Assembly: GCA_943736015.1 (NCBI GenBank) | Contig: OX031072.1 | Location: 4,677,501-4,741,500, forward strand | Length of the DNA stretch: 64,000 bases | Source of the DNA: Tridacna crocea | Lineage: Eukaryota > Mollusca > Bivalvia > Cardiida > Cardiidae | Reading direction: 5' to 3' | Shown here: positions 1 through 64,000 of the stretch, one piece after another | How the letters are laid out: each line of letters starts with the position of its first letter | How positions within the stretch are numbered: the stretch's first letter is position 1 | The notes under the pieces: generated by a model | Databases searched by the model: none | Told to the model about the DNA's origin: nothing | What the model saw: the letters and a program-made list of their open reading frames with translations, nothing else | Translations under genes and position numbers: made by a program

Positions 1-210
1 AAAAATGCTATTGACCAGAGAAAAGTTATCGTGGATTTGATGGATTGTATATAGTGAAAGAACTGATGGAGAACGGATCGAAAGAAGTGACTACACTGTC
101 TTAAGAATTTTTTAAATGTTGGCGTGATAGGAATGATATTAGAAACAAGCCTAGAACTGGGAAACCAAAAATACACACTGAAAAATTAACAGCTGCGACA
201 CCGTTTTTTT
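1..210 (+). pseudogene. Possible decayed Tc1/mariner-type transposase fragment
   Basis: Between about 117 and 190 the plus strand reads CWRDRNDIRNKPRTGKPKIH in one frame. This resembles the linker after the helix-turn-helix of Tc1/mariner transposases (arginine- and proline-rich, of the RPRSGRP type). Stops interrupt it on both sides and no catalytic acidic residues can be placed. The window edge cuts it off. The identification is tentative. Confidence 0.25.
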
Positions 211-695
211 ATGTTCTAATAAGTGGGTCACAAAACGTTGGCGTCATTCGTTTCATTATCATATCTTACAAGAAATTTAGGATAGACCAAGTCTTATATC
301 GGCAACAGAGAGATACTCATCGAGAACAGATCTGCCGACGGTACGTACGCATATTCTTTACAAATTATCTATGAAGAGGTCACTCGAAAGAATACATCGT
401 CTACCTAGCTTCAAGTTTAGATAGTTGATTTTATTGTTCATATGGATCTACATAATTATTTTATTCTTAAATTTTGTTCGATGAATCATCGAAAGTATGA
501 TTTCAGTGCCAGCAAAATGGCCGCCTTCGACTAAAAAAATATGTTGCAAAGCTAAAAATAGATTGTGTATTCATGCCCGTTCTACCAAATATCCGCGAAG
601 GAAATCAACTCGTATTTACTGTCGTATTTGTCCGTGATTTTTTTCTGTCTATCATTTTCGAAAAGTGATTTAAGTGAACAGCGAGTGCAATTATA

Positions 696-852
696 AGGGT
701 TGAGTGCATATTTTTGTGTTTTCATCGAGATATAAAATGCAATTGCCTTATTACATGGCTTAACATAACGCCCTTCGGGCGTTATTTGCCATGTAATAAG
801 GCAATTGCATTTTATATCTCGATGAAAACACAAAAATATGCACTCAACCCTA
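696..852. repeat. Long near-perfect palindrome, single copy here
   Basis: The arms starting at 697 (GGGTTGAGTGCATATTTTTG) pair with the segment ending at 850. The outer stem is about 63 bp, then there is a small asymmetry, then a second short stem (AACGCCC/GGGCGTT) around 769-785. No other copy of this sequence was seen in the window. It could be a transposon or a long-hairpin RNA locus; no transcript evidence exists. Confidence 0.85.
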
Positions 853-2170
853 TATTAAAATATAAAATAGCGTATTTCATATGTTGTGTTACGAGGATAA
901 GGTTGTACACATGGTGGGTAGACGAGGGGTCGAATGGCTAGGTTAGAGATTATCCAGTGTCGACCGATTACAGTGCTGACAGCACTTTGATCTTTTATAC
1001 GCTGGAAGGGCCGTAATATGTAATGGCCACAGTCGGTCACCGTTTAGTCCAGTCAAACTAGCAGATGGGTTGGAACTAATTGCAAAAGTTTTTATTTTTA
1101 CATTCCACGAAAGAAAACGAACGTAATAATCACAGGAAAAAAGTTGCACTGAAAATTCATTGCCCGAAAAGAGTTATTTGTAATTTAAAATTGCAAATTT
1201 CGGTAAAAATATACGTGCTCGACGATGGCCCGAATAGCCGCCGTATTCAATACTATGCAACTAGCGTCACAGTTATCACGCGCCATTCTGTGAGTTAAAT
1301 GTAAACACAGAGGAGGCTGACCAGCAAAACGTACTTTGACTAAGAAATTTAATCTACCGATGTATGAACGAAACTTGTACCATGACTTTAAAGGTATTTA
1401 TCTCTCACTCACTGGTATCTTTTATAACAGATTGAAGTTTAAAATCGAAAATCGACTTCAATTTTTAGGTCCACTATTTCAAAATCGTCGATGATCAACT
1501 GACGAGTGTCAGATCATGTAATACCCACTACATTGTTTACAAAATTGTACAACAGCTTCATAGATCGCCAAAATGTCATTTATAAGATAACAGAATGATT
1601 TTCCGAGCTATCTTTTGAGTCAGTACCAAGTGTGAAAGAAACCTAAAGATGTTGATAAAATTTGATGACGTCACTACAAGCGATGGTTGCAAATAAAGTA
1701 CGGTAGCGCTTTAGTGCCTGAATTTCATCGCATCGTTATCGATTTCCCGAAATTATTTCTTTTAGTGTGTAATTACTATTACTACATGTATATATATATA
1801 TATATATATTTTAGGTTTTCTTTTTAAATGTATTGTATTCAAACATTCTGTTCAGTTTATTTGTACTTGAATTGTCTCATTCAAATAGATAAATAATATT
1901 TAAGCTGAAATAGATTGAATGAACTAATTAATTTCAAACCCAAGTAGTTGAGCAATCATAACAACAAGATGAATGGTAGTCTAATTCATATCGATTTTAC
2001 AACAAAAGTTGAAGCACGTTAAAACTTTTATTCAGTGTTTGATGATTTAGCAGGCTTTACTGGTTTTCACCAATGTTTCATCGATGGATATGACAGCAAA
2101 CTTTACTTAATCATGTAGTCCATTGGTTTCAAAGTGCTAAACTCCCTATCAAAAAGATACTTGCACATGA
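853..2170. other. No gene seen
   Basis: AT-rich sequence without a convincing frame, hairpin element or SINE. A (TA)n run lies at about 1789-1810. Confidence 0.5.
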
Positions 2171-2834
2171 CCAGTGACGCTAGTAGGATTTAATTCAAGG
2201 TCGCTTTGATTAAAAATCCAACCATTCAGCAATGAAACAGGTGATCTTGCGTAAGTGCTGAAAGCTGTTTAGTCCTACTATACTTGTAGTGCGAAAGCAT
2301 GCTTGTTTTCTTAACAGAATTATAATGTTTATCTTTAGGCATTCCCTGTGACCGTGAAACACAAAAGAAGATGCTACATGTACACAACTTATGATAATCA
2401 ACAGATTTAGATTATAAGGAGATTTTTATCACAAATGTAGCGTTTTCCTCTTTTAGAAAAATTGCTGATGTCTTCAAAATAGGAATTAACTGGCAAATAC
2501 GACCAATGACGCTAGTAGAATTTCTTTCAAGGTCCCCTTGATTAAAAATCCAACCCTTCAGCAATGAAACACAGATGGTCTTACATTAGTAATGAGAGCT
2601 GTTTAGACTTACTATACTTGTAGAACAAAAGCATGCTTTTTTTTTTTTAACAGAATTATAATATTAATCTTTGAGCATTCCTTGTGAACCTGAAACAAAA
2701 AATAAGATATTACATTTACACAACTTACGATAATCAACAGATCTAGCTTATAAGGTGATTTTTACGACAAATGCAGCGTTTTCCCTTTGAGAAAATGACT
2801 GATGTGTCCAAAATAATAATTTACTGGCGAATCA
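2171..2834. repeat. Diverged tandem duplication, ~332 bp unit
   Basis: The segment starting CCAGTGACGCTAGTAG at 2171 recurs from 2503 as CCAATGACGCTAGTAG. Matching continues through the ATTAAAAATCCAACC and ATAATCAACAGATCTAG-type blocks to about 2834. The copies differ at many positions and by small indels, so the duplication is old. No coding frame is shared. Confidence 0.85.
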
Positions 2835-3419
2835 ATTACAACTGGGAGAACCAATGAATGAATACTATAAGATTTTGCAGCCAAACAATTGGAGCAAAAG
2901 ATACGCTAAAATATGACAATAAAGCAAAATATTGACTTATTTTATCAAAATGAATTCAGTAAAATTCTGCCAATGAAAAAGCAGATACCTTGAGAAAAAG
3001 AACAATAGACCTTACCCATTTAAAAGCTTATGTATGTTTTGATTAATCTATTGATTGGTACTTTTTGAAAAGTTTCTGAAAGTGTTATGACTTGAAGATA
3101 TATAATTTGTTTCTCTACTGTATAAACGCAATACATTTAAAACAATACTGGTTATAATTTATAAGAATTAGCCCGAAAATAACAAGTTTTGAATAAATTT
3201 TCCCTTTATGTAATTAAGTGGTATTACATTCAGAGATACATATATTTTCGATACCTTGCTAAAGCCTTTTAAATAGAATACGATACAAAAAGAAAAGTTC
3301 TCCAAAAATCAAAAAGTCCTTGAATTTATCAAAACTTGCCAGCTTTGTTTCATTAACAAAATTGTGAAGTTAGTCCTTGCTATGGGATGTTCTCTATTTC
3401 CCCAAGAAGAGCACTGATT
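2835..3419. other. No gene seen
   Basis: AT-rich unique-looking sequence; nothing recognised. Confidence 0.5.
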
Positions 3420-3645
3420 TATAAGGTCTACGGCCCCTAACTCTCATATTAAAAGACAGAAGCTGCCGAAATGGGCCGAAAAGCCTTTACGAAAACAATC
3501 AATGTTACATGATGTATACCGATGAGTTAATGAGTCTCCAGCCCTTAACTCTCATAATAGAGATTTGCGGCCAAGAACGAAGGTGGGGGACGGACGTCGG
3601 GGTTCGAAGTATAAGAAGGGATTGTCTCAAACGTATTGAAACGTG
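3420..3645 (+). repeat. Dispersed repeat family H, copy 1
   Basis: Contains GCCGAAATGGGCCGAAAAGC and ATTTGCGGCCAAGAACGAAG, then GACGGACGTCGGGGTTCG. The same blocks recur inverted at 5835-6005. The internal duplication of CCCTAACTCTCATA-like text (3436 and 3543) suggests a composite structure. Family unknown. Confidence 0.65.
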
Positions 3646-5242
3646 ATCAGATAAGTCAGTTTCGCGAAATTCACGTGGAGTTACTGCATTTTTTATTGAG
3701 ACTACCTTAAACACTACTTTTTTTCTTAATTGAAAAAGACCCACCATAGGCAATTTGAAGTTCATAGGGAGCCCCTTAATTTTGTTAACTTGAACAATTC
3801 GGATCATTTTTTATGAAACTTTTCAAACACTTTTAAAATGACCTTACCTACTCTCACAACGATAGTTATATAATTTCCTACGTTTGAGGAACGAATTAGA
3901 AGGAAATTATTTTCCCTTGTTCAATGACGCTTCGATATGTACGTGTAGGGTATGAAGCACGGGATTCATGATAGGCAGGTTGTACACGTAGTTGGTACAA
4001 GGTTCATTCAGCTTGCTCTCTCAAGTGCTCCTAACATGTAACCATATGAAATAAATATGCTATATTTATGTTGACTTTTTTGTGTTGTGCTATGAGAAGG
4101 TCTGAGGATTAAGGGAAACAATTTTTCTTCGGCAAGAAAGATCATAGTCTATAACCCATTTTCGTTCTGGAGTTAAACCTCCTCTAAGGGTTTCGCACAG
4201 TGATCAGAACAGCAAATGTAACTGATCAGTTGCATGATTTGAGTATCTCACTTTAGTTCAATATGAGGCCCAAATTCTTTTTTGAAACAAATAATATATG
4301 GTTCTATGTATACCTTACATTGAATGTAAATTTGGTCACTTTCATATAAATCTCTGAAGTTTAAATTTTGTTTGCCGAGTGTTTTAATACATGGTGTTCT
4401 CCAAGATTTTGCCTCAATTTTATTTTCGACATGACCTCATGTTTTATATCACTTCTGTTGAAATATGTGTTCGAAACACCTGACGCTTAGACTGGAAGGT
4501 CTTCCATGGTTTGTTTTGAATTGTTTTTGCAATGAATTTTGTTCGCCCAAATGTAGCTCGAATGCATTTTTGTCACTATCATAGGATAGTAATCTTAAAG
4601 ATGATGTGCCCTTTGACAGAAAAAATAGTCTACAACAATACTTTGGAGATTCTTAGTTTTGTATGCTATATTATTCCTACTCGATGAACCTGTTTTTGTG
4701 TGTGTGTGTGTTTTTAAATTCAGAATGTATAAATGTCTCTGATTTGTTTGTAATTTTCAAATATGGAGGAAATAAAGAAATCATTAATCGAGTGAGACTG
4801 ATACCACATGATGTGAGCCAACTTTTGACTGGGTTTCATGCTTTGACAAGGAAAAGAAAAAGTGTAAACAAGTGCTTGCAAGTCTTTGAACCGATAAAAT
4901 AAAGCAAAACAAAAAACGGTAAAAAAAATGAGATACAGTCCTCAACAAATGATGTTTTAAAAACAGTAGACGATCACAAATACTGTACTTGCGTGAGAAT
5001 TGTTTTCACAAACAGGTAAACCCTTTACAAGAAATAGCATCCAACCCTACCTATACATGTAAAATGGACTTTGCAGGTTATTGAAAACTGCGATGAAAAT
5101 TAAATTCTTGCGTGCATTTTCATGTAGTTGTTTTAATTCAGTAGTAAGTGCACGTGTCTCTAAATGTAGGCTAGTAAAAATGCAAATACTGGGCGAACGT
5201 CACGCCTGTAACTCGTTCGGGTTTACCGTTCGTGAAAAGACC
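3646..5242. other. No gene seen
   Basis: No exon, SINE or hairpin element recognised. A short (GT)n run occurs near 4698-4711. Confidence 0.5.
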
Positions 5243-5475
5243 GCAGGGACCGTATTCACCAACCATTCTTAAGAACGTTCTTTGTCGTGACCTTCAAAAA
5301 TTTCTGACTGTGAATGTAACAGAACTTCTGATTGGCTAAACCGAATGTTTAGCAAATCAGAACCTGAACTTCTAAACCAAATTGTTAAGCAAACCAGAAG
5401 TTCTTTTACTTTCACATTATGAAGAATAAGACTAAGAATTTTCTTAAGAATGATTGGTGAATACGGGCCCAGGTC
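5243..5475. mobile_element. Family E hairpin element
   Basis: Family E has outer inverted ends CCGTATTCACCAACCATTCT at left and AATGATTGGTGAATACGGGC at right, plus an inner palindrome around TTCTGATTGGCTAAACC. In this copy the inner stem is extended by a diverged second block (5340-5410). Four further copies lie at 16080, 47380, 50085 and 50450. No coding capacity; a MITE of unassigned superfamily. Confidence 0.8.
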
Positions 5476-5834
5476 TTTTTCTGTAGACCAATTGCAGAGC
5501 CTCCATCTAGATCGGTATCGGCCATAAGACAACGAAGGAGTGCTGTAACCTGGGATAAAATATTGCTAATCATAATGTATCTTTCGATGGTGATGTTTCT
5601 TGTCAGTCACAGCTCGTCAAAGAAACAAATCTTTATCGAAGTTACTTAGAAATAACCATCTAAGAATCGCGCAATAATTTCATCACAAAACGATTCTAAA
5701 ATTGATATAAATTCTCGGAATAAGTTAAAACTCCACTGGTGAAAAATGCACTGAAAATGAATATTTAATCAATAAGTTGTTTGAGTTGTCAGACAGACAA
5801 CCATTTTATTTTACTTGGCCTTGCATATAAAATA
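5476..5834. other. No gene seen
   Basis: Nothing recognised. Confidence 0.45.
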
Positions 5835-6005
5835 CTTGACAGCTTTGAGACAACCCCTCATTGTACACCGAACCTCGACGTCCGTTCTCCGTCTTCGTTC
5901 TTGGCCGCAAATCTCTAATAAGATGCGGATGCTGCCTAGAATGGCCGAATAGCCTTTATGAAAACTTCTATGTTTACCATGGGTTAGGGAGGTAACCCTT
6001 AAGTG
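5835..6005 (-). repeat. Dispersed repeat family H, inverted copy 2
   Basis: Inverted and diverged match to 3540-3640 (GACGTCCGTTCTCCGTCTTCG, GGCCGCAAATCTCTA). It is followed by the GGCCGAATAGCCTTTATGAA block, which in copy 1 lies on the other side. Confidence 0.6.
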
Positions 6006-6719
6006 AATTATTGCTGCACAAGGCTTTGCTTGGCGTCCATGCAAAGCAGTGTTATTTATGGAACGGAGGAGAAAAGATTACCATGGCCAAACAGACACAC
6101 CCATTTATACAGGCTTAAAATGAACTGTTTTCTGTTCTCAAATGAGTATAGGATTCCATTATCTACGCTAGAGGCCAGCGGGTCGTAGCACTAGAGTTTG
6201 GTGTTGGAAGAATGAACATGTTAGTGATGCTTGTATTATCGAGCATGATCTTTTTAACAGACTTTGTAAGAATGATAACTATATGAAATGGTGGTGGGGG
6301 AGGGGGGGGATGGGAACTGGCAATTTCCCTCTTTTCCTCAGTGTATACAACTGTTGAATGCTGTAGAAACTCCAAAGTCCAATGGGGACGGTAGAGAAAG
6401 ATTAAAATTCAATAGTGACAAGTACTAATTTAACCCTTTACCCAGGATGAGAAAATTAGATTTGTTCAACTGCTAAGCACTTGTACCCCACAAATTAAAT
6501 GTGTCTCAAATGTCGGAGTTCGTGAGTGAAAGGACAGAATCCAATGTCTAGGAGAGGAAATGCTGGTTATCAGGGTTTTCAGAGCTTGATTTCGATTTAA
6601 ATATTGACAGTGTTGTACTTGAAATCATGGAAGCTGCTAAAAGTTTTGCTTCCAAACTTTGTTCCAGACTAAAGACGCCGAAATTGTTTACACTGCTAAA
6701 TCTAAAGTTCCTCCAGATG

Positions 6720-7110
6720 AAAAATTACACGTGACACGTTTATACAGGTTTTCACGTTTTCTACGCATGTCATATTCTTCGAAGATTCGATCTGTCTTAT
6801 ATGGCGCATCACTCTCCCCCGATATTGGGGAGATTGCAGTAATACGCACTATGAAGTAGCAATGGATAAAATGGCTTCTATCAATACGTTTGAAGAAAAA
6901 TCAGGCCTGTTTTAGCTCCAGGTTTATCTTAACTGCTGAGCATACCTGAATGAATGGCACTAGGTAGCCTTTTACTAAGTAAATTTATTTCATTTTGAAA
7001 TTCAAAGTAACAGTTGTCGCGCAGAAAAGTAGTCCGGTTTTGTACCCAGGATGCCCAAATTAGATAGATGAGTATTTGTAGAATGCCATCTAGCAGGAGA
7101 TAATGCAGGT
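6720..7110 (+). repeat. Dispersed repeat family G
   Basis: A ~350-390 bp unit running from GCATGTCATATTCTTCGAAG through GGATGCCCAAATTAGATAGA to ATGCCATCTAGCAGGAGATA. It recurs at 37835-38160 (same strand), 39810-40165 and 63365-63725 (inverted). No ORF is conserved. Possibly a non-autonomous DNA element or SINE-like unit. Confidence 0.8.
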
Positions 7111-9072
7111 TTTTATTGAAGAAAATACCTTGGATATAAGAGAACTTGCTCGTCTTGATCCACTTTCGCCTAAAATTTCTCAAAACTTTTCAAAATGCAT
7201 GTTTGTCAGACAAGTAAAACATGGGATTGTTAATAAAGGGTTAAAAAGTGAAATTAAAAAGGGAAATGTTGCAATATTAGCAACTGTAGTGCTGTAAGAA
7301 TTCTAAATTTGATTGTTCCTTTGCAATAATTTATATCAAAAGGCAAAATTTTAATGTTTTTGGGCTATGACAGAGACTCGGATACATGTACTATTTACTA
7401 TAGATCTGTATATAGTTACCACGCCCTGTACTGTGGATCTGCATTTTGCATTATATACGCACATGATAATGATGTTTTGCCATATACAGGTTTTATTTCA
7501 AACAGATACATGTATATGTATCATATGTATTTAATGTGTTGCAATTCATTAATTTACAAAAAAATGAAAAATGCATCATAGGCTAAGTGGGTGGGGTAAA
7601 TTAATAGGGTTTTGCAACAATCAACTTCTATTTATTTTCTTGTTTTAATCTGAAAACAAACGATAATGACATTACAATCTGTCCTGCAATACCAATTTCA
7701 CAAATTAGGTAACAAGACATCATTTTCCATCGAGTAATTTGCATAAAATGGCATTTTGTTGAAAAACTAGACGATGATGGGAAATTTATGGTGGACCTAA
7801 TCGAAGACATTTTTTGGTAACTTCCCCTCATAGTTCAGCCTGCAACTTTTTTCTTGAGATTACCGAGGTATCACATGAAACAAAAATGACAGAATCATTT
7901 CTTTTGCAATTAGTTCCAAGTTTGGTGCTTTTTTCGGCTAGGTTGACTGGCCTAGTTAGCATTTTCTGTATGCGCCCATAGTTTCCATCGGAATGATTTG
8001 AAACTTACTACTATGAATCTCTATGATGTGTGGTTTTGCATGTGACTTCAAATTTGGATCTCTGTAGGGATCTAGATTTTAACCAAGTGACAATTAAGCC
8101 CCTTCAGGCGTATTGATATGCATTGCTGTGCGAAGCTCTTGTTTTTTTTTTTCCCAATGAGACAAAGTCGTGTCATTTTGAAAGTATACCTAAAAATGAT
8201 TCACATTAATCACAGCTAATATTTTTTTCTTGTGATATGTATATTAGATTTTATACAGCATATACAGCGTTGTGGCAAAGGATGAAATTGTTTTGACAAG
8301 GAGTTAAACCTTTTGCCACAAAATTTCAAAGATTCTTCAGTACAACTGCATTGAAATGACAATCTAAGGAATAAATTGCGGAACAAAGTTTGTATTGAGC
8401 ACTCTTGTTACATGCGTAATGGATTCTTCGTTCTTGTGTAGGTATAAAGCAATGGAAATCCCCGTCTTGTACTCGCAAGAATTCGTTCAGCCAACTCGCA
8501 AGTAATGTACAGATCATTTACTTGATATTTGCAAGAAGGGTACAGTATCAAACCGTTCGCCATGCGGAATTTCCATACATTTTTGGGTAATCATAACAAA
8601 TCATGGCGGCATATATTGATGGTTTTGTGAAGAGCATGCATTTAGAAACAAAACTTTACAAATGGGTATCGGACATATAGACGGATTTATACAAAAATTG
8701 CCTTGTGAAAACAGCATGTATAGTAGTGAGCAAAACAGGTGAAGATGAGTATTGCACTTTATCAGCAATTACACGGCCAAATATGGTAAATGATGTATTT
8801 ATTTGAAAGATACATTATTTCATTCAGTGATGCAAATGTTTACAAGTTGCGTGAAAGTCACAACAATCTGTTGATCTCAATTATTCAAAGGCACCCATCT
8901 GTGTTAACCAATCGATTCATGGAATTTACTCGCAATATCCGGTTTGGGTTCAGTTCGTTTATATACTGTGATATAGACTTAACATTGTCTGTTCCTATGG
9001 TTGGAGCTGTTCCCTTGATATCTGTTTTCTGTTATTACAATGGAAAAAGAACAAGTCTTCAATTAACAGCTC
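7111..9072. other. No gene seen
   Basis: About 2 kb without recognised exon or repeat. ORFs such as 8790-9101 have no motif or family resemblance that I can see. Confidence 0.5.
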
Positions 9073-9301
9073 TTAACCTTTTACCAGATGACAAAATCTA
9101 AGCCTTTGTCAGAATTAAAAGCATTCCCAGACAACAATTTCAATCTGGCTCAAAAAGTGCAATCATTTTTTGATGGAGTAGAAAACATTTTGGAAAAAGG
9201 AGAAAATGCTGGTTACCAGCATTTTCTCCTTTTCCCAAGATGTTTTCAAAAGGCTTCTTTCCCATGGTCTTTAAAAGTCTTCATTGTGTGGTAAAGGGTT
9301 A

Positions 9302-9302
<1 letters not shown>
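9073..9302 (-). mobile_element. Family A TTAA-bounded hairpin MITE, complete
   Basis: Family A is defined by TTAA at both ends, terminal CCCTTTACCA-like inverted ends, a short arm (CACAATCCCGACTTTTGACG, GACCCTGAG), a central stem GAAAACATTGTGGGAAAAGG ... GAAAATGCTGGTAACCAGC, and a longer arm (ATTTTGTCGTCTGCAAATGC, CAATTTGGACAAGTC). TTAA target use and CCC ends are the hallmark of piggyBac-type elements; no transposase is present. Strand is given as + when the short arm comes first. This copy has intact TTAA at 9073 and 9299 and is followed at once by a (TC)n run. Confidence 0.9.

Positions 9303-9341
<39 letters not shown>
9303..9341. repeat. (TC)n microsatellite
   Basis: About 19 CT dinucleotides directly abutting the right TTAA of the preceding MITE. 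Confidence 0.95.
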
Positions 9342-9343
<2 letters not shown>

Positions 9344-9504
9344 GAGGCAGAGATCGTAAAAGCCGTGTGGGTGTAACAAAAACTGGGGATTTCGTGACGT
9401 TGCATCAGAAAAAAAAACCCTGATGTCCCATGTTTTACATTTTCGGACTATTTATTACTTAAACAATGTAAAAACTACCCCTGAACAACTAGTTGAAAGA
9501 AAAC

Positions 9505-9733
9505 TTAACTCTTTACCACACAATCCCGACTTTTAAGAACCCTGAGCAAGAGGCCCTTTGAAAACATTGTAGGAAAAGGAGAAAATGCTGGTAACCGGCA
9601 TTTTCTCCTTTTCCCACAGTGTTTTCTACCCTTCCCAAAGGAAATCTCAATTTTTGAGCCACGTTCATTTTGTGTTCTGCAAGTGCTTTCAATTTGGACA
9701 AGTCTAAAATTTTGTCGTTTGGTAAAGAGTTAA
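9505..9733 (+). mobile_element. Family A MITE, complete
   Basis: TTAA at 9505 and 9730. Core reads GGTAACCGGC, one mismatch in the stem. Confidence 0.9.
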
Positions 9734-9738
9734 ACCAT

Positions 9739-9959
9739 TTAACCTTTTACCTGAGTCTTAGACATTTCTGTCGTTAAAGCACTCATAGAAAGCAAAATAA
9801 ATGAGGCCCAAATGATAGAATTTTTTGTTTAAAAAGGGATAGAAAGTATCAAAGGAAAATGAGGAACTCTAACAAGCATTTCTTCCTTTTTATACAAAGT
9901 TTTCAAAAAGCATCTTTCTCGGGGTCGTTAAACTAGGGACTGAGTGATAAATGATTAAA
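9739..9959 (-). mobile_element. Family A MITE, old diverged copy
   Basis: TTAA at 9739 and 9956 retained. The stem has largely decayed (GAGGAACTCTAACAAGCATT) but the GGGTCGTTAAA and TTTTCAAAAAGC blocks remain. It lies six bases after the preceding copy. Confidence 0.65.
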
Positions 9960-10389
9960 AGGGCCAGTTTTCTAGGAGATATATTTTCATTGTTAAATCT
10001 AGATCAACTTTGCTGATCAAAAACGATACAGGTATGTAAGTCTGATATTGATCTACATTGTTCAAAAAGGAAGATGAAGCTACTGTCCAAAAGGCAGCTG
10101 ACGTTAATCAATGTTATTTCATGCCTTCCGGTAGGATATCGAGAAATAGCAGTGAAAATATTTTTCGATCTTACACTGGTTTCACCAGTGAAAATACCGA
10201 TTTTCACGTTCTTGTTGTCTAGGTAAATTGCGCGTGCTTAACAACCAGATGGGAAATATGACGTCATATACCTTACATTTCTCGCGCTTGACGTAACGTT
10301 GCTATGCGGGAGGGGTACTCCACGGGGAATAAGGGAAAAAACGTACTGAATTTTGATAAAGCTTCTCCGAGAAAGGGTTAAAAGCATAA
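9960..10389. other. No gene seen
   Basis: Nothing recognised. Confidence 0.4.
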
Positions 10390-10568
10390 AATAAATAGAA
10401 TATTTGTTTTTTTTTCGGTGAAAGATTGAAATTTATTTCATCGAGTGGACACCATCGGTAATATTTTCACGAGTGGCGCAGCCACGAGTGAAAATATTAC
10501 CGATGGTGTTCACTCGATGAAATAAATTTCGATCTTTCACCGAAAAAAGCAAATATCCTCTATCACTT
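10390..10568. repeat. Long near-perfect palindrome, single copy here
   Basis: The left arm TTCGGTGAAAGATTGAAATT (from 10414) pairs with the right arm ending near 10547. Stem about 65-75 bp around the centre GAGTGGCGCAGCCACGAGTG. Arm mismatches are few, so formation or correction is recent. Unrelated in sequence to the palindrome at 696-852 and to families A-F. Confidence 0.85.
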
Positions 10569-10861
10569 AATAATAATTTAAAAACTTGACATGACAATAT
10601 AATTATGTTGTTAAAAATGAAAAAGGAGAAATTCACTGACCGTTTCCAGAGATTTAGTTAATAATCGTCTCTCCCGATAGCCTCTGTGTATAAAATAAAT
10701 AAATATTGTATTGTATAGTATTATAGTGTTGTATTCCACTAAGTTTCGCGGTAAAATGTCAAATGAACGAGATCAACGCAGTAAATATACACGAGTGATT
10801 TCGTGTTGCTAAATTTAGAGTTCACGTGACTTATTTGTTTTCTAGTTTGAATCGGTTAACC

Positions 10862-11040
10862 CTTTTCCACCGACCATTGTCTCGACAGTTGTTATCTGGG
10901 AAAGCAGCTAGACTAGTGGTTTAGGAAGAATATCGTTCGAAATACTGGTCAGAGAATAAGTATGAAAGTAGTTTAAATGCGGACTGGTTGCCGAGATATT
11001 CGATGAAATAATGTTGAAAACGATGTTAATAGCATACAAA
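10862..11040 (+). mobile_element. SINE 3' body, headless
   Basis: Contains the SINE body block TGGGAAAGCAGCTAGACTAG, the GAATATCGTTCG...ACTGGT block and the end ATGTTGAAAACGATGTTAAT. These match 26500-26690, 33130-33210 and 35650-35820. No tRNA-like head. Confidence 0.7.
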
Positions 11041-11072
11041 AAATTGAGCCATGCTGTGTGAAAAGGGGGGGC

Positions 11073-11252
11073 TTAACCTTTTCCCAAACGACACATTTTT
11101 GGACTAGACCAAATTGAAAGTATTTGCAGACGACTATTCAACTCTTGCTGACTAGATGATCTCTGTCTATGATAGGGTAGAAAACATTGTGGGAAAAGGA
11201 GAAAATGCTGGTTATTTAATTTTGTTTTCGAATTCTGTCCCCTAAAGATTCA
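11073..11252 (-). mobile_element. Family A MITE, truncated at the hairpin centre
   Basis: Starts at TTAA 11073 and is normal through GAAAATGCTGGTTA, then departs into unrelated sequence that abuts the next copy. Confidence 0.8.
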
Positions 11253-11502
11253 TTAACTCATTATCAAACGACAAAATTTTAGACTTGTCCAAATGGAAAG
11301 CATTTGCAGACGACAAAATAAAAGTGACTGAAAAATTGAAATTTGTGTTGCAAATGGTAGAAAACATTGTGGGAAAAGGAGAAAATGCTGGTTACTAGCA
11401 TTTTCTCCTTTTACCACAATGTTTTCTAAAGGCTTCTTTCTCATGGACGTCAAAAGTAGGGATTGTGTGGTAAAAACCCGGTATTGTGTGGTAAAGGGTT
11501 AA
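11253..11502 (-). mobile_element. Family A MITE, complete, with duplicated end
   Basis: TTAA at 11253 and 11499. The terminal block TATTGTGTGGTAAA occurs twice at the right end (11460-11500), adding about 22 bases. Confidence 0.88.
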
Positions 11503-11704
11503 TCACGCTGTTGACTCGTGAGCTAGTAAACCCCTCGAAAGTCGGCTTATCTCACTGATGTGAATTTTTTTCCTTTTGTCACTTGCCGACACTGATGCAA
11601 TATTCTGCAAAAACTTGATTCACGTGTTCAAAACTAACGATCTTAAAGAAGGTTATATTTTAAGAAAATAGACCTTTTTTTTTAAATCAAACATGGATTG
11701 GTGG

Positions 11705-11860
11705 TATATGTGTTTTACGCAGCTTTCAACTGTATTTCGTCCATATCAACAGTGAGAGATTAAATAGTCATGAGTGTTGTGGGCTTCGCCTTTAGGCCAA
11801 CTAGGCCTGGGCTCTAAAGTATCTTGCCCAGTTACACTCCGTAACATTTTTCCTCATACT
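11705..11860 (-). mobile_element. SINE 3' part, inverted
   Basis: Minus strand reads ...GGGCAAGATACTTTAGAGCC...ACTGTTGATATGGACGAAAT...GTTGAAAGCTGCGTAAAAC, the tail module shared with 21981-22205. Confidence 0.65.
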
Positions 11861-11892
11861 GCAGTTTCTAACCCCTTCCACCATGGGAATAT

Positions 11893-12053
11893 GGGACCAG
11901 AGCTCCAGATATGAGGGAGTGATAGTATTCTAAATCCTGTATTTCTCTTCCAACCCCTATATTGTGGGTACTCATTAGAATCGTCTAGTTTAGTGGAGAA
12001 TAATTAACATTTTCAATTTTGAAATTAGAATCACTCCCTCTATCTGGAGCTCT
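11893..12053. mobile_element. Family F inverted-end element
   Basis: Ends AGAGCTCCAGATATGAGGGA and TCCCTCTATCTGGAGCTCT are inverted repeats. The interior has GTGGGTACTCATTAGAATCG. Related copies lie at 16383-16585 and 23050-23255, and a remnant at 16935-17040. Confidence 0.75.
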
Positions 12054-12547
12054 AGGGACGAACGGATGGACGACCTCCGTCTGATGCTAAGACTATATAT
12101 CTGCGCCTTTTCGATACAAAAACGCACCCACCGTGGTTTCGTTCCAACGGAGGTACCTTGGTATCAGTCCATCAAAAAGATCTTTTCAGTAAAAAAAAAA
12201 AAGACAATCAAATAAAACTGAAAAAAAAAAAAACCCTTAATATTTTGGTCTGAATGTCTGTAAATCTGTAAATCAGGTGAAGGGCAAGTAACAACTCCTA
12301 TATTTCTGTGAGTTTACTATAGTTGTGCATCTTGGGAGCGTTCCTCGCAACATGTTTACTACTGCTAAGACTTAAAAGTAAAGATAATATTTTGCTTATG
12401 TTTATACGTGGTTGTTTACAGACCTTAATATGAACTTGTCTGACCTGTGAGACAGTTTACTATTGCGAAGACAATTACTTTGTTGCATCATGTAATGTAC
12501 AGAAACCCTGTACAGCAACGAGATCTGCTGTGATCCACGTCAACGTC

Positions 12548-12777
12548 TTAAACTCTTTACCGCACAATCCCGAATTTTTACGACCCTGACAAAGAAGCCT
12601 GTTGAAAACTTTGGTGGAAAAGGAGAAAATGCTGATGAGCAGCATTTTCTCCTTTCCCCACAATGTTTTCTACCCTTCACAAAACGAATTTCAAATTTTC
12701 GGTCACTTTTATTTTGTCGTCTGCAAATGCTTTCGATTTGGACAAACCTACAATTTTGTCGTTTGGTAATGAGTTAC
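12548..12777 (+). mobile_element. Family A MITE
   Basis: Left TTAA intact, right one mutated to TTAC. The core is the variant GCTGATGAGCAGC, different from the usual GCTGGTAACCAGC yet still self-complementary. Confidence 0.88.
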
Positions 12778-12993
12778 AACCAGTATGACAATATTTGAGA
12801 CCTGTTAATTGAAAGAATATGCAGACGACAAGTTAAATATGGCTAAAACGATGGATCTGTCTTTGAAAGGGTATAAAGATATGACAGGAAAAGGGAAAAG
12901 ATGCTGGTTACCCATATTTTCTCCACTTCAAATCTTCTTTTTTTTGCCTTCTTCACCCGAGTTGTAAAAACCAAGATATCGTTTGGTTATAGT
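12778..12993 (-). mobile_element. Family A MITE, old copy
   Basis: Long-arm text (TTAATTGAAAGAATATGCAG) precedes a decayed hairpin (GATGCTGGTTACCCATATTT). It sits end-to-end between two younger copies. Confidence 0.65.
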
Positions 12994-13224
12994 TTAACTC
13001 TCTACCATATAATTCATGGTTTTAACGGACCCCCAAGAAGACTTTGGAAACATTGAGGGGAAAAAAGGAAAATGCTGATAACCAGCATTTTCTGTCTTTT
13101 CCCCGCAATGTTTTCTACCCTATCAAATACAGGAAACTTCATTTAAGCTATATATTTAATTTGTTGTCTGCAGAAGCTAACAATTTGGTTCAGTTTAAAA
13201 TTCTGTTGTTTGGTAAAGATTTAC
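12994..13224 (+). mobile_element. Family A MITE
   Basis: TTAA at 12994; right end GGTAAAGATTTACC. The stem has an insertion in one arm (TTTTCTGTCTTTTCCCC). Confidence 0.8.
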
Positions 13225-13365
13225 CAGAAGACGCAGTAATAGACAAGTATCGAAAGCATTTGCAGACATCAAATTAAATGAAAATGAAAGGATGGAATTT
13301 TTCCCCAAAAGCAAGAAGCACTTCCTCTTCCCACAATGTTTTCCAATATCCTATTGACCAAAATG
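13225..13365 (-). mobile_element. Family A MITE remnant
   Basis: Long-arm block AAAGCATTTGCAGACATCAA and a stem remnant CTTCCTCTTCCCACAATGTT; right end lost. Confidence 0.6.
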
Positions 13366-13568
13366 AGGCACTGTTGGTGTAAGGATTAAAGACACGTAAG
13401 GGACGGATGACAATGAATCATGAAAGATTAGTAATCGAAAGAAATATAATTCATGGTTTATTCTTTTAAGGGTATTGTTGACCAAGATCGGACTGGCAGA
13501 TTCTGCTGTCTGATCTTGTATCAATAGTATCCGATATATTCTACCATTCAACCTGGTTTGAAATTCCT

Positions 13569-13800
13569 TTTAACCCATTACCACACAACCCCTACTTTTG
13601 ACGTCCCTGAGAAAAAAAAGCCTTTAGAAAACATTGTGGGAAAAGGAGAAAATGCTGGTAACCAGCATTTTCTCCTTTTCCCACAATGTTTTCTACCCTT
13701 CACAAAACAAATTTCATATTTTCAGTCACTTTTATTGTGTCGTCTGCAAATGCTTTCAATTTGAACCGATCTAAAATATTGTCGTTTGGTAATGAGTTAA
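13569..13800 (+). mobile_element. Family A MITE, complete, reference-quality
   Basis: Intact TTAA at 13569 and 13797, and a perfect core stem from GAAAACATTGTGGGAAAAGG to its complement. Good model for the family. Confidence 0.92.
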
Positions 13801-14049
13801 AGAGAAGAAAACATAATGGTAAAAGGTAACAATTTAAAAAAAAAAAAAAAAAAACAGACGGATTAGAATTTGTGCGCAAACAGGCTTGGAAGGACCAGTG
13901 TAATCTTACCCGCATATGAGCTTGATGGGCTCCGCAGAATATACATGTTCACATTATTGACCAATCGACACTTTCCATTTATTCATCCGAATATATCAAT
14001 GCCTAAAAGTAGATCAAAAGCAGCTCATTTAGCTACGCTGAAAAACAAA

Positions 14050-14400
14050 TCTGTTTACCAGCATTTTTATACCCTCCACAACTTGGTGGAGGGGGGGGGG
14101 GGTATACTGGAATCGCCATGACTGTCTGTCCGTCTGTCCATCCGTCCGTCCGTCTGTCTGTAGACGCAAATTTGTCCGCAGTACATTTTTTCACGTACTA
14201 AACTCAAATTTATACACAGGGTTCCTATATATATGAAGTTGTGCATGTGCAATTTTTATGACCCTGCTGCGATTTGTTACGGAATTATCTCCCCTTGAAC
14301 TTTTTCAACTCTTTATTTTGTACTAAACCATTCTGCATTCTGTGACAGAGACCTGTTTTTATGACAAGAAGCTGGGGGGGGGGGGTATAATCACGTTTAC
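14050..14400 (+). repeat. Molluscan-type dispersed repeat with poly-G and (CCGT)n
   Basis: Starts TACCCTCCACAACTTGGTGG, a palindrome beside a G run (14091-14102). It then has CCATGACTGTCTGTCCG and (CCGT/CTGT)n, and ends near a second G run followed by GTATAATCACG. I recall similar units from bivalve genomes, but the family is not assigned. Confidence 0.55.
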
Positions 14401-14489
14401 TGATAGCTCTAGTCTTCCTTTAGTTCCCCCAGTTTCCAAAGGCCGTCCTCTTTAACATCATTCATCCTTAGTTTGCCAAGCGCGATTCT

Positions 14490-14570
14490 TACCTTTGGCG
14501 GACAGTGTAGAGTGAGATCATACTGCACAGAACGTGCAGCCTGATCTTTTATCTGCACTTCTGGTTGAGA
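14490..14570. mobile_element. Family B hairpin, diverged
   Basis: Family B core is GGACAGTGTAGATCAAGATC ... CTGCACGTTCTGTGCAG ... complement. Here GGCGGACAGTGTAGAG and AACGTGCAGCCTGATC are visible but one arm is diverged. Confidence 0.65.
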
Positions 14571-14646
14571 GGGTTTTTTTTCATTGAAAAAAATAGAAAC
14601 CTTATTCGGGTTTTCAGTGAGGGCAGCCACGCGATGTTTAGTATAA

Positions 14647-14874
14647 TAAACCCATTACCACACAATTCCTACTTTTGACGACCCTGAAAAAGAAGCCTCT
14701 AGAAAACATTGTGAGAAAAGGAGAAAATGCTGGTAACCAGCATTTTCTCCTTTTCCCACAATGTTTTCTATCCTTCACAAAACAAATTTCAAATTTTCAA
14801 TCACTTTTATTTTGTCGTCTGCAAATGCTTTCAATTGGACAACCCTAACATTTTGTCGTTTGATGAGGAGTTAA
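14647..14874 (+). mobile_element. Family A MITE
   Basis: Left TTAA mutated to ATAA, right TTAA at 14871. Stem perfect except GTGAG for GTGGG. Confidence 0.88.
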
Positions 14875-14954
14875 AGCTGCAGAATTCCTCAAACGGAAGA
14901 CTTGTACTTATTTCTTACAAGAGGCTATTTACTTTCTGTGGGAAAAACACTTCC

Positions 14955-15260
14955 GTGTTCTGTAGTGTTGGACTTGTTACTTGGAGGCCACGTGTTCGAG
15001 CCGCATTGGATCCACTGGGTTTTTCGTTGGAGAGTCCTTAAGCAAGAGCCCTAGAACAGTACGGGTAAAACCCACGAAACACATGAACATGTGAGCTGTT
15101 GCCATGACATTACTGAAATATTGTTGAAAGCGGTGAACAGCACTATTCAATCAACCAAACAACTTCTTTGTTCCAGTCTAAAACTGGTGTAACTTCGGAA
15201 AATATATCGAGCTGTTGCCTTGGTATTCACTGAAATAGTGTTGAAAGCGGCGAAAAGCAC
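14955..15260 (+). mobile_element. SINE fragments
   Basis: A B-box-like GTTCGAGCC at 14995-15003 is followed by GAGTCCTTAAGCAAGAGCCC and a tail ending ATTGTTGAAAGCGGTGAACA with AATCAACCAAAC. A second tail fragment (GAAATAGTGTTGAAAGCGGC) follows at 15225-15250. Confidence 0.65.
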
Positions 15261-15595
15261 ATAAAAGTCACCATTTTCCAGTCGAAGGGTAATTACATTG
15301 TTCAGCGTTTTGGAGTAAACAGAACCTTCTCGATCAAAGCAAACTTTATCTGATAACAATCGCATATGTACGAGTTCACCGTAAGGTGAGGGGTTCATTA
15401 GGTCTCAAACCCGACACCGGGCCATTGTTTGTAAACAAAACTTGACACATGTCAAGATGAGCAAGGTAGAAAATCTTCCGTTCGACTTTAACCCGTTCTG
15501 TTATCTGTAACTGTGTCATATGACATAACGTAATGTTGTGTCACTGTTGTATGGTAATATCCCGAGACTCGATCATAATGAATAACGTATAATAA

Positions 15596-15815
15596 TCAAA
15601 CCCTTAGGTTCTTAATGGCGCCTGACCTTTTGCGGACAGTGTAGATCAATATCAGACTGCACGATCCATGCAGTCTGATCCTAGATCTACTCTGTCCGAT
15701 AAAGTGATAATTTCCTCCTAAAAGAAATAACGTTGAAATCGCAACATCTTGGGTTATTACTATCGGCTGAAAAGTTTTGTTTCATCATTTATTTAGCAGG
15801 CTAATGTTATAGTAC
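15596..15815 (-). mobile_element. Family B element, near complete, inverted
   Basis: The hairpin lies at 15637-15704. The left end CCCTTAGGTTCTTAATGGCG and right-end TTTAGCAGGCTAATG correspond to the AGCGGCGTAAGG and CCTGCTAAATAAGTG ends of the intact copy at 55516-55741. Terminal TTAAs are mutated. Confidence 0.75.
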
Positions 15816-15836
15816 ATCGATTGGGCGTTGATGTTA

Positions 15837-16064
15837 CTAACTCATTACCAAACAACAATATTTTAGGCTTGTCCAAATCCAAAGCATTTGCGGATGACAA
15901 AATAAAAATGACTGTAAATTAAAAATTTGTTTGTGAAGAGTAGAAAACATTGAGGGAAAAGGTGAAAATGCTGGTTACCAGCATTTTCTCCTTTTTCCAC
16001 ATTGTTTTCTTAAGGCTTCTTTCTCAGGGTCGTCAAAAGGAGGGATTTAGTGGTAATGGTGTAA
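15837..16064 (-). mobile_element. Family A MITE
   Basis: Ends CTAA and GTAA, each one base from TTAA. Hairpin intact apart from one base (GGTGAAAATG). Confidence 0.85.
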
Positions 16065-16079
16065 GGGCATTTTTCAAGG

Positions 16080-16290
16080 CCATTACAACGATGGTCCGTT
16101 TTCACAAACCAGTGTTAAAAAAAATTTTCCCAAGACATTCCAAGTATGAATGTAACAGAACTTCCGATTGGCTAAACTATATAGTTTAGCCAAACAGATG
16201 ACATGTCATTTCCGTATTTGGAAAAAATCTACAGACTAAGATCAAGAATGTTCTTGTGAATTGTCGGTTAACACGGACCATGCTATCAGA
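16080..16290. mobile_element. Family E element
   Basis: Inner palindrome CCGATTGGCTAAACTATATA/GTTTAGCCAA is present; the outer ends are diverged (TTTTCACAAACCAGTG, AACACGGACCAT). Confidence 0.75.
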
Positions 16291-16382
16291 TTTATTAGAA
16301 ATCTGCCAAGTTCACATTAACTGTGAAAACATGCCACAGCTATGCTGACTGAATGTCCAAGCAATCAAAAAGATGCTAGCTG

Positions 16383-16585
16383 AGCTCTAGAGAAAGTGAT
16401 TTTGATTTCAAAATTTAAAATATCAATTATTCTCCACTAAACCCAGTGTTGTGGGTACTCATTAGAATCGTCTTGTAGAGACGATTCGTATGAGTGCCCA
16501 CAACATAGGAGTTTTTTTTTTTTACAGAAATAATGGATTTGGAATACCATCTCTGCTTCTTATCTGGAGCTGTGGTACACAATCA
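16383..16585. mobile_element. Family F element
   Basis: Left AGCTCTAGAGAAAGTGATTT, right CATCTCTGCTTCTTATCTGG. Inner palindrome GTTGTGGGTACTCATTAGAA with its inverted copy at 16480-16505. An AT expansion (T12) lies at 16512-16523. Confidence 0.7.
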
Positions 16586-16815
16586 TTGTACGAAGAAAGG
16601 TACTTGTTTTCTATAAATTTTTCCCGATTTTGTCATATTGGCGCCAGCTTACTAGCACATGCCTTACGAGCTAAAATACTTGTTATATACCAGAAACATA
16701 CTCTAGCTGTTGTGATATAACTGAAATAATGACGATTTTGATAGCAACCAAAAACACAGTAAACTTCAACCAACTGCATCCTCATGTATAAAAATTAATG
16801 AAACAAACAACTTTC

Positions 16816-16821
16816 TTTATT
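16816..16821 (-). promoter_or_regulatory. Candidate polyadenylation signal AATAAA
   Basis: Reads CAATAAAG on the minus strand, about 2.19 kb downstream of the Y-box stop codon. Other TTTATT strings occur on the plus strand nearer the stop, so shorter 3' ends are possible. Confidence 0.35.
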
Positions 16822-18293
16822 GACATGCACTCCTGTTTATTTCCATCTCAGTTCAACCAATCATATAAAATGACCTTAAACATCCATACAAAAACTCAAC
16901 CTTTGTCAAAGATGGTATGACATAAAGCCCTCCATGACACAGAGGTCCAGATAAGAGGGTGCCGTCATAAAATTCTAACGTGGTTTCCCAAATAAACCGC
17001 ACGTTCTGGGTACATATTAGAATTTTCCCCAAAGGGATACTGAAACGGTTCCCTTACCTGTTCCCCTGAATTTTCCTAAAATATACCTTTCTGACTGAAG
17101 ATACACGCAAAGATTTTGTTTATGGTGCCAAGGCAATCTCTTGTAGTGTACAACTTTCTAACAGGGTGTTTGTTCATTTCACTACTGTTTTATTTAGATG
17201 GTTACAAGAAATTTAACACCATATCTGCTATTTTACTTGTTCTGCTTTGACTAAAACCCCCCTTTATTTTTACAAAAAAAGTTTTTGTTCCCTCTTTTTA
17301 CAACACTTTTTTTTCTTGGCCATGTATCCAGCTGCCACACTAATAATTCAGCTGTGATTGCTACTTAAGTATAAAAATGTCCCCATATCATTCCCTGTCC
17401 CATTTTGGATAAAGTCTATAGAGATGTGGTGTTAATATCATTTTTTGTAAGTATTCACACATAAACACAAATTCCTTTACTCTGGAACAAAACTTGGATT
17501 AATTCATCGATCAGTTTATTGTTATCTTTTCAGCTTTAAAATTCTCCATGTGATTCCTGATAAAGATCATTAATTTGAGGACTGATAGTCCAAGTTTGTT
17601 CCGGTATGGAAAGCTTGAAAAGTTTAATAAGCGGCTTTCAAAATAACCCCCTCTCTCTTCCACTGTATTAACTATTATTTCTGTTATTGAAAACCTTTAT
17701 TCAAAAATTTTATCAATCGCTACAGACGTTCTCTGGCCCGAGGGGTTATTTTTCACAATATTTGTAAACAAGCGGTTCTGAATTTCCAACATACCAAATC
17801 TACCAAGAAAATATTAGTAGCTGCCATTTGTTCCGAGAGAAAACTTTCTCTTTTTGTCAAAAATTGGCAGTGAGAGTTTTATTTTTTTCAAACTTTGGTA
17901 AAAAATGAAATGTTGGACGGGGGTAAAATTTTCCTTTCAGAGTCATGTACTTCTCTATGCATAAAGGTCACTGCAAAATTGTGAAGTTATAGAAAGGAAA
18001 ATTGTACCCTTCTAAAAAAAAGAAAAAAAAAAATGCTGACTGAAATAATCAAATCTTTGGGCTTTCATGTATAATTTGTCAGTTCTTATATACAGATTGG
18101 GGCTGTACATTAAAAATTACAATTCACTTTTACATCTTTATAGATGTTAAATACTTTTAAGTCAATTTAAATCCAAAAGAAATGAAAATTTCAGTCATAT
18201 TGGTTGCATCTCTCTCTGTGTTCAGTTCATAAACAAACTCAGAGAGAAAGGCTATAGTCGATTTCATAAACACACTGTAAGTTCATTGAATTC

Positions 18294-18515
18294 TTAAGCA
18301 CGCAATCCCGCTTTTTACTATCTCGATTTTTATTGACTCTGAGGAAGTGGGCTTTTGAAAACATAGTGGGAAAAGGAGAAAATGCTGGTAACCAGCATTT
18401 TCTCCTTTTCCCGCTATGTTTTCTACTCATCTAAAGTCAAGTTTCAATTTCTGAGTCACATTTATTTTGTCATCTGCAAATGCTTTCAATTTGGACTTGT
18501 TTGGTAAAGAGTTAA
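18294..18515 (+). mobile_element. Family A MITE inside the probable Y-box 3' UTR
   Basis: TTAA at 18294 and 18512. Both stem arms carry the paired change that gives ATAGTGGGA/TCCCGCTAT instead of TTGTGGGA/TCCCACAA, partly compensated. If transcribed with the gene it would fold as a ~70 bp hairpin in the mRNA. Confidence 0.88.
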
Positions 18516-19005
18516 GAAGAGGAGTAAATTCTTTTGACTATCTACTGCAACCTAGCAGTCAGTGTGTGTTTATCAATCATAAGATCAGAATGTTTGCAAA
18601 GAGAATCCATCATCTTGAAGGACTCATTTCTTCACAGAAATTCTGATCTGTTCGCAAATTGTCACAAACCTCCAGCAATTGTTTACAAAATCAAGTATCA
18701 AATTGTTCTCTTTCTACGCTTTAAACCGTTTTAACATTACTTTTCATTTGCTTAATATCTAAGACAATTCATTGAATATTCATATAGTTTCAAGTAGAAT
18801 TTAAATCAATTTTGATTATTTCAAAATAAATTTCAATTTTGTTAACTTGATGGCTTCAAAATTGAATTCCATGCAATAATCATCATCAACTTAAATTTCA
18901 AACTTCTAAATTCTGTTACACAAAAAGCTATTTATAGGTTGGTTCCCAGCTGTTAAATATTCCAGATGGTACCAGGCGTTTTCAAACACATGGTGATGTT
19001 AGAAT

Positions 19006-19077
19006 TTATTCCGCCTTCTCATCACCCCCAGATGATTCGTTCTGTGAGTCACCATTGTCATTCCTTTCTTCGTCATT
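19006..19077 (-). CDS. YBX1: Y-box gene exon 8 (acidic C-terminus and stop)
   Basis: After the acceptor TTTACAG the frame continues [23 protein letters not shown] and stops at TAA (19008-19006). The Glu/Asp/Ser/Asn-rich end resembles the C-termini of animal Y-box proteins (compare the QSSAE-type ends). It was found only by searching for a phase-0 exon after exon 7, which lies 2.1 kb away across four tandem 353 bp repeats. Confidence 0.85.
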   Translation of the reverse strand, partial: NDEERNDNGDSQNESSGGDEKAE

Positions 19078-22000
19078 CTGTAAATAAATATCAAGATTTT
19101 CATGAGAAATGCGAGTGATTGGCTGATCATGGGGGGGGGGGGGGGGGGGGGGGGGGGGTGTTGCTTGTTAAAAATCTCCTATTCCCACTATGTTTCAAAA
19201 GCTTTCCTTCTTAGGATTATTAAAAGTAGTGATTGTGTGGTAGAGTAAAAGATCACCTTGGAAAGTAATGTTACTTAACCCTTTACTCCATAAGGCATTT
19301 CTAAGGTGTCTCTAATTGACCCTAAATAACAGCAAGGATGAAGCTTTTCTTATGTGTATATATCACCTTTTGATAGTGTAGAAAACATTGTGGCAAAAGG
19401 TGAAATTACTCGTCACGAGCAATTTCACCTTTTGCCACAATGTTCTCCAAAGGCTCCTACAAGCAACGCGTAGAAATGAGTATCTATGGAGTAAAGGGTT
19501 AAGTAGCTGCTTAATCCCAGTTAAAAATCTCCTATTCCCACTATGTTTCAAAAGCTTTCCTTCTTAGGATTATTAAAAGTAGTGATTGTGTGGTAGAGTA
19601 AAAGATCACCTTGGAAAGTAATGTTACTTAACCCTTTACTCCATAAGGCATTTCTAAGGTGTCTCTAATTGACCCTAAATAACAGCAAGGATGAAGCTTT
19701 TCTTATGTGTATATATCACCTTTTGATAGTGTAGAAAACATTGTGGCAAAAGGTGAAATTACTCGTCACGAGCAATTTCACCTTTTGCCACAATGTTCTC
19801 CAAAGGCTCCTACAAGCAACGCGTAGAAATGAGTATCTATGGAGTAAAGGGTTAAGTAGCTGCTTAATCCCAGTTAAAAATCTCCTATTCCCACTATGTT
19901 TCAAAAGCTTTCCTTCTTAGGATTATTAAAAGTAGTGATTGTGTGGTAGAGTAAAAGATCACCTTGGAAAGTAATGTTACTTAACCCTTTACTCCATAAG
20001 GCATTTCTAAGGTGTCTCTAATTGACCCTAAATAACAGCAAGGATGAAGCTTTTCTTATGTGTATATATCACCTTTTGATAGTGTAGAAAACATTGTGGC
20101 AAAAGGTGAAATTACTCGTCACGAGCAATTTCACCTTTTGCCACAATGTTCTCCAAAGGCTCCTACAAGCAACGCGTAGAAATGAGTATCTATGGAGTAA
20201 AGGGTTAAGTAGCTGCTTAATCCCAGTTAAAAATCTCCTATTCCCACTATGTTTCAAAAGCTTTCCTTCTTAGGATTATTAAAAGTAGTGATTGTGTGGT
20301 AGAGTAAAAGATCACCTTGGAAAGTAATGTTACTTAACCCTTTACTCCATAAGGCATTTCTAAGGTGTCTCTAATTGACCCTAAATAACAGCAAGGATGA
20401 AGCTTTTCTTATGTGTATATATCACCTTTTGATAGTGTAGAAAACATTGTGGCAAAAGGTGAAATTACTCGTCACGAGCAATTTCACCTTTTGCCACAAT
20501 GTTCTCCAAAGGCTCCTACAAGCAACGCGTAGAAATGAGTATCTATGGAGTAAAGGGTTAAGTAGCTGCTTAATCCCAGTGATGCAATCATAATGAACCC
20601 TGTTTTTGGAAGATCCGTCATCATTTTTCTTGTTTCAATGAAACTTGATTGTCCTTTTGGATATTTTTTGACCTGTTATCAGACAAAGACAACTTGTAAC
20701 AACCCTGAGGAAAAAGCCTTTGGAAAGCGTAGGAAAAGGAGACTGGTAACCAGCATTTTCTCCTTCTCCCACAAAGTTTCTACCATATCAAACAAAAATT
20801 ACATCATTTAAGCAACTTTAAAATTGTCGTCTATAACTGCTTTCAATTTGAATAGGTATAAAATTTTGCCATGTGCTAAAGGGTTAACTTACATGTTCAA
20901 ATAGAATGCAGCATGTCCATGGCATTATGCAAGGGGATACATTTTCCATAAATAAATTTGGAGCCGGGAAACATCAACTATGCAATAATTCGGATGTGTC
21001 TTCTGAAATTGCTCTCCATTTGATCAAGACCAAACTTTTGCCAGTTGGTGAATTCTTATTGCAGGTGTTCCATATACCATGACGTCCTCATAGACATCTA
21101 TATCATGCTGAACCCAGATTTATTCTAACATTTAGGGACAATAGTCCTGAATCCTTACCCTCTTTCTGTAGGTGCCCCTGCCACGACCGCGCCCACGCCT
21201 TCCTCCACGTCCCCTTGACCTATAGGAACCTCCTGGTGGACCATAATACCCTTGAGGACTGTACGCATAACCTCCAGTCATGGGTCCTCCCCTGTAAAAG
21301 CGCCTGTAAAATGGACGCCTTCTGTTCTGCACAGCCATAGGTCCTGTAATAAACAGAACTTTACATTTGTCATAAAATTGAAGTAAGCAGTACCTTTTTA
21401 TATTGCAAATGAAGCCGATTTTCTTCTGTACAAAGATCACAGGAATACTGAAACCCCTGCAGAATACATCACAACATAGCAGACAGTAAAATAGTGCATT
21501 CTGATTTTGGTCCACTCTTGAGTGGATAGCAACTTTTCTACATGCACCTACACAGTCATGTGTTTCCTGCTTTCACACCCTAGAACTTTGTTACGGCAGA
21601 CCACTCCTTCATGCATGGCTCCTCCCCGATTTAACTCTTTACCAAACGACAAAATTTTAGACTTGTCCAAGTTGAAAGCTTTTGCAGATGACTAAAATGA
21701 AATCTGTGACAGGGTATAAAACATTGTGGGAAAAGGAGAAAATGCTGGTTACCAGCATTTTCTCCTTTTCCCATAATGTTTTCAAAAGCTTTCTGCTCAG
21801 GGGTCGTTAAAAGTCGGGATTGTGTGGTAAAGAGTTAAATACAATATCTAACAACTGCTTTAAAGAGATATCTCTTTAGCTCAGTGGTTATGATGTTTGT
21901 CTTAAAACTTCAAACACAGAGAATAATTTACCTTTCTGTAAACCAAGCCTCCCCTTACTAGCGTGCTATATTGGTTGTCTTTTGTTTGTTTGAATGGTGT

Positions 22001-25000
22001 TTTACGCCGCCTTCAACAGTATTTCAGTCATATCACGGCGACAGTTCACATATTCATGTTTCCTGGGTTTCACCAGTACTAGGCTAGGCTCTGAAGTGTC
22101 TTGCCCAAGGACACTCCTGAGAAAAAATCCAGTGGAGCCAGCGAGGCTCGAACCTGGGACCTCCAGGTCACGAGCCCTACACTTAACCACTGAGCCACAC
22201 AGGACCCATATTGGTTGTCAATCCTGTCAGGCTAACCAGAAATTGTATCAGACGTTTTTGTTTACATGACACCAAATGCTGCGTTTTCACTGGCCGACAA
22301 GACATGGTCTGTAGTTCAGCTATGCACTTGTTGCAAACTTCCATGTCCGTAACAAATGACACAACTTTCTTTCCAAGTCTGCTTTCTATTTTGGCCAGTC
22401 AAAATTGTTGTGATTTTGTAAAGAGTTAACAGTTATCTATCTCGCACTCAAATCTAAATACCTACCCATGCCGTATCCACCATCCATAGGTGGAGGAGCC
22501 CTGTAGGCACCCCTGTAACCAGCTCTAGGATAGTAGCCTCTGTAGTATGGGCGACGACCTCGGCCACGGTAGGATCGGTTCCTGTCTACTTCCTGGCCTC
22601 CATTATCGTCCTGAAATCAAAAGTGCCATTTGAAAGAATGATTTTTTGGGATTCCTAACCGGAAATGAGAAATATACGAAAACCATCTCTATGGCATTTT
22701 CAAACAACAATTGTTGGAACAGAATATTTTCGTTCTTATGTGTCAGGAATAGAAGCCCTTTGAAAACATTGTGGGAAAAGGAGAAAATGCTGGTAACCAG
22801 CATTTTCTCCTTTGCCCACAATGTTTTCTATCCTATCATTTATAAAAATCATCTTTTTAGCAACTGTTGTCATCTGCAAAATGCTTTGAATTTTTGGGAA
22901 AGGGTTAAATTGTCATTTCTCTAGGACAACAGTACTTCATAAAGTAAGGGCATCTTATTTGGATGCCAATGCTGTTTTCAGGGAACATACTTTGTTGGGA
23001 GAAAAGAAAGGCATTACCGAGTCTCATATATTTCTAAAGGTTGTACTCCTTATCAGAGCTCCAGATAGAGGGAGTGATTTTAATCTTAAAATTGAAAATA
23101 CTAATTATTTTATCCATTAAACCCTATGTGATAGGTACTCATTAGTAGCATCTCATCGAGACAATTCTAATGAGATCCCACATCATAGGGTAAGGAAGAT
23201 AAATAACTGATTTAGAATACCATCACTCTCCTTTTTCTGCAGCTCTAGCCCTTTTGGTAAAGAACCCTCTTTTGATAATTATGATAATTACATACATCAC
23301 CCAGAAATCAATGATAGACACCATAACAGACGGGCCTGACAATACTTGGAACATTCTCTTTACAAAATAGACAATCATTCAAATTGTTCCTGTGTGGAAA
23401 TACAGAAGAAAAGGTGAGTCATGCATAGGCTTGTTCAGTGGGATGGTTGTATGTTCTCATACAGTGTCTACATAGCAGATATCATTGTTATTACTTAACC
23501 CTTTACTCCATAGATACTCATTTCTACGCATTGCTTGTAGGAGCTTTTGGAAAACATTGTGGCAAAAGGTGAAATTGCTCGTGACGAGCAATTTCACCTT
23601 TTGCCACGATGTTTTCTATGCTATCAAAAGATGTCATATACGCATAAGAAACAGCTTCATCTTTGCTGTTATTTAGGGTCAATTAGCTGTACCATAGAAA
23701 TGCCTTATGGGGTAAAGGGTTAAAATGTAAAGACAGGATCACTATTCACACCAGTCAACGTTCAAATTAACCTAAATCTAAACAGTCACACTTACCTCTC
23801 CCTGGTTTCTAGGTATGCGTCTTCTTGGATACCACTGACGACGATATCTCCTGCGGTCTGCAGCGTACTTACTGCCCTGCACTGGGGCACCACTGGGTCC
23901 AGTGACATTTGCAGCTTCGTTACCCTGGAAACAAGCATGGTGATTTAGTTACCGCTTTGCAAAATGATCAAATTTAGACTGGACCAAATTGAAAGCATTC
24001 GCAGACAACAAATTTGATGTTACTTAACTAATTTCTATTTTGGACAGGCTAGAAACTGATGTTGGAAAAGGAGAAAATGCTTGTAACTATTGTTTTCTCT
24101 TTTCCCTGCATTGTTTCCAAAAACCTTCTCTTTCAGGGTGTTAAACGATGATTGTTTGGAAAAGGGTTAACCCATTACCACTCAATCCCTACTTTTGACG
24201 CCCCTGAGAAAGAAGCCTTTTGAAAACACTGTAGGAAAAGGAGGTAACCAGCATTTTCTCCTTTTCCCACAGTGTTTTCTACCCTTCCCAGAACAACTTT
24301 CAATTTTTCAGTTGCCTTTATTTTGTCGTCTGCAAATGCTTTCAATTTGGACCAGTCTAAAATTTTCTCGTGTGGTAAAGGGTTAAGGTGTATGCAGCTT
24401 CTTTTAAAAGCAATAATATGATTTTTTTTTGGTGTTCCTTAAAATTTGTTCCATACTCTAATAAGGAGTTTAGTAATGAAGATTCAATCCGGCTTTGTAG
24501 GCCTACATCAAACTCTACATGCAAACAGGCTTTACAGACTTTTGGTTTTTCCTCAAATTCAAAAGCTTTTCAGAAACTGAATTTTCTGTCACTAACAATC
24601 AGTCAGGGAATCCAGTTCTCATCATGAAAGCCACAGCAATATCCAGAGGTTTTAACCACGCACAGCAATTTTGGGCTTTTCCAAACTCGAAGCATTTAAA
24701 GATGACTATAAATATCTCTCTAATTGTTATTGCTGTCACTGAATCGAGAGAAACAAACAATGTGAAGAAGAAGAACATGCTGGTATCAAGCATTTTTTCC
24801 ATTTCCTACAATGTTTTCAAAAGCATTCTTCCCTACAGTTGTTAAAACAGGGTAGTGTTTGGTAAAGGACTCTATCAAAGTCTATTTGATCATTTGAGCT
24901 GCATTTTAGCTGTCATCTGGTAATACTTTTAATAAGAACAAGTCTTAAATTCTGTCATATGATAAAGAGTTGTAGCCAAACATTTTTGACCAGTTCATAA

Positions 25001-28000
25001 TCATGTCAAGCTCTTTGAAAGAGAAGGAAACAATGATGTGAAAAGGGGAGAAAATTGTGGTTTCAAGCATTTTTACACATTTCTACGAGGCAGTCAAACA
25101 ACATGTTTGCCTATGGGTTAACTTAATAATTAATAGATTTCCCATTATTAAGGGGTGTTGAACTTATCAATACCTATAGGTCTAGAATAACTTGATATGT
25201 AGTTCAAATTTTAATGTGCAAATGAAACCAAGTCTTTTCAGTAATAAATATAGTCATCACATGTTCAGTTTAGGGATCAACCATCACTAAAGACTGATCT
25301 TTTGTCAAATATTGAGTAGGGAATATTGTAATCCTATGATTCTTTCATGTGTTGTCAATGAATATAACAAGAGTACCACACGCAAGTGCCAGGGCTGCAG
25401 TTGCTTTTACATACAGGTTGACCGTCAGTTAGAATTTCAAGTGAAAAAGGGGCATAACTATGGCAATAAAAATTGACTGTTACCCTTGTTGTACGACTTT
25501 CCCTTCATATGTACACAACTAGTGCTAGTTAGATGTAAATACCTTCAGTAATGAAAAAGACAAACAAATGTCAGTTTTAGCTTAAAGATGAAGACAGGGG
25601 TGAAACACATTTCTAAAACAGCCGAGCTTCAAAACTGACATTCTAACCTTTACCTAAAGCTGATGACTTACAGAGAAAATATTGTTCTAGCTTTTTCACT
25701 ACAAAGTAAATGCCTTACTTTTTTTCATTGGCCTTGAATATAGTTCCACTGCAAGATGAGAGTTTGACATTAGACTAGAGAAGTGGACACTGGAGATCAA
25801 AGATCAGACTGCTTATTCTATGCAGTCTGATCTTGATCTACACTGTCCTCAAAAGCTTCAGTTGTCATCAACAATAAGAATAGAGCAAATGGTACACACA
25901 AATTGGGTTGAACAAACTTACCTTTTCTCCCTCAACCACATCAAATTCTACTTGTTCTCCATCTCCTAAACTTCGAAGGTATTTTCTTGGATTGTTCTTA
26001 ATAATGGCTGTCTGAAAAGTGGTAAAGAAAACAAAAATTTCTTTTCACCCTTTCCCAAACAATCCCTGGTTTTTACGGGTCTAGAATAGTAGCCTTTTGA
26101 AAACATTGTAGGAAAAGAAGAAAATGCTGGTAACCAGCATTTTCTCCTTTTCCACAATGTTTTCTACCCTGTCATAGACAGAAATCATCTGTTCAGGAAG
26201 AGTTGAATTTTTGTCTGCAATTGCTTTCAATTTGGTCTAGTCCAAAAGTTTGTGGTTTGGGAAAGGGTTAAGTGGAATGATCCACACAAAATTGATTTAT
26301 TTTGAATTATATGATGCCATCATTTAGACGAATGCTTTTGATTGACCCTCTTTCTTTGTAACTGTTATATTTAAGAAGCATGTTTTAATACACCAGGCAG
26401 AGCCATAGAAGCTCAGTCAGTAGTGTGCAGGACTTGAGAGCAGTGGGTTGTAGGTTTGATCCCTAGCTCGGACACTTTTTTTTTTCAGAGGATCAATGCA
26501 GGTCATTGTGACAGGATTTATTCCTCTCTCACAGCTGACAATTGTTTCAACAACAGTTATGTGGGAAAGCAGTCAGTGGCTTGGATAATAAATTGTGAAC
26601 AGTACAGGTATAAAAGATACTCCAGGGAAGCATGGATAGGTGCAGAGGCCAGTATGATAAATCTGATATAATGTTGAAAACACCATATAATCAATCACTT
26701 AATATACTGGGGCAACTTCAAAAAAAATGAAGCTTTTTCTTTAACATAGGATTTTGTTAATTCAAAACACAAAATTCATATTTTTTAAATCTTATCATGT
26801 GTAGATTGTGGTTTTCCATAATCCCGCCAAGTTTCATTACTGTAACATTACGCATTCTAGAGTTGTGGACCAAAATGTATCAAAAAAAGTAACAAGTGTA
26901 ACACTTTTAGTGTGACATTTTTAAAATACCCTGTTCTTCATTTGTTAATCTTGCTTACAGTTGTGAGTATATATTATCAAGGTTCACAGTATGTGTACTA
27001 AGGTATATTATTTTCAAGCTGACTTCATTTCCATCCACTTTGGAATTGTTGGAACAAATATCCCAATAGTTATATACACACACCCCTTGAGCTTAAGGGA
27101 GCACAATTTTTCATGTGTTCTAATTTTCTAAAGCTACCATTGAGAATAGATGAAATTTAAGATTCTGGGTATGTTTTTTTTATAAACAGCAATGTATTAG
27201 AAACAATAAAAAAATGTCTTTTCAACAGACAAATACAACACCTGTTGTATAGCCTGGCTTGATCAACATGACCTAAAAATGTCACAAGTGTAACATTTGA
27301 TGTTTCAGACACCAGTATTTCTTTAATCTTTGAATAACATATCACTATTTGCAATTTTCCTGATCCAGGAAGTCAAAAGATGGCAGTGATGTCAATTTTA
27401 TTCAAATGAGTGAGCAGTGGACCTCGCCAGCAGGTCTCACCTGATGTCACAAGTGTAACACATTTTGAGCATGTATAACATACACATGTACAGGGCTAAT
27501 TTAAATACCTACATTGCTTTAATAGTCATTGTAGTACTTATGAAGCATCACAGTTCTTTCATCATGCATAGTTTGAGAGATTTTAGCTCTTCTGTGAAAG
27601 AAATTTTAATAGATCTATAAAACTTAGATATAGCAGGAAAATGGCATCAGATATCTGTTTTATTATACAAATTCATTTCAGTTTTTTCAGTCAGATATAA
27701 TCTTTAATTATTTTTGTACCTAAAAGTCAAAAGATTACAATTAATTTCACAGGAAATCTGGTGGTTTTTGTCAAAATCAGTAAGATGCCTTAAAGTGTTA
27801 CACTTGTGACAAAAATCATACATTTCAAGAATTAATCATTATTAATTTCTTAATTCCACAGCTAGTTAAAGAAACTGAAAAATGAACTTCAGACTTGTTC
27901 TTAAGTTAAAATATAAAGGTAAATCCTTTGCCAATACATGTGAAAAAAATTTTTCAAGCTTCGAAGTATGTGTAAGAAAGTGTCGAGAGACTTAAAACTG

Positions 28001-31000
28001 ACCCAGGACTAAAGCAGAAGTAAAAAATTAAGAAGGCTGTAATAAAAGCAAGAACTGTGAACAGAAAGTAAAACAGCAGAGAAAAAAGGATCCATCATTT
28101 GATATAGAGGTTACTTCAAAAACAAGGCAATGACAAAAGTCTTTCCTAGAAGAAAACTCCAAAAAATTGCCAAACAAAAAAGACACTGTGTTGATTGGAG
28201 GCATTCCAGCTGTTAATAAATGGCATCTACTTTATTCAAAGCTTAAACTGTACAAGTAATTCATAAAGACCGATCCTGACTTTCACAGAAAATTTATCAC
28301 TTTATTGAAATTGATCCCAAAGAAATGTAAAAGCTTACATCTCACTTGCAGAAGGGTGTTCACAAAAATCTTGAACAAAAATTAGGAGCCCTCAACAAGT
28401 TTGTTCAGGGTAAGAGCATGCCAGAAAACTGAAAACTACTTCAAGAAACTCATCGAACATGATTGTATGCCCATTTGATGATTTCCTCTTTCATATTGTG
28501 TGTTGAGAGAAAAAGTAGTTGGTTTGTTACAGATTCCATTTAACCCATTACCACATAATCCCTACCTCCGATGACCCTGAGAACGAAGCCTTTGAAAAAC
28601 ATTGTGGGAAAAGGAGGAAATGCTGGTCACATTTATTAAAAATATTGTCTGCAAAGGCTTTCAATTTTGACAAGTCTAAAATGTTGTTTTTTGGCAAAGG
28701 GTGAAATCTCTTTCACTCCTCTAAAAAGAGAGAAAATGGTACATGTACATATAGCATTTTAGCCTTTTCCACCCAATGTTTTCTACCCTATCAGTGCTCA
28801 ACTCTACAATTTTACACACTTTAAATGTGTTGTAAGCAGTTTCTATTGGAGCAGGCCAAGAATTTTGTTGCATGGTAAAGAACTTGAAAATAAAATCCAG
28901 GTACTGAAGTAAAATATTTTTGTCATAATTATAATTACTACTTTCGTCACAAGTGTAACATATAAGGTACCTTCAATTCTAGCCTACAGATTATGGCAGG
29001 GGCTTTAAACTTATAACAAATTGTTTTATTATGATTTGATAGTTTATAACTGTTTGGAGAATGAGAGATTCTACCACTTTCATGAGTCATTTGTGAAAAA
29101 AGTAAAACAATATTGCCAATTTAGACAAGAATAGCTTCCCTTATCATTTTTCTTCAGTGTTCCTCCTAAAGTTGAAAGGTTACTTGCAAATTGCTCTTTA
29201 ATCATTTGTGACTACCAAAAGATTCTAAATGTGAAAAGAATTTGGTATTAGAATGCAAATTTTAAACAAAAACCCTTAGTTTTGAAAGTGTCACAAGTGT
29301 AACATTTTTTTTCTGAATAATGTCATGTTTTTGACACAGACCTAACAACCCTGATATTCATCATAATCAATTAAAATTTTACATATGCTTTGGCAATACC
29401 TTCATTGATATTAACATATATGTTTTTTCACTTTAGCTTGCCCGTTTTCCCAGTGAAAAAAACTTTTGGATGTGTCGAATGAAAATATATGGCTCAAATA
29501 CTAAAAAAATTCCTATAAGAAAAAAATAAATAGATATGTGTGAGAAAAAATGTGTTAAAATGGTGCCCTAAACACTTCCCCCTAAAGCTAAATTAAAAAG
29601 ATTGACATTTTTCTTAATGCCTTTGTGTAGTATCAATTCTTTTGTAAACTAATAAATTGAAAGAAATTGATGAAAAAATTATTAAAACATTGATTTTGGT
29701 CAAGTTCTACATTTTTTTTGCATGTAGAAGTGTTTGTTTCTTGAACTTGGATGTCTCCTAGTCAAAAAAATAGAAAAAGCGCCATGATAAAGCTGGTTTG
29801 AAATTTGACCCCCAATGTCACACTTTTGCTTCATTTTTTTTGAAGTTGCCCACTGGAGAAATGAAGCTTCTTTGCTTGTCAATGGAAATGAAAGAGCAGT
29901 TTTCATGTGAAAAGAAATGTGTGTCAAGTACCAGTAACAGAAACTGCAATGTCCATATGCACAAAGCATTCTTCATAACATTTTAGTCTCCTGAATTTGG
30001 ACTAGTCCTAATTGAAAGCATTTGCAGAAAACAAAATAAACTAGACTCAAAAATTTAATCTTGACTTCAGAAGAGTAGAAAACAGTGTGGGAAAAGGAGA
30101 AAATGCTGGTACTGGCATTTTTTCCTTTTCCTACAATGTTTTCAGATGGCTTTTTCCACTGAAATCTTAAAAACGAAGGACTGTTTGGTAAAGGGCTAAA
30201 GTTAAGTTAGACTGAAGGACCATTCACAGACGGTGTAAATCAAGATCAGACCATGCAATCTGATCTAGGGATTACACTGTCCGACAAAATGTTCTCTCTC
30301 CACCAAAACTGCCTTTAACTCTTTCCCAAACAATCCCTGTTTTCACGGCCATGGAAAAAAGCCTTTTGAAAACATTGTGGGAAAAGGAGAAAATGCTGGT
30401 AACCAGCATTTTCTCCTTTTCCCACAATGTTTTCTACTCTTACAAAGTCAAGTTTCAATTATTGATTTAGGCGTATTCTACCATCCGCAAATGCTTTCAA
30501 TTTGGACAAGTCTAAAATTATGTCATTTGGTAAAAAGTTTAAGAGACATATTTTTGGGTGGTTTTTTTTTGTTGCTGAAAATTTCTGTTCATGGATTTAG
30601 CAGGACAAGGGTTTACAATTTCTCTATTTACTGTGGAAAAGCAAAACTCACTTGATGGACAAAAACATCTTCTTTGGTATCATCTCTGAAAGGTAAGAAA
30701 TAAATAAGGTTAACTCCATACCAGAAGACAAAATTTTAACAAATTGAAAGCACTAGCATACCACAAAATAAACTAAACTCAAAAATTGAAATTGATTTCA
30801 AGCAGGGTAGAAAACATTGTGGAAAAAGAATAAAATGCCAGATAACAGCATTTTCTCCTTTTCCCACAATGTTTTCAAAAGGTTTCTATCTCAGGGTCGT
30901 AAAAAGCATTTGGTAAAGGCCTTAATGTTTAATTACTTATTGATAAACTTTAACCCTTTGCCCCACACAGTATCAGGTTTATGACCCTGCAGAGAAAAAG

Positions 31001-34000
31001 CTTTTTAAATCATCGTGAGAAAAGGAGAAAATGCTGGAATTCATGGACAAACTGTTTGATTAATTATTGTTATGGGAGGGACTCCCTCATACATGGCTCC
31101 ATCCAAGTTCATATACAATACTTAACAACTGTAATAGGGAGAATTCCCTTTAGCTCAGAGGTTATGGTATTGGCCTTTCGTCCATGCATTCTAGGTTCGA
31201 ATCCTGCCCAGTCGCTGTATTTCGGCTATGCATTTGTTCATTTTCTTCTTTTACGGACTTTGTTCCTTAGAATATGTAAATAATGGTTTATCAGTTGGTA
31301 ACAGGCCTCCTAGCAGGCCAAAACAAAAATAAAGGTTTTTATAAAGGCTCCAATGTATGAAAATAAAGGCCTTTTAGCGTGAAATATGAAAAAATAAAGA
31401 GTAAATAAAGGCTATTTTCGTCGAAGTTCTCATTTCTTTATTAAACCCACAGTCATACCAAAGTCATTTTTTGATGTTATATACTGTTTGAATTATGCAA
31501 TATAATACATACCTTATTTAATGTGTATACTTATTTTCTCTGCATATTTATATCATACATAGCTCCTGTTTTACAGTGTAGAATCTACATCCACTTTGTC
31601 CATTACTTGCTTTAAGCTAGCACGGCAACCAGTCAGAGCAAATATAAAGGTTTTGAGTGAGAATTACAGGCTATTTTGGCGTTTTAAAGGTTTTCTGGGG
31701 AAATGTAAAGGTTTTAAAGGTTTGCTCTGAAATTAAAGGTTTTTAAAGGTTTTAAAGGTTTCACTAGGAGGCCTGTGGTAATTTATGTAGATCTACCATC
31801 TACATGCAGACCCACAGTAGAGGAATAATGTGTAAATGTGAGGCAACTCTTACCTATTAATGAAGCCATATCCACTTTTTACGTTAAACCATTTTACTGC
31901 ACCGGTGACTTTGGTTGCTGCAACAGATGATAAATAGATGTAATAGTTCAATCTAAAAGGCCCGGTAGAAGCCAACATTATTTTGAAGTATTTAGATAAC
32001 TGTGAAAATGATAAAAACAAATTTTTGTTACTGAACGGTCTGTCTTAGTGTTAGTTCCTGGTAGAAAAGTGAACTGCAAATCTAGATTACTAGTTTCCAG
32101 GCTGATCTGCTTGATTTACATTTTACCTGGTTTTTCCATTTCATTTTTCTGCCAGTGACTTACACTTTGACCTACCATACATAACAGTTCATCAAATCTG
32201 CAGTGAATTCCAATCTCTTAAACCAAAAGGGCCATTTTGAGTAAAATTTATTATCAATAATTTTTTTATTGGCAGTGGCTAGAGATACGGTACCGTACCT
32301 CTAGCCTATATCGAAGAGATGGCTAGAGATACGGTACCGTACCTCTAGCCCCGGAGTCTAAAGATACGGTACCGTATCTTTAGTCATTCTTATGAAATAG
32401 GCTAGAGGTACGGTATTTTGTAGATACATGTAAGAAATTATAAATTTACTTCAGTTTTGATTATTATCGTTATTAGTATGAATTTGTATTAATTGATCAA
32501 CATCAAAGGACAGAAACTCATCAAGTTGCAGTGTGCGAATGTGCACTGATGAGCGAAAATAATAATTGCGTTAATTATTAGGTGAATTTGATTACTTAAC
32601 CCAGGGATTCTATATGACATATGTATTATCCCTGCTTTACCCTTTCTCAAAAGACAAATTTTACACTCAAAGAATTTGTAAACAATTTAAATTTTGATGA
32701 AAAATGGTGGAAAATGGTCGTCCAAGAGGGTAGAAAACACTGTTGGAAAATGAGAAATTAGCATTTTCTCTTTTTCCTACAGTGTTTTCAAAGGACTTGT
32801 ACTGCATGTAGGAAAGCAGTCAGTGGCTTAGAAAGAATATTGTGCCAAGTACTGGTTATAAAAACTCGAGGAAAGCATGAATAGGTGCACTGGCCGATGC
32901 AAAAGTACTGAAATACTGTTGAAAACGGCGTTAAACATCATTCATTCAATCAAATTCCTAAAGTTATTTACAATTTGCAACCATGTGCAGGCCTAGCCCC
33001 ATAGCTCAGTCGGTATAGCGTACCGGAACTGAGAACAGGAGATCGCCGTTCGATCCACGGCTCGGCCAATAAAAATTTCCGAGGATTGATGACAGTCATT
33101 GCGACAGGATTCATTTCTCTCTCACTGCTGTCCAGTGTTTCGACGATAGTTATGTGGGAAATCAGCCAGTGACTTGGAAAGAATATTGTGCGGAGAACTG
33201 GTTAAAAGAACTCATTGTTCACATTATTTTTTGCCCTTAATGTTTGCAATAAATATTTATATATAATTCATGCCGTAAAATTCTGCTTCTACCATACATA
33301 AGCAATAGCCCACACCAAATTTCAGTTCGAATCATGCTTACCAGACCCGAACCTAAACACGCAACTCTATCCGCCGCTCCAAACACAATAGTAGATAAAT
33401 AAATGAATAAATAAAATAACTTAATAAGTATAAATAGATGGATGGTAGACAGACAGACAGAGATAACCTTTGTTTTCTCACTCCTGTCCCTCTGGCTTTG
33501 AAATTCTTGCCACCATGAATACAGTACAGCGATATCCAGTAATATATCCTTTCTTTTATTTTTGTTTGTACGCGCGTCTGGGCTTTTTGTATAGTCATAG
33601 AATCCCTCTAGTAAAACTGCATACTTTCTGCACTTTGATAGCACTCTACTGCGCTTTTAAATGTTTGAAAATCTGCAAATTTCTTCCCGACGTGAATACT
33701 ATAAGCCATTTTGACCGTATGATACAAAACTGGCTTGAAAGTGCTTTCAGAAAATTTTCCGTGATTGAGTAATAGATTAATTATTAATTTCCGTGATTGA
33801 GTAATTGATTAATTATGTCGTTTTCCATAATCAATTAAAGAACAACAAAAGTTAAAATAATGTAAGATCCGCATACATCTTAAGCAATTAAATTCACCTA
33901 ACTAATCAACGCAATTATTATTTTCGTGCATCGATGCAAACTCGCACACTGCAACTTGACGAGTTTCTGTCCTTTGATGTAGATCAATTCCTACAAATTC

Positions 34001-34945
34001 ATACTAATAACGATAAAAATCAAAACTGAAGTAAATTTATAATTTCTTACATGTACATGTATCTACAAAATACCGTACCTCTAGCCTATATCATAACAAT
34101 GACTAAAGATACGGTACCGTATCTTTAGACTCCGGGGCTAGAGGTACGGTACCATATCTCTAGCCATCTCTTCGATATAGGCTAGAGGTACGGTACCGTA
34201 TCTCTAGCCACTGCCTTTTTTATTGATTGCTCAGGTTGTTAACATTTAACCCTTAGCCTACATGAGCAACTTATGTGTGCAGGGGGAAGGGATGGTCCCT
34301 TTGCAATGTAAAATGCCACACCACACACTCCCTACTTTTGACAACCTCGAAAGAAAGAAGCCGTAAGGAAACATTGCGGAAATAGTTGGAAATGCTGCTT
34401 ACCAGCATTTTCTCCTTTTCCCAGAACGTTTTCTACCCTTAACAAAAGCATTATCAAATTTTCAGTCACTTTTCTGTCGTCTGCAAATGCTTTCAATTTG
34501 GGCAAATCTAAACTTTTGTCGTTTGGTAAGGAGTTAAGGGAACCACAGGATTGAATGAATCATTCATAAGATATTTTGAAAAAGAAATCCCTTGAGGAGG
34601 GGTTGATCTTGAGACCCTCCGAAATTTTCCATTCATTTGGTACATTCTGAATGTAGGAATCAAGTTTGGTTTGTTTTAATCATAGGATAACTTACAATGT
34701 TTGAAAGCACCATGAATTAGTGTTTACTAACAACACTGATGGCTCATTGATCCGATCGAACTAGCCGATTAGTTAACCACGTGACGGACATGCCGCCATT
34801 ACAATAGCCCATGCGGATCCCGGTACGGTCCGAAAGTATTCGCCGAATTTAACGAGATCAACGATGCTTTTGCTAACATCAACTTACCGATGACTTTCTT
34901 CTCAACCACCGCTTCATTCTCCGGCTGGTTCTCGGAGTCGGACAT
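19006..34945 (-). CDS. YBX1: Y-box / cold-shock-domain RNA-binding protein, 8 coding exons
   Basis: Joining 34945-34888, 31917-31854, 30685-30652, 26011-25922, 23924-23796, 22610-22466, 21343-21159 and 19077-19006 gives 777 bases, 258 codons plus stop, with all introns GT-AG. The cold-shock domain spans about residues 20-91. It carries KWFN (28-31), the RNP1-like SGYGFI (34-39), the RNP2-like VFVHQ (48-52), then NNPRKYLRS and FDVVEGEK, all close to vertebrate YBX1. The C-terminal tail alternates basic/aromatic Arg-Tyr-Gly blocks (98-122, 138-165, 180-238) with short acidic stretches and ends in an acidic tail (238-258). It is shorter than the vertebrate protein, mainly at the N-terminus. Family role: Y-box proteins bind mRNA and single-stranded DNA, package and stabilise cytoplasmic mRNPs, and affect translation and splicing. 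Which of the vertebrate YBX1/2/3 paralogues it matches cannot be decided; the symbol names the family. The introns are loaded with mobile elements but no exon is broken. Confidence 0.95.
19127..19160. repeat. Poly-G tract
   Basis: About 28 G in a row, 50 bases inside intron 7 from exon 8 and directly next to the tandem array. Hard to sequence; a likely site of assembly error. Confidence 0.9.
19167..20578. repeat. Four tandem 353 bp units in Y-box intron 7
   Basis: Units start at 19167, 19520, 19873 and 20226 and look identical base for base, judged by eye over the full length. Each holds a half family A element (CACTATGTTTCAAAAGC ... GATTGTGTGGTAGA), a complete A2 element and a short spacer ending TGCTTAATCCCA. 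The repeated minus-strand 62-residue ORF is a by-product. Confidence 0.95.
19275..19502. mobile_element. Family A2 TTAA-bounded hairpin MITE (unit 1 of 4)
   Basis: A2 shares TTAA ends and CCCTTTACTCCATA termini. It replaces the stem by ACATTGTGGCAAAAGGTGAA with centre ACTCGTCACGAGC. Same positions plus 353, 706 and 1059 give the other copies (19628-19855, 19981-20208, 20334-20561). Single copies occur at 23495-23723 and 38971-39199, in the opposite orientation. Confidence 0.9.
20668..20887 (+). mobile_element. Family A MITE with stem deletion
   Basis: One stem arm lacks the GAAAATG segment (GGAGACTGGTAACCAGCATT), making the hairpin asymmetric. Right TTAA at 20884. Confidence 0.82.
21159..21343 (-). 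CDS. YBX1: Y-box gene exon 7 (RGG-rich tail)
   Basis: A 185-base exon for residues 174-235. It reads [20 protein letters not shown], then a Tyr/Gly/Pro spacer and an RGG-type run ([20 protein letters not shown]). Acceptor TTACAG at 21344, donor GTAAGG at 21158-21153. The open frame runs on into intron at both sides, ending VRIQDYCP beyond the donor. The join to exon 8 is preferred because it yields an acidic conserved-type tail, but retention of this intron would give a slightly different C-terminus. Confidence 0.9.
21631..21838 (-). mobile_element. Family A MITE inserted in a SINE-like repeat
   Basis: TTAA at 21631 and 21835. Flanks CATGGCTCCTCCCCGAT and ATACAATATCTAACAACTG are contiguous, without the MITE, at 31088-31130. 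That marks the exact insertion boundaries. Confidence 0.9.
21865..21960 (+). mobile_element. SINE head fragment
   Basis: TTTAGCTCAGTGGTTATGAT resembles a tRNA A box region and matches 31143-31170. The body is lost. Confidence 0.5.
21981..22205 (-). mobile_element. tRNA-derived SINE, full length, inverted
   Basis: On the minus strand: an A box in TGGCTCAGTGGTTAAG (about 22200-22181), a B box GGTTCGAGCC (22154-22145), then the body TCCTTGGGCAAGACACTTCA and the tail CTGTTGAAGGCGGCGTAAAA with a CAAACAAACAAA end. It lies in Y-box intron 6. Not a functional tRNA: no acceptor stem pairing. Confidence 0.85.
22466..22610 (-). CDS. YBX1: Y-box gene exon 6 (Arg/Tyr/Gly tail)
   Basis: A 145-base exon for residues 126-173 plus one base of Gly174. 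An acidic DDNGGQEVD stretch is followed by [20 protein letters not shown] and a Pro/Gly/Met end. Such alternating acidic and basic clusters drive RNA-dependent multimerisation in Y-box proteins. Acceptor TTTCAG, donor GTAGGT. Confidence 0.92.
22708..22908 (+). mobile_element. Family A MITE, 5' end diverged
   Basis: Normal from AGAAGCCCTTTGAAAACATT to TTAA at 22905. The left terminal repeat is unrecognisable. Confidence 0.8.
23050..23255. mobile_element. Family F element
   Basis: Ends AGAGCTCCAGATAGAGGGAG and CTCCTTTTTCTGCAGCTCT. Inner inverted pair GGTACTCATTAG / CTAATGAGATCCCAC. Intron 5 of the Y-box gene. Confidence 0.75.
23495..23723. mobile_element. Family A2 MITE, complete
   Basis: TTAA at 23495 and 23720; core GCTCGTGACGAGC. 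Inverted relative to the intron 7 array. It ends 73 bases below the donor of exon 5, in intron 5. Confidence 0.9.
23796..23924 (-). CDS. YBX1: Y-box gene exon 5 (end of cold-shock domain, first basic block)
   Basis: A 129-base, phase 0-0 exon for residues 83-125. It begins [20 protein letters not shown], the conserved C-terminal edge of the Y-box cold-shock domain, and continues into an Arg/Tyr block ([19 protein letters not shown]). Acceptor TTCCAG, donor GTAAGT. Confidence 0.95.
23945..24170 (-). mobile_element. Family A MITE, old copy
   Basis: Stem strongly decayed (AATGCTTGTAACTATTGTTT). Its left part lies only about 20 bases from the exon 5 acceptor. The right TTAA is shared with the next element. 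Confidence 0.7.
24167..24386 (+). mobile_element. Family A MITE sharing a TTAA with its neighbour
   Basis: TTAA at 24167 (shared) and 24383. One stem arm lacks AGAAAATGCT. Confidence 0.88.
24650..24870 (-). mobile_element. Family A MITE, old copy
   Basis: AACATGCTGGTATCAAGCAT core, TACAATGTTTTCAAAAGC arm and TTTGGTAAAGGA end. The TTAAs are gone. Confidence 0.65.
24880..25125. mobile_element. Two decayed family A remnants
   Basis: A long arm (GTCATCTGGTAATACTTTTA, CAAGTCTTAAATTCTGTCAT) is followed by a decayed core AAATTGTGGTTTCAAGCATT and an ATGGGTTAAC end. Confidence 0.5.
25126..25774. other. Intron 4 sequence, nothing seen
   Basis: No repeat or exon recognised in this part of the intron. 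Confidence 0.45.
25775..25860. mobile_element. Family B hairpin
   Basis: GATCAGACTGC / GCAGTCTGATCTTGATCTAC with TTCACTGTCC-type ends; 62 bases below the exon 4 donor. Confidence 0.8.
25922..26011 (-). CDS. YBX1: Y-box gene exon 4 (cold-shock domain)
   Basis: A 90-base, phase 0-0 exon for residues 53-82: [19 protein letters not shown] and [10 protein letters not shown], almost the vertebrate sequence. Acceptor TTTCAG, donor GTAAGT. A family A hairpin element begins about 30 bases upstream of the acceptor (26044-26271) and may overlap the branch-point/pyrimidine-tract region. Confidence 0.95.
26044..26271 (+). mobile_element. Family A MITE close to a splice acceptor
   Basis: Right TTAA at 26268, left TTCA at 26044. 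One-base deletions in one arm (TTTTCCACAATG). It begins 33 bases from exon 4. Confidence 0.88.
26398..26698 (+). mobile_element. tRNA-derived SINE, full length
   Basis: Head AAGCTCAGTCAGTAGTGTGC (A box) and GTAGGTTTGATCCC (B box). The body is TCATTGTGACAGGATTTATT, then TATGTGGGAAAGCAGTCAGT and ATGTTGAAAACACCATATAA with a CAATCACTTAATA tail. Inside intron 3. Confidence 0.85.
28087..28480 (+). pseudogene. Coding-like decayed block, family unknown
   Basis: One plus-strand frame reads [15 protein letters not shown], stop, [40 protein letters not shown], stop, [39 protein letters not shown], stop, and continues. Three stops in about 110 codons, with Lys-rich but otherwise protein-like composition, suggest the remains of a retrocopy or transposon protein inside intron 3. 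I do not recognise it, and chance cannot be excluded. Confidence 0.3.
28539..28704 (+). mobile_element. Family A MITE with hairpin half deleted
   Basis: TTAA at 28539; one stem arm to GAAATGCTGGTCAC, then directly into the long arm at TTTATT. The deletion removes the other stem arm. Confidence 0.82.
28750..28895 (+). mobile_element. Family A MITE, right half
   Basis: AGCATTTTAGCCTTTTCCAC, CAATGTTTTCTACCCTATCA, then a diverged long arm and CATGGTAAAGAA end. Confidence 0.65.
28896..29985. other. Intron 3 sequence, no gene
   Basis: AT-rich; only the last two copies of the 15-base motif were noticed. Confidence 0.5.
29990..30199 (-). mobile_element. Family A MITE
   Basis: Long arm first (AATTGAAAGCATTTGCAGAA); core GCTGGTACTGGCATT with small loss; end GGTAAAGGGCTAAA. 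Confidence 0.78.
30218..30300. mobile_element. Family B hairpin, diverged
   Basis: CAAGATCAGACCATGCAATC / GATTACACTGTCCGACAAAA. Confidence 0.7.
30315..30542 (+). mobile_element. Family A MITE, complete
   Basis: TTAA at 30315 and 30539; perfect central stem. It ends 110 bases from exon 3. Confidence 0.9.
30652..30685 (-). CDS. YBX1: Y-box gene exon 3 (micro-exon, RNP2)
   Basis: A 34-base exon giving the last base of Arg41 and [11 protein letters not shown], the RNP2 strand of the cold-shock domain. Acceptor TTTCAG, donor GTGAGT. It is too short for ordinary ORF detection and was found by its position and homology. It sits between hairpin elements at 30315-30542 and 30710-30925, only about 25 bases from the latter. 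Confidence 0.93.
30710..30925 (-). mobile_element. Family A MITE, complete
   Basis: TTAA at 30710 and 30922. Stem has several mismatches (AGAATAAAATGCCAGATAAC). Confidence 0.85.
30949..31037 (+). mobile_element. Family A MITE, left half only
   Basis: CCCTTTGCCCCACACAGT to GGAGAAAATGCTGG, stopping exactly at the palindrome centre, then unrelated sequence. Confidence 0.8.
31069..31240 (+). mobile_element. SINE-like repeat with tRNA-like head
   Basis: CTCCCTCATACATGGCTCCA ... ATACAATACTTAACAACTG ... CTTTAGCTCAGAGGTTATGG (A box) ... AGGTTCGAATCCTGCC (B box). Paralogue of the split copy at 21600-21960. Confidence 0.7.
31302..31775. mobile_element. 474 bp non-autonomous DNA transposon, 12 bp inverted ends
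   Basis: Ends CAGGCCTCCTAG and CTAGGAGGCCTG are exact inverted repeats, flanked by the direct repeat TGGTAA (31296-31301 and 31776-31781). The interior is rich in the string AAAGGTTTT, which recurs about eight times near the right end and several times at the left. This subterminal repetition is usual for hAT-like elements, though those normally make 8 bp duplications. Superfamily unassigned. Located in intron 2. Confidence 0.8.
31854..31917 (-). CDS. YBX1: Y-box gene exon 2 (cold-shock domain, RNP1)
   Basis: A 64-base exon entering in phase 1 and leaving in phase 2. It reads [20 protein letters not shown] and the first two bases of Arg41, so it holds the KWFN strand and the RNP1 nucleic-acid-binding motif. 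The acceptor is TTGCAG and the donor GTAAGA. From memory, the 64-base length equals that of the matching vertebrate exon, indicating an old intron pattern. Confidence 0.95.
32636..32797 (-). mobile_element. Family A remnant within the foldback-like element
   Basis: TTTACCCTTTCTCAAAAGAC, stem GAAAACACTGTTGGAAAATG / CATTTTCTCTTTTTCCTACA; right end replaced by a SINE tail. Confidence 0.75.
32798..32955 (+). mobile_element. SINE tail fragment
   Basis: GTAGGAAAGCAGTCAGTGGC through ATACTGTTGAAAACGGCGTT with a CATTCATTCAATCAAAT end. Confidence 0.75.
32992..33225 (+). mobile_element. tRNA-derived SINE
   Basis: Head CATAGCTCAGTCGGTATAGC (A box) and CGTTCGATCCACGG (B box). The body GTCATTGCGACAGGATTCAT and GTGGGAAATCAGCCAGTGAC is truncated before the tail. 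The tRNA-like acceptor arms do not pair, so it is not a tRNA gene. Confidence 0.82.
33226..33879. other. Middle of the foldback-like element, no identifiable gene
   Basis: Minus-strand ORFs of 135 and 81 codons overlap here but have low-complexity Leu/Ile-Phe-Tyr stretches and no transposase motif I can see. A 30 bp tandem duplication of CCGTGATTGAGTAAT lies at 33760-33818. Confidence 0.5.
34304..34537 (+). mobile_element. Family A MITE
   Basis: Diverged left end (CCACACCACACACTCCC); right TTAA at 34534. Stem with mismatches (GAAATAGTTGGAAATGCTGC). Confidence 0.82.
34538..34887. other. Start of Y-box intron 1, no repeat seen
   Basis: This 350-base segment next to exon 1 is free of dispersed repeats. 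It has GACATGCCGCCATTACA at 34787-34803, whose minus strand resembles a YY1-type ATGGCGGC core. It may hold downstream promoter elements. Confidence 0.35.
34888..34945 (-). CDS. YBX1: Y-box gene exon 1 (start codon)
   Basis: Encodes residues 1-19 ([19 protein letters not shown]) plus the first base of Ala20. The ATG has G at -3 and lies at 34945-34943. The donor is GTAAGT just below 34888. The KKVI-A-TKV junction into exon 2 is the one known for vertebrate Y-box proteins. Transcription must begin above 34945; no other upstream coding exon is needed. Confidence 0.93.
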
Positions 34946-35270
34946 GGCCCTTGATGGTAAATTTAAGGCGGAATTTTACCCTCGTGTCACTGGACTTGCT
35001 TGTTCCCCTTTGTTCTCTCTCACTGCGTCATGTCGGAGCGCATGTCAGCCCATGCTGTATTTCCGGTCCAAACCGAGTATTTCCGGTAAATACCGAATAT
35101 CAAAATTTCATTCTAAATTCTTTTCCCGACAAAATTCCGGGTTGTATCGGAAAATTCCGAAGATGCAGATTAATCGCGACGCTCCCTATTTGGAGCAAAC
35201 TATGACTCACTTTGATTGGTTAAGAAATCGAACAATTATTCAGTTTTGACTCGACACGTTTTAAATATTC
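34946..35270 (-). promoter_or_regulatory. Candidate Y-box gene promoter with CCAAT box and paired ETS-like sites
   Basis: This repeat-free block lies directly upstream of the start codon and is richer in CpG than its surroundings. On the minus strand it has ACCAATCAAA (35220-35211), a CCAAT box, the element for which Y-box proteins are named. Two copies of ACCGGAAAT (35067-35059 and 35087-35079) lie 20 bases apart, matching the ETS/GABP core. No TATA box was seen at a plausible distance. The start site is unknown. Confidence 0.4.
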
Positions 35271-35589
35271 ATTCCCCCATATCGTGGGAAAAATAAGTTA
35301 TACTTTTCTGAAGTTAAGGTTTTCTTTTCGCTTATTGCTCTCCATGTAGTTCTACCATTTTTGAAAGTCACCAATCATTGCAGAATGGGTACATTGAACA
35401 TACAACTATTTGCGTCTGTTTGGAAAAGGCTCAACCGCTCCTATTCAAAGAGTATTTTTCTTTTATCACAATGTTTTCATTGATAGTCATATAGATCAAC
35501 CCTAATTCGAGATGATTTGATTCTTTTTCTCAAGGTTTTAGATGATGCTATCACTGTCGTTTGCAGGATTAATTCACTGGTTCACTTCG
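35271..35589. other. Upstream of the Y-box promoter, no gene
   Basis: A weak family A remnant (GGAAAAGGCTCAACCGC, CACAATGTTTTCATTG) at about 35415-35480; otherwise nothing. Confidence 0.4.
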
Positions 35590-35814
35590 GTAGTCTCACT
35601 CTCCAAGGATTGATGATAGTTATTGCGACAGGATTTATTCCTTTCTCAACGCTAATTATTGTTTCGACGATGTTTATGTGGGAAAGCAGTCAGTGGTCTG
35701 GAAAGAATATTGTTCGGAGTAGATCTACTGGTAAAAGAAACTCTAGGAACGAATGAATAGGTGAGCAGGCCGTCGCGATATTAATCGTGAATGATGTTAA
35801 AAGTGGCGTTAAAC

Positions 35815-35848
<34 letters not shown>

Positions 35849-35850
35849 TA
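35590..35850 (+). mobile_element. SINE body with (ATCA)n tail, headless
   Basis: GATAGTTATTGCGACAGGAT, TATGTGGGAAAGCAGTCAGT and AGTGGCGTTAAACACCAATC, followed by about eight ATCA units. Confidence 0.82.
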
Positions 35851-36211
35851 CTTTGGTAATTCTTTTTCAAAGACTATTCTATGATCTGACGGCAAGAATT
35901 AGGAATATGGTAGATTTAATTACAAATAAGATAAAAGTTACAAGTAGCTAGGCTTCAAGAGGGCTTTTGAAGGGTTGAAAATATTGTTAGAAAAAGGGGA
36001 AAAAAACTGGTTAAAGTCTATCTCCTTACAATATGAACCAGGTCCAGATTAGACGGCGAAGTTTTGTGAACTGATCTTGACCTTAGTGTACAATATCCCC
36101 GCCACACCTCCATTCCCCCACCCACTTCAATGCCCCGGCAGCTGAAGTTATTATTTTCTCCCGAAAGAATTAGAAAATAAAGGATTGCCACTTGGTCGGG
36201 TTCACTGAACT
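35851..36211. other. No gene seen
   Basis: A family A remnant (TTGAAAATATTGTTAGAAAA) near 35975-36010. Confidence 0.4.
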
Positions 36212-36444
36212 TTAACCCGTTCCGACCCACATGACAAATTTTAGAGTGTCCCCAACCTCAAAGTGTTTCCAAATGCCAATTTTGAATTTGATTAGAATGA
36301 CAGAAAATTTTCCAATAGGCTAGAAAACACTGTGGGAAAAGGAGAAATTGCTCATTACGAGCAATTTTTCCTTTTCCCACAGTGTTTTCTACAGACTTGT
36401 ATTGCAGACACATAAAAATCAGGGCTTGTTTGGGAAAGAGTTAA
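36212..36444 (-). mobile_element. Family A3 MITE
   Basis: A3 variant: TTAACCCGTTCC / GGGAAAGAGTTAA ends, stem AAACACTGTGGGAAAAGGAG with core TTGCTCATTACGAGCAA. Related to 62523-62744. TTAA at 36212 and 36441. Confidence 0.88.
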
Positions 36445-36474
36445 AACAAGTTAAAACAAAAGATAGTTATCATG

Positions 36475-36705
36475 AAGTACTCTTTACAATACGACAAATT
36501 TTTTTAAAACTGAAAGCACTCGTGGACAACTTCTTATTTACAAGTGGGTTAAAGTGAGAATAAAAAATGCCACTTAAAGGATAGAAAACATTATAGGAAA
36601 AGGAGAAAATGCTGTTTACAGGGAGTTTCTCCCTTTCTTACATGTTTTTTCCATAGGATTTTCCCTTATGGAGGATAAGACAAGGATTGCTTGGAAATGG
36701 GTTAA
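36475..36705 (-). mobile_element. Family A MITE, old copy
   Basis: Right TTAA at 36702. Core decayed (AATGCTGTTTACAGGGAGTT). Confidence 0.72.
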
Positions 36706-36897
36706 AGGAAACTGCATGGGGTAATGAAACCCCGAATTCGTCAGGGAGATTATCTTCAACTGGTAGCAAGGGAAGTAATTCGTATTGAAAATTCGCAAGA
36801 GTATCTGTTTTGTTCTCCCTTTGCCTCTATAGATATACTTGCTGGTAAAGTGATGTAACTAATCTCTATCGCTACAAGTTATCAGATGAATTATTGA

Positions 36898-36996
36898 TTA
36901 ACTCTTTATCACATTATCCCGACTTTTGATGACCCTGAGAAAGAAAGACTTTGAAAACATCGTTGTAAAAGGAGAAAGTGCAGGTAAACGGAGGCA
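36898..36996 (+). mobile_element. Family A MITE, left half
   Basis: TTAA at 36898 through AGAAAGTGCAGGTAAAC, ending near the palindrome centre. Confidence 0.75.
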
Positions 36997-37024
36997 GATC
37001 ACAATGGTTGTGTGTTAAAAACTA

Positions 37025-37110
37025 TTTTGAGGACTTAATTGCATCCGCAAAAAGTTCCGACCTACGTGAGCCTGCGCATTTCGCCCAGGCTGACATGGGC
37101 CGAAACTTGT
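37025..37110. mobile_element. Family C hairpin, diverged, interrupted
   Basis: Family C core is AAAAGTATCGACCCAGGTCA, GCCTGCGC, complement. Here AAAAAGTTCCGACCTACGTG / GGCTGACATGGGCCGAAAC. A family A element follows at once. Confidence 0.7.
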
Positions 37111-37118
37111 TGCTTTTT

Positions 37119-37342
37119 TTAATCCATTACCACACAATCCAGACTTTTGACGACCCTGAGAAAGAAGCCTTTTAGAAAACAATGTGGGAAAAGGAGAAAA
37201 TGCTGGTAACCAGCATTTTCTCCTCTTCCCACATTGTTTTCTACTCTTCACAAAACAAATTTCAAATTCTCAGTCACTTTTATTTTGTCAAATTCTTTCG
37301 ATTTGAACAAACCAAAAATATTGCCGTTTGGTAATGAGTTAA
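37119..37342 (+). mobile_element. Family A MITE, complete
   Basis: TTAA at 37119 and 37339. Long arm lacks about eight bases (TTTTGTCAAATTC). Confidence 0.9.
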
Positions 37343-37834
37343 ATTCTATGCATTGCACAGGACCTTTCTACACCATGATTTAGTTTTTTAAACAAACTGT
37401 ATTGTACGAATCTATGATTAGGTGATGACTTGAGTGATATAGTATATTAGAGAGATGCATTTAGGCACCTTTTGCCAAGGCATGTCTTTTCAGGTATTTA
37501 TCTTTCGTCACCTGCAAATGGTTTCAGTTTCGACGAGCTTAGAATATTGCGGCGAGGAAAAGAGTTTTGATAAAAAGAAATAGGTAATTCCTCGAATTTT
37601 CTAAGTATATTTGTGTCTACAATTTAACATAACACAAAACTCATTAACAATTAAGATATTCTGAAGAGCTTACTAAATGAAATCTAGTGTAATTCTCCTT
37701 TTATGCACATGGTCGTTTGATAAAGGTGGTCTCTCTTTGGAACACGCAAGTTTGGTTTTCTTATTTCTATGTGAAAAAGGAAAGTTATGCTTGCATGTTT
37801 GAACGAGAGACCACTTTATTGAATGACCACTTGC
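37343..37834. other. No gene seen
   Basis: A family A long-arm remnant (TTCGTCACCTGCAAATGG) at about 37490-37570. Confidence 0.4.
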
Positions 37835-38160
37835 TAACCGTTGTCTGCGCATGTCATGTTCTTCGAAGATTCGACCTGTCTTATATGACGTATCACTAGC
37901 CCCGAAAGCGAGCAGACTATAATATTACGCTCTATAAAGTAGCAATGTAGAAAACAGCTTTTATCAATACGTTTGAGGGGCAATGAGACCTGCTTTGGCT
38001 CCAGATTTCTCTAAACGTTTATTTTAGTTTGAAATTCAAAGTAACGGTTGTCGCGTAGGAAAGTGGTTCGGTTCTGTACCCAGGATGCCCAAATTAGATA
38101 GATGACTATTTATAGAATGCCATCTAGCGGGAGATAATGCTTGCTAAGTTACATATGAGC
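37835..38160 (+). repeat. Dispersed repeat family G
   Basis: GCATGTCATGTTCTTCGAAG to ATGCCATCTAGCGGGAGATA; lacks part of the middle present at 6720-7110. Confidence 0.82.
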
Positions 38161-38269
38161 CTTGCTCTGGCAAAAGGGGGCTTAATGTATCTCTGAGATG
38201 TATCATACCCAGCAAGCCATCAGACAATATCCATCTGTTTAACAACCAGCTTAATCAAAAGATAGACCG

Positions 38270-38415
38270 GTCCATGTACGCACAGAAAATCGATCGACCA
38301 ACGGCGAAAAGTTTTGGCCCAGGTCAGCCTGCGCGGACTGCGCAGGCTGACCTGGGTCGATACTTTTCGCAGGTGCATTTAACCCCCATTTTCACATAGC
38401 ATAACCTCATGATTT
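38270..38415. mobile_element. Family C hairpin element
   Basis: Near-perfect hairpin around GCCTGCGCGGACTGCGCAGG. The right end GCATTTAACCCCCATTTTCA matches the inverted family end (TGAAAAGGGGGCTTAATGC). Confidence 0.85.
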
Positions 38416-38702
38416 ATTACGCAGTACGCAAATCTATTTCTAATCTTTCTCACGTTGCTGCAAATGTGTGTCGCTTCCCATGCATGCTCCATTTAACTTG
38501 CAATCACTGCGTTTATAGTGCAGTCGGGGGATAATCCCTCCTACTTATCTTTGTTCCACATTGTAATGGCATCTGAAAATATATATGAACCATGCTCTGT
38601 GATAAAGGAGACTTAATGCATCTAAGAAAAGTATCGACTCAGGTCAGCCTGTGCAGTCTGCACAGGCTGACCTAGACCAAAACTTTTCGCCATTGTTCAA
38701 TT

Positions 38703-38850
38703 TTTAGCTCTACTGGCTGAAAGCCAGCAGACCTTATGTCATGGCGGGGTTTCCGTCGTCCGTCCGTCCGTCTTTTTATTGTTCACACGATAAAGTCTGC
38801 ATTTGTTGTCAGATTTTAGTGAAACTTGCACAGATTGTTTATCTTATCAA
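38703..38850 (+). repeat. Molluscan-type dispersed repeat with (CCGT)n
   Basis: Opens TTAGCTCTACTGGCTGAAAG (a small palindrome TGGCTGAAAGCCA) then CATGGCGGGGTTTCCGTCG and (CCGT)n. Related in style to 14050-14400 and 57285-57480. Confidence 0.6.
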
Positions 38851-38970
38851 TAGTTTCAACCCTATTGATTTTGAAAAAAAAAAAATCAACAAACAATATA
38901 AAGTTTAAAAATTTCAAATTCTTGTTCTGTTTGTCAAAGGACCAGTCTATCTCATGATTAAGTCGATTAT

Positions 38971-39199
38971 TTACCCCTTTACTCCATAGATACTCTTTTC
39001 TACACACTGGTTGTTGGAGCCTTTGGAAAACATTGTGGCAAAAGGTGAAATTGCTCGTCACGAGCAATTTCACCTTTTGTCACGATGTTTTCTATGCTAT
39101 CAAAAAGTGTCATATACATATAAGAAACAGCTTCATCCTTCCTGTTATTTAGGGTCAATTAGAGATACCATAGAAATGCCTAATGGGGTAAAGGAGTAA
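38971..39199. mobile_element. Family A2 MITE
   Basis: Ends TTAC and GTAA (both one base from TTAA). Core GCTCGTCACGAGC with one stem mismatch. Same orientation as the copy at 23495. Confidence 0.88.
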
Positions 39200-39509
39200 G
39201 AAGGTGTTTCTTATTGATCCATATTTATGTGATGACTTGGGCTGGTACCATTTTTCACGGAGATGCATGAAGCCCCCTTTTGCTAGAGCGTGGCTCATAT
39301 ATTAGTACCGTGACAAGTGGATAAATTACTCCGGTTATCAACAATATCTACGTCTGAATTTTACAAAGTTTTAATTGGCACGGCCAACGAACGATTATTT
39401 TATTATCTTGCGTTTATTTATCGTCGCTACCGGTTGCCCATTTGAGCGACGCCCCAGAAGACAGTTAGTTGTTACGGGGGATAGTGCAAGGTTACAGGTC
39501 GAAACTACT

Positions 39510-39705
39510 GAGAGCTTCGCCTGGTTCTTTAACGTGCTCGGCGTATAGCACCGTCACACGGGACCTCGGTTTAATGTCTCATCCGAAAGACTACTATAAA
39601 TTTTAGTTGTCCAGCCGAGGATTCGAACCCACAACCTGTAGTGACCCGAATCATTATCTGCATGAGTCCTACGCTCTACTACTGAGCTATATTGGCTGGT
39701 TCCAA
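39510..39705 (-). mobile_element. tRNA-related SINE, inverted
   Basis: Minus strand has GTAGAGCGTAGGACTCATGC, GGTTGTGGGTTCGAATCCTC (B box) and GGACAACTAAAATTTATAGT. A different SINE type from the copy at 26398. Confidence 0.6.
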
Positions 39706-39809
39706 CGAACGATTTGCTTGAATTAACTTTTGTATAACTGCGAAACAAATTATTTATGTTTTATAAAAGGTCCTGGTAAAATGCAGTTTCCAACCATTTC
39801 CGCATTATC

Positions 39810-40165
39810 TTCCGCTAGATGGCATTCTATAATTACGCATCTATCTAATTTGGGCATCCTGGGTACAATACCGGACCACTTTTCTAAGCGACAACCTTTA
39901 CTTTGAATTGCAAACTAAAATAAACGTTTACTCAGTAAAAGGCTATACCTCATGCAATTCACTAAGCTTTGATCAGCAGTTTTGAGGAATCTGGAGCTAA
40001 ATCAGGTCTCATTTCTTCTCAAACGTATTGATAAAAGCTGTTTTCAATATTGCTACTTTATAGAGCGTAATATTACAGTCTGTCCGCTTTCGGGGCTAGT
40101 TATGCGTCATATAAGACAGTCGAATCTTCGAAGAATATGACATTCGCAGACAACGACCCTTTCCG
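39810..40165 (-). repeat. Dispersed repeat family G, inverted
   Basis: TCTTCCGCTAGATGGCATTC to CGAATCTTCGAAGAATATGA, near full length. Confidence 0.85.
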
Positions 40166-40187
40166 CGCCATAAGCGTATTCGGATGC

Positions 40188-40268
40188 TTTTGTAGACGGT
40201 ATAAATCCAAGATCCGACTGCAAAAAACGTGCAGTCTGATCTTGGATCTATACCATCCGTTTGTTAAG
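40188..40268. mobile_element. Family B hairpin
   Basis: GTATAAATCCAAGATCCGAC / GTGCAGTCTGATCTTGGATC with compensating changes giving ACGGTAT / ATACCAT-type ends. Confidence 0.82.
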
Positions 40269-40355
40269 TCAAGCCCAAACGATAGAGAGGTTCAGTGAAA
40301 AGCATTAACAGCTGTGGAGAAAGGCCTAGTTTATGTTGGGGTCGACAGGATTAAG

Positions 40356-40583
40356 TTAAAAACCCATAACCACACAATCCCTACTTTTGACGCCCCTGAG
40401 AAAGAAGCCTTTGGAAAACACTGTAGGAAAAGGAGAAAATGCTGGTTACCAGCATTTTCTCCTTTTCCCACAGTGGTTTCTACCCTTCCCAGAACAAATT
40501 TAAATTTTTCAGTCACCTTTATTTTGTCGTCTGCAAATGCTTTTAATTTGAGTCTAAAATTTTGTCGATTGGTAAAAAGTTAA
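40356..40583 (+). mobile_element. Family A MITE, complete
   Basis: TTAA at 40356 and 40580. Stem has ACACTGT on one side and ACAGTGG on the other. Confidence 0.9.
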
Positions 40584-40639
40584 GGCTATATTCAACATTC
40601 TTTTCGGTCTGAGCTTTACCCCCCAAAGCTGCTAAGCGC

Positions 40640-40765
40640 GACTCACAGACCTTTTGGAAATTGACGTACCGTAAACTGAAGTTTCGACTCAAGCCAGCCT
40701 GCGCGGACTGTGCAGGCTGGCCTGGGTCGGTACTTTTTACATATGCATTAAACCCCTCATGCATT
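40640..40765. mobile_element. Family C hairpin element
   Basis: GAAGTTTCGACTCAAGCCAG / GGCTGGCCTGGGTCGGTACT, followed by the end ATATGCATTAAACCCCTCAT. Confidence 0.82.
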
Positions 40766-41049
40766 TCAAATGCTAGTACAAGATTGGGCGAGCCCGGATA
40801 ACTATATGAGACGGACCAAAAGTCATGTTTCAATCATCCATTTATTATGACAGAAGTAGAAAATTAAGCTAGCATTTTTTAATTCCACAGTAAAATATCA
40901 CATTGGCCCAGCGAGAACGTCTCGACTGGTCGGGTGAATGGCCTCAGAGTTTAGAATCATCATCGAAGACAAAATAAAGTTACGGTTCTGATATAGACCC
41001 AGTGATCGCGGCACGCGGCTTTTGCTTTCGGGAAACCTCGTAAGATCCA

Positions 41050-41105
41050 TGTAATGTGGGATGTAGTTACGGAATCTGCCGAGTTGTGACGAGTGACAGC
41101 TTCTG
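41050..41105. repeat. Short dispersed repeat family I
   Basis: GTTACGGAATCTGCCGAGTT GTGACGAGTG-type block; also at 44080-44165 (inverted) and 63730-63815. Confidence 0.6.
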
Positions 41106-41149
41106 CATCTGCATCTATAGGCCTATTGTCCGACTTGAGGGTCGATGTG

Positions 41150-41410
41150 TTTGTGTATGAATGTCTGTGTGTCTTTCTGTTTTTCTGTCTGTCACTAGCT
41201 CTCTCTTTCACCTTAATTCCTTCCAACCAATCCCACCCATCTCTCTCTCTTTCACTCGCTCGCTGGCTGGTTCACTCGCTCTTTTCTCTTTCTTCTCTCT
41301 GTCTGTCTTCCTGTCTGTCTCTCTCTGCTCCCCTGCTCTCTGCGAGTCTCTCCTGTCATCTTCCCACCTTCCCCCACTCACTCCCCCCCCCCTCCCCCCC
41401 GCACCCACAT
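41150..41410. repeat. CT-rich low-complexity tract
   Basis: Runs of (CTCT)n, (TGTC)n and C8. The long Ser/Leu ORFs on both strands come from this composition. Confidence 0.9.
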
Positions 41411-41741
41411 GCCCCATGCCCCAGTCACAAATTTATTCACAGCTGAATATCAAGGTTCGGTGGACGATATTTGCCCAAATTTACACAGCGGTGAAAAAAC
41501 AAATCAGCGCAGCAAGCTAAAGTTCCATCGAGACAAAGGAACTGGAATTTAACGTCTAAATGTAGAAAAGAAAAAAAAAAACTCTGACAGCTGAATCGTA
41601 AACGCTAGAATACATTGTGCATATTTTTTTCCCTCACTGCACAATCGATTTTTTGTTACTGTACAGCGCTTGTATTTCTCTCCATGCATTTATGCAGTCT
41701 GGTTATTTATAGAGTGAGCCTACCCTTGGCCAGACAGAAAT

Positions 41742-41826
41742 ACTTAGCTCTTTCCAAAACGATAATTTTTCGACTAAAAATATAAATTGAAAGCATTTGT
41801 AGACGACAAATGTGGCGTAAATGATT
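41742..41826 (-). mobile_element. Family A long-arm fragment
   Basis: AGCTCTTTCCAAAACGATAA, then TTGAAAGCATTTGTAGACGA; ends where the next copy begins. Confidence 0.7.
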
Positions 41827-42055
41827 ATAATTCTTTCCCCAAACGACAAAGTTTTGGATGAGTCCAAATTGAAAGCATTTGCAGCAGACAAAAAAAAGTG
41901 AATCAAAAATTGAAATTTGATTTGCAAAGGGTAGAAAACATTGTGGGAAAAGGAGAAAATGCTGGTTACCAGCATTTTCTCCTTTTCCAACAATGTTTTC
42001 AAAGGCTTTCTTTCTCAGGGTCGTCAAAAGTCGGGATTGTGTGGTAAAGGGATAA
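41827..42055 (-). mobile_element. Family A MITE, complete
   Basis: Both ends mutated to ATAA; hairpin near perfect. Confidence 0.88.
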
Positions 42056-42192
42056 CCTGTCCTTGAAGGGATAGAAGACAAGAAGGGACAGGAGAAAATG
42101 TGTCAGTCTCCTCTCCATCTCTCACAATGTTTTTGAAAACCTTCCTCCTCAAGTTTCTCAAACCAAGTATTGTGTGGTAAAAGTGTTAATTC
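42056..42192 (-). mobile_element. Family A remnant
   Basis: GGATAGAAGACAAGAAGGGA / CTCACAATGTTTTTGAAAAC and GTATTGTGTGGTAAAAGTGT TAA end; core decayed. Confidence 0.65.
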
Positions 42193-42207
42193 TTTCCATA
42201 CCATTGG

Positions 42208-42288
42208 CTAAACCGGGGCTTTTGCAGATGGTATAGACCAAGATCAGACTGCACAGAACATGCAGTCTGATCTTAGATCAACCAAAAT
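42208..42288. mobile_element. Family B hairpin next to a truncated family A
   Basis: ACCAAGATCAGACTGCACAG / CATGCAGTCTGATCTTAGAT. Confidence 0.8.
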
Positions 42289-42460
42289 TTAAACCTTGTG
42301 CAAATTGAAAGCATTTGCAGACAACAAAATGTATATGACTCAAAAATTGAAATTTATTTAGGGAAGGGTAGAAAACATTGTGGAAAAAGGAGAAAATGCT
42401 GGTTACCAGCATTTTCTCCTTTTCCCATAATGTTTTACAAAAGGCTTTTCTCTTAAGTTT
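42289..42460 (-). mobile_element. Family A MITE, both ends lost
   Basis: Long arm CAAATTGAAAGCATTTGCAG, intact stem, then CTTTTCTCTTAAGTTTGG. Confidence 0.8.
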
Positions 42461-42761
42461 GGAATGGCGTAGAATTGGCTAAGTTGAGCTAAGCGATCTT
42501 TCGGTTAAAACCTCTGCATACGACACAGTTTTCGGTTTAATCGCACTTAAAGCTTTTGAGGACGCCTTACCAAACGCGGGGCTAATCGTGGGATTCGTAT
42601 TTCAAGGGGTGGAAAATATTGCGAGAAAGAGAGAAAAAAGTTGATAGCCAGTATTTTGTCTATTTCCCATGATGATTTTAAGAGTCTATCCTCCATTATA
42701 ACCCTATCAAACATGGAACAATGTGTTAAAATGTAAGACCATAGAACCTTCAACAGGGCGG

Positions 42762-43027
42762 CCCCGCCCGGGTGGCTCAGTGGTAAACGTGTCGGACTCG
42801 TGACCTGGTGGTTGTGAGCTCGATACCCAGTTGAGGTGTACTTTCTTTCCGGCATCTTTTCGCTTCTCACCTGTGCTGAAGCATATGAGAAAAGTAGTCG
42901 GTGGCTTTGGAAAGAAAGTTGTGTTAGTACCTGTGTGAGAAAGCCAGGAAACACATGTGCGTCACCGGCCGCCATGATATGACCTTAGCTGTTATGGTGG
43001 CGTTAAGCTCCAATACAACCAACCAAT
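42762..43027 (+). mobile_element. tRNA-derived SINE, full length
   Basis: Head CGGGTGGCTCAGTGGTAAAC (A box) and GTTGTGAGCTCGATACCC (B box, diverged). The body GAGAAAAGTAGTCGGTGGCT and TATGGTGGCGTTAAGCTCCA ends in ACAACCAACCAATCAT. A 142-codon minus-strand ORF crosses it and has no meaning. Confidence 0.8.
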
Positions 43028-43194
43028 CATCAGGGCGGCTTTTTAGAGTAACATTTCTTCAGATCAAACCACAGAAAATGTGCAGTATGATCTTAGTTCT
43101 ACACAAGTAAGATGTTCCGACGCAAATAGCCCTAAGTTAGCCCTTTTTCTTTCTTCTTCTTAATTATATACTTAAAAGTAATGCTTCATTTGTA

Positions 43195-43275
43195 CCATGC
43201 TCGATGAAAATGGAGATTTATTGCATCAGCATATGGTGTCGACTCATGTCAGCCTAAGCAGTCCATGCAAGCTCA
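43195..43275 (+). mobile_element. Family C half element
   Basis: ACCATGCTCGATGAAAATGG ... GTGTCGACTCATGTCAGCC, then decayed. Confidence 0.6.
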
Positions 43276-43317
43276 TCTGATTAGTAACAATCTGAATAAT
43301 TTCATTTCAAACTTATC

Positions 43318-43448
43318 CTTTTGAGAATTGTATCTCCTTATCGGACAGTGTAGATCCAAGACCAGACTGCACGTTCTGTGCAGTCTGATCTTGATCTACA
43401 TTGTCCGCAAAAGTTCGGTGATACGCGCCTATAGCAGCCTAAGGGTTA
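43318..43448 (+). mobile_element. Family B element, right part with TTAA
   Basis: Hairpin 43340-43411 near perfect; right end AGCAGCCTAAGGG and TTAA at 43445. Confidence 0.82.
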
Positions 43449-43805
43449 AGCGCGTAATTGTATAATACCTATATACGCTTCGTTTGCATCCTTCATAAAA
43501 AGATTGGTGAAAAAAATCCTTTGAACAGTTTTATGCATACATGCAATCGGTTACAAAACACGCGAACCCTTACCTTATAGGAGAACCCTTTGGTCCCCTT
43601 GAGAACGGGTTTTGCGTTAGTTAAAACACTTAATTGACATTTTATACAAATTATACGATATTTCATGTCTACATTGCACGAACAGAAATAGAAGTCACGG
43701 AAACGGTAGCCTAAGTCCAGGCGGAAAAGAGTTTTTATCACTCCCTAGGTATGGAACTTGCTTTTCATAATCCATGGGTAATTACATGTACATATTTATA
43801 TATAG

Positions 43806-44045
43806 CATGCAACACGCAAAAAAGGTTCATTCGGACATCTCAGCCTGCGCAGTCCGCCCAGGCTGATCCGAAACGGTGCTTTCCGTTTTTATGCAGTTTT
43901 CTGTTTTGCGCAAGTCTTAGTACTGTAGCTCAAAATCTAATGTAGTCGTAAAGTATCGTCTCGGATTAGCCTGCGCGGACTGATTCGAGACGACACTTTA
44001 CGCAAATGTCTAAATGTCCCTTTTCGCGTGTTGCAAGCAATATGA
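43806..44045. mobile_element. Family D double-hairpin element
   Basis: Ends GCAACACGCAAAAAAGG and CCCTTTTCGCGTGTTGC, with two internal palindromes (CAGCCTGCGCAGTCCGCCCA and GATTAGCCTGCGCGGACTG) and a spacer TTGCGCAAGTCTTAGTACTG. The second hairpin lacks one arm part. Confidence 0.82.
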
Positions 44046-44079
44046 GAATGGACTGATGATCGGGTCTTTAATTATCACC

Positions 44080-44165
44080 ACTTTTTAGCACTCGTCACAA
44101 CTCGGCCGATTCCATACCTACATCTCCCATAGCCTGAGGTATGCCGAATGCACTTTTTAGTTGAC
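44080..44165. repeat. Dispersed repeat family I, inverted
   Basis: CACTCGTCACAACTCGGCCG and GAGGTATGCCGAATGCAC. Confidence 0.6.
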
Positions 44166-44507
44166 AATGTAACGTCCGAATATATTTATAAGAGGGGAAA
44201 AAATGATCAGACTAAACCCAGTCTAGGCAAAAAGGGTCTGGCCGCAAGTTCTCATAACTTAGATCCGGCCTTCCTCTTTGAACAATCTGCAAAATATGAG
44301 CATCTTCAATGCTTCTAAAATTACAAAAAATGTGCATCTAGACCTACATATTTCTGTACATTTCTCACGAAAAAAAGAGGAGATACATATGATCAAGATA
44401 CGAAATAAATTCTTTCAAGTGTTTATAACTGAGAACTGCTTTTGATATAGTCATAAAAGAACGGCGTTTGATATTTTGTATGATATATTTCAAGCGACAA
44501 TTTAACT
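44166..44507. other. No gene seen
   Basis: Nothing recognised. Confidence 0.4.
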
Positions 44508-44790
44508 TGAGCCATGCTCTGTGAAAAGGTACTTTGATGCATCTGCAAAATGTATCGGTCAAGGTCATCCTGCGCAGACTGCGCAGGATGACCTTGACCG
44601 ATACATTTTGCTTTTGGTCATTTTTTGGTGTCTAATGACCTCTCTATCTCGGGATCAGGTCGTTGTTGAACAAAATTGTTTTTATGGATCCACAATTTTG
44701 ACTTAGTGATGACTTGCTTTGTGTAATACATATACATCGAGGAGTTATACTAAATCTCCTTTTGCCATACCTGGACTGATTTTTATGTGC
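44508..44790 (+). mobile_element. Family C element, full length model
   Basis: Left end TTGAGCCATGCTCTGTGAAA, a perfect hairpin from CTGCAAAATGTATCGGTCAA (44541) to its complement ending 44611, and a right part with GTGATGACTTGCTTTGTGTA ending AAATCTCCTTTTGCCATACC. The stem carries coordinated changes relative to other copies (CATCCTGCGCAG / CTGCGCAGGATG for GTCAGCCTGCGC). Confidence 0.85.
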
Positions 44791-45300
44791 ATGCTGTATG
44801 GACGTGTTTTTTTTCTTCTCTGAAGTGCAGCAGAGAAAACAGGACATTAATGATCCAATTTCATTATGGTTTTTGCTCAGATCATTTTTCCAAAAATATA
44901 CACCTGATAGGCCTACTTAAAGACTACCTTGGGATGTCTCTGCGTCGATAAAGTTACTATAAAATGCCTAACTCGTGTTTAGTACAAACCATAATGCATA
45001 TAGTACGTCCATATAATAGACCATATAATGTATGCTTTAGAGCATAATCACGAATGAAATGATAGGGTGTCTCTATTTATTAGTTAAGAAAAAAGATCTA
45101 AAAAAAAATTTGAAATTTCGAAATTAAAATCTGATTGGAAGTTGAAAGGTCAACCATTTTTTTATTAGTTGGTTAGTCTTAGTATAACAATAACATTTTG
45201 AACGGTTGCTAAACGAGGGCAAAGGTCTTCAAATGATGGTCATATGGTCGGTCGTGGTTTTCAAGAATGTAGATAAAGTCATTGATATATCATTATGCCT
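44791..45300. other. No gene seen
   Basis: Nothing recognised. Confidence 0.4.
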
Positions 45301-45512
45301 TTATCATATCATCCCGAGGACTCTGACAGCGATATGGTTTTTGAAAACATCATGGGAAAAGGATAAAATGCTGGTAATTTTCTCCCTTTTCCCACAATGT
45401 TTTCTACCCTGTCAAAGAACTTAAGTTCATATTTATTACTTTAGAATTTATGGTCTGCGGTTGTTTTCTGTTTGAAGTTGTCTAAAGTTTTGTCGTTTAG
45501 GGAAGGGGTTAA
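45301..45512 (+). mobile_element. Family A MITE, stem shortened
   Basis: AATGCTGGTAATTTTCTCCC: the CCAGC arm is deleted. Right TTAA at 45509. Confidence 0.78.
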
Positions 45513-45787
45513 GATACGCATTATTTAAAATGTGTTTTGTGGTGTCATTTGAAATGCACACAACAAAAACAAGCCATTTAGCTTTTATAAAAGAAAAGAA
45601 AAAATAAAAACATAAAAGAAATATTCAATAAAGCTGGATGTTATACACACTCGGTTGTGCAAAATGGTGGCTAGCTTTGTCACAGAACAATGACGGCAAT
45701 GGTCCGCAATAATTCATTGCCTTCAACAAGAAAGTAAACAGTTCCAAAAGTAACTGCCAGGACTTTCAATGCACTCATTTTTTCTTC

Positions 45788-45980
45788 TCTGAATCCTTCA
45801 CCAAACAATTCCGAGTTTTATGGACTCTGAGATGGAAAGCTCTTTGAAAAAATTGTAATCAGCATTTTCTCCTTTACCTAGAAGGTTTTCTATCCTTTCA
45901 AAAACAAATACCTTTTTTTTTTTTATAATTTTTCTCTCTGTAAATGCTTTACATTTGGGCAAGTCTAAAATTTTCCACCT
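45788..45980 (+). mobile_element. Family A MITE, stem half lost
   Basis: CCAAACAATTCCGAGTTTTA, AATTGTAATCAGCATTTTCT, long arm TCTGTAAATGCTTTACATTT. Confidence 0.72.
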
Positions 45981-46034
45981 GTACAAGGGCCATCATACCT
46001 CCCTACATGTTCCTCATAATTTAGTGGGTTCTTT

Positions 46035-46288
46035 TATATATGGCTTTCAACACGCGAAAAGGGACATTCGGACATTTGCGTAAAGAGTCGTCTCGGATCA
46101 GCCTGCGCACTCCGTACAGGCTAATCCAAAACGACCCTTCCCGTTTTTATGTAATCTTCTATTTTGCCCAAGTCTGCTGTAGCACAAAATCTGATGTAGT
46201 CGTAAAGTGCCGTCTCGGATCAGCCTGCGCGGATTGCGCAGGCTGATCCGAGACGACACTCTACGCAAATTCGTACTGCAGACAGCGA
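46035..46288. mobile_element. Family D double-hairpin element
   Basis: Left end TCAACACGCGAAAAGGGACA; hairpins at 46086-46138 and 46206-46262 (perfect, CGGATCAGCCTGCGCGGATT). Right end lost after ACGCAAATTCG. Confidence 0.82.
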
Positions 46289-46324
46289 AATTTACAGACA
46301 ATAATCACAATGCAACTTATCTTT

Positions 46325-46410
46325 CAAAAGGCATCTCCTTTTCCCATGATATTTTCAAAAGTTTTCATTCCCAGGGTCGTAACACACGGGTGGCTGGTGA
46401 AGGGTAAGTC
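46325..46410 (-). mobile_element. Family A right half
   Basis: GGCATCTCCTTTTCCCATGA to GGCTGGTGAAGGGTAAG. Confidence 0.7.
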
Positions 46411-46719
46411 AGCACTTATAGTGCAGTGCACTCTAAGGATCTTTGAAAATAGCCGCGTGGTGCAAGTTCTAGGATGGAAATTAAACAAAGAGGAATTAAT
46501 CAGTTTGAGCTATACATCTGCTAGAATTGTCGTCTGCTGCACTTCTGTGTTCACGTCATTCAAGTTTTGGTCCCCACGTTTGTTTATGGCATTTAACGTC
46601 ATTTCACCATTATTTAGCGTTACTAATTAAATGTGACCCATAACGCAAAAAGGGATCCTCTGGGAATTCTGTACATCAATTAGATGAAAACAGATCAACC
46701 ATAGTGCAGGTCAGTTTAA

Positions 46720-46890
46720 GTTGATAAAAAATGATTGTATAACAAGGTACAATGGCCACTTTTCATACAGAAAATGTCATAAAAGTGAAAAGTGTCAACC
46801 CTGGTCAGCCTGCGCGAATCGCGCAGTCTGACCAGGGTTGACACTTTTCGCAGTTCCAAGAAGGTCCCTTTTCAGCGTGATGGGTGTCAA
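46720..46890. mobile_element. Family C-like hairpin element
   Basis: Hairpin 46785-46854: AAAGTGTCAACCCTGGTCAG / CTGACCAGGGTTGACACTTT. Coordinated changes in both arms set it apart from the usual GTATCGACCCAGG stem. Confidence 0.78.
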
Positions 46891-46894
46891 TTAC

Positions 46895-47379
46895 ATCAAC
46901 AAACTATTTCATTGCATTACTATGACGATTACAGACTGTTCAGTACCAACTGCAACTAAATAAAACTAAGCCAAAATCAGCACACCCGGCCAATAGGAGA
47001 AAAAACTTGACCATACAAGAAAAAATGAAGCCAATATCATTTGGCAAATATGTATATAAATCCAAAATGGACGACAGAATCTCCACTGTTGGTAAATAAA
47101 ATTGTAAATAATGAAAAGAAATCGTATTGGTCGAGTAACAAGTCCGAGGTCTGCGGTGGATAGCTCGAGACAGAAGGTCCTCGACCTCGAGCTAGTACCA
47201 CAGAGCTCGGTCCTGTGACTCAAAGTAAACGTGAATACAAGGTTTTGTATTTACTAACCATATTTATCTGTACATACTAGTATCCTGAAAGTCATGACAT
47301 TCGCCAAAATTTTACATGGTAAAAATGAAATTTAACTTTATTTCATAAACAGGGGTTTTTTTTATTCATTTGGTCTTTA
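46895..47379. other. No gene seen
   Basis: A short GAGGTCTGCGG...CGAGCT palindrome-like patch at 47150-47205; no exon recognised. Confidence 0.4.
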
Positions 47380-47565
47380 CTCTGACTTTAAGAACGTTCC
47401 TGGTCATAATCTCAAGAATGTTATAAATTTGAAGTAACACCACTTCTGATTGGCTAAACCATTCGGTTTAGCCAATCAGAAGTGGCGTTACTTTCAAATT
47501 TAGGAATTCCTCGAGAATAAGAATAAGAATGGTTTAGAGAATGGTTGGTGAATACCCACCCAGCA
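47380..47565. mobile_element. Family E element
   Basis: Inner hairpin CACTTCTGATTGGCTAAACC / GGTTTAGCCAATCAGAAGTG is perfect; right end GAATGGTTGGTGAATACCC. Confidence 0.82.
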
Positions 47566-47739
47566 TGATATTGATGAAAAAAAAAATTGATGGCAAAAGA
47601 CAGATAAAATTTCTACATACTGCTTGTCCGTTTCTATGATAGTTTTGATGGAAATGCTTTCAGGCACCTCAGAGCCCTTCAATTCGGAAACTTAGTTGAC
47701 ACCTAAAGAAAATTAAAAACAGCATAATCAATCGAATAG

Positions 47740-47906
47740 AAAATCAACCAACCAACAAATCAACCAACCAATCAATCAATCCATCCATCCATCCACATAT
47801 CCATCCATCCATCCATCCATCCATCCATCAATCAATCAGTCAATCAGTCAATCAGTCAGTCAGTCAATCAATCAATCAATTAGTCAGTCAGTCAATCGAT
47901 CCATCC

Positions 47907-47949
<43 letters not shown>

Positions 47950-48155
47950 CATCCATCCATCCATCCATCCATCCATCCATCCATCAATCAATCAATATAT
48001 TGATCGATCAATCAATCTATCAGTCAGTCAGTCAGTCAATCAATCAATCAATCAATCAATAAGTCAGTCAGTCAATCGATCCATCCATCCATCCATCCAT
48101 CAATCAATCAATAAATTGATCGATCGATCAATCTATCAGTCAGTCAGTCAGTCAG

Positions 48156-48188
<33 letters not shown>

Positions 48189-48206
48189 TAGTCAGTCAGT
48201 CAATTG

Positions 48207-48249
<43 letters not shown>

Positions 48250-48392
48250 CATCCATCCATCCATCCATCCATCCATCCATCCATCCATCAATCAATCAAT
48301 CAACCAATCAATCCAACTATCAATCAATCCATCCATCCATCCATCCATCAATCAATCAATCAATCAATCAATTAGTCAGTCAGTCAGTCAGA
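47740..48392. repeat. Compound tetranucleotide microsatellite (ATCA/ATCC/GTCA)n
   Basis: About 650 bases of ATCA, ATCC and GTCA/GTCAA units arranged in a higher-order pattern. Blocks of CAGTCAGT-ATCAATCA-ATCCATCC recur, with GATCGATC markers at 48001-48007 and 48117-48127. The Asn-Gln-Ser-Ile repeat ORFs are products of it. Confidence 0.95.
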
Positions 48393-48954
48393 TCGAGCGA
48401 TCCTTTCTTGCAGCTGTTTATTTTTAGAATATTGCAAGACAGGCTTACCTAACAGTTACTTTCGAATTCTTTTGCTGTAGTATGATTGCACACTGCTTCA
48501 AACATATTTTGGTTTAACTCTCATTTTGTCAGTCAGTCAGACAATCGGTTGGTCGGTTGTTCCTTGCAATATCTTGCAATATTGCAAGACAAGCTTACCA
48601 AACAATAAATTTCGAATTCTTTTGCTATAGAGTATGATTGCACATTGCTTCAAACATGTATTCGGCGAAGCTCTTATTTTATAAATTTATGACGCGTGCA
48701 CAATTAGACCTAGTGTAAATAACAAGTAGCTTAAAGCACGTGATTTAATTACACGTGTAAAATATTTATTATGCAAGGGAAATATAGCATGCAACCAGTT
48801 GCAACCAATGCACTTGACAGGCACTAGATCCCTTGCATAAAACTTGTGTAATTACTTGTTAGAGGACAGAGAGACAGACGGAGTGAGAAATAAAAATCCT
48901 GAGAACGACCGAAGAAAAGTTCAGGAATGAAAAAGATAGACCGTTGACGCTTAG
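48393..48954. other. No gene; short local duplication
   Basis: ATATTGCAAGACAGGCTTAC followed by TTTCGAATTCTTTTGCTGTA (48429-48505) recurs at 48577-48665, so a ~150 bp tandem duplication follows the microsatellite. Confidence 0.6.
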
Positions 48955-49133
48955 GATATTGTTCTTGACTCACTGACTTTTTGCGGACATTGTAGATCAA
49001 GATCATACTGTACAGAACGTGCAGTCTGATCGGTGATCTACTCTGTCCGATACAGACATATTTTGCCTTTGGAAAAAAAATATCAGCGATTGAAAAGTTT
49101 CATTTCAATTATTTAGCAGGATGAGGATATTAA
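48955..49133 (-). mobile_element. Family B element sharing TTAA with family A
   Basis: Hairpin 48978-49050. The right end TTTAGCAGGATGAGG leads to TTAA 49130, which also starts the following MITE. Confidence 0.8.
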
Positions 49134-49357
49134 CCCATTACCAAAGGACAATATTTTAGACTGGTCCAAATTGAAAGCTTTTGCAGACGACAAAATAAAA
49201 GTGACTGAAAATTTGAAATTTGTTTTGTGAAGGGTAGAAAACATTGTGGGAAAAGGAGAAAATGCTGGTTACCAGCATTTTCTCCTTTTCCCACAATGTT
49301 TTCGAAAGGCTTCTTTCTCAGAGGCGTCAAAAGTAGGGATTGTGTGGTAATGAGTTG
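49130..49357 (-). mobile_element. Family A MITE, complete
   Basis: TTAA at 49130, right end mutated to TTGA. Perfect stem. Confidence 0.9.
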
Positions 49358-49712
49358 AGACAAGAGTAAAGACAGACAGACAGACACACAGACTGGTCGT
49401 TGATTGATCAAATGTGTTCTGAATACTCTGAAACTCTTAGAAAAAACAAGCAAGACAGACGGACAGACTGATAAAAAGCCCGGCGTAAGGACAGATACAT
49501 TAATATAATTGTCTTTGCTACTACTTTTTGGATGACTAATATATTGAAAACTGACCTTGCATATCATTTCACTTATGGTGCATCATGGCTGCAGTGACTA
49601 AGTTGTATCCATGCCAAATGTTTGGAGATACAATAGTAGCACTTACAGAGCTCACTTTTGTATAAGCTCTTTATCATACAAATAAGCCATACCCTACATG
49701 TGGAAATGAGAA

Positions 49713-49942
49713 TTAACCCATTTACCAAACGATAAAATTCTAGACTGGTCCATATTGAAAGCACTTGCAGACGACAAAATAAACGTAATTCAAACATTGA
49801 ACTTTGTTTCCAGCAGGGTAGAAAACATTGTGGGACAATGAGAAAATGCTGGTTACCAGCATTTTCTCCTTTTACCACAATGTTTTTTAAAAACTTTTAT
49901 CTCAGGGTCGTAAAAACCAGGGGTTGTTTGGTAAAGAGTTAA
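49713..49942 (-). mobile_element. Family A MITE, complete
   Basis: TTAA at 49713 and 49939. One arm reads GGGACAATGAGAAAATGC. The right end runs straight into family C sequence. Confidence 0.9.
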
Positions 49943-50020
49943 TGTATCTGCAAAAAGTAACGGCTCAGACCTGTCTGCGCAGCCCGCACAGGCCAACCTA
50001 TATCGAAACTTTGTGCGGAC
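49943..50020. mobile_element. Family C hairpin, diverged
   Basis: CTGCAAAAAGTAACGGCTCA / ACCTATATCGAAACTTTG around GTCTGCGCAGCCCGCACAGG. Confidence 0.7.
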
Positions 50021-50029
50021 ATTGTCTGG

Positions 50030-50285
50030 ACCATAACTGAGAATGCTCTGAAGAATGGTTGGTGAATACTTACCTGTAAGGGTTTGTACTCGTTTTCACC
50101 AACTATCTTTAAAGATATTCTTTGTCTTTTTCTACAATATTTTAGATTGATGAAAGTAACACAATACTGACTGGCTAAACCATTTAGTTTAGCCAATCAG
50201 CTGTTGAGTTATTTTGAAAATTTTAGTATTTCTGAAGAATAAGACCAAGAAAATTCCGTAGAATGGTTGGCGTATACGGACCCTT
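50030..50285. mobile_element. Family E element plus adjoining end fragment
   Basis: A lone right end (GAAGAATGGTTGGTGAATAC) at 50050-50075 precedes a full element, whose inner hairpin is CTGGCTAAACCATTTAGTTTAGCCAATCAG. Confidence 0.75.
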
Positions 50286-50449
50286 CTAATCTCCTGGCTT
50301 TGCAGTTTTTGTCAGAAAGATTAAAAAAATATTTATCAATTTCCAATCGATGTGACAATCTGACACTTAACACACAGCCATCGTTGACCACGGATGAAAT
50401 TTAACCCGTTCAGCACAAATAACAGACGCCTTTTAAGACGTCAAAGACC

Positions 50450-50656
50450 AGGGTCTGTATTCACCAACCATTCTTAAGAATATTCTTAGGCTTATTCTTC
50501 AGAAATTTGTCAATGTGAAAGTAACAGAACTTCCGATTGGCTAAACCATTTGGTTTAGCCCATCAGAAGGTCTGTTACTTTCCAAGTAAAAAAAATCTTG
50601 AAGATTAAGCCAAAGAACGTTCTGAAGAATGGTTGGTGAATACGGACCCTGGTGAA
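50450..50656. mobile_element. Family E element, best copy
   Basis: Ends CCAGGGTCTGTATTCACCAA and its inverse TTGGTGAATACGGACCCTGG, 207 bp overall. The inner palindrome surrounds GCTAAACCATTTGGTTTAGC. No clear target duplication. Confidence 0.88.
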
Positions 50657-51620
50657 CCCGCAGTATCAATTGGAATCTTTTCCTTTGGCTTGCCCAGTCA
50701 AACCTGTAAGAATGAAGAAAATCTTAACGACATTGGATTTCTTTTTCAGCTGTAAAAAGACGTCGATTTTTTCTATTTTTTTTATTTTAGCTCTGAAAAT
50801 ATGTCAAACATCTTGATACGGGATCACTAGATGGAGCAGTATACAACTATTAATCAAAGCGTTGAGAACGCTGAAGTGGTATTTGTCAGGGAAACCCATT
50901 ATGTGGAATTAATAGTTTGAAAGAAAAAGAGACGTACTGTTCAAATATTGGCTTAAAAGTTAACCCACTAAGCAAATGAATACCTTTTCGGTGGAAGGGA
51001 ATTTTGAAATATCTTTAGCCTTTTACATTTAATTTCCAACATTACAATCAATTACTTCGATCTATAAATATTCATGAGCAATCACATGGAGAAGCACGCA
51101 ATCATAGGACAAACAAGCCATGTAACGAATTGGTTTGGAACGAAAGAGCAAATTTGTATCATTGCGCCAATAAAAGGCTATGAGCGATAGAGGCTATTTT
51201 CAATAAAAAATAAGTATCTCAACGATTGATGGCCTCGCCCAATGTATTTTAATATGCTATTTCAAATTGAATATCTGAGCGCTACCGAAAAACTCATTTG
51301 CCTGAGAAAAAATGAGTTCAACTGAGTTTATTTCCTTCGGCTTTGCACAAAATAAGATACATGATTATCAAAATTCAATCTTGAACTCAAAGTGGTATTG
51401 TCTTCGACAAATACCACAAAAAGTATAGATACAGGACTACTAGATATACCTGCATCAATATACTAAAAGATTCTTTATCTAGTGGTTTCAGACAAAAAAG
51501 GACTTTCAAATTCTAGTTCGATGCTTGCCAGCCGCGCATCTAATATAAAAGTAGCCTTTCGTGTCGTATAGCATTTCTGATCGACAGCTTAGAGTTAGTA
51601 TGACACAGTAAAAGCTCGAA
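50657..51620. other. No gene seen
   Basis: Nearly 1 kb without repeat or exon; AGGACTACTAGATA / GGGATCACTAGATG share a short theme with CAAATACCAC at 50878 and 51405, hinting at an old duplication. Confidence 0.4.
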
Positions 51621-51827
51621 TTAAAAATTTACCACACAACGTAGGGCTTCTGAAAACATTGTGGAAAAAGGCGAAAATGCTGGTAACCAGCGTTTTCGCC
51701 TTTTTCCACAATGTTTTCTACTCTTTTAGAGACATTTCTCATCATTTCAGCCACATTTGATTTGTTGTCTGCAGCTGCTTAGAAATTCGGACGTGTTAAA
51801 AGATATGGTCGTTTGCTAAACAGTTAA
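51621..51827 (+). mobile_element. Family A MITE with compensated stem changes
   Basis: GGCGAAAATGC pairs with GCGTTTTCGCC: A-to-C on one side matched by T-to-G on the other relative to the usual GGAGAAAATGC/GCATTTTCTCC. TTAA at 51621 and 51824. Confidence 0.9.
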
Positions 51828-52099
51828 TGAGCTTTCGTTGTGAAAAGATTAAAATTATGTTGAGAGCGGCTTAAAACCCTTTTTAAAACAACCTATGCAC
51901 AGTATTAACACATTGGACAATGAGGATAAACTTTTAAAATAATTGGTCAATCTCAGTAAAATTACCGTCATTCGACCTGGAACGCAAAATTGGGAAAAAC
52001 ATCACAACGGTTCCCCTGTGATGGACCTCCAACAGAACATGGTAACGGTTGTCCCGTATCGTCAGAGCCCGTTAAATCCCTGGTATATCGTTTCCTTAT

Positions 52100-52310
52100 G
52101 TTCCTGCTTGGCTCGGTAGTGGAAGTACAGGATTCGACATCCAACTGTCCTTGGTTCGATCCTAACCATAGTCTCTAGATCTTCTGGAAGGACTGTCTTT
52201 GAACAAGACACATCAGAGCCATAGCTTTAAACTGATGGGACCCAGGACATGCTTGCATAAGCGAGTTGTAGCCGTCGAATGACTGAATTAGTGTTTAAAA
52301 CGGTCAAAAG
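52100..52310 (+). mobile_element. tRNA-derived SINE, diverged
   Basis: GCTTGGCTCGGTAGTGGAAG (A box), CTTGGTTCGATCCTAA (B box), GAACAAGACACATCAGAGCC body, tail TGAATTAGTGTTTAAAACGG. Confidence 0.65.
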
Positions 52311-52653
52311 GACTCTATAACGCCAAACTGACCAAATTTTTCTTTTGCATTTTACCAGTAAGATAGCAGCCCTTCGTCCTTGAACGCCTAATAGTAAAAA
52401 ATTCTCCAATACAAGCCACTGTTGTACACCGTAAAATAGGGCAAAGGAATGTAATGTTAGTATTTGTTGAAGGGATACAGGGTGTGAGAACGTGAACTGG
52501 TCAACTTGAATTTCAAATTAAAGTTGTGTCCATTGTGGCTATTAATTCGATTCGTGACCTTCCATTGTATTTGTAATATCGATTCACTGAGGTAACTTGT
52601 CGCTCCTACCTGGGCCAGCTTTTTTTTTTTTACTTTCAGATAGTCTTTTTTTT

Positions 52654-52883
52654 TTAAAACTCTTTACCAGTCACATCCGACTTTTAACAACTCTGGGAAT
52701 GAAGCCTATTGAAAACATTGTGGGAAAAGGAGAAAATGCTGGTAACCAGCATTTTCTCCTTTTTCCACAATATTTTCTACCCTATGATAGAGAAATTGTA
52801 CCATTTGTGCTACACTGAAATTGTCGTCTGCAGATGTTTTCAATTCTTTCAAGGCTAAAATTTTGTTATCTGGTAAAGGGTAA
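52654..52883 (+). mobile_element. Family A MITE
   Basis: TTAA at 52654; right end mutated to GTAA at 52880 and shared with the next copy, which lies in opposite orientation. Confidence 0.88.
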
Positions 52884-53380
52884 AACTCTTTACCAGGTAA
52901 CAAAGGTCTAGACTTGTTTAGACAAAAAGCACGGGCAGACGACAAAACAAATATGACTGAAATGATGGGATTTGTCTCTTAAAGGGTAGAAAACGTCGTG
53001 AGAAAAGGAGAAAGTACTGGTTACCAGTATTTTTTCCTTTCCCCACAATATTTTCGAAAGCTTTTTCTCTTCGCGGGGTCGTTTATGTGGGGATTATATG
53101 GAGTGCAACACACGAAAAGGTGCATTCGGACATTTGCGTAAAGTGTCGTCTCGGATTAGCCTGCGCTGTCCGCGCAGGCTAATCCGAGACGACACTTTAC
53201 GACTACATTAGATTTTCTGCTACAGTAGACTTGCGTAAAACAGAAAATCACATAAAATCGGAAAGTGTCGTTTCGGATTAGCCTGTGCGGACTGCACACA
53301 CTGATCAGAGACGACACTTTACGCAAATGTCCGAATGACCCTTTTCGCGTGTTGCGCTCCATATGGTAAGGGGATAAAAA
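52880..53380 (-). mobile_element. Family A MITE split by a family D insertion
   Basis: Long arm, stem (GAAAGTACTGGTTACCAGTA, a compensated variant) and GGGGATTATAT. Then comes the D element, then ATATGGTAAGGGGATAAA completes the end. Confidence 0.85.
53100..53360. mobile_element. Family D double-hairpin element, intact, nested
   Basis: 261 bp between direct repeats ATAT (53096-53099 and 53361-53364). Ends GGAGTGCAACACACGAAAAG and CTTTTCGCGTGTTGCGCTCC. The first hairpin is perfect (GATTAGCCTGCGCTGTCCGC), the second has a diverged arm (GCACACACTGATCAGAG). The reunited flanks restore a normal family A end. Confidence 0.9.
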
Positions 53381-53882
53381 CTTCAGTAGGTTTTATTATG
53401 CCGAGTCGCCACAACTTTAGTTTCTTTTGCTGAAAATGTAAATCCAAGATCAGACGTTTTTGCCAAAACGGTCTCGATATTGCAAACTATGCGAAAGCCA
53501 AAGAACTTGTTCTTATCTGAAAACAAATCAAAGAAAGAAACAAGAGGAGGAAAGTCTATGGTTTACAAGAAAAATAAAGTTTTCGTTTAAAAAATCTGTT
53601 TTTGATGGAATTGGATGTTGTTTCAAGTCGTTTAGTCACACTGTTTCTTTTTTTTTTTTGAGATCTTCGGGTACAATAATGATGGGAAATCCGCCCTGAA
53701 AGCAACAGGTCACGTGTATAAGCTTCAGTCGGCCGGACCATACAAAATACATGCTAATACCGGTATAAGAAAAACAGGAAATATAATTATATTGATGAAA
53801 TGTTTCAGAAATAATCATGCATTGTATAATAAAGCAGTAACCAAATTTTATTTTCATCTTTTTTGTTCGGCCCAAAGAAGTT

Positions 53883-54120
53883 TTAACTCTTCACCATGTC
53901 ATCTCGAGATTAAACTAGACAGTCTACCCAGAGAAGGACGGCATTTGAAAACATCGTGGGAAAAGAAGAAAATGCTGGTAACCAGCATTTTCTTCTTTTC
54001 CCACAATGTTTTCTAAACTTTCACAGCCAAATCTCATTACTATAACCAGATTTATATTGTCGTCTGAAAATGCTTTCGATTTGGGCGAGTCCAAGTTTTT
54101 TTTGTTCGGTAAAGAGTTAA
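53883..54120 (+). mobile_element. Family A MITE, complete, compensated
   Basis: TTAA at 53883 and 54117. AAAGAAGAAAATGC pairs with GCATTTTCTTCTTT, a G-to-A/C-to-T pair relative to the norm. Confidence 0.9.
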
Positions 54121-54349
54121 GACACAAACGGTTGCTTTTGTAATAGACAACTTCCTCAATCTCTTATATTTTATAACTCATATTTTCTATTTATTTGGCT
54201 ACAGAAGCTCTTAAATTCAAAATAGCTGCCTAATGTAAAAATGCCGATGATAAAATGCATTTAATTTATACTATTCAAAAGTAAGAAAATTATTGTGAAG
54301 ATGACAAACTGGTTTTGCACAGTCGGACCAATATAGGATCTCACATGAG

Positions 54350-54960
54350 TTGGTTTTTGAGATAAAATTTTATTAAACGAGTCGAGGGAAATGTTATTAA
54401 GCGAGCCTTTGGCGAGCTTTTAAATAACATTGTTCCTTGACGAGTTTGATAAAATTTACCTCAAAAGCAAACGAATGTCAAATTCTTTTTATCACATAAT
54501 GATATTGCATGGAATATAGATAAGACGATGCAAAACCATTTATATAGCTGAACCCGTGCTTATATCTATAAAATCTATTTATTTCCTTGAAAAAAGTAGG
54601 AAATGACGTCAAAAATGACGTCAAAAGTATGATATTAAACGTGTATAAGATAAGAAAATCCGTAATGGGTATATTACACTGAAAACAAGGGAAGTTATGT
54701 GATAAATATATAATCTGACATGAGTTGGCTTTTGAGATATATTTTATTAAACGAGCAAAGGGAAAATGTTATTAAACGAGCCTTTGGCAAGCTTAATAAC
54801 ATTTTTTTGACGAGTTTGATAAAATTAAAGTTATATCCGTAAAACGATCAAAATGACGTCAAAAATGACGTCACTCAATTGTGATATAAGATAAGAAAAT
54901 TCGTAATGTGTATATAATTACACTGAAAACAAGGGAGGTCATGTGATAAAGTATTGTTCG
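54350..54960. repeat. Diverged tandem duplication with inner palindrome, ~370 bp unit
   Basis: GAGTTGGTTTTTGAGATAAA (54348) and GAGTTGGCTTTTGAGATATA (54722) open two copies. Each has GTTATTAAGCGAGCCTTTGG/GAGCTTTTAAATAAC (inverted pair), GACGAGTTTGATAAAATT, doubled AAATGACGTC and a CACTGAAAACAAGGGA block. The doubled TGACGTCA-like sites match a CRE core by eye only. Confidence 0.8.
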
Positions 54961-55131
54961 TTGGCAGAGAAATTAATTTCAAAACCAGGTTGAAAGTTGC
55001 CAATTCGCCCTGTTTATTGTTTAGTTTCTGCCTGATTTCAAAAATTGATCGTTGTCCGTGCATGTCGTGTATTTGAAGAATGCCAAAGGCGGAATACAGC
55101 CTAATGCAATATTTATTTAGACCTATCTGCG

Positions 55132-55320
55132 GGTGTAATGCAGAGTAATGCAGAGAAATGATCCCCGTTACAAAATGACCCACGGGTCATTTCTCAACGT
55201 AGAGAAATGACCCATGGGCCATTTTTCTACGTCGAGAAATGACCCATGGGTCATTCCTCTACCTCGAGAAATGACCCGTGGGTCATTTTGTAATGGGGGT
55301 CATTTGTCTGCATTACACAG
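55132..55320. mobile_element. Palindromic element of repeated GACCCATGGGTC units
   Basis: Outer inverted ends TGTAATGCAGA / CTGCATTACA. Inside are four successive palindromes centred at about 55177, 55214, 55247 and 55280 (AAATGACCCAYGGGTCATTT), separated by CTACGTNGAG linkers. Only copy noticed. Confidence 0.85.
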
Positions 55321-55515
55321 GCGCCGAATCCTTGGACCGATCACAAAATGTATGTAAAAGAATGCCATCTTCAGAATAATTTCAATACTTTTTTAAAGGC
55401 ATGCTTTAAGATAAACGCATTTTAACAATTATATTTTTTGGCTGCTATTGGGCAGTTTATATGGACTGGTTCACAGACTGTATAAGAGGTTAACTAGTAG
55501 GCCTACTTAGTTACG

Positions 55516-55741
55516 TTAACCTCATCCTGCTAAATAAGTGAAAAGAGATTTTCAAGTCGATAGTATGAACCCAAACTTTGCTATTTCAAAGGTATTTATT
55601 TTTGTGTGGGGGGGGGGCGGCAAGGGTCTCCTTATCGGACAGTGTATATCCAAGATCAGACTGCACGTTTTGTGCAGTCTGATCTTGATCTACACTGTCC
55701 GCAAAAGGTCTGCGAGTCGCTCTTAGCGGCGTAAGGCTTAA
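55516..55741 (+). mobile_element. Family B element, complete TTAA-bounded model
   Basis: TTAA at 55516 and 55738. Ends CCTCATCCTGCTAAATAAGT and CTCTTAGCGGCGTAAGGC; near-perfect hairpin 55634-55703. A G run (55608-55615) lies left of the hairpin. Same target and size class as family A but different termini. Confidence 0.88.
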
Positions 55742-55867
55742 GGAACGCCCTGTCCCTTTTTGCTCCATTACATTTTGGGTCTCAGACATATACTGAATTT
55801 TGACAAGTATTTGAAGGTTTATTGTGCAAGGCTCTCGGTTCCTATTCGGAAAATCTGTAATATTTAA

Positions 55868-56090
55868 TTAACCTTTTCAAAACAATCTCTCATTTTCATC
55901 ACCCAGATAAAGGAGGCTTTTGGAAAGCTTGTGGGAAAAGGAGAAAAATAGTGGTACCCAGCCCAGCATTTTCTCATTTTCACACGATGTTTTCTAACAT
56001 ATTACCGACAAGTCCAAACATTGTTTTGATGTCTGCATGTACTTTCAATTTTAACAAGTCTGAAATTTTGGCGTGTAGTGAACCGTTTAA
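55868..56090 (+). mobile_element. Family A MITE, diverged
   Basis: TTAA at 55868 and 56087; core AATAGTGGTACCCAGCCCAG decayed. Confidence 0.78.
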
Positions 56091-56159
56091 ATAAAAAAGA
56101 CATTTTTTTTTTGCACTTTTCCTTATTTTCCCACCTTTCAGTTGCCGTTCCCTATTCCA

Positions 56160-56380
56160 GTGGTTAATGCATCTGCAAAAAGTATCGACCCAGGTCAGCC
56201 TGCGCATTTGGTCGATTTTTCTGCATATCAATGGACCATTCTATCTCAGATTTTCGTCGATTTTTGGACAAAATGCATTTTATGTATCCCAAATTATGTG
56301 ATGAATTGCTTGGTATAATTTTGCATCACAGAGGTGCACTTGGCCCCGTTTTGCGAGAGTATAGCTGAAATAAAAGTAAT
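56160..56380 (+). mobile_element. Family C element, one hairpin arm deleted
   Basis: TTAATGCATCTGCAAAAAGT and CCCAGGTCAGCCTGCGCATT, then the right part (GATGAATTGCTTGGTATAAT, GCCCCGTTTTGCGAGAGT). It ends at the Transib-like element. Confidence 0.75.
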
Positions 56381-57002
56381 CTTATACACACGGTGAGGAA
56401 ACTACATAGACGGAGCCATTGGCTCTGTTAAGGAAATCTTGTGTGGGTTTTTCCGGTCACGTGCGGCGCCGTCAATATCGGCTGTTTCGGTGAACACGAA
56501 AACGTAAGTCTCCCATTTATTGTCAAAATTTGATTTTATACTGAACACTAGCGAGAAAAGTGGAATTGTATGAGGGACCTATGACTTTCAACTTACTTCC
56601 TTGTCCGTAGGGAGTTCCAAGTCGGCGCGGTTTTGTCTGAAACACTTTTGCCGTGAGCCACGGCGAGGTAAACAAAGGTCATTTTCTATAATGACCACAG
56701 GCTTTCTATTGCTCTTTCTGCATAAATATTACTTATCTAAATGTTTACACCGTCCGAATGTATGAAGTGATTATCTAATCCTTCCCCACTCACGAAAAAC
56801 AAAATTTGAATCAAAATAAAAAAAATTGAGAAAAAATAAACAATGGCTCCGTCCATATCGGCCGGCTCTGTCTATATCGGCTGGCTCCGCTGTATGAGGG
56901 CGAGTTTTAGAAGCGATAGGTTTTTTTCGCTATTGGGTTTACCAGTCAAAAGTTAGATTTTTTGAAAGTTATTTTTGGAATGGTGATGCTTTTCTCGAAC
57001 CA

Positions 57003-57245
57003 TCTATCATTTCAAAAAGGGCGGTCACGTGGTTAAAGTGGTTGACTTTAGTGCTCTTGATCATTCGACCATATCACCCTGTGGGTACAGGGCACTCTCG
57101 GACAACGTGGACAAGCCAAGTTCTGCTTGCGGGTGTGTCGGGTGTTTTTCCCGGGATACTCCCGGGGTACTCCCGTTTCCTCCCACTTACCGATCCATTC
57201 GTCTCAATACCAGTTTAACAGCTTGGGGGACGCAAAACTGAATAA
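57003..57245 (+). mobile_element. SINE-like unit inside the Transib-like element
   Basis: GGTCACGTGGTTAAAGTGGT (A-box-like) and a GC-rich core TCCCGGGATACTCCCGGGGT ACTCCCGTTTCCTCCCAC. The family is recalled loosely, not assigned. Confidence 0.5.
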
Positions 57246-57284
57246 AACCAATATTTGAGAATAACCTTTGTAAAAGTTTTGCAG

Positions 57285-57740
57285 GTATGTCTGAAGTTGA
57301 CACTCCAGACTTGAGTACTTACTTTTAGCTTGACTGCACGAAGTGTGAAGAGTTATTGTAGTCACCTCGATCGTCCGCGTTCCCGTGCGCGTCCGCGCTC
57401 CCGTCACACTGATGTATAGTTTTTTATAAGTCCACATCATGGCAACAACTTATCATAGAGGGTCCAAACTTGGACCATAGTTACTCAGTAGGGTTGGCTT
57501 TCATTCCATGACATGGGCCCCTGGGTCCTTGTCCGGGGGATGGGGCTAGGGGTTAAAATCTAGAACACCTTAGAAAATTGACTGTGGTATAGTTTTCTAT
57601 AAGTCCAGATCTCGGCTACTACTTATCATAGATTCATTCCATGACATGGGCCCCTGCATCCTTGCCCTGGGGGTGGGGGTGGGGCTTAGGGCTAAAATCT
57701 AGAATATCTTCATTATTTTTTATTTGTGCCTTAAACCATC
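57285..57740. repeat. Dispersed repeat with internal duplication
   Basis: TTGACTGCACGAAGTGTGAA, CGCGTCCGCGCTCCCGTCAC, then TTATAAGTCCACATCATGGC and TTCCATGACATGGGCCCCTG at 57410-57570. The latter pair repeats at 57595-57720. Confidence 0.65.
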
Positions 57741-58329
57741 AAGGCCATGAGATATATGAGTGTGTGTATGAGTTTTGTTTCAACTGTGCATATACGTCGC
57801 TTCTAAAACTCGCCCTCATACAGCGGAGCCAGCCGATATAGACAGAGCCGGCCGATATGGACGGAGCCATTGTTTATTTTTTCTCAATTTTTTTTATTTT
57901 GATTCAAATTTTGTTTTTCGTGAGTGGGGAAGGATTAGATAATCACTTCATACATTCGGACGGTGTAAACATTTAGATAAGTAATATTTATGCAGAAAGA
58001 GCAATAGAAAGCCTGTGGTCATTATAGAAAATGACCTTTGTTTACCTCGCCGTGGCTCACGGCAAAAGTGTTTCAGACAAAACCGCGCCGACTTGGAACT
58101 CCCTACGGACAAGGAAGTAAGTTGAAAGTCATGGGCCCCTCATACAATTCCCCTTTTCTCGCTAGTGTTCAGTATAAAATCAAATTTTGACAATAAATGG
58201 GAGACTTACGTTTTCGTGTCCACCGAAACAGCCGATATTGACGGCGCCGCACGTGACCGGAAAAACCCACACAAGATTTCCTTAACAGAGCCAATGGCTC
58301 CGTCTATGTAGTTTCCTCACCGTGATACA

Positions 58330-59185
58330 TCAACAATACAAGTTTTAAAAAAAAATACGAACGAAAAAAAAAATCTGACGTGCCCTCCAAATAAACCCAC
58401 TAAACTACAAAGAAATGACGCTTGACTGAACAAGAACGCAAGAAAGACTGAAAAAAAATACTCTATTTTTTTTTCCAAATCCTTCTCGCAAGATTGATAT
58501 TTTCTCATAGCGAATGATTTAATCCGTTCCAAATGTAGGGTGCAATTTTGACATGTTTGGCTGCTTTTCCAAAACATAGAGACGTCCTGTCTCGCTTTGC
58601 AAGAGTTAGCTAAAGTATTATTAATTGGTAAAGCCAAATGCTTTGTTGAAATGCCCTGTTTCAAAGTTTGCATTTTATTCCATTTAATGCAATAAGGAGT
58701 ACAAGGGGAAAAGAAAACATTTGAAATATAAAAAAAAATGAAAAAAGAAATTGTTTCACAGACGAAAAGATCTTTCAACGCAAGATATTTCTCCAGCTTT
58801 TATTAGTCGGGAAAAGGGGAGGAAAAAAAATCGACCGGAAATTAGCTTCGCCATATTTTTTTTAGATTTTTTTTTTCGTCTGTAACTTGAAAAGAGAAAT
58901 CACGTGACCGTTTTTTTTTTTGATTTTTTTTCTTTCTTTATCGAGCATATATGCTGTAGTTTTGTCGAGCTGGGTTTATTTTATGTGTAGACGTTAAAAC
59001 CATACGAACATTGTTTGTCTGGAAAGGAAACGTAGAAAGAATAGAAGATCAGACGAGAACTGAAGGACCGGATCAGCGTTAAATGTGACAGGCGAAGCAG
59101 ACGACATTCTATATACTGCACTGTGGGTAAATATAGTTACAGTTTAGTTTGACACGTTGACTGCAAAGCGCGCGCCTAAGTACAT
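58330..59185. other. No gene; homopolymer-rich
   Basis: Many A and T runs of 7-12. A 153-codon minus-strand ORF (58317-58778) has no recognisable domain and starts within the element border. Confidence 0.45.
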
Positions 59186-59187
59186 TT

Positions 59188-59270
59188 TTTTGCGGACAGT
59201 TTAGATCTAAGATCAGACTGCACGTTCTGTGCAGTCTGATCTTAGATCTAAAGTGTCCGATATGATAGGA
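59188..59270. mobile_element. Family B hairpin, near perfect
   Basis: GATCTAAGATCAGACTGCAC with its full complement and TTAGATC/GATCTAA arms. Confidence 0.88.
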
Positions 59271-59518
59271 TGTTTTACTGTTGTGAAGAGATTTGAATGT
59301 TTTATTATCATTTGGAAACTTTCATTTTAAACTTATTTATCATTTTAGCCAGAATTAAGATTTTAATGTCCGTGCATGTTATGAATTACATGCCAAAACC
59401 ATTGCAGAAGAAGCACTTTCTTGGAACGGCATCTTTGAAATTTATGAAGTTAATACTTTCTCCGCGATATTATTTCTGTGTGCTTAAGTATGTAACAATC
59501 TAGAACACACAGGGCAGC

Positions 59519-60235
59519 GTGTATTGACCACTAGATAACACGTTATTTGATTAGTGACAGAATAGGATACTTTCGTTGTTAGGAGATTACGAAACACATG
59601 GCGAGGGTGTCCGCCTTCCTATCTCAGTTCTAGATTTGTTGATAGTTAATTTAATTTTTCCGCGATGTTCTGTTAACTTCAGACTGTTTAGAATCTTAAA
59701 AATAAATGGAAGGTCAAGTTTGCTGACCACTAGTACACGTTGTTTGATTAATGACGGAATAGAAAAGTTTGTCAATAGGCGATTACTATAGACGTTACGG
59801 TGATGTCCGTGGTATCTTATTTTAAATTTGTTGTTAGTAACGGTTACTTTTTCCATGATGTTCTGTTCACTTAAGCATATTTAGAATGTTGACCGTAACA
59901 GCGCCGAGTAAACCTCGAACACATTTTCATCCTGGAAAAACGACCAAAATAATTGCAATTTGTGTTTGATTTGTATGAAGTGTCTTAGCAAGGGGGACAG
60001 TGTGGATCAAGATCAGGCTGCACGTTTTGTGCAGCCTGATCTTGATCTACATTGTCCGTAAAGTCACTTACAGTCATGAAAGACGTTTTTAGGGTAAAAA
60101 TGATTTTGATAGGACTAATGTACTGACCATTAGATTACACGTTATTTGATTAGTAACGAGTTGGGATATTTTGGTCGTTAGGACTATTAACCACATTCAG
60201 GGTGTTAGCTCTATCTGAATATTAGATTATTTTTT
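59519..60235. repeat. Three diverged tandem units (~200 bp) split by a family B hairpin
   Basis: Units begin ATTGACCACTAGATAACACG (59523), CTGACCACTAGTACACGTTG (59722) and CTGACCATTAGATTACACGT (60122). Each has TTTGATTAGTGACAGAAT, GTTAGGAGATTAC and GGTGTCCG-like blocks; the first two also end TCCATGATGTTCTGTTCACT-like. The third is separated by 59990-60068. Confidence 0.78.
59990..60068. mobile_element. Family B hairpin, compensated
   Basis: CAAGATCAGGCTGCACG pairs with GTGCAGCCTGATCTTG: A-to-G matched by T-to-C against the usual GACTGCA/TGCAGTC. Confidence 0.88.
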
Positions 60236-60249
60236 TTTCCTTGTCTCTA

Positions 60250-60498
60250 ATTCAAATCCGTTTACCACACGATTCCGAGTTTAATGACCCTGAGAAAGAG
60301 GAGAGAATGCTGGATACCAGCTTTGGAAAACACTGTGGGAAAAGGAGAAAATGCTGGTATCCAGCATTTTCTCCATTTCCAACAATGTTTTCTATCCTTT
60401 CATAGACAGTTGCAACCATTTTATCTACACTTTATTTGTGGTCTGCAAACGCTTTGAATTTGGACAGGTCTGAAATTTTATCCTTTGGTTAAGAGTCA
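60250..60498 (+). mobile_element. Family A MITE with partly duplicated stem
   Basis: GAGAATGCTGGATACCAGC precedes the normal stem, whose centre is GCTGGTATCCAGC. Diverged terminal TTAAs. Confidence 0.85.
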
Positions 60499-60589
60499 GC
60501 ACCACGAAATGCCAAGGAGGTCGCTGTAGGATATTTCATCAAACAATTGACTGGATCATGAGGTAGAATGATTAATGGTTATGCAGAAT

Positions 60590-60690
60590 AATCGACCAGT
60601 AGCAAAAAGTTTCGACCCATGTCAGCTTGCGCGGACTGCGCAGGCTGACATGGGTCGATACTTTTGCAGATGTACGAAACCTTTTATCTA
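60590..60690. mobile_element. Family C hairpin
   Basis: AAAAAGTTTCGACCCATGTC / GACATGGGTCGATACTTTTG with compensated ATGT/ACAT pair. Confidence 0.85.
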
Positions 60691-60794
60691 AGAGTATGCC
60701 AGTATGGCACAAATTAGATATTCTTAGGTGGCGCTAGGGACCCACATATATTACAATACTCGTGCTTTTTTTTAAAGCCAAAACATACAAGTGT

Positions 60795-60875
60795 TTGACT
60801 GTGTAGAGCCAAGATCAGTCTGCAAGTTACAATGTGCAAGTTGATTTTGATCTTTGCAGTCCTCTAAACTGCCTC
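60795..60875. mobile_element. Family B hairpin, old
   Basis: AGCCAAGATCAGTCTGCAAG / GTGCAAGTTGATTTTGATCT. Confidence 0.65.
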
Positions 60876-60973
60876 ATTGTCGCGGCTGGCAGCTCAAGGA
60901 TTATGCCAACCCCTAGCTGCTTGGTGTAGAAAAGGGGGAATTTGAAACCGGCCCTGTTCCAACATGCAATATA

Positions 60974-61218
60974 TCAAACCCCTTACCTAACGTTAAAATT
61001 TCAAACAAAATTTTGTTCAAGTTACACAGAAAAGTTTGCAAACAAGAAACCAAAGTTGATGTTGCTTTGAAAATTAAGCGATGTCTTTCAAAGTAGAAAA
61101 CATTGTGGGAAAATGAGAAAATGCTGTTTTACCAATATTTTCTCATTTTCATACAATGTTTTTAATAGCCTTTTTTTCTCAGATCGTTGAACTTTGAGAC
61201 TGTTGGGGAAGGATTTAA
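60974..61218 (-). mobile_element. Family A MITE, diverged
   Basis: Right TTAA at 61215; core AATGCTGTTTTACCAATATT. Confidence 0.8.
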
Positions 61219-61459
61219 TAACAAGTATGCAGTGTGCAGTATGGTAATTTAATAGGATCTTAAATGTGCACGCATGAGTATTTATAAACGTGCTTTTTTT
61301 TTGAATATGCATAACATCAAGTTACTAACAGAGAATGCTCGTAAAGTGATATAGGTAGAGTGCACAGTGCCCCATTAAAGGGACCTACTAAATAACTGCA
61401 ATAAAAATTTCAGTATGTTTTACATGTTTATTATATAACTATTTCAAATGTATGTTCTG

Positions 61460-61583
61460 GGAAAAATACCTCCTCGTCGAACAGTGTAGATTTAAGATTA
61501 GACTGCACGTTCTGTGCAGTCTGATCTTGATCTACGCTGTGCGTTAAAGGTCAGTGAGTCGAGCCTAGTAGCCTAAGGGTTAA
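61460..61583 (+). mobile_element. Family B element, right part with TTAA
   Basis: Hairpin 61478-61546; end GAGCCTAGTAGCCTAAGGG and TTAA at 61580. Confidence 0.85.
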
Positions 61584-61728
61584 AGAGACCTAGCCTACTT
61601 CGAGTTTTTTTTGCCGTGAACCAAAATTTCGTGTAACACACGAAATATTAATAAAACGTTTTTTTCTTCCTCTGCAAGCGTAAAGAAAGTGGATGATGAA
61701 ATCCAGTAGAAAGATTCAATTTTGACGT

Positions 61729-62092
61729 TTAACCCTTATGCTGCTAAATAGGTGAAATGAAACTTTCATTGACTGATTGATTGTATGGTGTTTAACGCCG
61801 TTTTCAAACATTATTTCAGTTATATAGCGTCATCCAGTGCACTTATCCTTGAGTTTCTGTTACGAGTACTTTGCACAATAATCTTTCCAAGCCGTTGGCT
61901 ATACGAAACTCAAAGGCACGTTGTAAAATTCTAAAAATGATGCTATTTCAAAGTTACTCTTTGTGTAAACACATCTCTTTATCGGACAGTGTAGATCCAA
62001 GACTAGACTACTCGTTCTGTACAGTCTGATCATTATCTACACTGTCAGCAAAAAAATAATGAGTCGTATATACTCAGCAGCCTCGGAGTTAC
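61729..62092 (+). mobile_element. Family B element interrupted by a SINE
   Basis: TTAA at 61729, CCCTTATGCTGCTAAATAGG, then a SINE tail (61762 to about 61925). ATGCTATTTCAAAGTTACTC and hairpin 61981-62047 resume, with a right end near 62092. Matches the order of 55516-55741. Confidence 0.75.
61762..61925 (-). mobile_element. SINE tail nested in family B
   Basis: Minus strand ends CGGCGTTAAACACCATACAA TCAATCAGTCAATG. The body GGCTTGGAAAGATTATTGTG and CAAAGTACTCGTAACAG is diverged. Confidence 0.75.
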
Positions 62093-62155
62093 AATGACAT
62101 CAAATATCATGTCACCGAACTTGATAATTTTAATAGGCGCGTTGGTCCCGAGGTT

Positions 62156-62410
62156 GGTCCTGAGACAAACCTTGCTCGAATGATCCCGTGTATAAACAAA
62201 ACTTAGGAAGGAAGCTTTTTGAAAACATTGCGGGAAAAGGAGAAAATGCTGGTCCTGAGACAAACCTTGCTCGAACGATCCCATGTATAAACAAAACTTA
62301 GGAAGGAAGCTTTTTGAAAACATTGCGGGAAAAGGAGAAAATGCTGGTCACCAGCATTTTCTCCTTTTTCCACAATGTTTTTATTCTTTTCAAAGATAAG
62401 TCCCGTCCAT
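62156..62410 (+). mobile_element. Family A MITE with 95 bp tandem duplication of one arm
   Basis: GGTCCTGAGACAAACCTTGC to GGAGAAAATGCT occurs at 62156-62250 and again from 62251. The breakpoint falls exactly at the palindrome centre (GCT|GGT), then the normal ACCAGC arm follows. Right end decays at TGCGCCACATTTAGC. Confidence 0.85.
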
Positions 62411-62522
62411 TGCGCCACATTTAGCAATGTATCGGCATTTCAATACGGGTCTTGCGTACGTTTCTTTGTCCGATAAATAGTTATTTCGACCATTTAGCAT
62501 ACACTGCAATATTATTGTTCGA

Positions 62523-62744
62523 TTAACCCTTTCCCATACAAGCCCTTGTTTTTACGTGTCTGCAGTACTTTGAAAACACTGTGGGAAAAGGAGAAATTGC
62601 TCGTAACGAGCAATTTCTCCTTTACCCAGAGCCTTTTCTACCCATTTGGAGAACTTTCTGGTATTTTTACCAAATTTGAAATTGTCGTCTGCAAACTCTT
62701 TGGGTTTGGAGGAGTCTAAAATTTGTCGTTTGGGAAAGTGTTCA
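62523..62744 (+). mobile_element. Family A3 MITE
   Basis: TTAA at 62523, right TTCA. Core TTGCTCGTAACGAGCAA, stem ACACTGTGGGAAAAGGAGAA. Confidence 0.88.
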
Positions 62745-62746
62745 GA

Positions 62747-62832
62747 TTAGCCATTTACCCCACAAATAAAAGTTTTACGGCTTTTTCATTAAAAGCCCAG
62801 CCTTTGAAAATATTTCGGAAGAAAAAAACACG
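62747..62832 (+). mobile_element. Family A left-half remnant
   Basis: CCATTTACCCCACAAATAAA, AGCCTTTGAAAATATTTCGG; stops before the palindrome centre. Confidence 0.6.
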
Positions 62833-63364
62833 CACATAAGTATTTTTTTAACAAATAAGAAACTACCTAGGGCTATTCTAGCTTACTTACTTGTTTTTGA
62901 ATTCAAATTTATAAGATTTTGTTTACTTCCTTTTCGTCTTTTTTTTTTTCTCTCTAATTCGTGTTACACTGTATTGGTTTTCAGTTTGTAGATAAGCATG
63001 TATGGTCATAGGTTTAAAAAGGAAAAAAAAAAAACTTCCAACGTTTAACATTTGTTTGACCTCTGGAGATAACAGATTTTTTTTTTCAAATTCTAAATTT
63101 AGAATATGAACTGGAACGTTTGTGTGATGTGAAATGCACATAAAGCGTTGAGTAAAGATGGGTAGGCCTAAGATAAGGGAACCAAGCAAGCCAGTTTTAT
63201 TACACTGCAAAGAAATTTCTTGTGATCTGATTGGTTAAAATGCCGGGAACATATACATGTATATCATGTACCCTGGCAAAAACCACGTAAGGCCAGTATC
63301 TCTTTTGAGTGCCCCGTAAACATCACTACACGTGCAACACAACATCCAAAATGGCGACGTCGAT
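62833..63364. other. No gene seen
   Basis: Homopolymer-rich; nothing recognised. Confidence 0.4.
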
Positions 63365-63725
63365 CATTATCTCCCGCTAGATGGCATTCTATAAATACTC
63401 ATCTATCTGATATGGGCATCCTGGGTACAGAACCGAACCACTTTCGTACGCGACAACCGTTACTTTGAATTTAAAACAAAAAAAAGGTTTACCCAATAAA
63501 ATGCTACCTCGTGCAATTCACTCAACTATGATCACCAGTTTAGAGAAATTTGTTGCTAAAGCAGGTCTCATTTCTCCTCAAACGTATTGATACGTAAAAG
63601 CTTTTTTCAACATTGCTACTTTGTATAGCGTAATATATACAGTCAGCCCGCTTTCGGGGCTAGTAGTGATGCGTCATGTAAGACAGTCGAATCTTCGAAG
63701 AATATGACATGCGCAGACAACGCGA
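63365..63725 (-). repeat. Dispersed repeat family G, inverted
   Basis: TCTCCCGCTAGATGGCATTC to GAAGAATATGACATGCGCAG; near full length. Confidence 0.85.
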
Positions 63726-63729
63726 CGTC

Positions 63730-63815
63730 GATTGATCACCATTCGGCATACCTCGGGTGATGGAAGCAGATGCAGGTACGGAATTGGCCGAGTTGTGACG
63801 AGTGGATCGATCACC
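63730..63815. repeat. Dispersed repeat family I
   Basis: CATTCGGCATACCTCGGGTG and GAATTGGCCGAGTTGTGACG, directly after family G. Confidence 0.6.
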
Positions 63816-64000
63816 AGACTGCATGTTTATGCACCAAACTGCACGTTTTGGTGACGTCAGTCTCCAGTGACGTCAGTTTTCATTGAATTGGGGCACTCGG
63901 AAGGGAATTTCTATTTCGTCAGCATACTCGATTCGTGAGATTATAAAACAGGAAAATTTCGTTAACGGGCTTTGAAAGGATATAACTTTGCAGTATAATA

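Follow-up and report, generated by a model that had tools for sequence, protein, structure and literature searches.

The V(D)J recombinase derives from Transib and its relatives, and Hztransib, the Transib element of Helicoverpa zea, itself starts with CACGGTG. Pack-type elements, which are non-autonomous, capture genes between their ends. For Hztransib, 5-bp target-site duplications and long terminal inverted repeats are described, and the single duplication given in the available part of the source is GCTCG (PMC1852546). RAG-like transposons likewise start with CAC and have 5-bp duplications (available part of PMC7204232), and GC-biased duplications have been reported for ProtoRAG, Transib, and vertebrate RAG (available part of PMC8289069). 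The CACTA-Mirage-Chapaev-Transib (CMCT) clade (members as named: EnSpm/CACTA, Mirage, Chapaev, Transib, Plavaka, ESTA, and Lanisha) is characterized by CA...TG ends and 2–5 bp duplications (available part of PMC12730594). Here, we analyzed a long-armed insertion in the genome of Tridacna crocea together with its genome-wide copies, for which we observed complete ends, target-site duplications at other copies, many near-identical copies, variable interiors, and two giant copies with duplicated flanks. We lean towards regarding it as a non-autonomous cut-and-paste transposon that is moved in trans by a transposase of the CMCT clade, nearest to Transib. What is new here is that some copies carry a truncated zinc-finger exon and that the arms are related to DNA lying upstream of that exon's relatives.

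The element in the window and its arms

The window, i.e., the whole stretch of 64,000 nucleotides that was analyzed (C17:4677501-4741500, in a genome of 1.05 Gb and 31 contigs), contains a complete insertion at 56389–58324, which confirms the original observation. The CACGGTG ends, the ATACA duplication, and the near-identical 528-bp arms noticed in the sequence-only reading are all present there (Table 1): the element runs from CACGGTGAGG to CCTCACCGTG with ATACA on each flank, and its 528-nt arms are 99% complementary, spaced by 880 nt, with their mismatches located at 56493, 56561, 56577, and 56580. No open frame of at least 120 aa was found in the 880-bp interior, which includes two pairs of imperfect direct repeats (57408–57459/57581–57632 and 57500–57571/57633–57710). 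The window had no Rfam match at gathering scores, and a scan of viral contigs with the terminal 25-mer returned no matches.

The heptamer CACGGTG by itself is no evidence, because its count in the window is near expectation (3 found vs. 2.49 expected, with at least 3 in 43 of 100 shuffles). Each arm contains exactly three copies of the motif GTCNATATCGGCYG, as had been claimed for the element's ends, and the remainder of the window has none (≤ 2 mismatches); these 6 matches compare with a mean of 0.73 in shuffled sequences, none of which (0/100) reached 6. A partial inverted copy of the motif region close to the left terminus is mirrored in the right arm at 58292–58307.

Table 1. Features of the insertion, in window coordinates
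Feature	Position	Strand	Length or remark
Whole non-autonomous element	56389..58324	.	1936 bp
Left target-site duplication	56384..56388	.	ATACA
Right target-site duplication	58325..58329	.	ATACA
Left arm (terminal inverted repeat)	56389..56916	+	528 bp; outer end CACGGTGAGGAAAC
Right arm	57797..58324	-	4 mismatches vs. left arm
Interior	56917..57796	.	880 bp
Stretch present in most fetched copies	56988..57014	+	27 bp
Inverted partial copy of motif region	56406..56421	-	ATAGACGGAGCCATTG; 17 bp inside terminus
Arm motif copy 1	56471..56484	+	GTCAATATCGGCTG; candidate binding site
Splice-donor-like GTAAGT (putative function)	56504..56509	+
Arm motif copy 2	56851..56864	+	GTCCATATCGGCCG
Arm motif copy 3	56870..56883	+	GTCTATATCGGCTG
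Arm motif copy 3, right arm	57830..57843	-
Arm motif copy 2, right arm	57849..57862	-
Arm motif copy 1, right arm	58229..58242	-

Copies, target sites, and giant elements

Genome-wide, the terminal 29-mer (≤ 2 mismatches) was found 187 times in forward and 186 times in reverse orientation, against 0 and 0 for the reversed-pattern control; the places of approximately 100 of these 373 ends were listed, covering C1 to part of C4. A DNA search with the whole element gave 226 candidates, of which the best 40 were scored. Half of these, 20 copies counting the one in the window, align with the entire element at 96–100% (positions 1–1936 in 19 cases and 1–1910 in one), while the remaining 20 match positions 1–1376 and have different pieces beyond. 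Facing pairs among the ends listed span approximately 0.54, 0.97, 1.6, 1.95, 2.3–2.4, and 3.3 kb and, in two cases, 26.9 and 33.1 kb, and copies with differing internal content share the same arms. A chance origin is ruled out by these 29-mer counts, the motif shuffles, and the target duplications.

The flanks were compared at 44 copies. Exact 5-bp duplications were present at 34 of them and exact 4-bp duplications at six (L002, L005, L013/014, L048, L055, and L065); two copies have 5 bp with one mismatch (L032/033 and L058), one has a duplication of either 4 or 6 bp within a TG run (L063), and one has none (L054). The 5-bp duplication expected at other copies is thus the prevailing form, but the clean 4-bp cases run counter to one fixed length. 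A foldback-like or chance inverted duplication that arose without transposition would also explain long, near-identical arms, yet it is refuted by duplications of 4–6 bp at 43 of 44 copies (one mismatch allowed) and is further at odds with the dispersal of copies across the genome, and we give it practically no credence. At the 34 five-bp sites, for which both strands were counted so that the base composition is symmetric by construction, the duplication has an A+T content of 74–86% per position (mean 78%) vs. 65% in the flanks, and C stands directly before it in 54% vs. 18.5%; the preferred target is therefore C-WWWWW-G (C-W5-G).

The family is young: across 62 arms from 31 elements, the mean difference from the family majority is 1.5%. 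Arms within one element are on average 2.57% apart (31 elements), whereas arms of different elements differ by 2.19% on the same side and 2.27% on opposite sides, and 13 two-state sites (minor state in at least 8 of the 62 arms) explain part of the arm differences. Because arms within an element are no closer than those between elements, arm similarity in one copy shows neither conversion nor age; the arms of the window copy, 0.76% apart and the second lowest of 31, thus lend no support, as a family rule, to arm conversion or to a special youth of this copy. The low arm divergence had been taken as a sign of recent activity or conversion, of which the youth of the family stands, but the likeness of the arms is itself uninformative.

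The two giant copies (33,119 and 26,917 bp) have their own 5-bp duplications, AGTGC and TATTA. Their edges are those of the 1.6-kb form: one side has the arm continuing to position 1001, and the other has the arm and a further 40 bp. A TG/CA run occupies this place in the 1.6-kb form; three of the four junctions have the run next to the foreign DNA, and at the fourth, on the right of the 33-kb copy, the foreign DNA starts at the same place with no run. Long stretches, some of them inverted, are shared between the two giants, mostly at 90–97% and in some parts at 76–86%. They were considered and rejected as autonomous elements, as their longest stop-to-stop frame has 164 aa (pieces read separately) and no Pfam domain was found over the cut-off in a six-frame scan of two of the seven giant pieces (L043:1500-10000 and L039:1042-10000, with L040, L041, L042, L044, and L045 outside the scan), where the best sub-threshold match was DUF4013 (E 0.0071, 16.6 bits vs. 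a cut-off of 26.9). Of the cargo in L043, 8.3 kb are present at other loci (best 6 of 19,846 candidates scored), and the copy of this stretch on C17 has no arm within approximately 1.5 kb beyond one side, which makes the cargo look like captured genomic DNA. We read the giants as passenger elements that took up genomic DNA and afterwards moved as units, and at 27–33 kb these copies show a large carrying capacity for an element with terminal inverted repeats.

Transposase searches and placement of the family

The autonomous relative envisaged in the sequence-only reading, with a gene for a Transib or RAG1-like core, was not found. The RAG1 profile PF12940 had no match in the genome, nor in any of 14 control genomes. 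Two Transib queries, a 68-aa motif and a 337-aa Transib-like protein, matched the solved HzTransib chain 6pqn_A (E 1.1e-21 and 8.7e-112, respectively) and returned nothing in the genome at E values up to 1, in a search whose initial screen let through one candidate for the motif and four for the protein and may be too coarse. By tblastn, the 337-aa query had no match in 67 loci and the window, and the two zinc-finger loci considered below (L076 and L077) gave best E values of 2.0 and 0.94 against the Transib query, which are not significant. The Transib and RAG1 negatives do not prove absence, since these searches had no positive control. Likewise, a CMCT-type DDE transposase (C(2)C and H(3-4)H motifs) was not found with the Transib/RAG1-type queries. 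No coding, autonomous copy was found either, and because approximately 100 of the 373 ends were listed, one may sit among the remaining ~270.

Seven unpaired ends on C1–C4 were considered as autonomous carriers and rejected, since no recognised transposase was present in any of them (blastn to family copies and inspection by eye). Four (L068, L072, L073, and L074) have more arm sequence within and seem to be ordinary or short copies with an undetected second end, in L071 the arm content is a 75-bp piece only, and L069 and L070 have only non-arm DNA in common with the family copies. Near the unpaired arm of L069, a minus-strand frame listed at 288 encodes 112 aa with two repeats of what we take to be a SAP-like helix pattern (...LKRLAKERRLRGYSSLRRAELIGLL...). 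Part of L069 is also matched by part of L043.

The placement nearest to Transib, the most likely one in our analysis, rests on the CAC...GTG ends and the 5-bp duplication, both of which were found (exact 5 bp at 34/44 copies, exact 4 bp at 6/44), and the CA...TG ends with 2–5 bp duplications of the CMCT clade are likewise found in this family. Unlike Transib, the family has A+T-rich C-W5-G duplications, 4-bp duplications at some copies, and giants, and its transposase was not found. A GC bias of the duplication is a reported but not strictly defining trait of Transib, and the 78% A+T seen here is opposite to it, which argues against plain membership in Transib, RAG, or ProtoRAG.

These features bear on an alternative in which the transposase that mobilizes this non-autonomous element does not belong to the Transib branch but comes from a diverged or undescribed lineage or from a 5-bp hAT, with a preference for A+T-rich targets; the CAC end would then be shared through clade ancestry or by chance. 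We regard such a driver as possible but doubtful. The absence of Transib/RAG1 matches in the genome, the A+T-rich duplications inside C...G, and the 4-bp duplications at 6 of 44 copies all favor it, but CAC...GTG together with 5 bp is the usual Transib combination, and the genome search may have been too coarse at its first look. For the hAT variant in particular, a CAC end is an argument against. Lineages of hAT with 5-bp duplications do exist (available part of PMC12730594).

It is very improbable that the family is RAG-like (ProtoRAG-type) and has lost a RAG1L-RAG2L pair. The CAC start and the 5-bp duplication are shared with such elements, but beyond CAC, CACGGTGAGGAAAC misfits the protostome consensus CACTWMCAAACKTYKBB (available part of PMC7204232), neither RAG1L nor RAG2L was seen, the 528-bp arms are symmetric, the targets are A+T-rich, and the RAG1 profile had no match, although none of the 14 control genomes matched it either. 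The element had originally been taken for Transib/RAG-like; its mobility, its Transib-type ends, and its mostly 5-bp duplications uphold part of that identification, but no core was found, the target bias is reversed, and the RAG-like label has no support. The Transib-like ends stand as a resemblance, and the element works like a Transib derivative, but we do not classify it as such, given that its transposase was not found and its target bias is the opposite. The literature search gave no match for Transib together with CACGGTG, which is the sole basis for our impression that the end sequence is novel.

Under the preferred reading of a CMCT-clade driver, a transposase encoded elsewhere would bind the 528-bp arms, probably via the repeated GTCNATATCGGCYG motif, and cut before CAC at both ends, and the freed DNA would then enter C-WWWWW-G sites through cuts staggered by 5 bp or, at times, 4 bp. 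Interiors would vary among copies because only the arms matter, so that loss of internal sequence, uptake of foreign DNA, or joining to a zinc-finger exon would each be tolerated. With Transib-type ends, A+T-rich targets, and no Transib/RAG1 core detected, this young, high-copy family offers a natural test of which end, stagger, and target features go together.

The zinc-finger exon, its genomic relatives, and other repeats

In the 2.4-kb copies, an antisense zinc-finger exon joins the element where the 27-bp stretch (Table 1) ends. A 301-bp antisense stretch was recovered in four fetched loci (L036, L061, L065, and L066); in L061, an acceptor-like TTTGCAG precedes an ATG and a frame of 68 aa, which encodes two C2H2-type fingers, of which the second is truncated. 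Genome-wide, all 24 scored candidates match this stretch, nine over the entire 301 bp and 15 over its last 89 bp. Eight of the nine full matches lie in copies of ~2.4 kb already identified, and the ninth (C11:39404458), considered as a separate locus, proved to be another 2.4-kb copy. Captured-DNA interiors between constant arms are common to this family and Pack-type elements, from which it differs in reaching 33 kb and in having arms that resemble DNA upstream of the carried exon's relatives.

At the protein level (best 150 of 594 candidates), the exon's nearest relatives apart from the family copies are on C4 (53%, E 3.3e-16) and C6 (43%, E 2.2e-11), followed by a match at E 5.6e-6 that belongs to the general zinc-finger background. 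Each of the two loci contains an open exon with six fingers as counted by eye. Arm-like DNA is present approximately 3.2–3.3 kb upstream of both exons, outer end first, and corresponds to arm positions 1–512 on C4 (58.8%, E 3.7e-15) and 8–63 on C6 (75%, E 1.1e-5). Compared with 60 shuffles, the alignment of arm positions 1–150 scores 14.3 sd above the mean for C4 and 12.5 sd for C6, and that of positions 400–528 reaches 15.2 sd for C4 only, C6 being not above 4 sd; positions 150–400 stay at ≤ 4 sd at both loci. The similarity between the C4 and C6 loci begins no more than 3 bp from the arm terminus (226–230 bp, 73%), their finger exons are 76% similar over 649 aligned bases, and in the first two fingers they share 33 of 50 residues, compared with 27 between the family and C4 and 22 between the family and C6. 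Immediately outside the arm-like end on C4, open frames on the minus strand (L076 5002–5974) had no Pfam match and presumably resemble the C-terminal part of a Polinton-type protein-primed DNA polymerase B.

These relationships raise the possibility, held tentatively but seriously, that the zinc-finger gene is the transposon's own, with the arm serving as promoter, untranslated exon, and splice donor and the fingers forming the last exon. The C4 and C6 loci would then represent ancient copies that are immobile or domesticated, the abundant families would have arisen from such elements by deletion, and the fingers may help to recognize the arms. Such an arrangement is compatible with the CMCT explanation, to which it adds a component. 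In its favor, both of the closest exon relatives have arm-like DNA upstream, the alignments stand 12.5–15.2 sd above shuffles, the similarity of the two loci starts practically at the arm terminus, arm and exon have diverged to a similar degree between C4 and C6 (73% vs. 76%), and C4 and C6 are the closest pair in the fingers too. The 118 differences between them in 172 codons fall 32/30/56 by codon position, and the 56 at third positions suggest selection on the finger protein. Several observations weigh on the other side: a second arm was seen neither between arm and exon nor in the 1250 bp that follow each exon, a downstream stretch that on C4 is interrupted by a copy of an abundant 230-bp repeat; parts of the arm (150–400 at both loci, 400–528 on C6) do not rise above 4 sd; the arm's GTAAGT aligns with a splice-donor-like GTAAGC on C4 but with ATAAAC on C6; there are just two such loci; and zinc-finger genes are numerous and readily captured.

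The C4 arm moreover comes from an abundant family, and it may have inserted next to a host gene independently. Used as a query, it gave 1316 first-look candidates, the best 40 of which were scored and consist of itself and 39 matches at 90–92%, all beginning and ending at the arm's two ends; it belongs to a second, abundant long-arm family. Among these best 40 of 1316, facing pairs are found at C10:35140172-35142837 (2666 bp) and C8:6415581-6419627 (4047 bp). The simplest joint reading is that arm and finger gene have diverged in parallel in at least three lineages; alternatively, an element with an arm may have inserted next to a host finger gene, whose exon was then captured. If the zinc-finger gene is a transposon gene, a transposase system would have been joined by a separate DNA-binding partner, and such genes would outlive the transposon as host-like genes. 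A bolder and rather unlikely version makes the family a lineage that is neither Transib nor RAG-like, in which the arms would also act as promoter and first exon for a C2H2 gene with several fingers and would have co-diverged with it in at least three lineages, insertion would occur with a 5/4-bp stagger at C-W5-G, more than 30 kb could be carried, the finger protein would be the arm-recognition partner of an unseen transposase, and two copies would have been kept as host-like genes.

Other repeats were noted in the window. The repeat that interrupts the C4 locus is very abundant, with dozens of matches of ~230 bp in 64 kb (e.g., 9505–9733, 11253–11474, and 49130–49356); a core of ~67 bp matches itself in both orientations, and one direction reads as protein over 22 residues. 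A second element with long inverted repeats occupies 32271–34215, with arms at 32271–32577 and ~33903–34215 (98% and 92% complementary stretches) and ends near GCAGTGGCTAGAGATACGGTACCG; it is flanked on both sides by TTTTTTATTG, with an extra C on the right, and resembles a transposon whose duplication is longer. At 47717–48427, a 236-aa open frame of NQSI/HPSI repeats is a simple repeat array and not a gene. Between 19346 and 20564, four copies of a 160-bp stretch are spaced at intervals of 353 bp (19346, 19699, 20052, and 20405), and an inverted relative of this stretch is located at 23492–23651.
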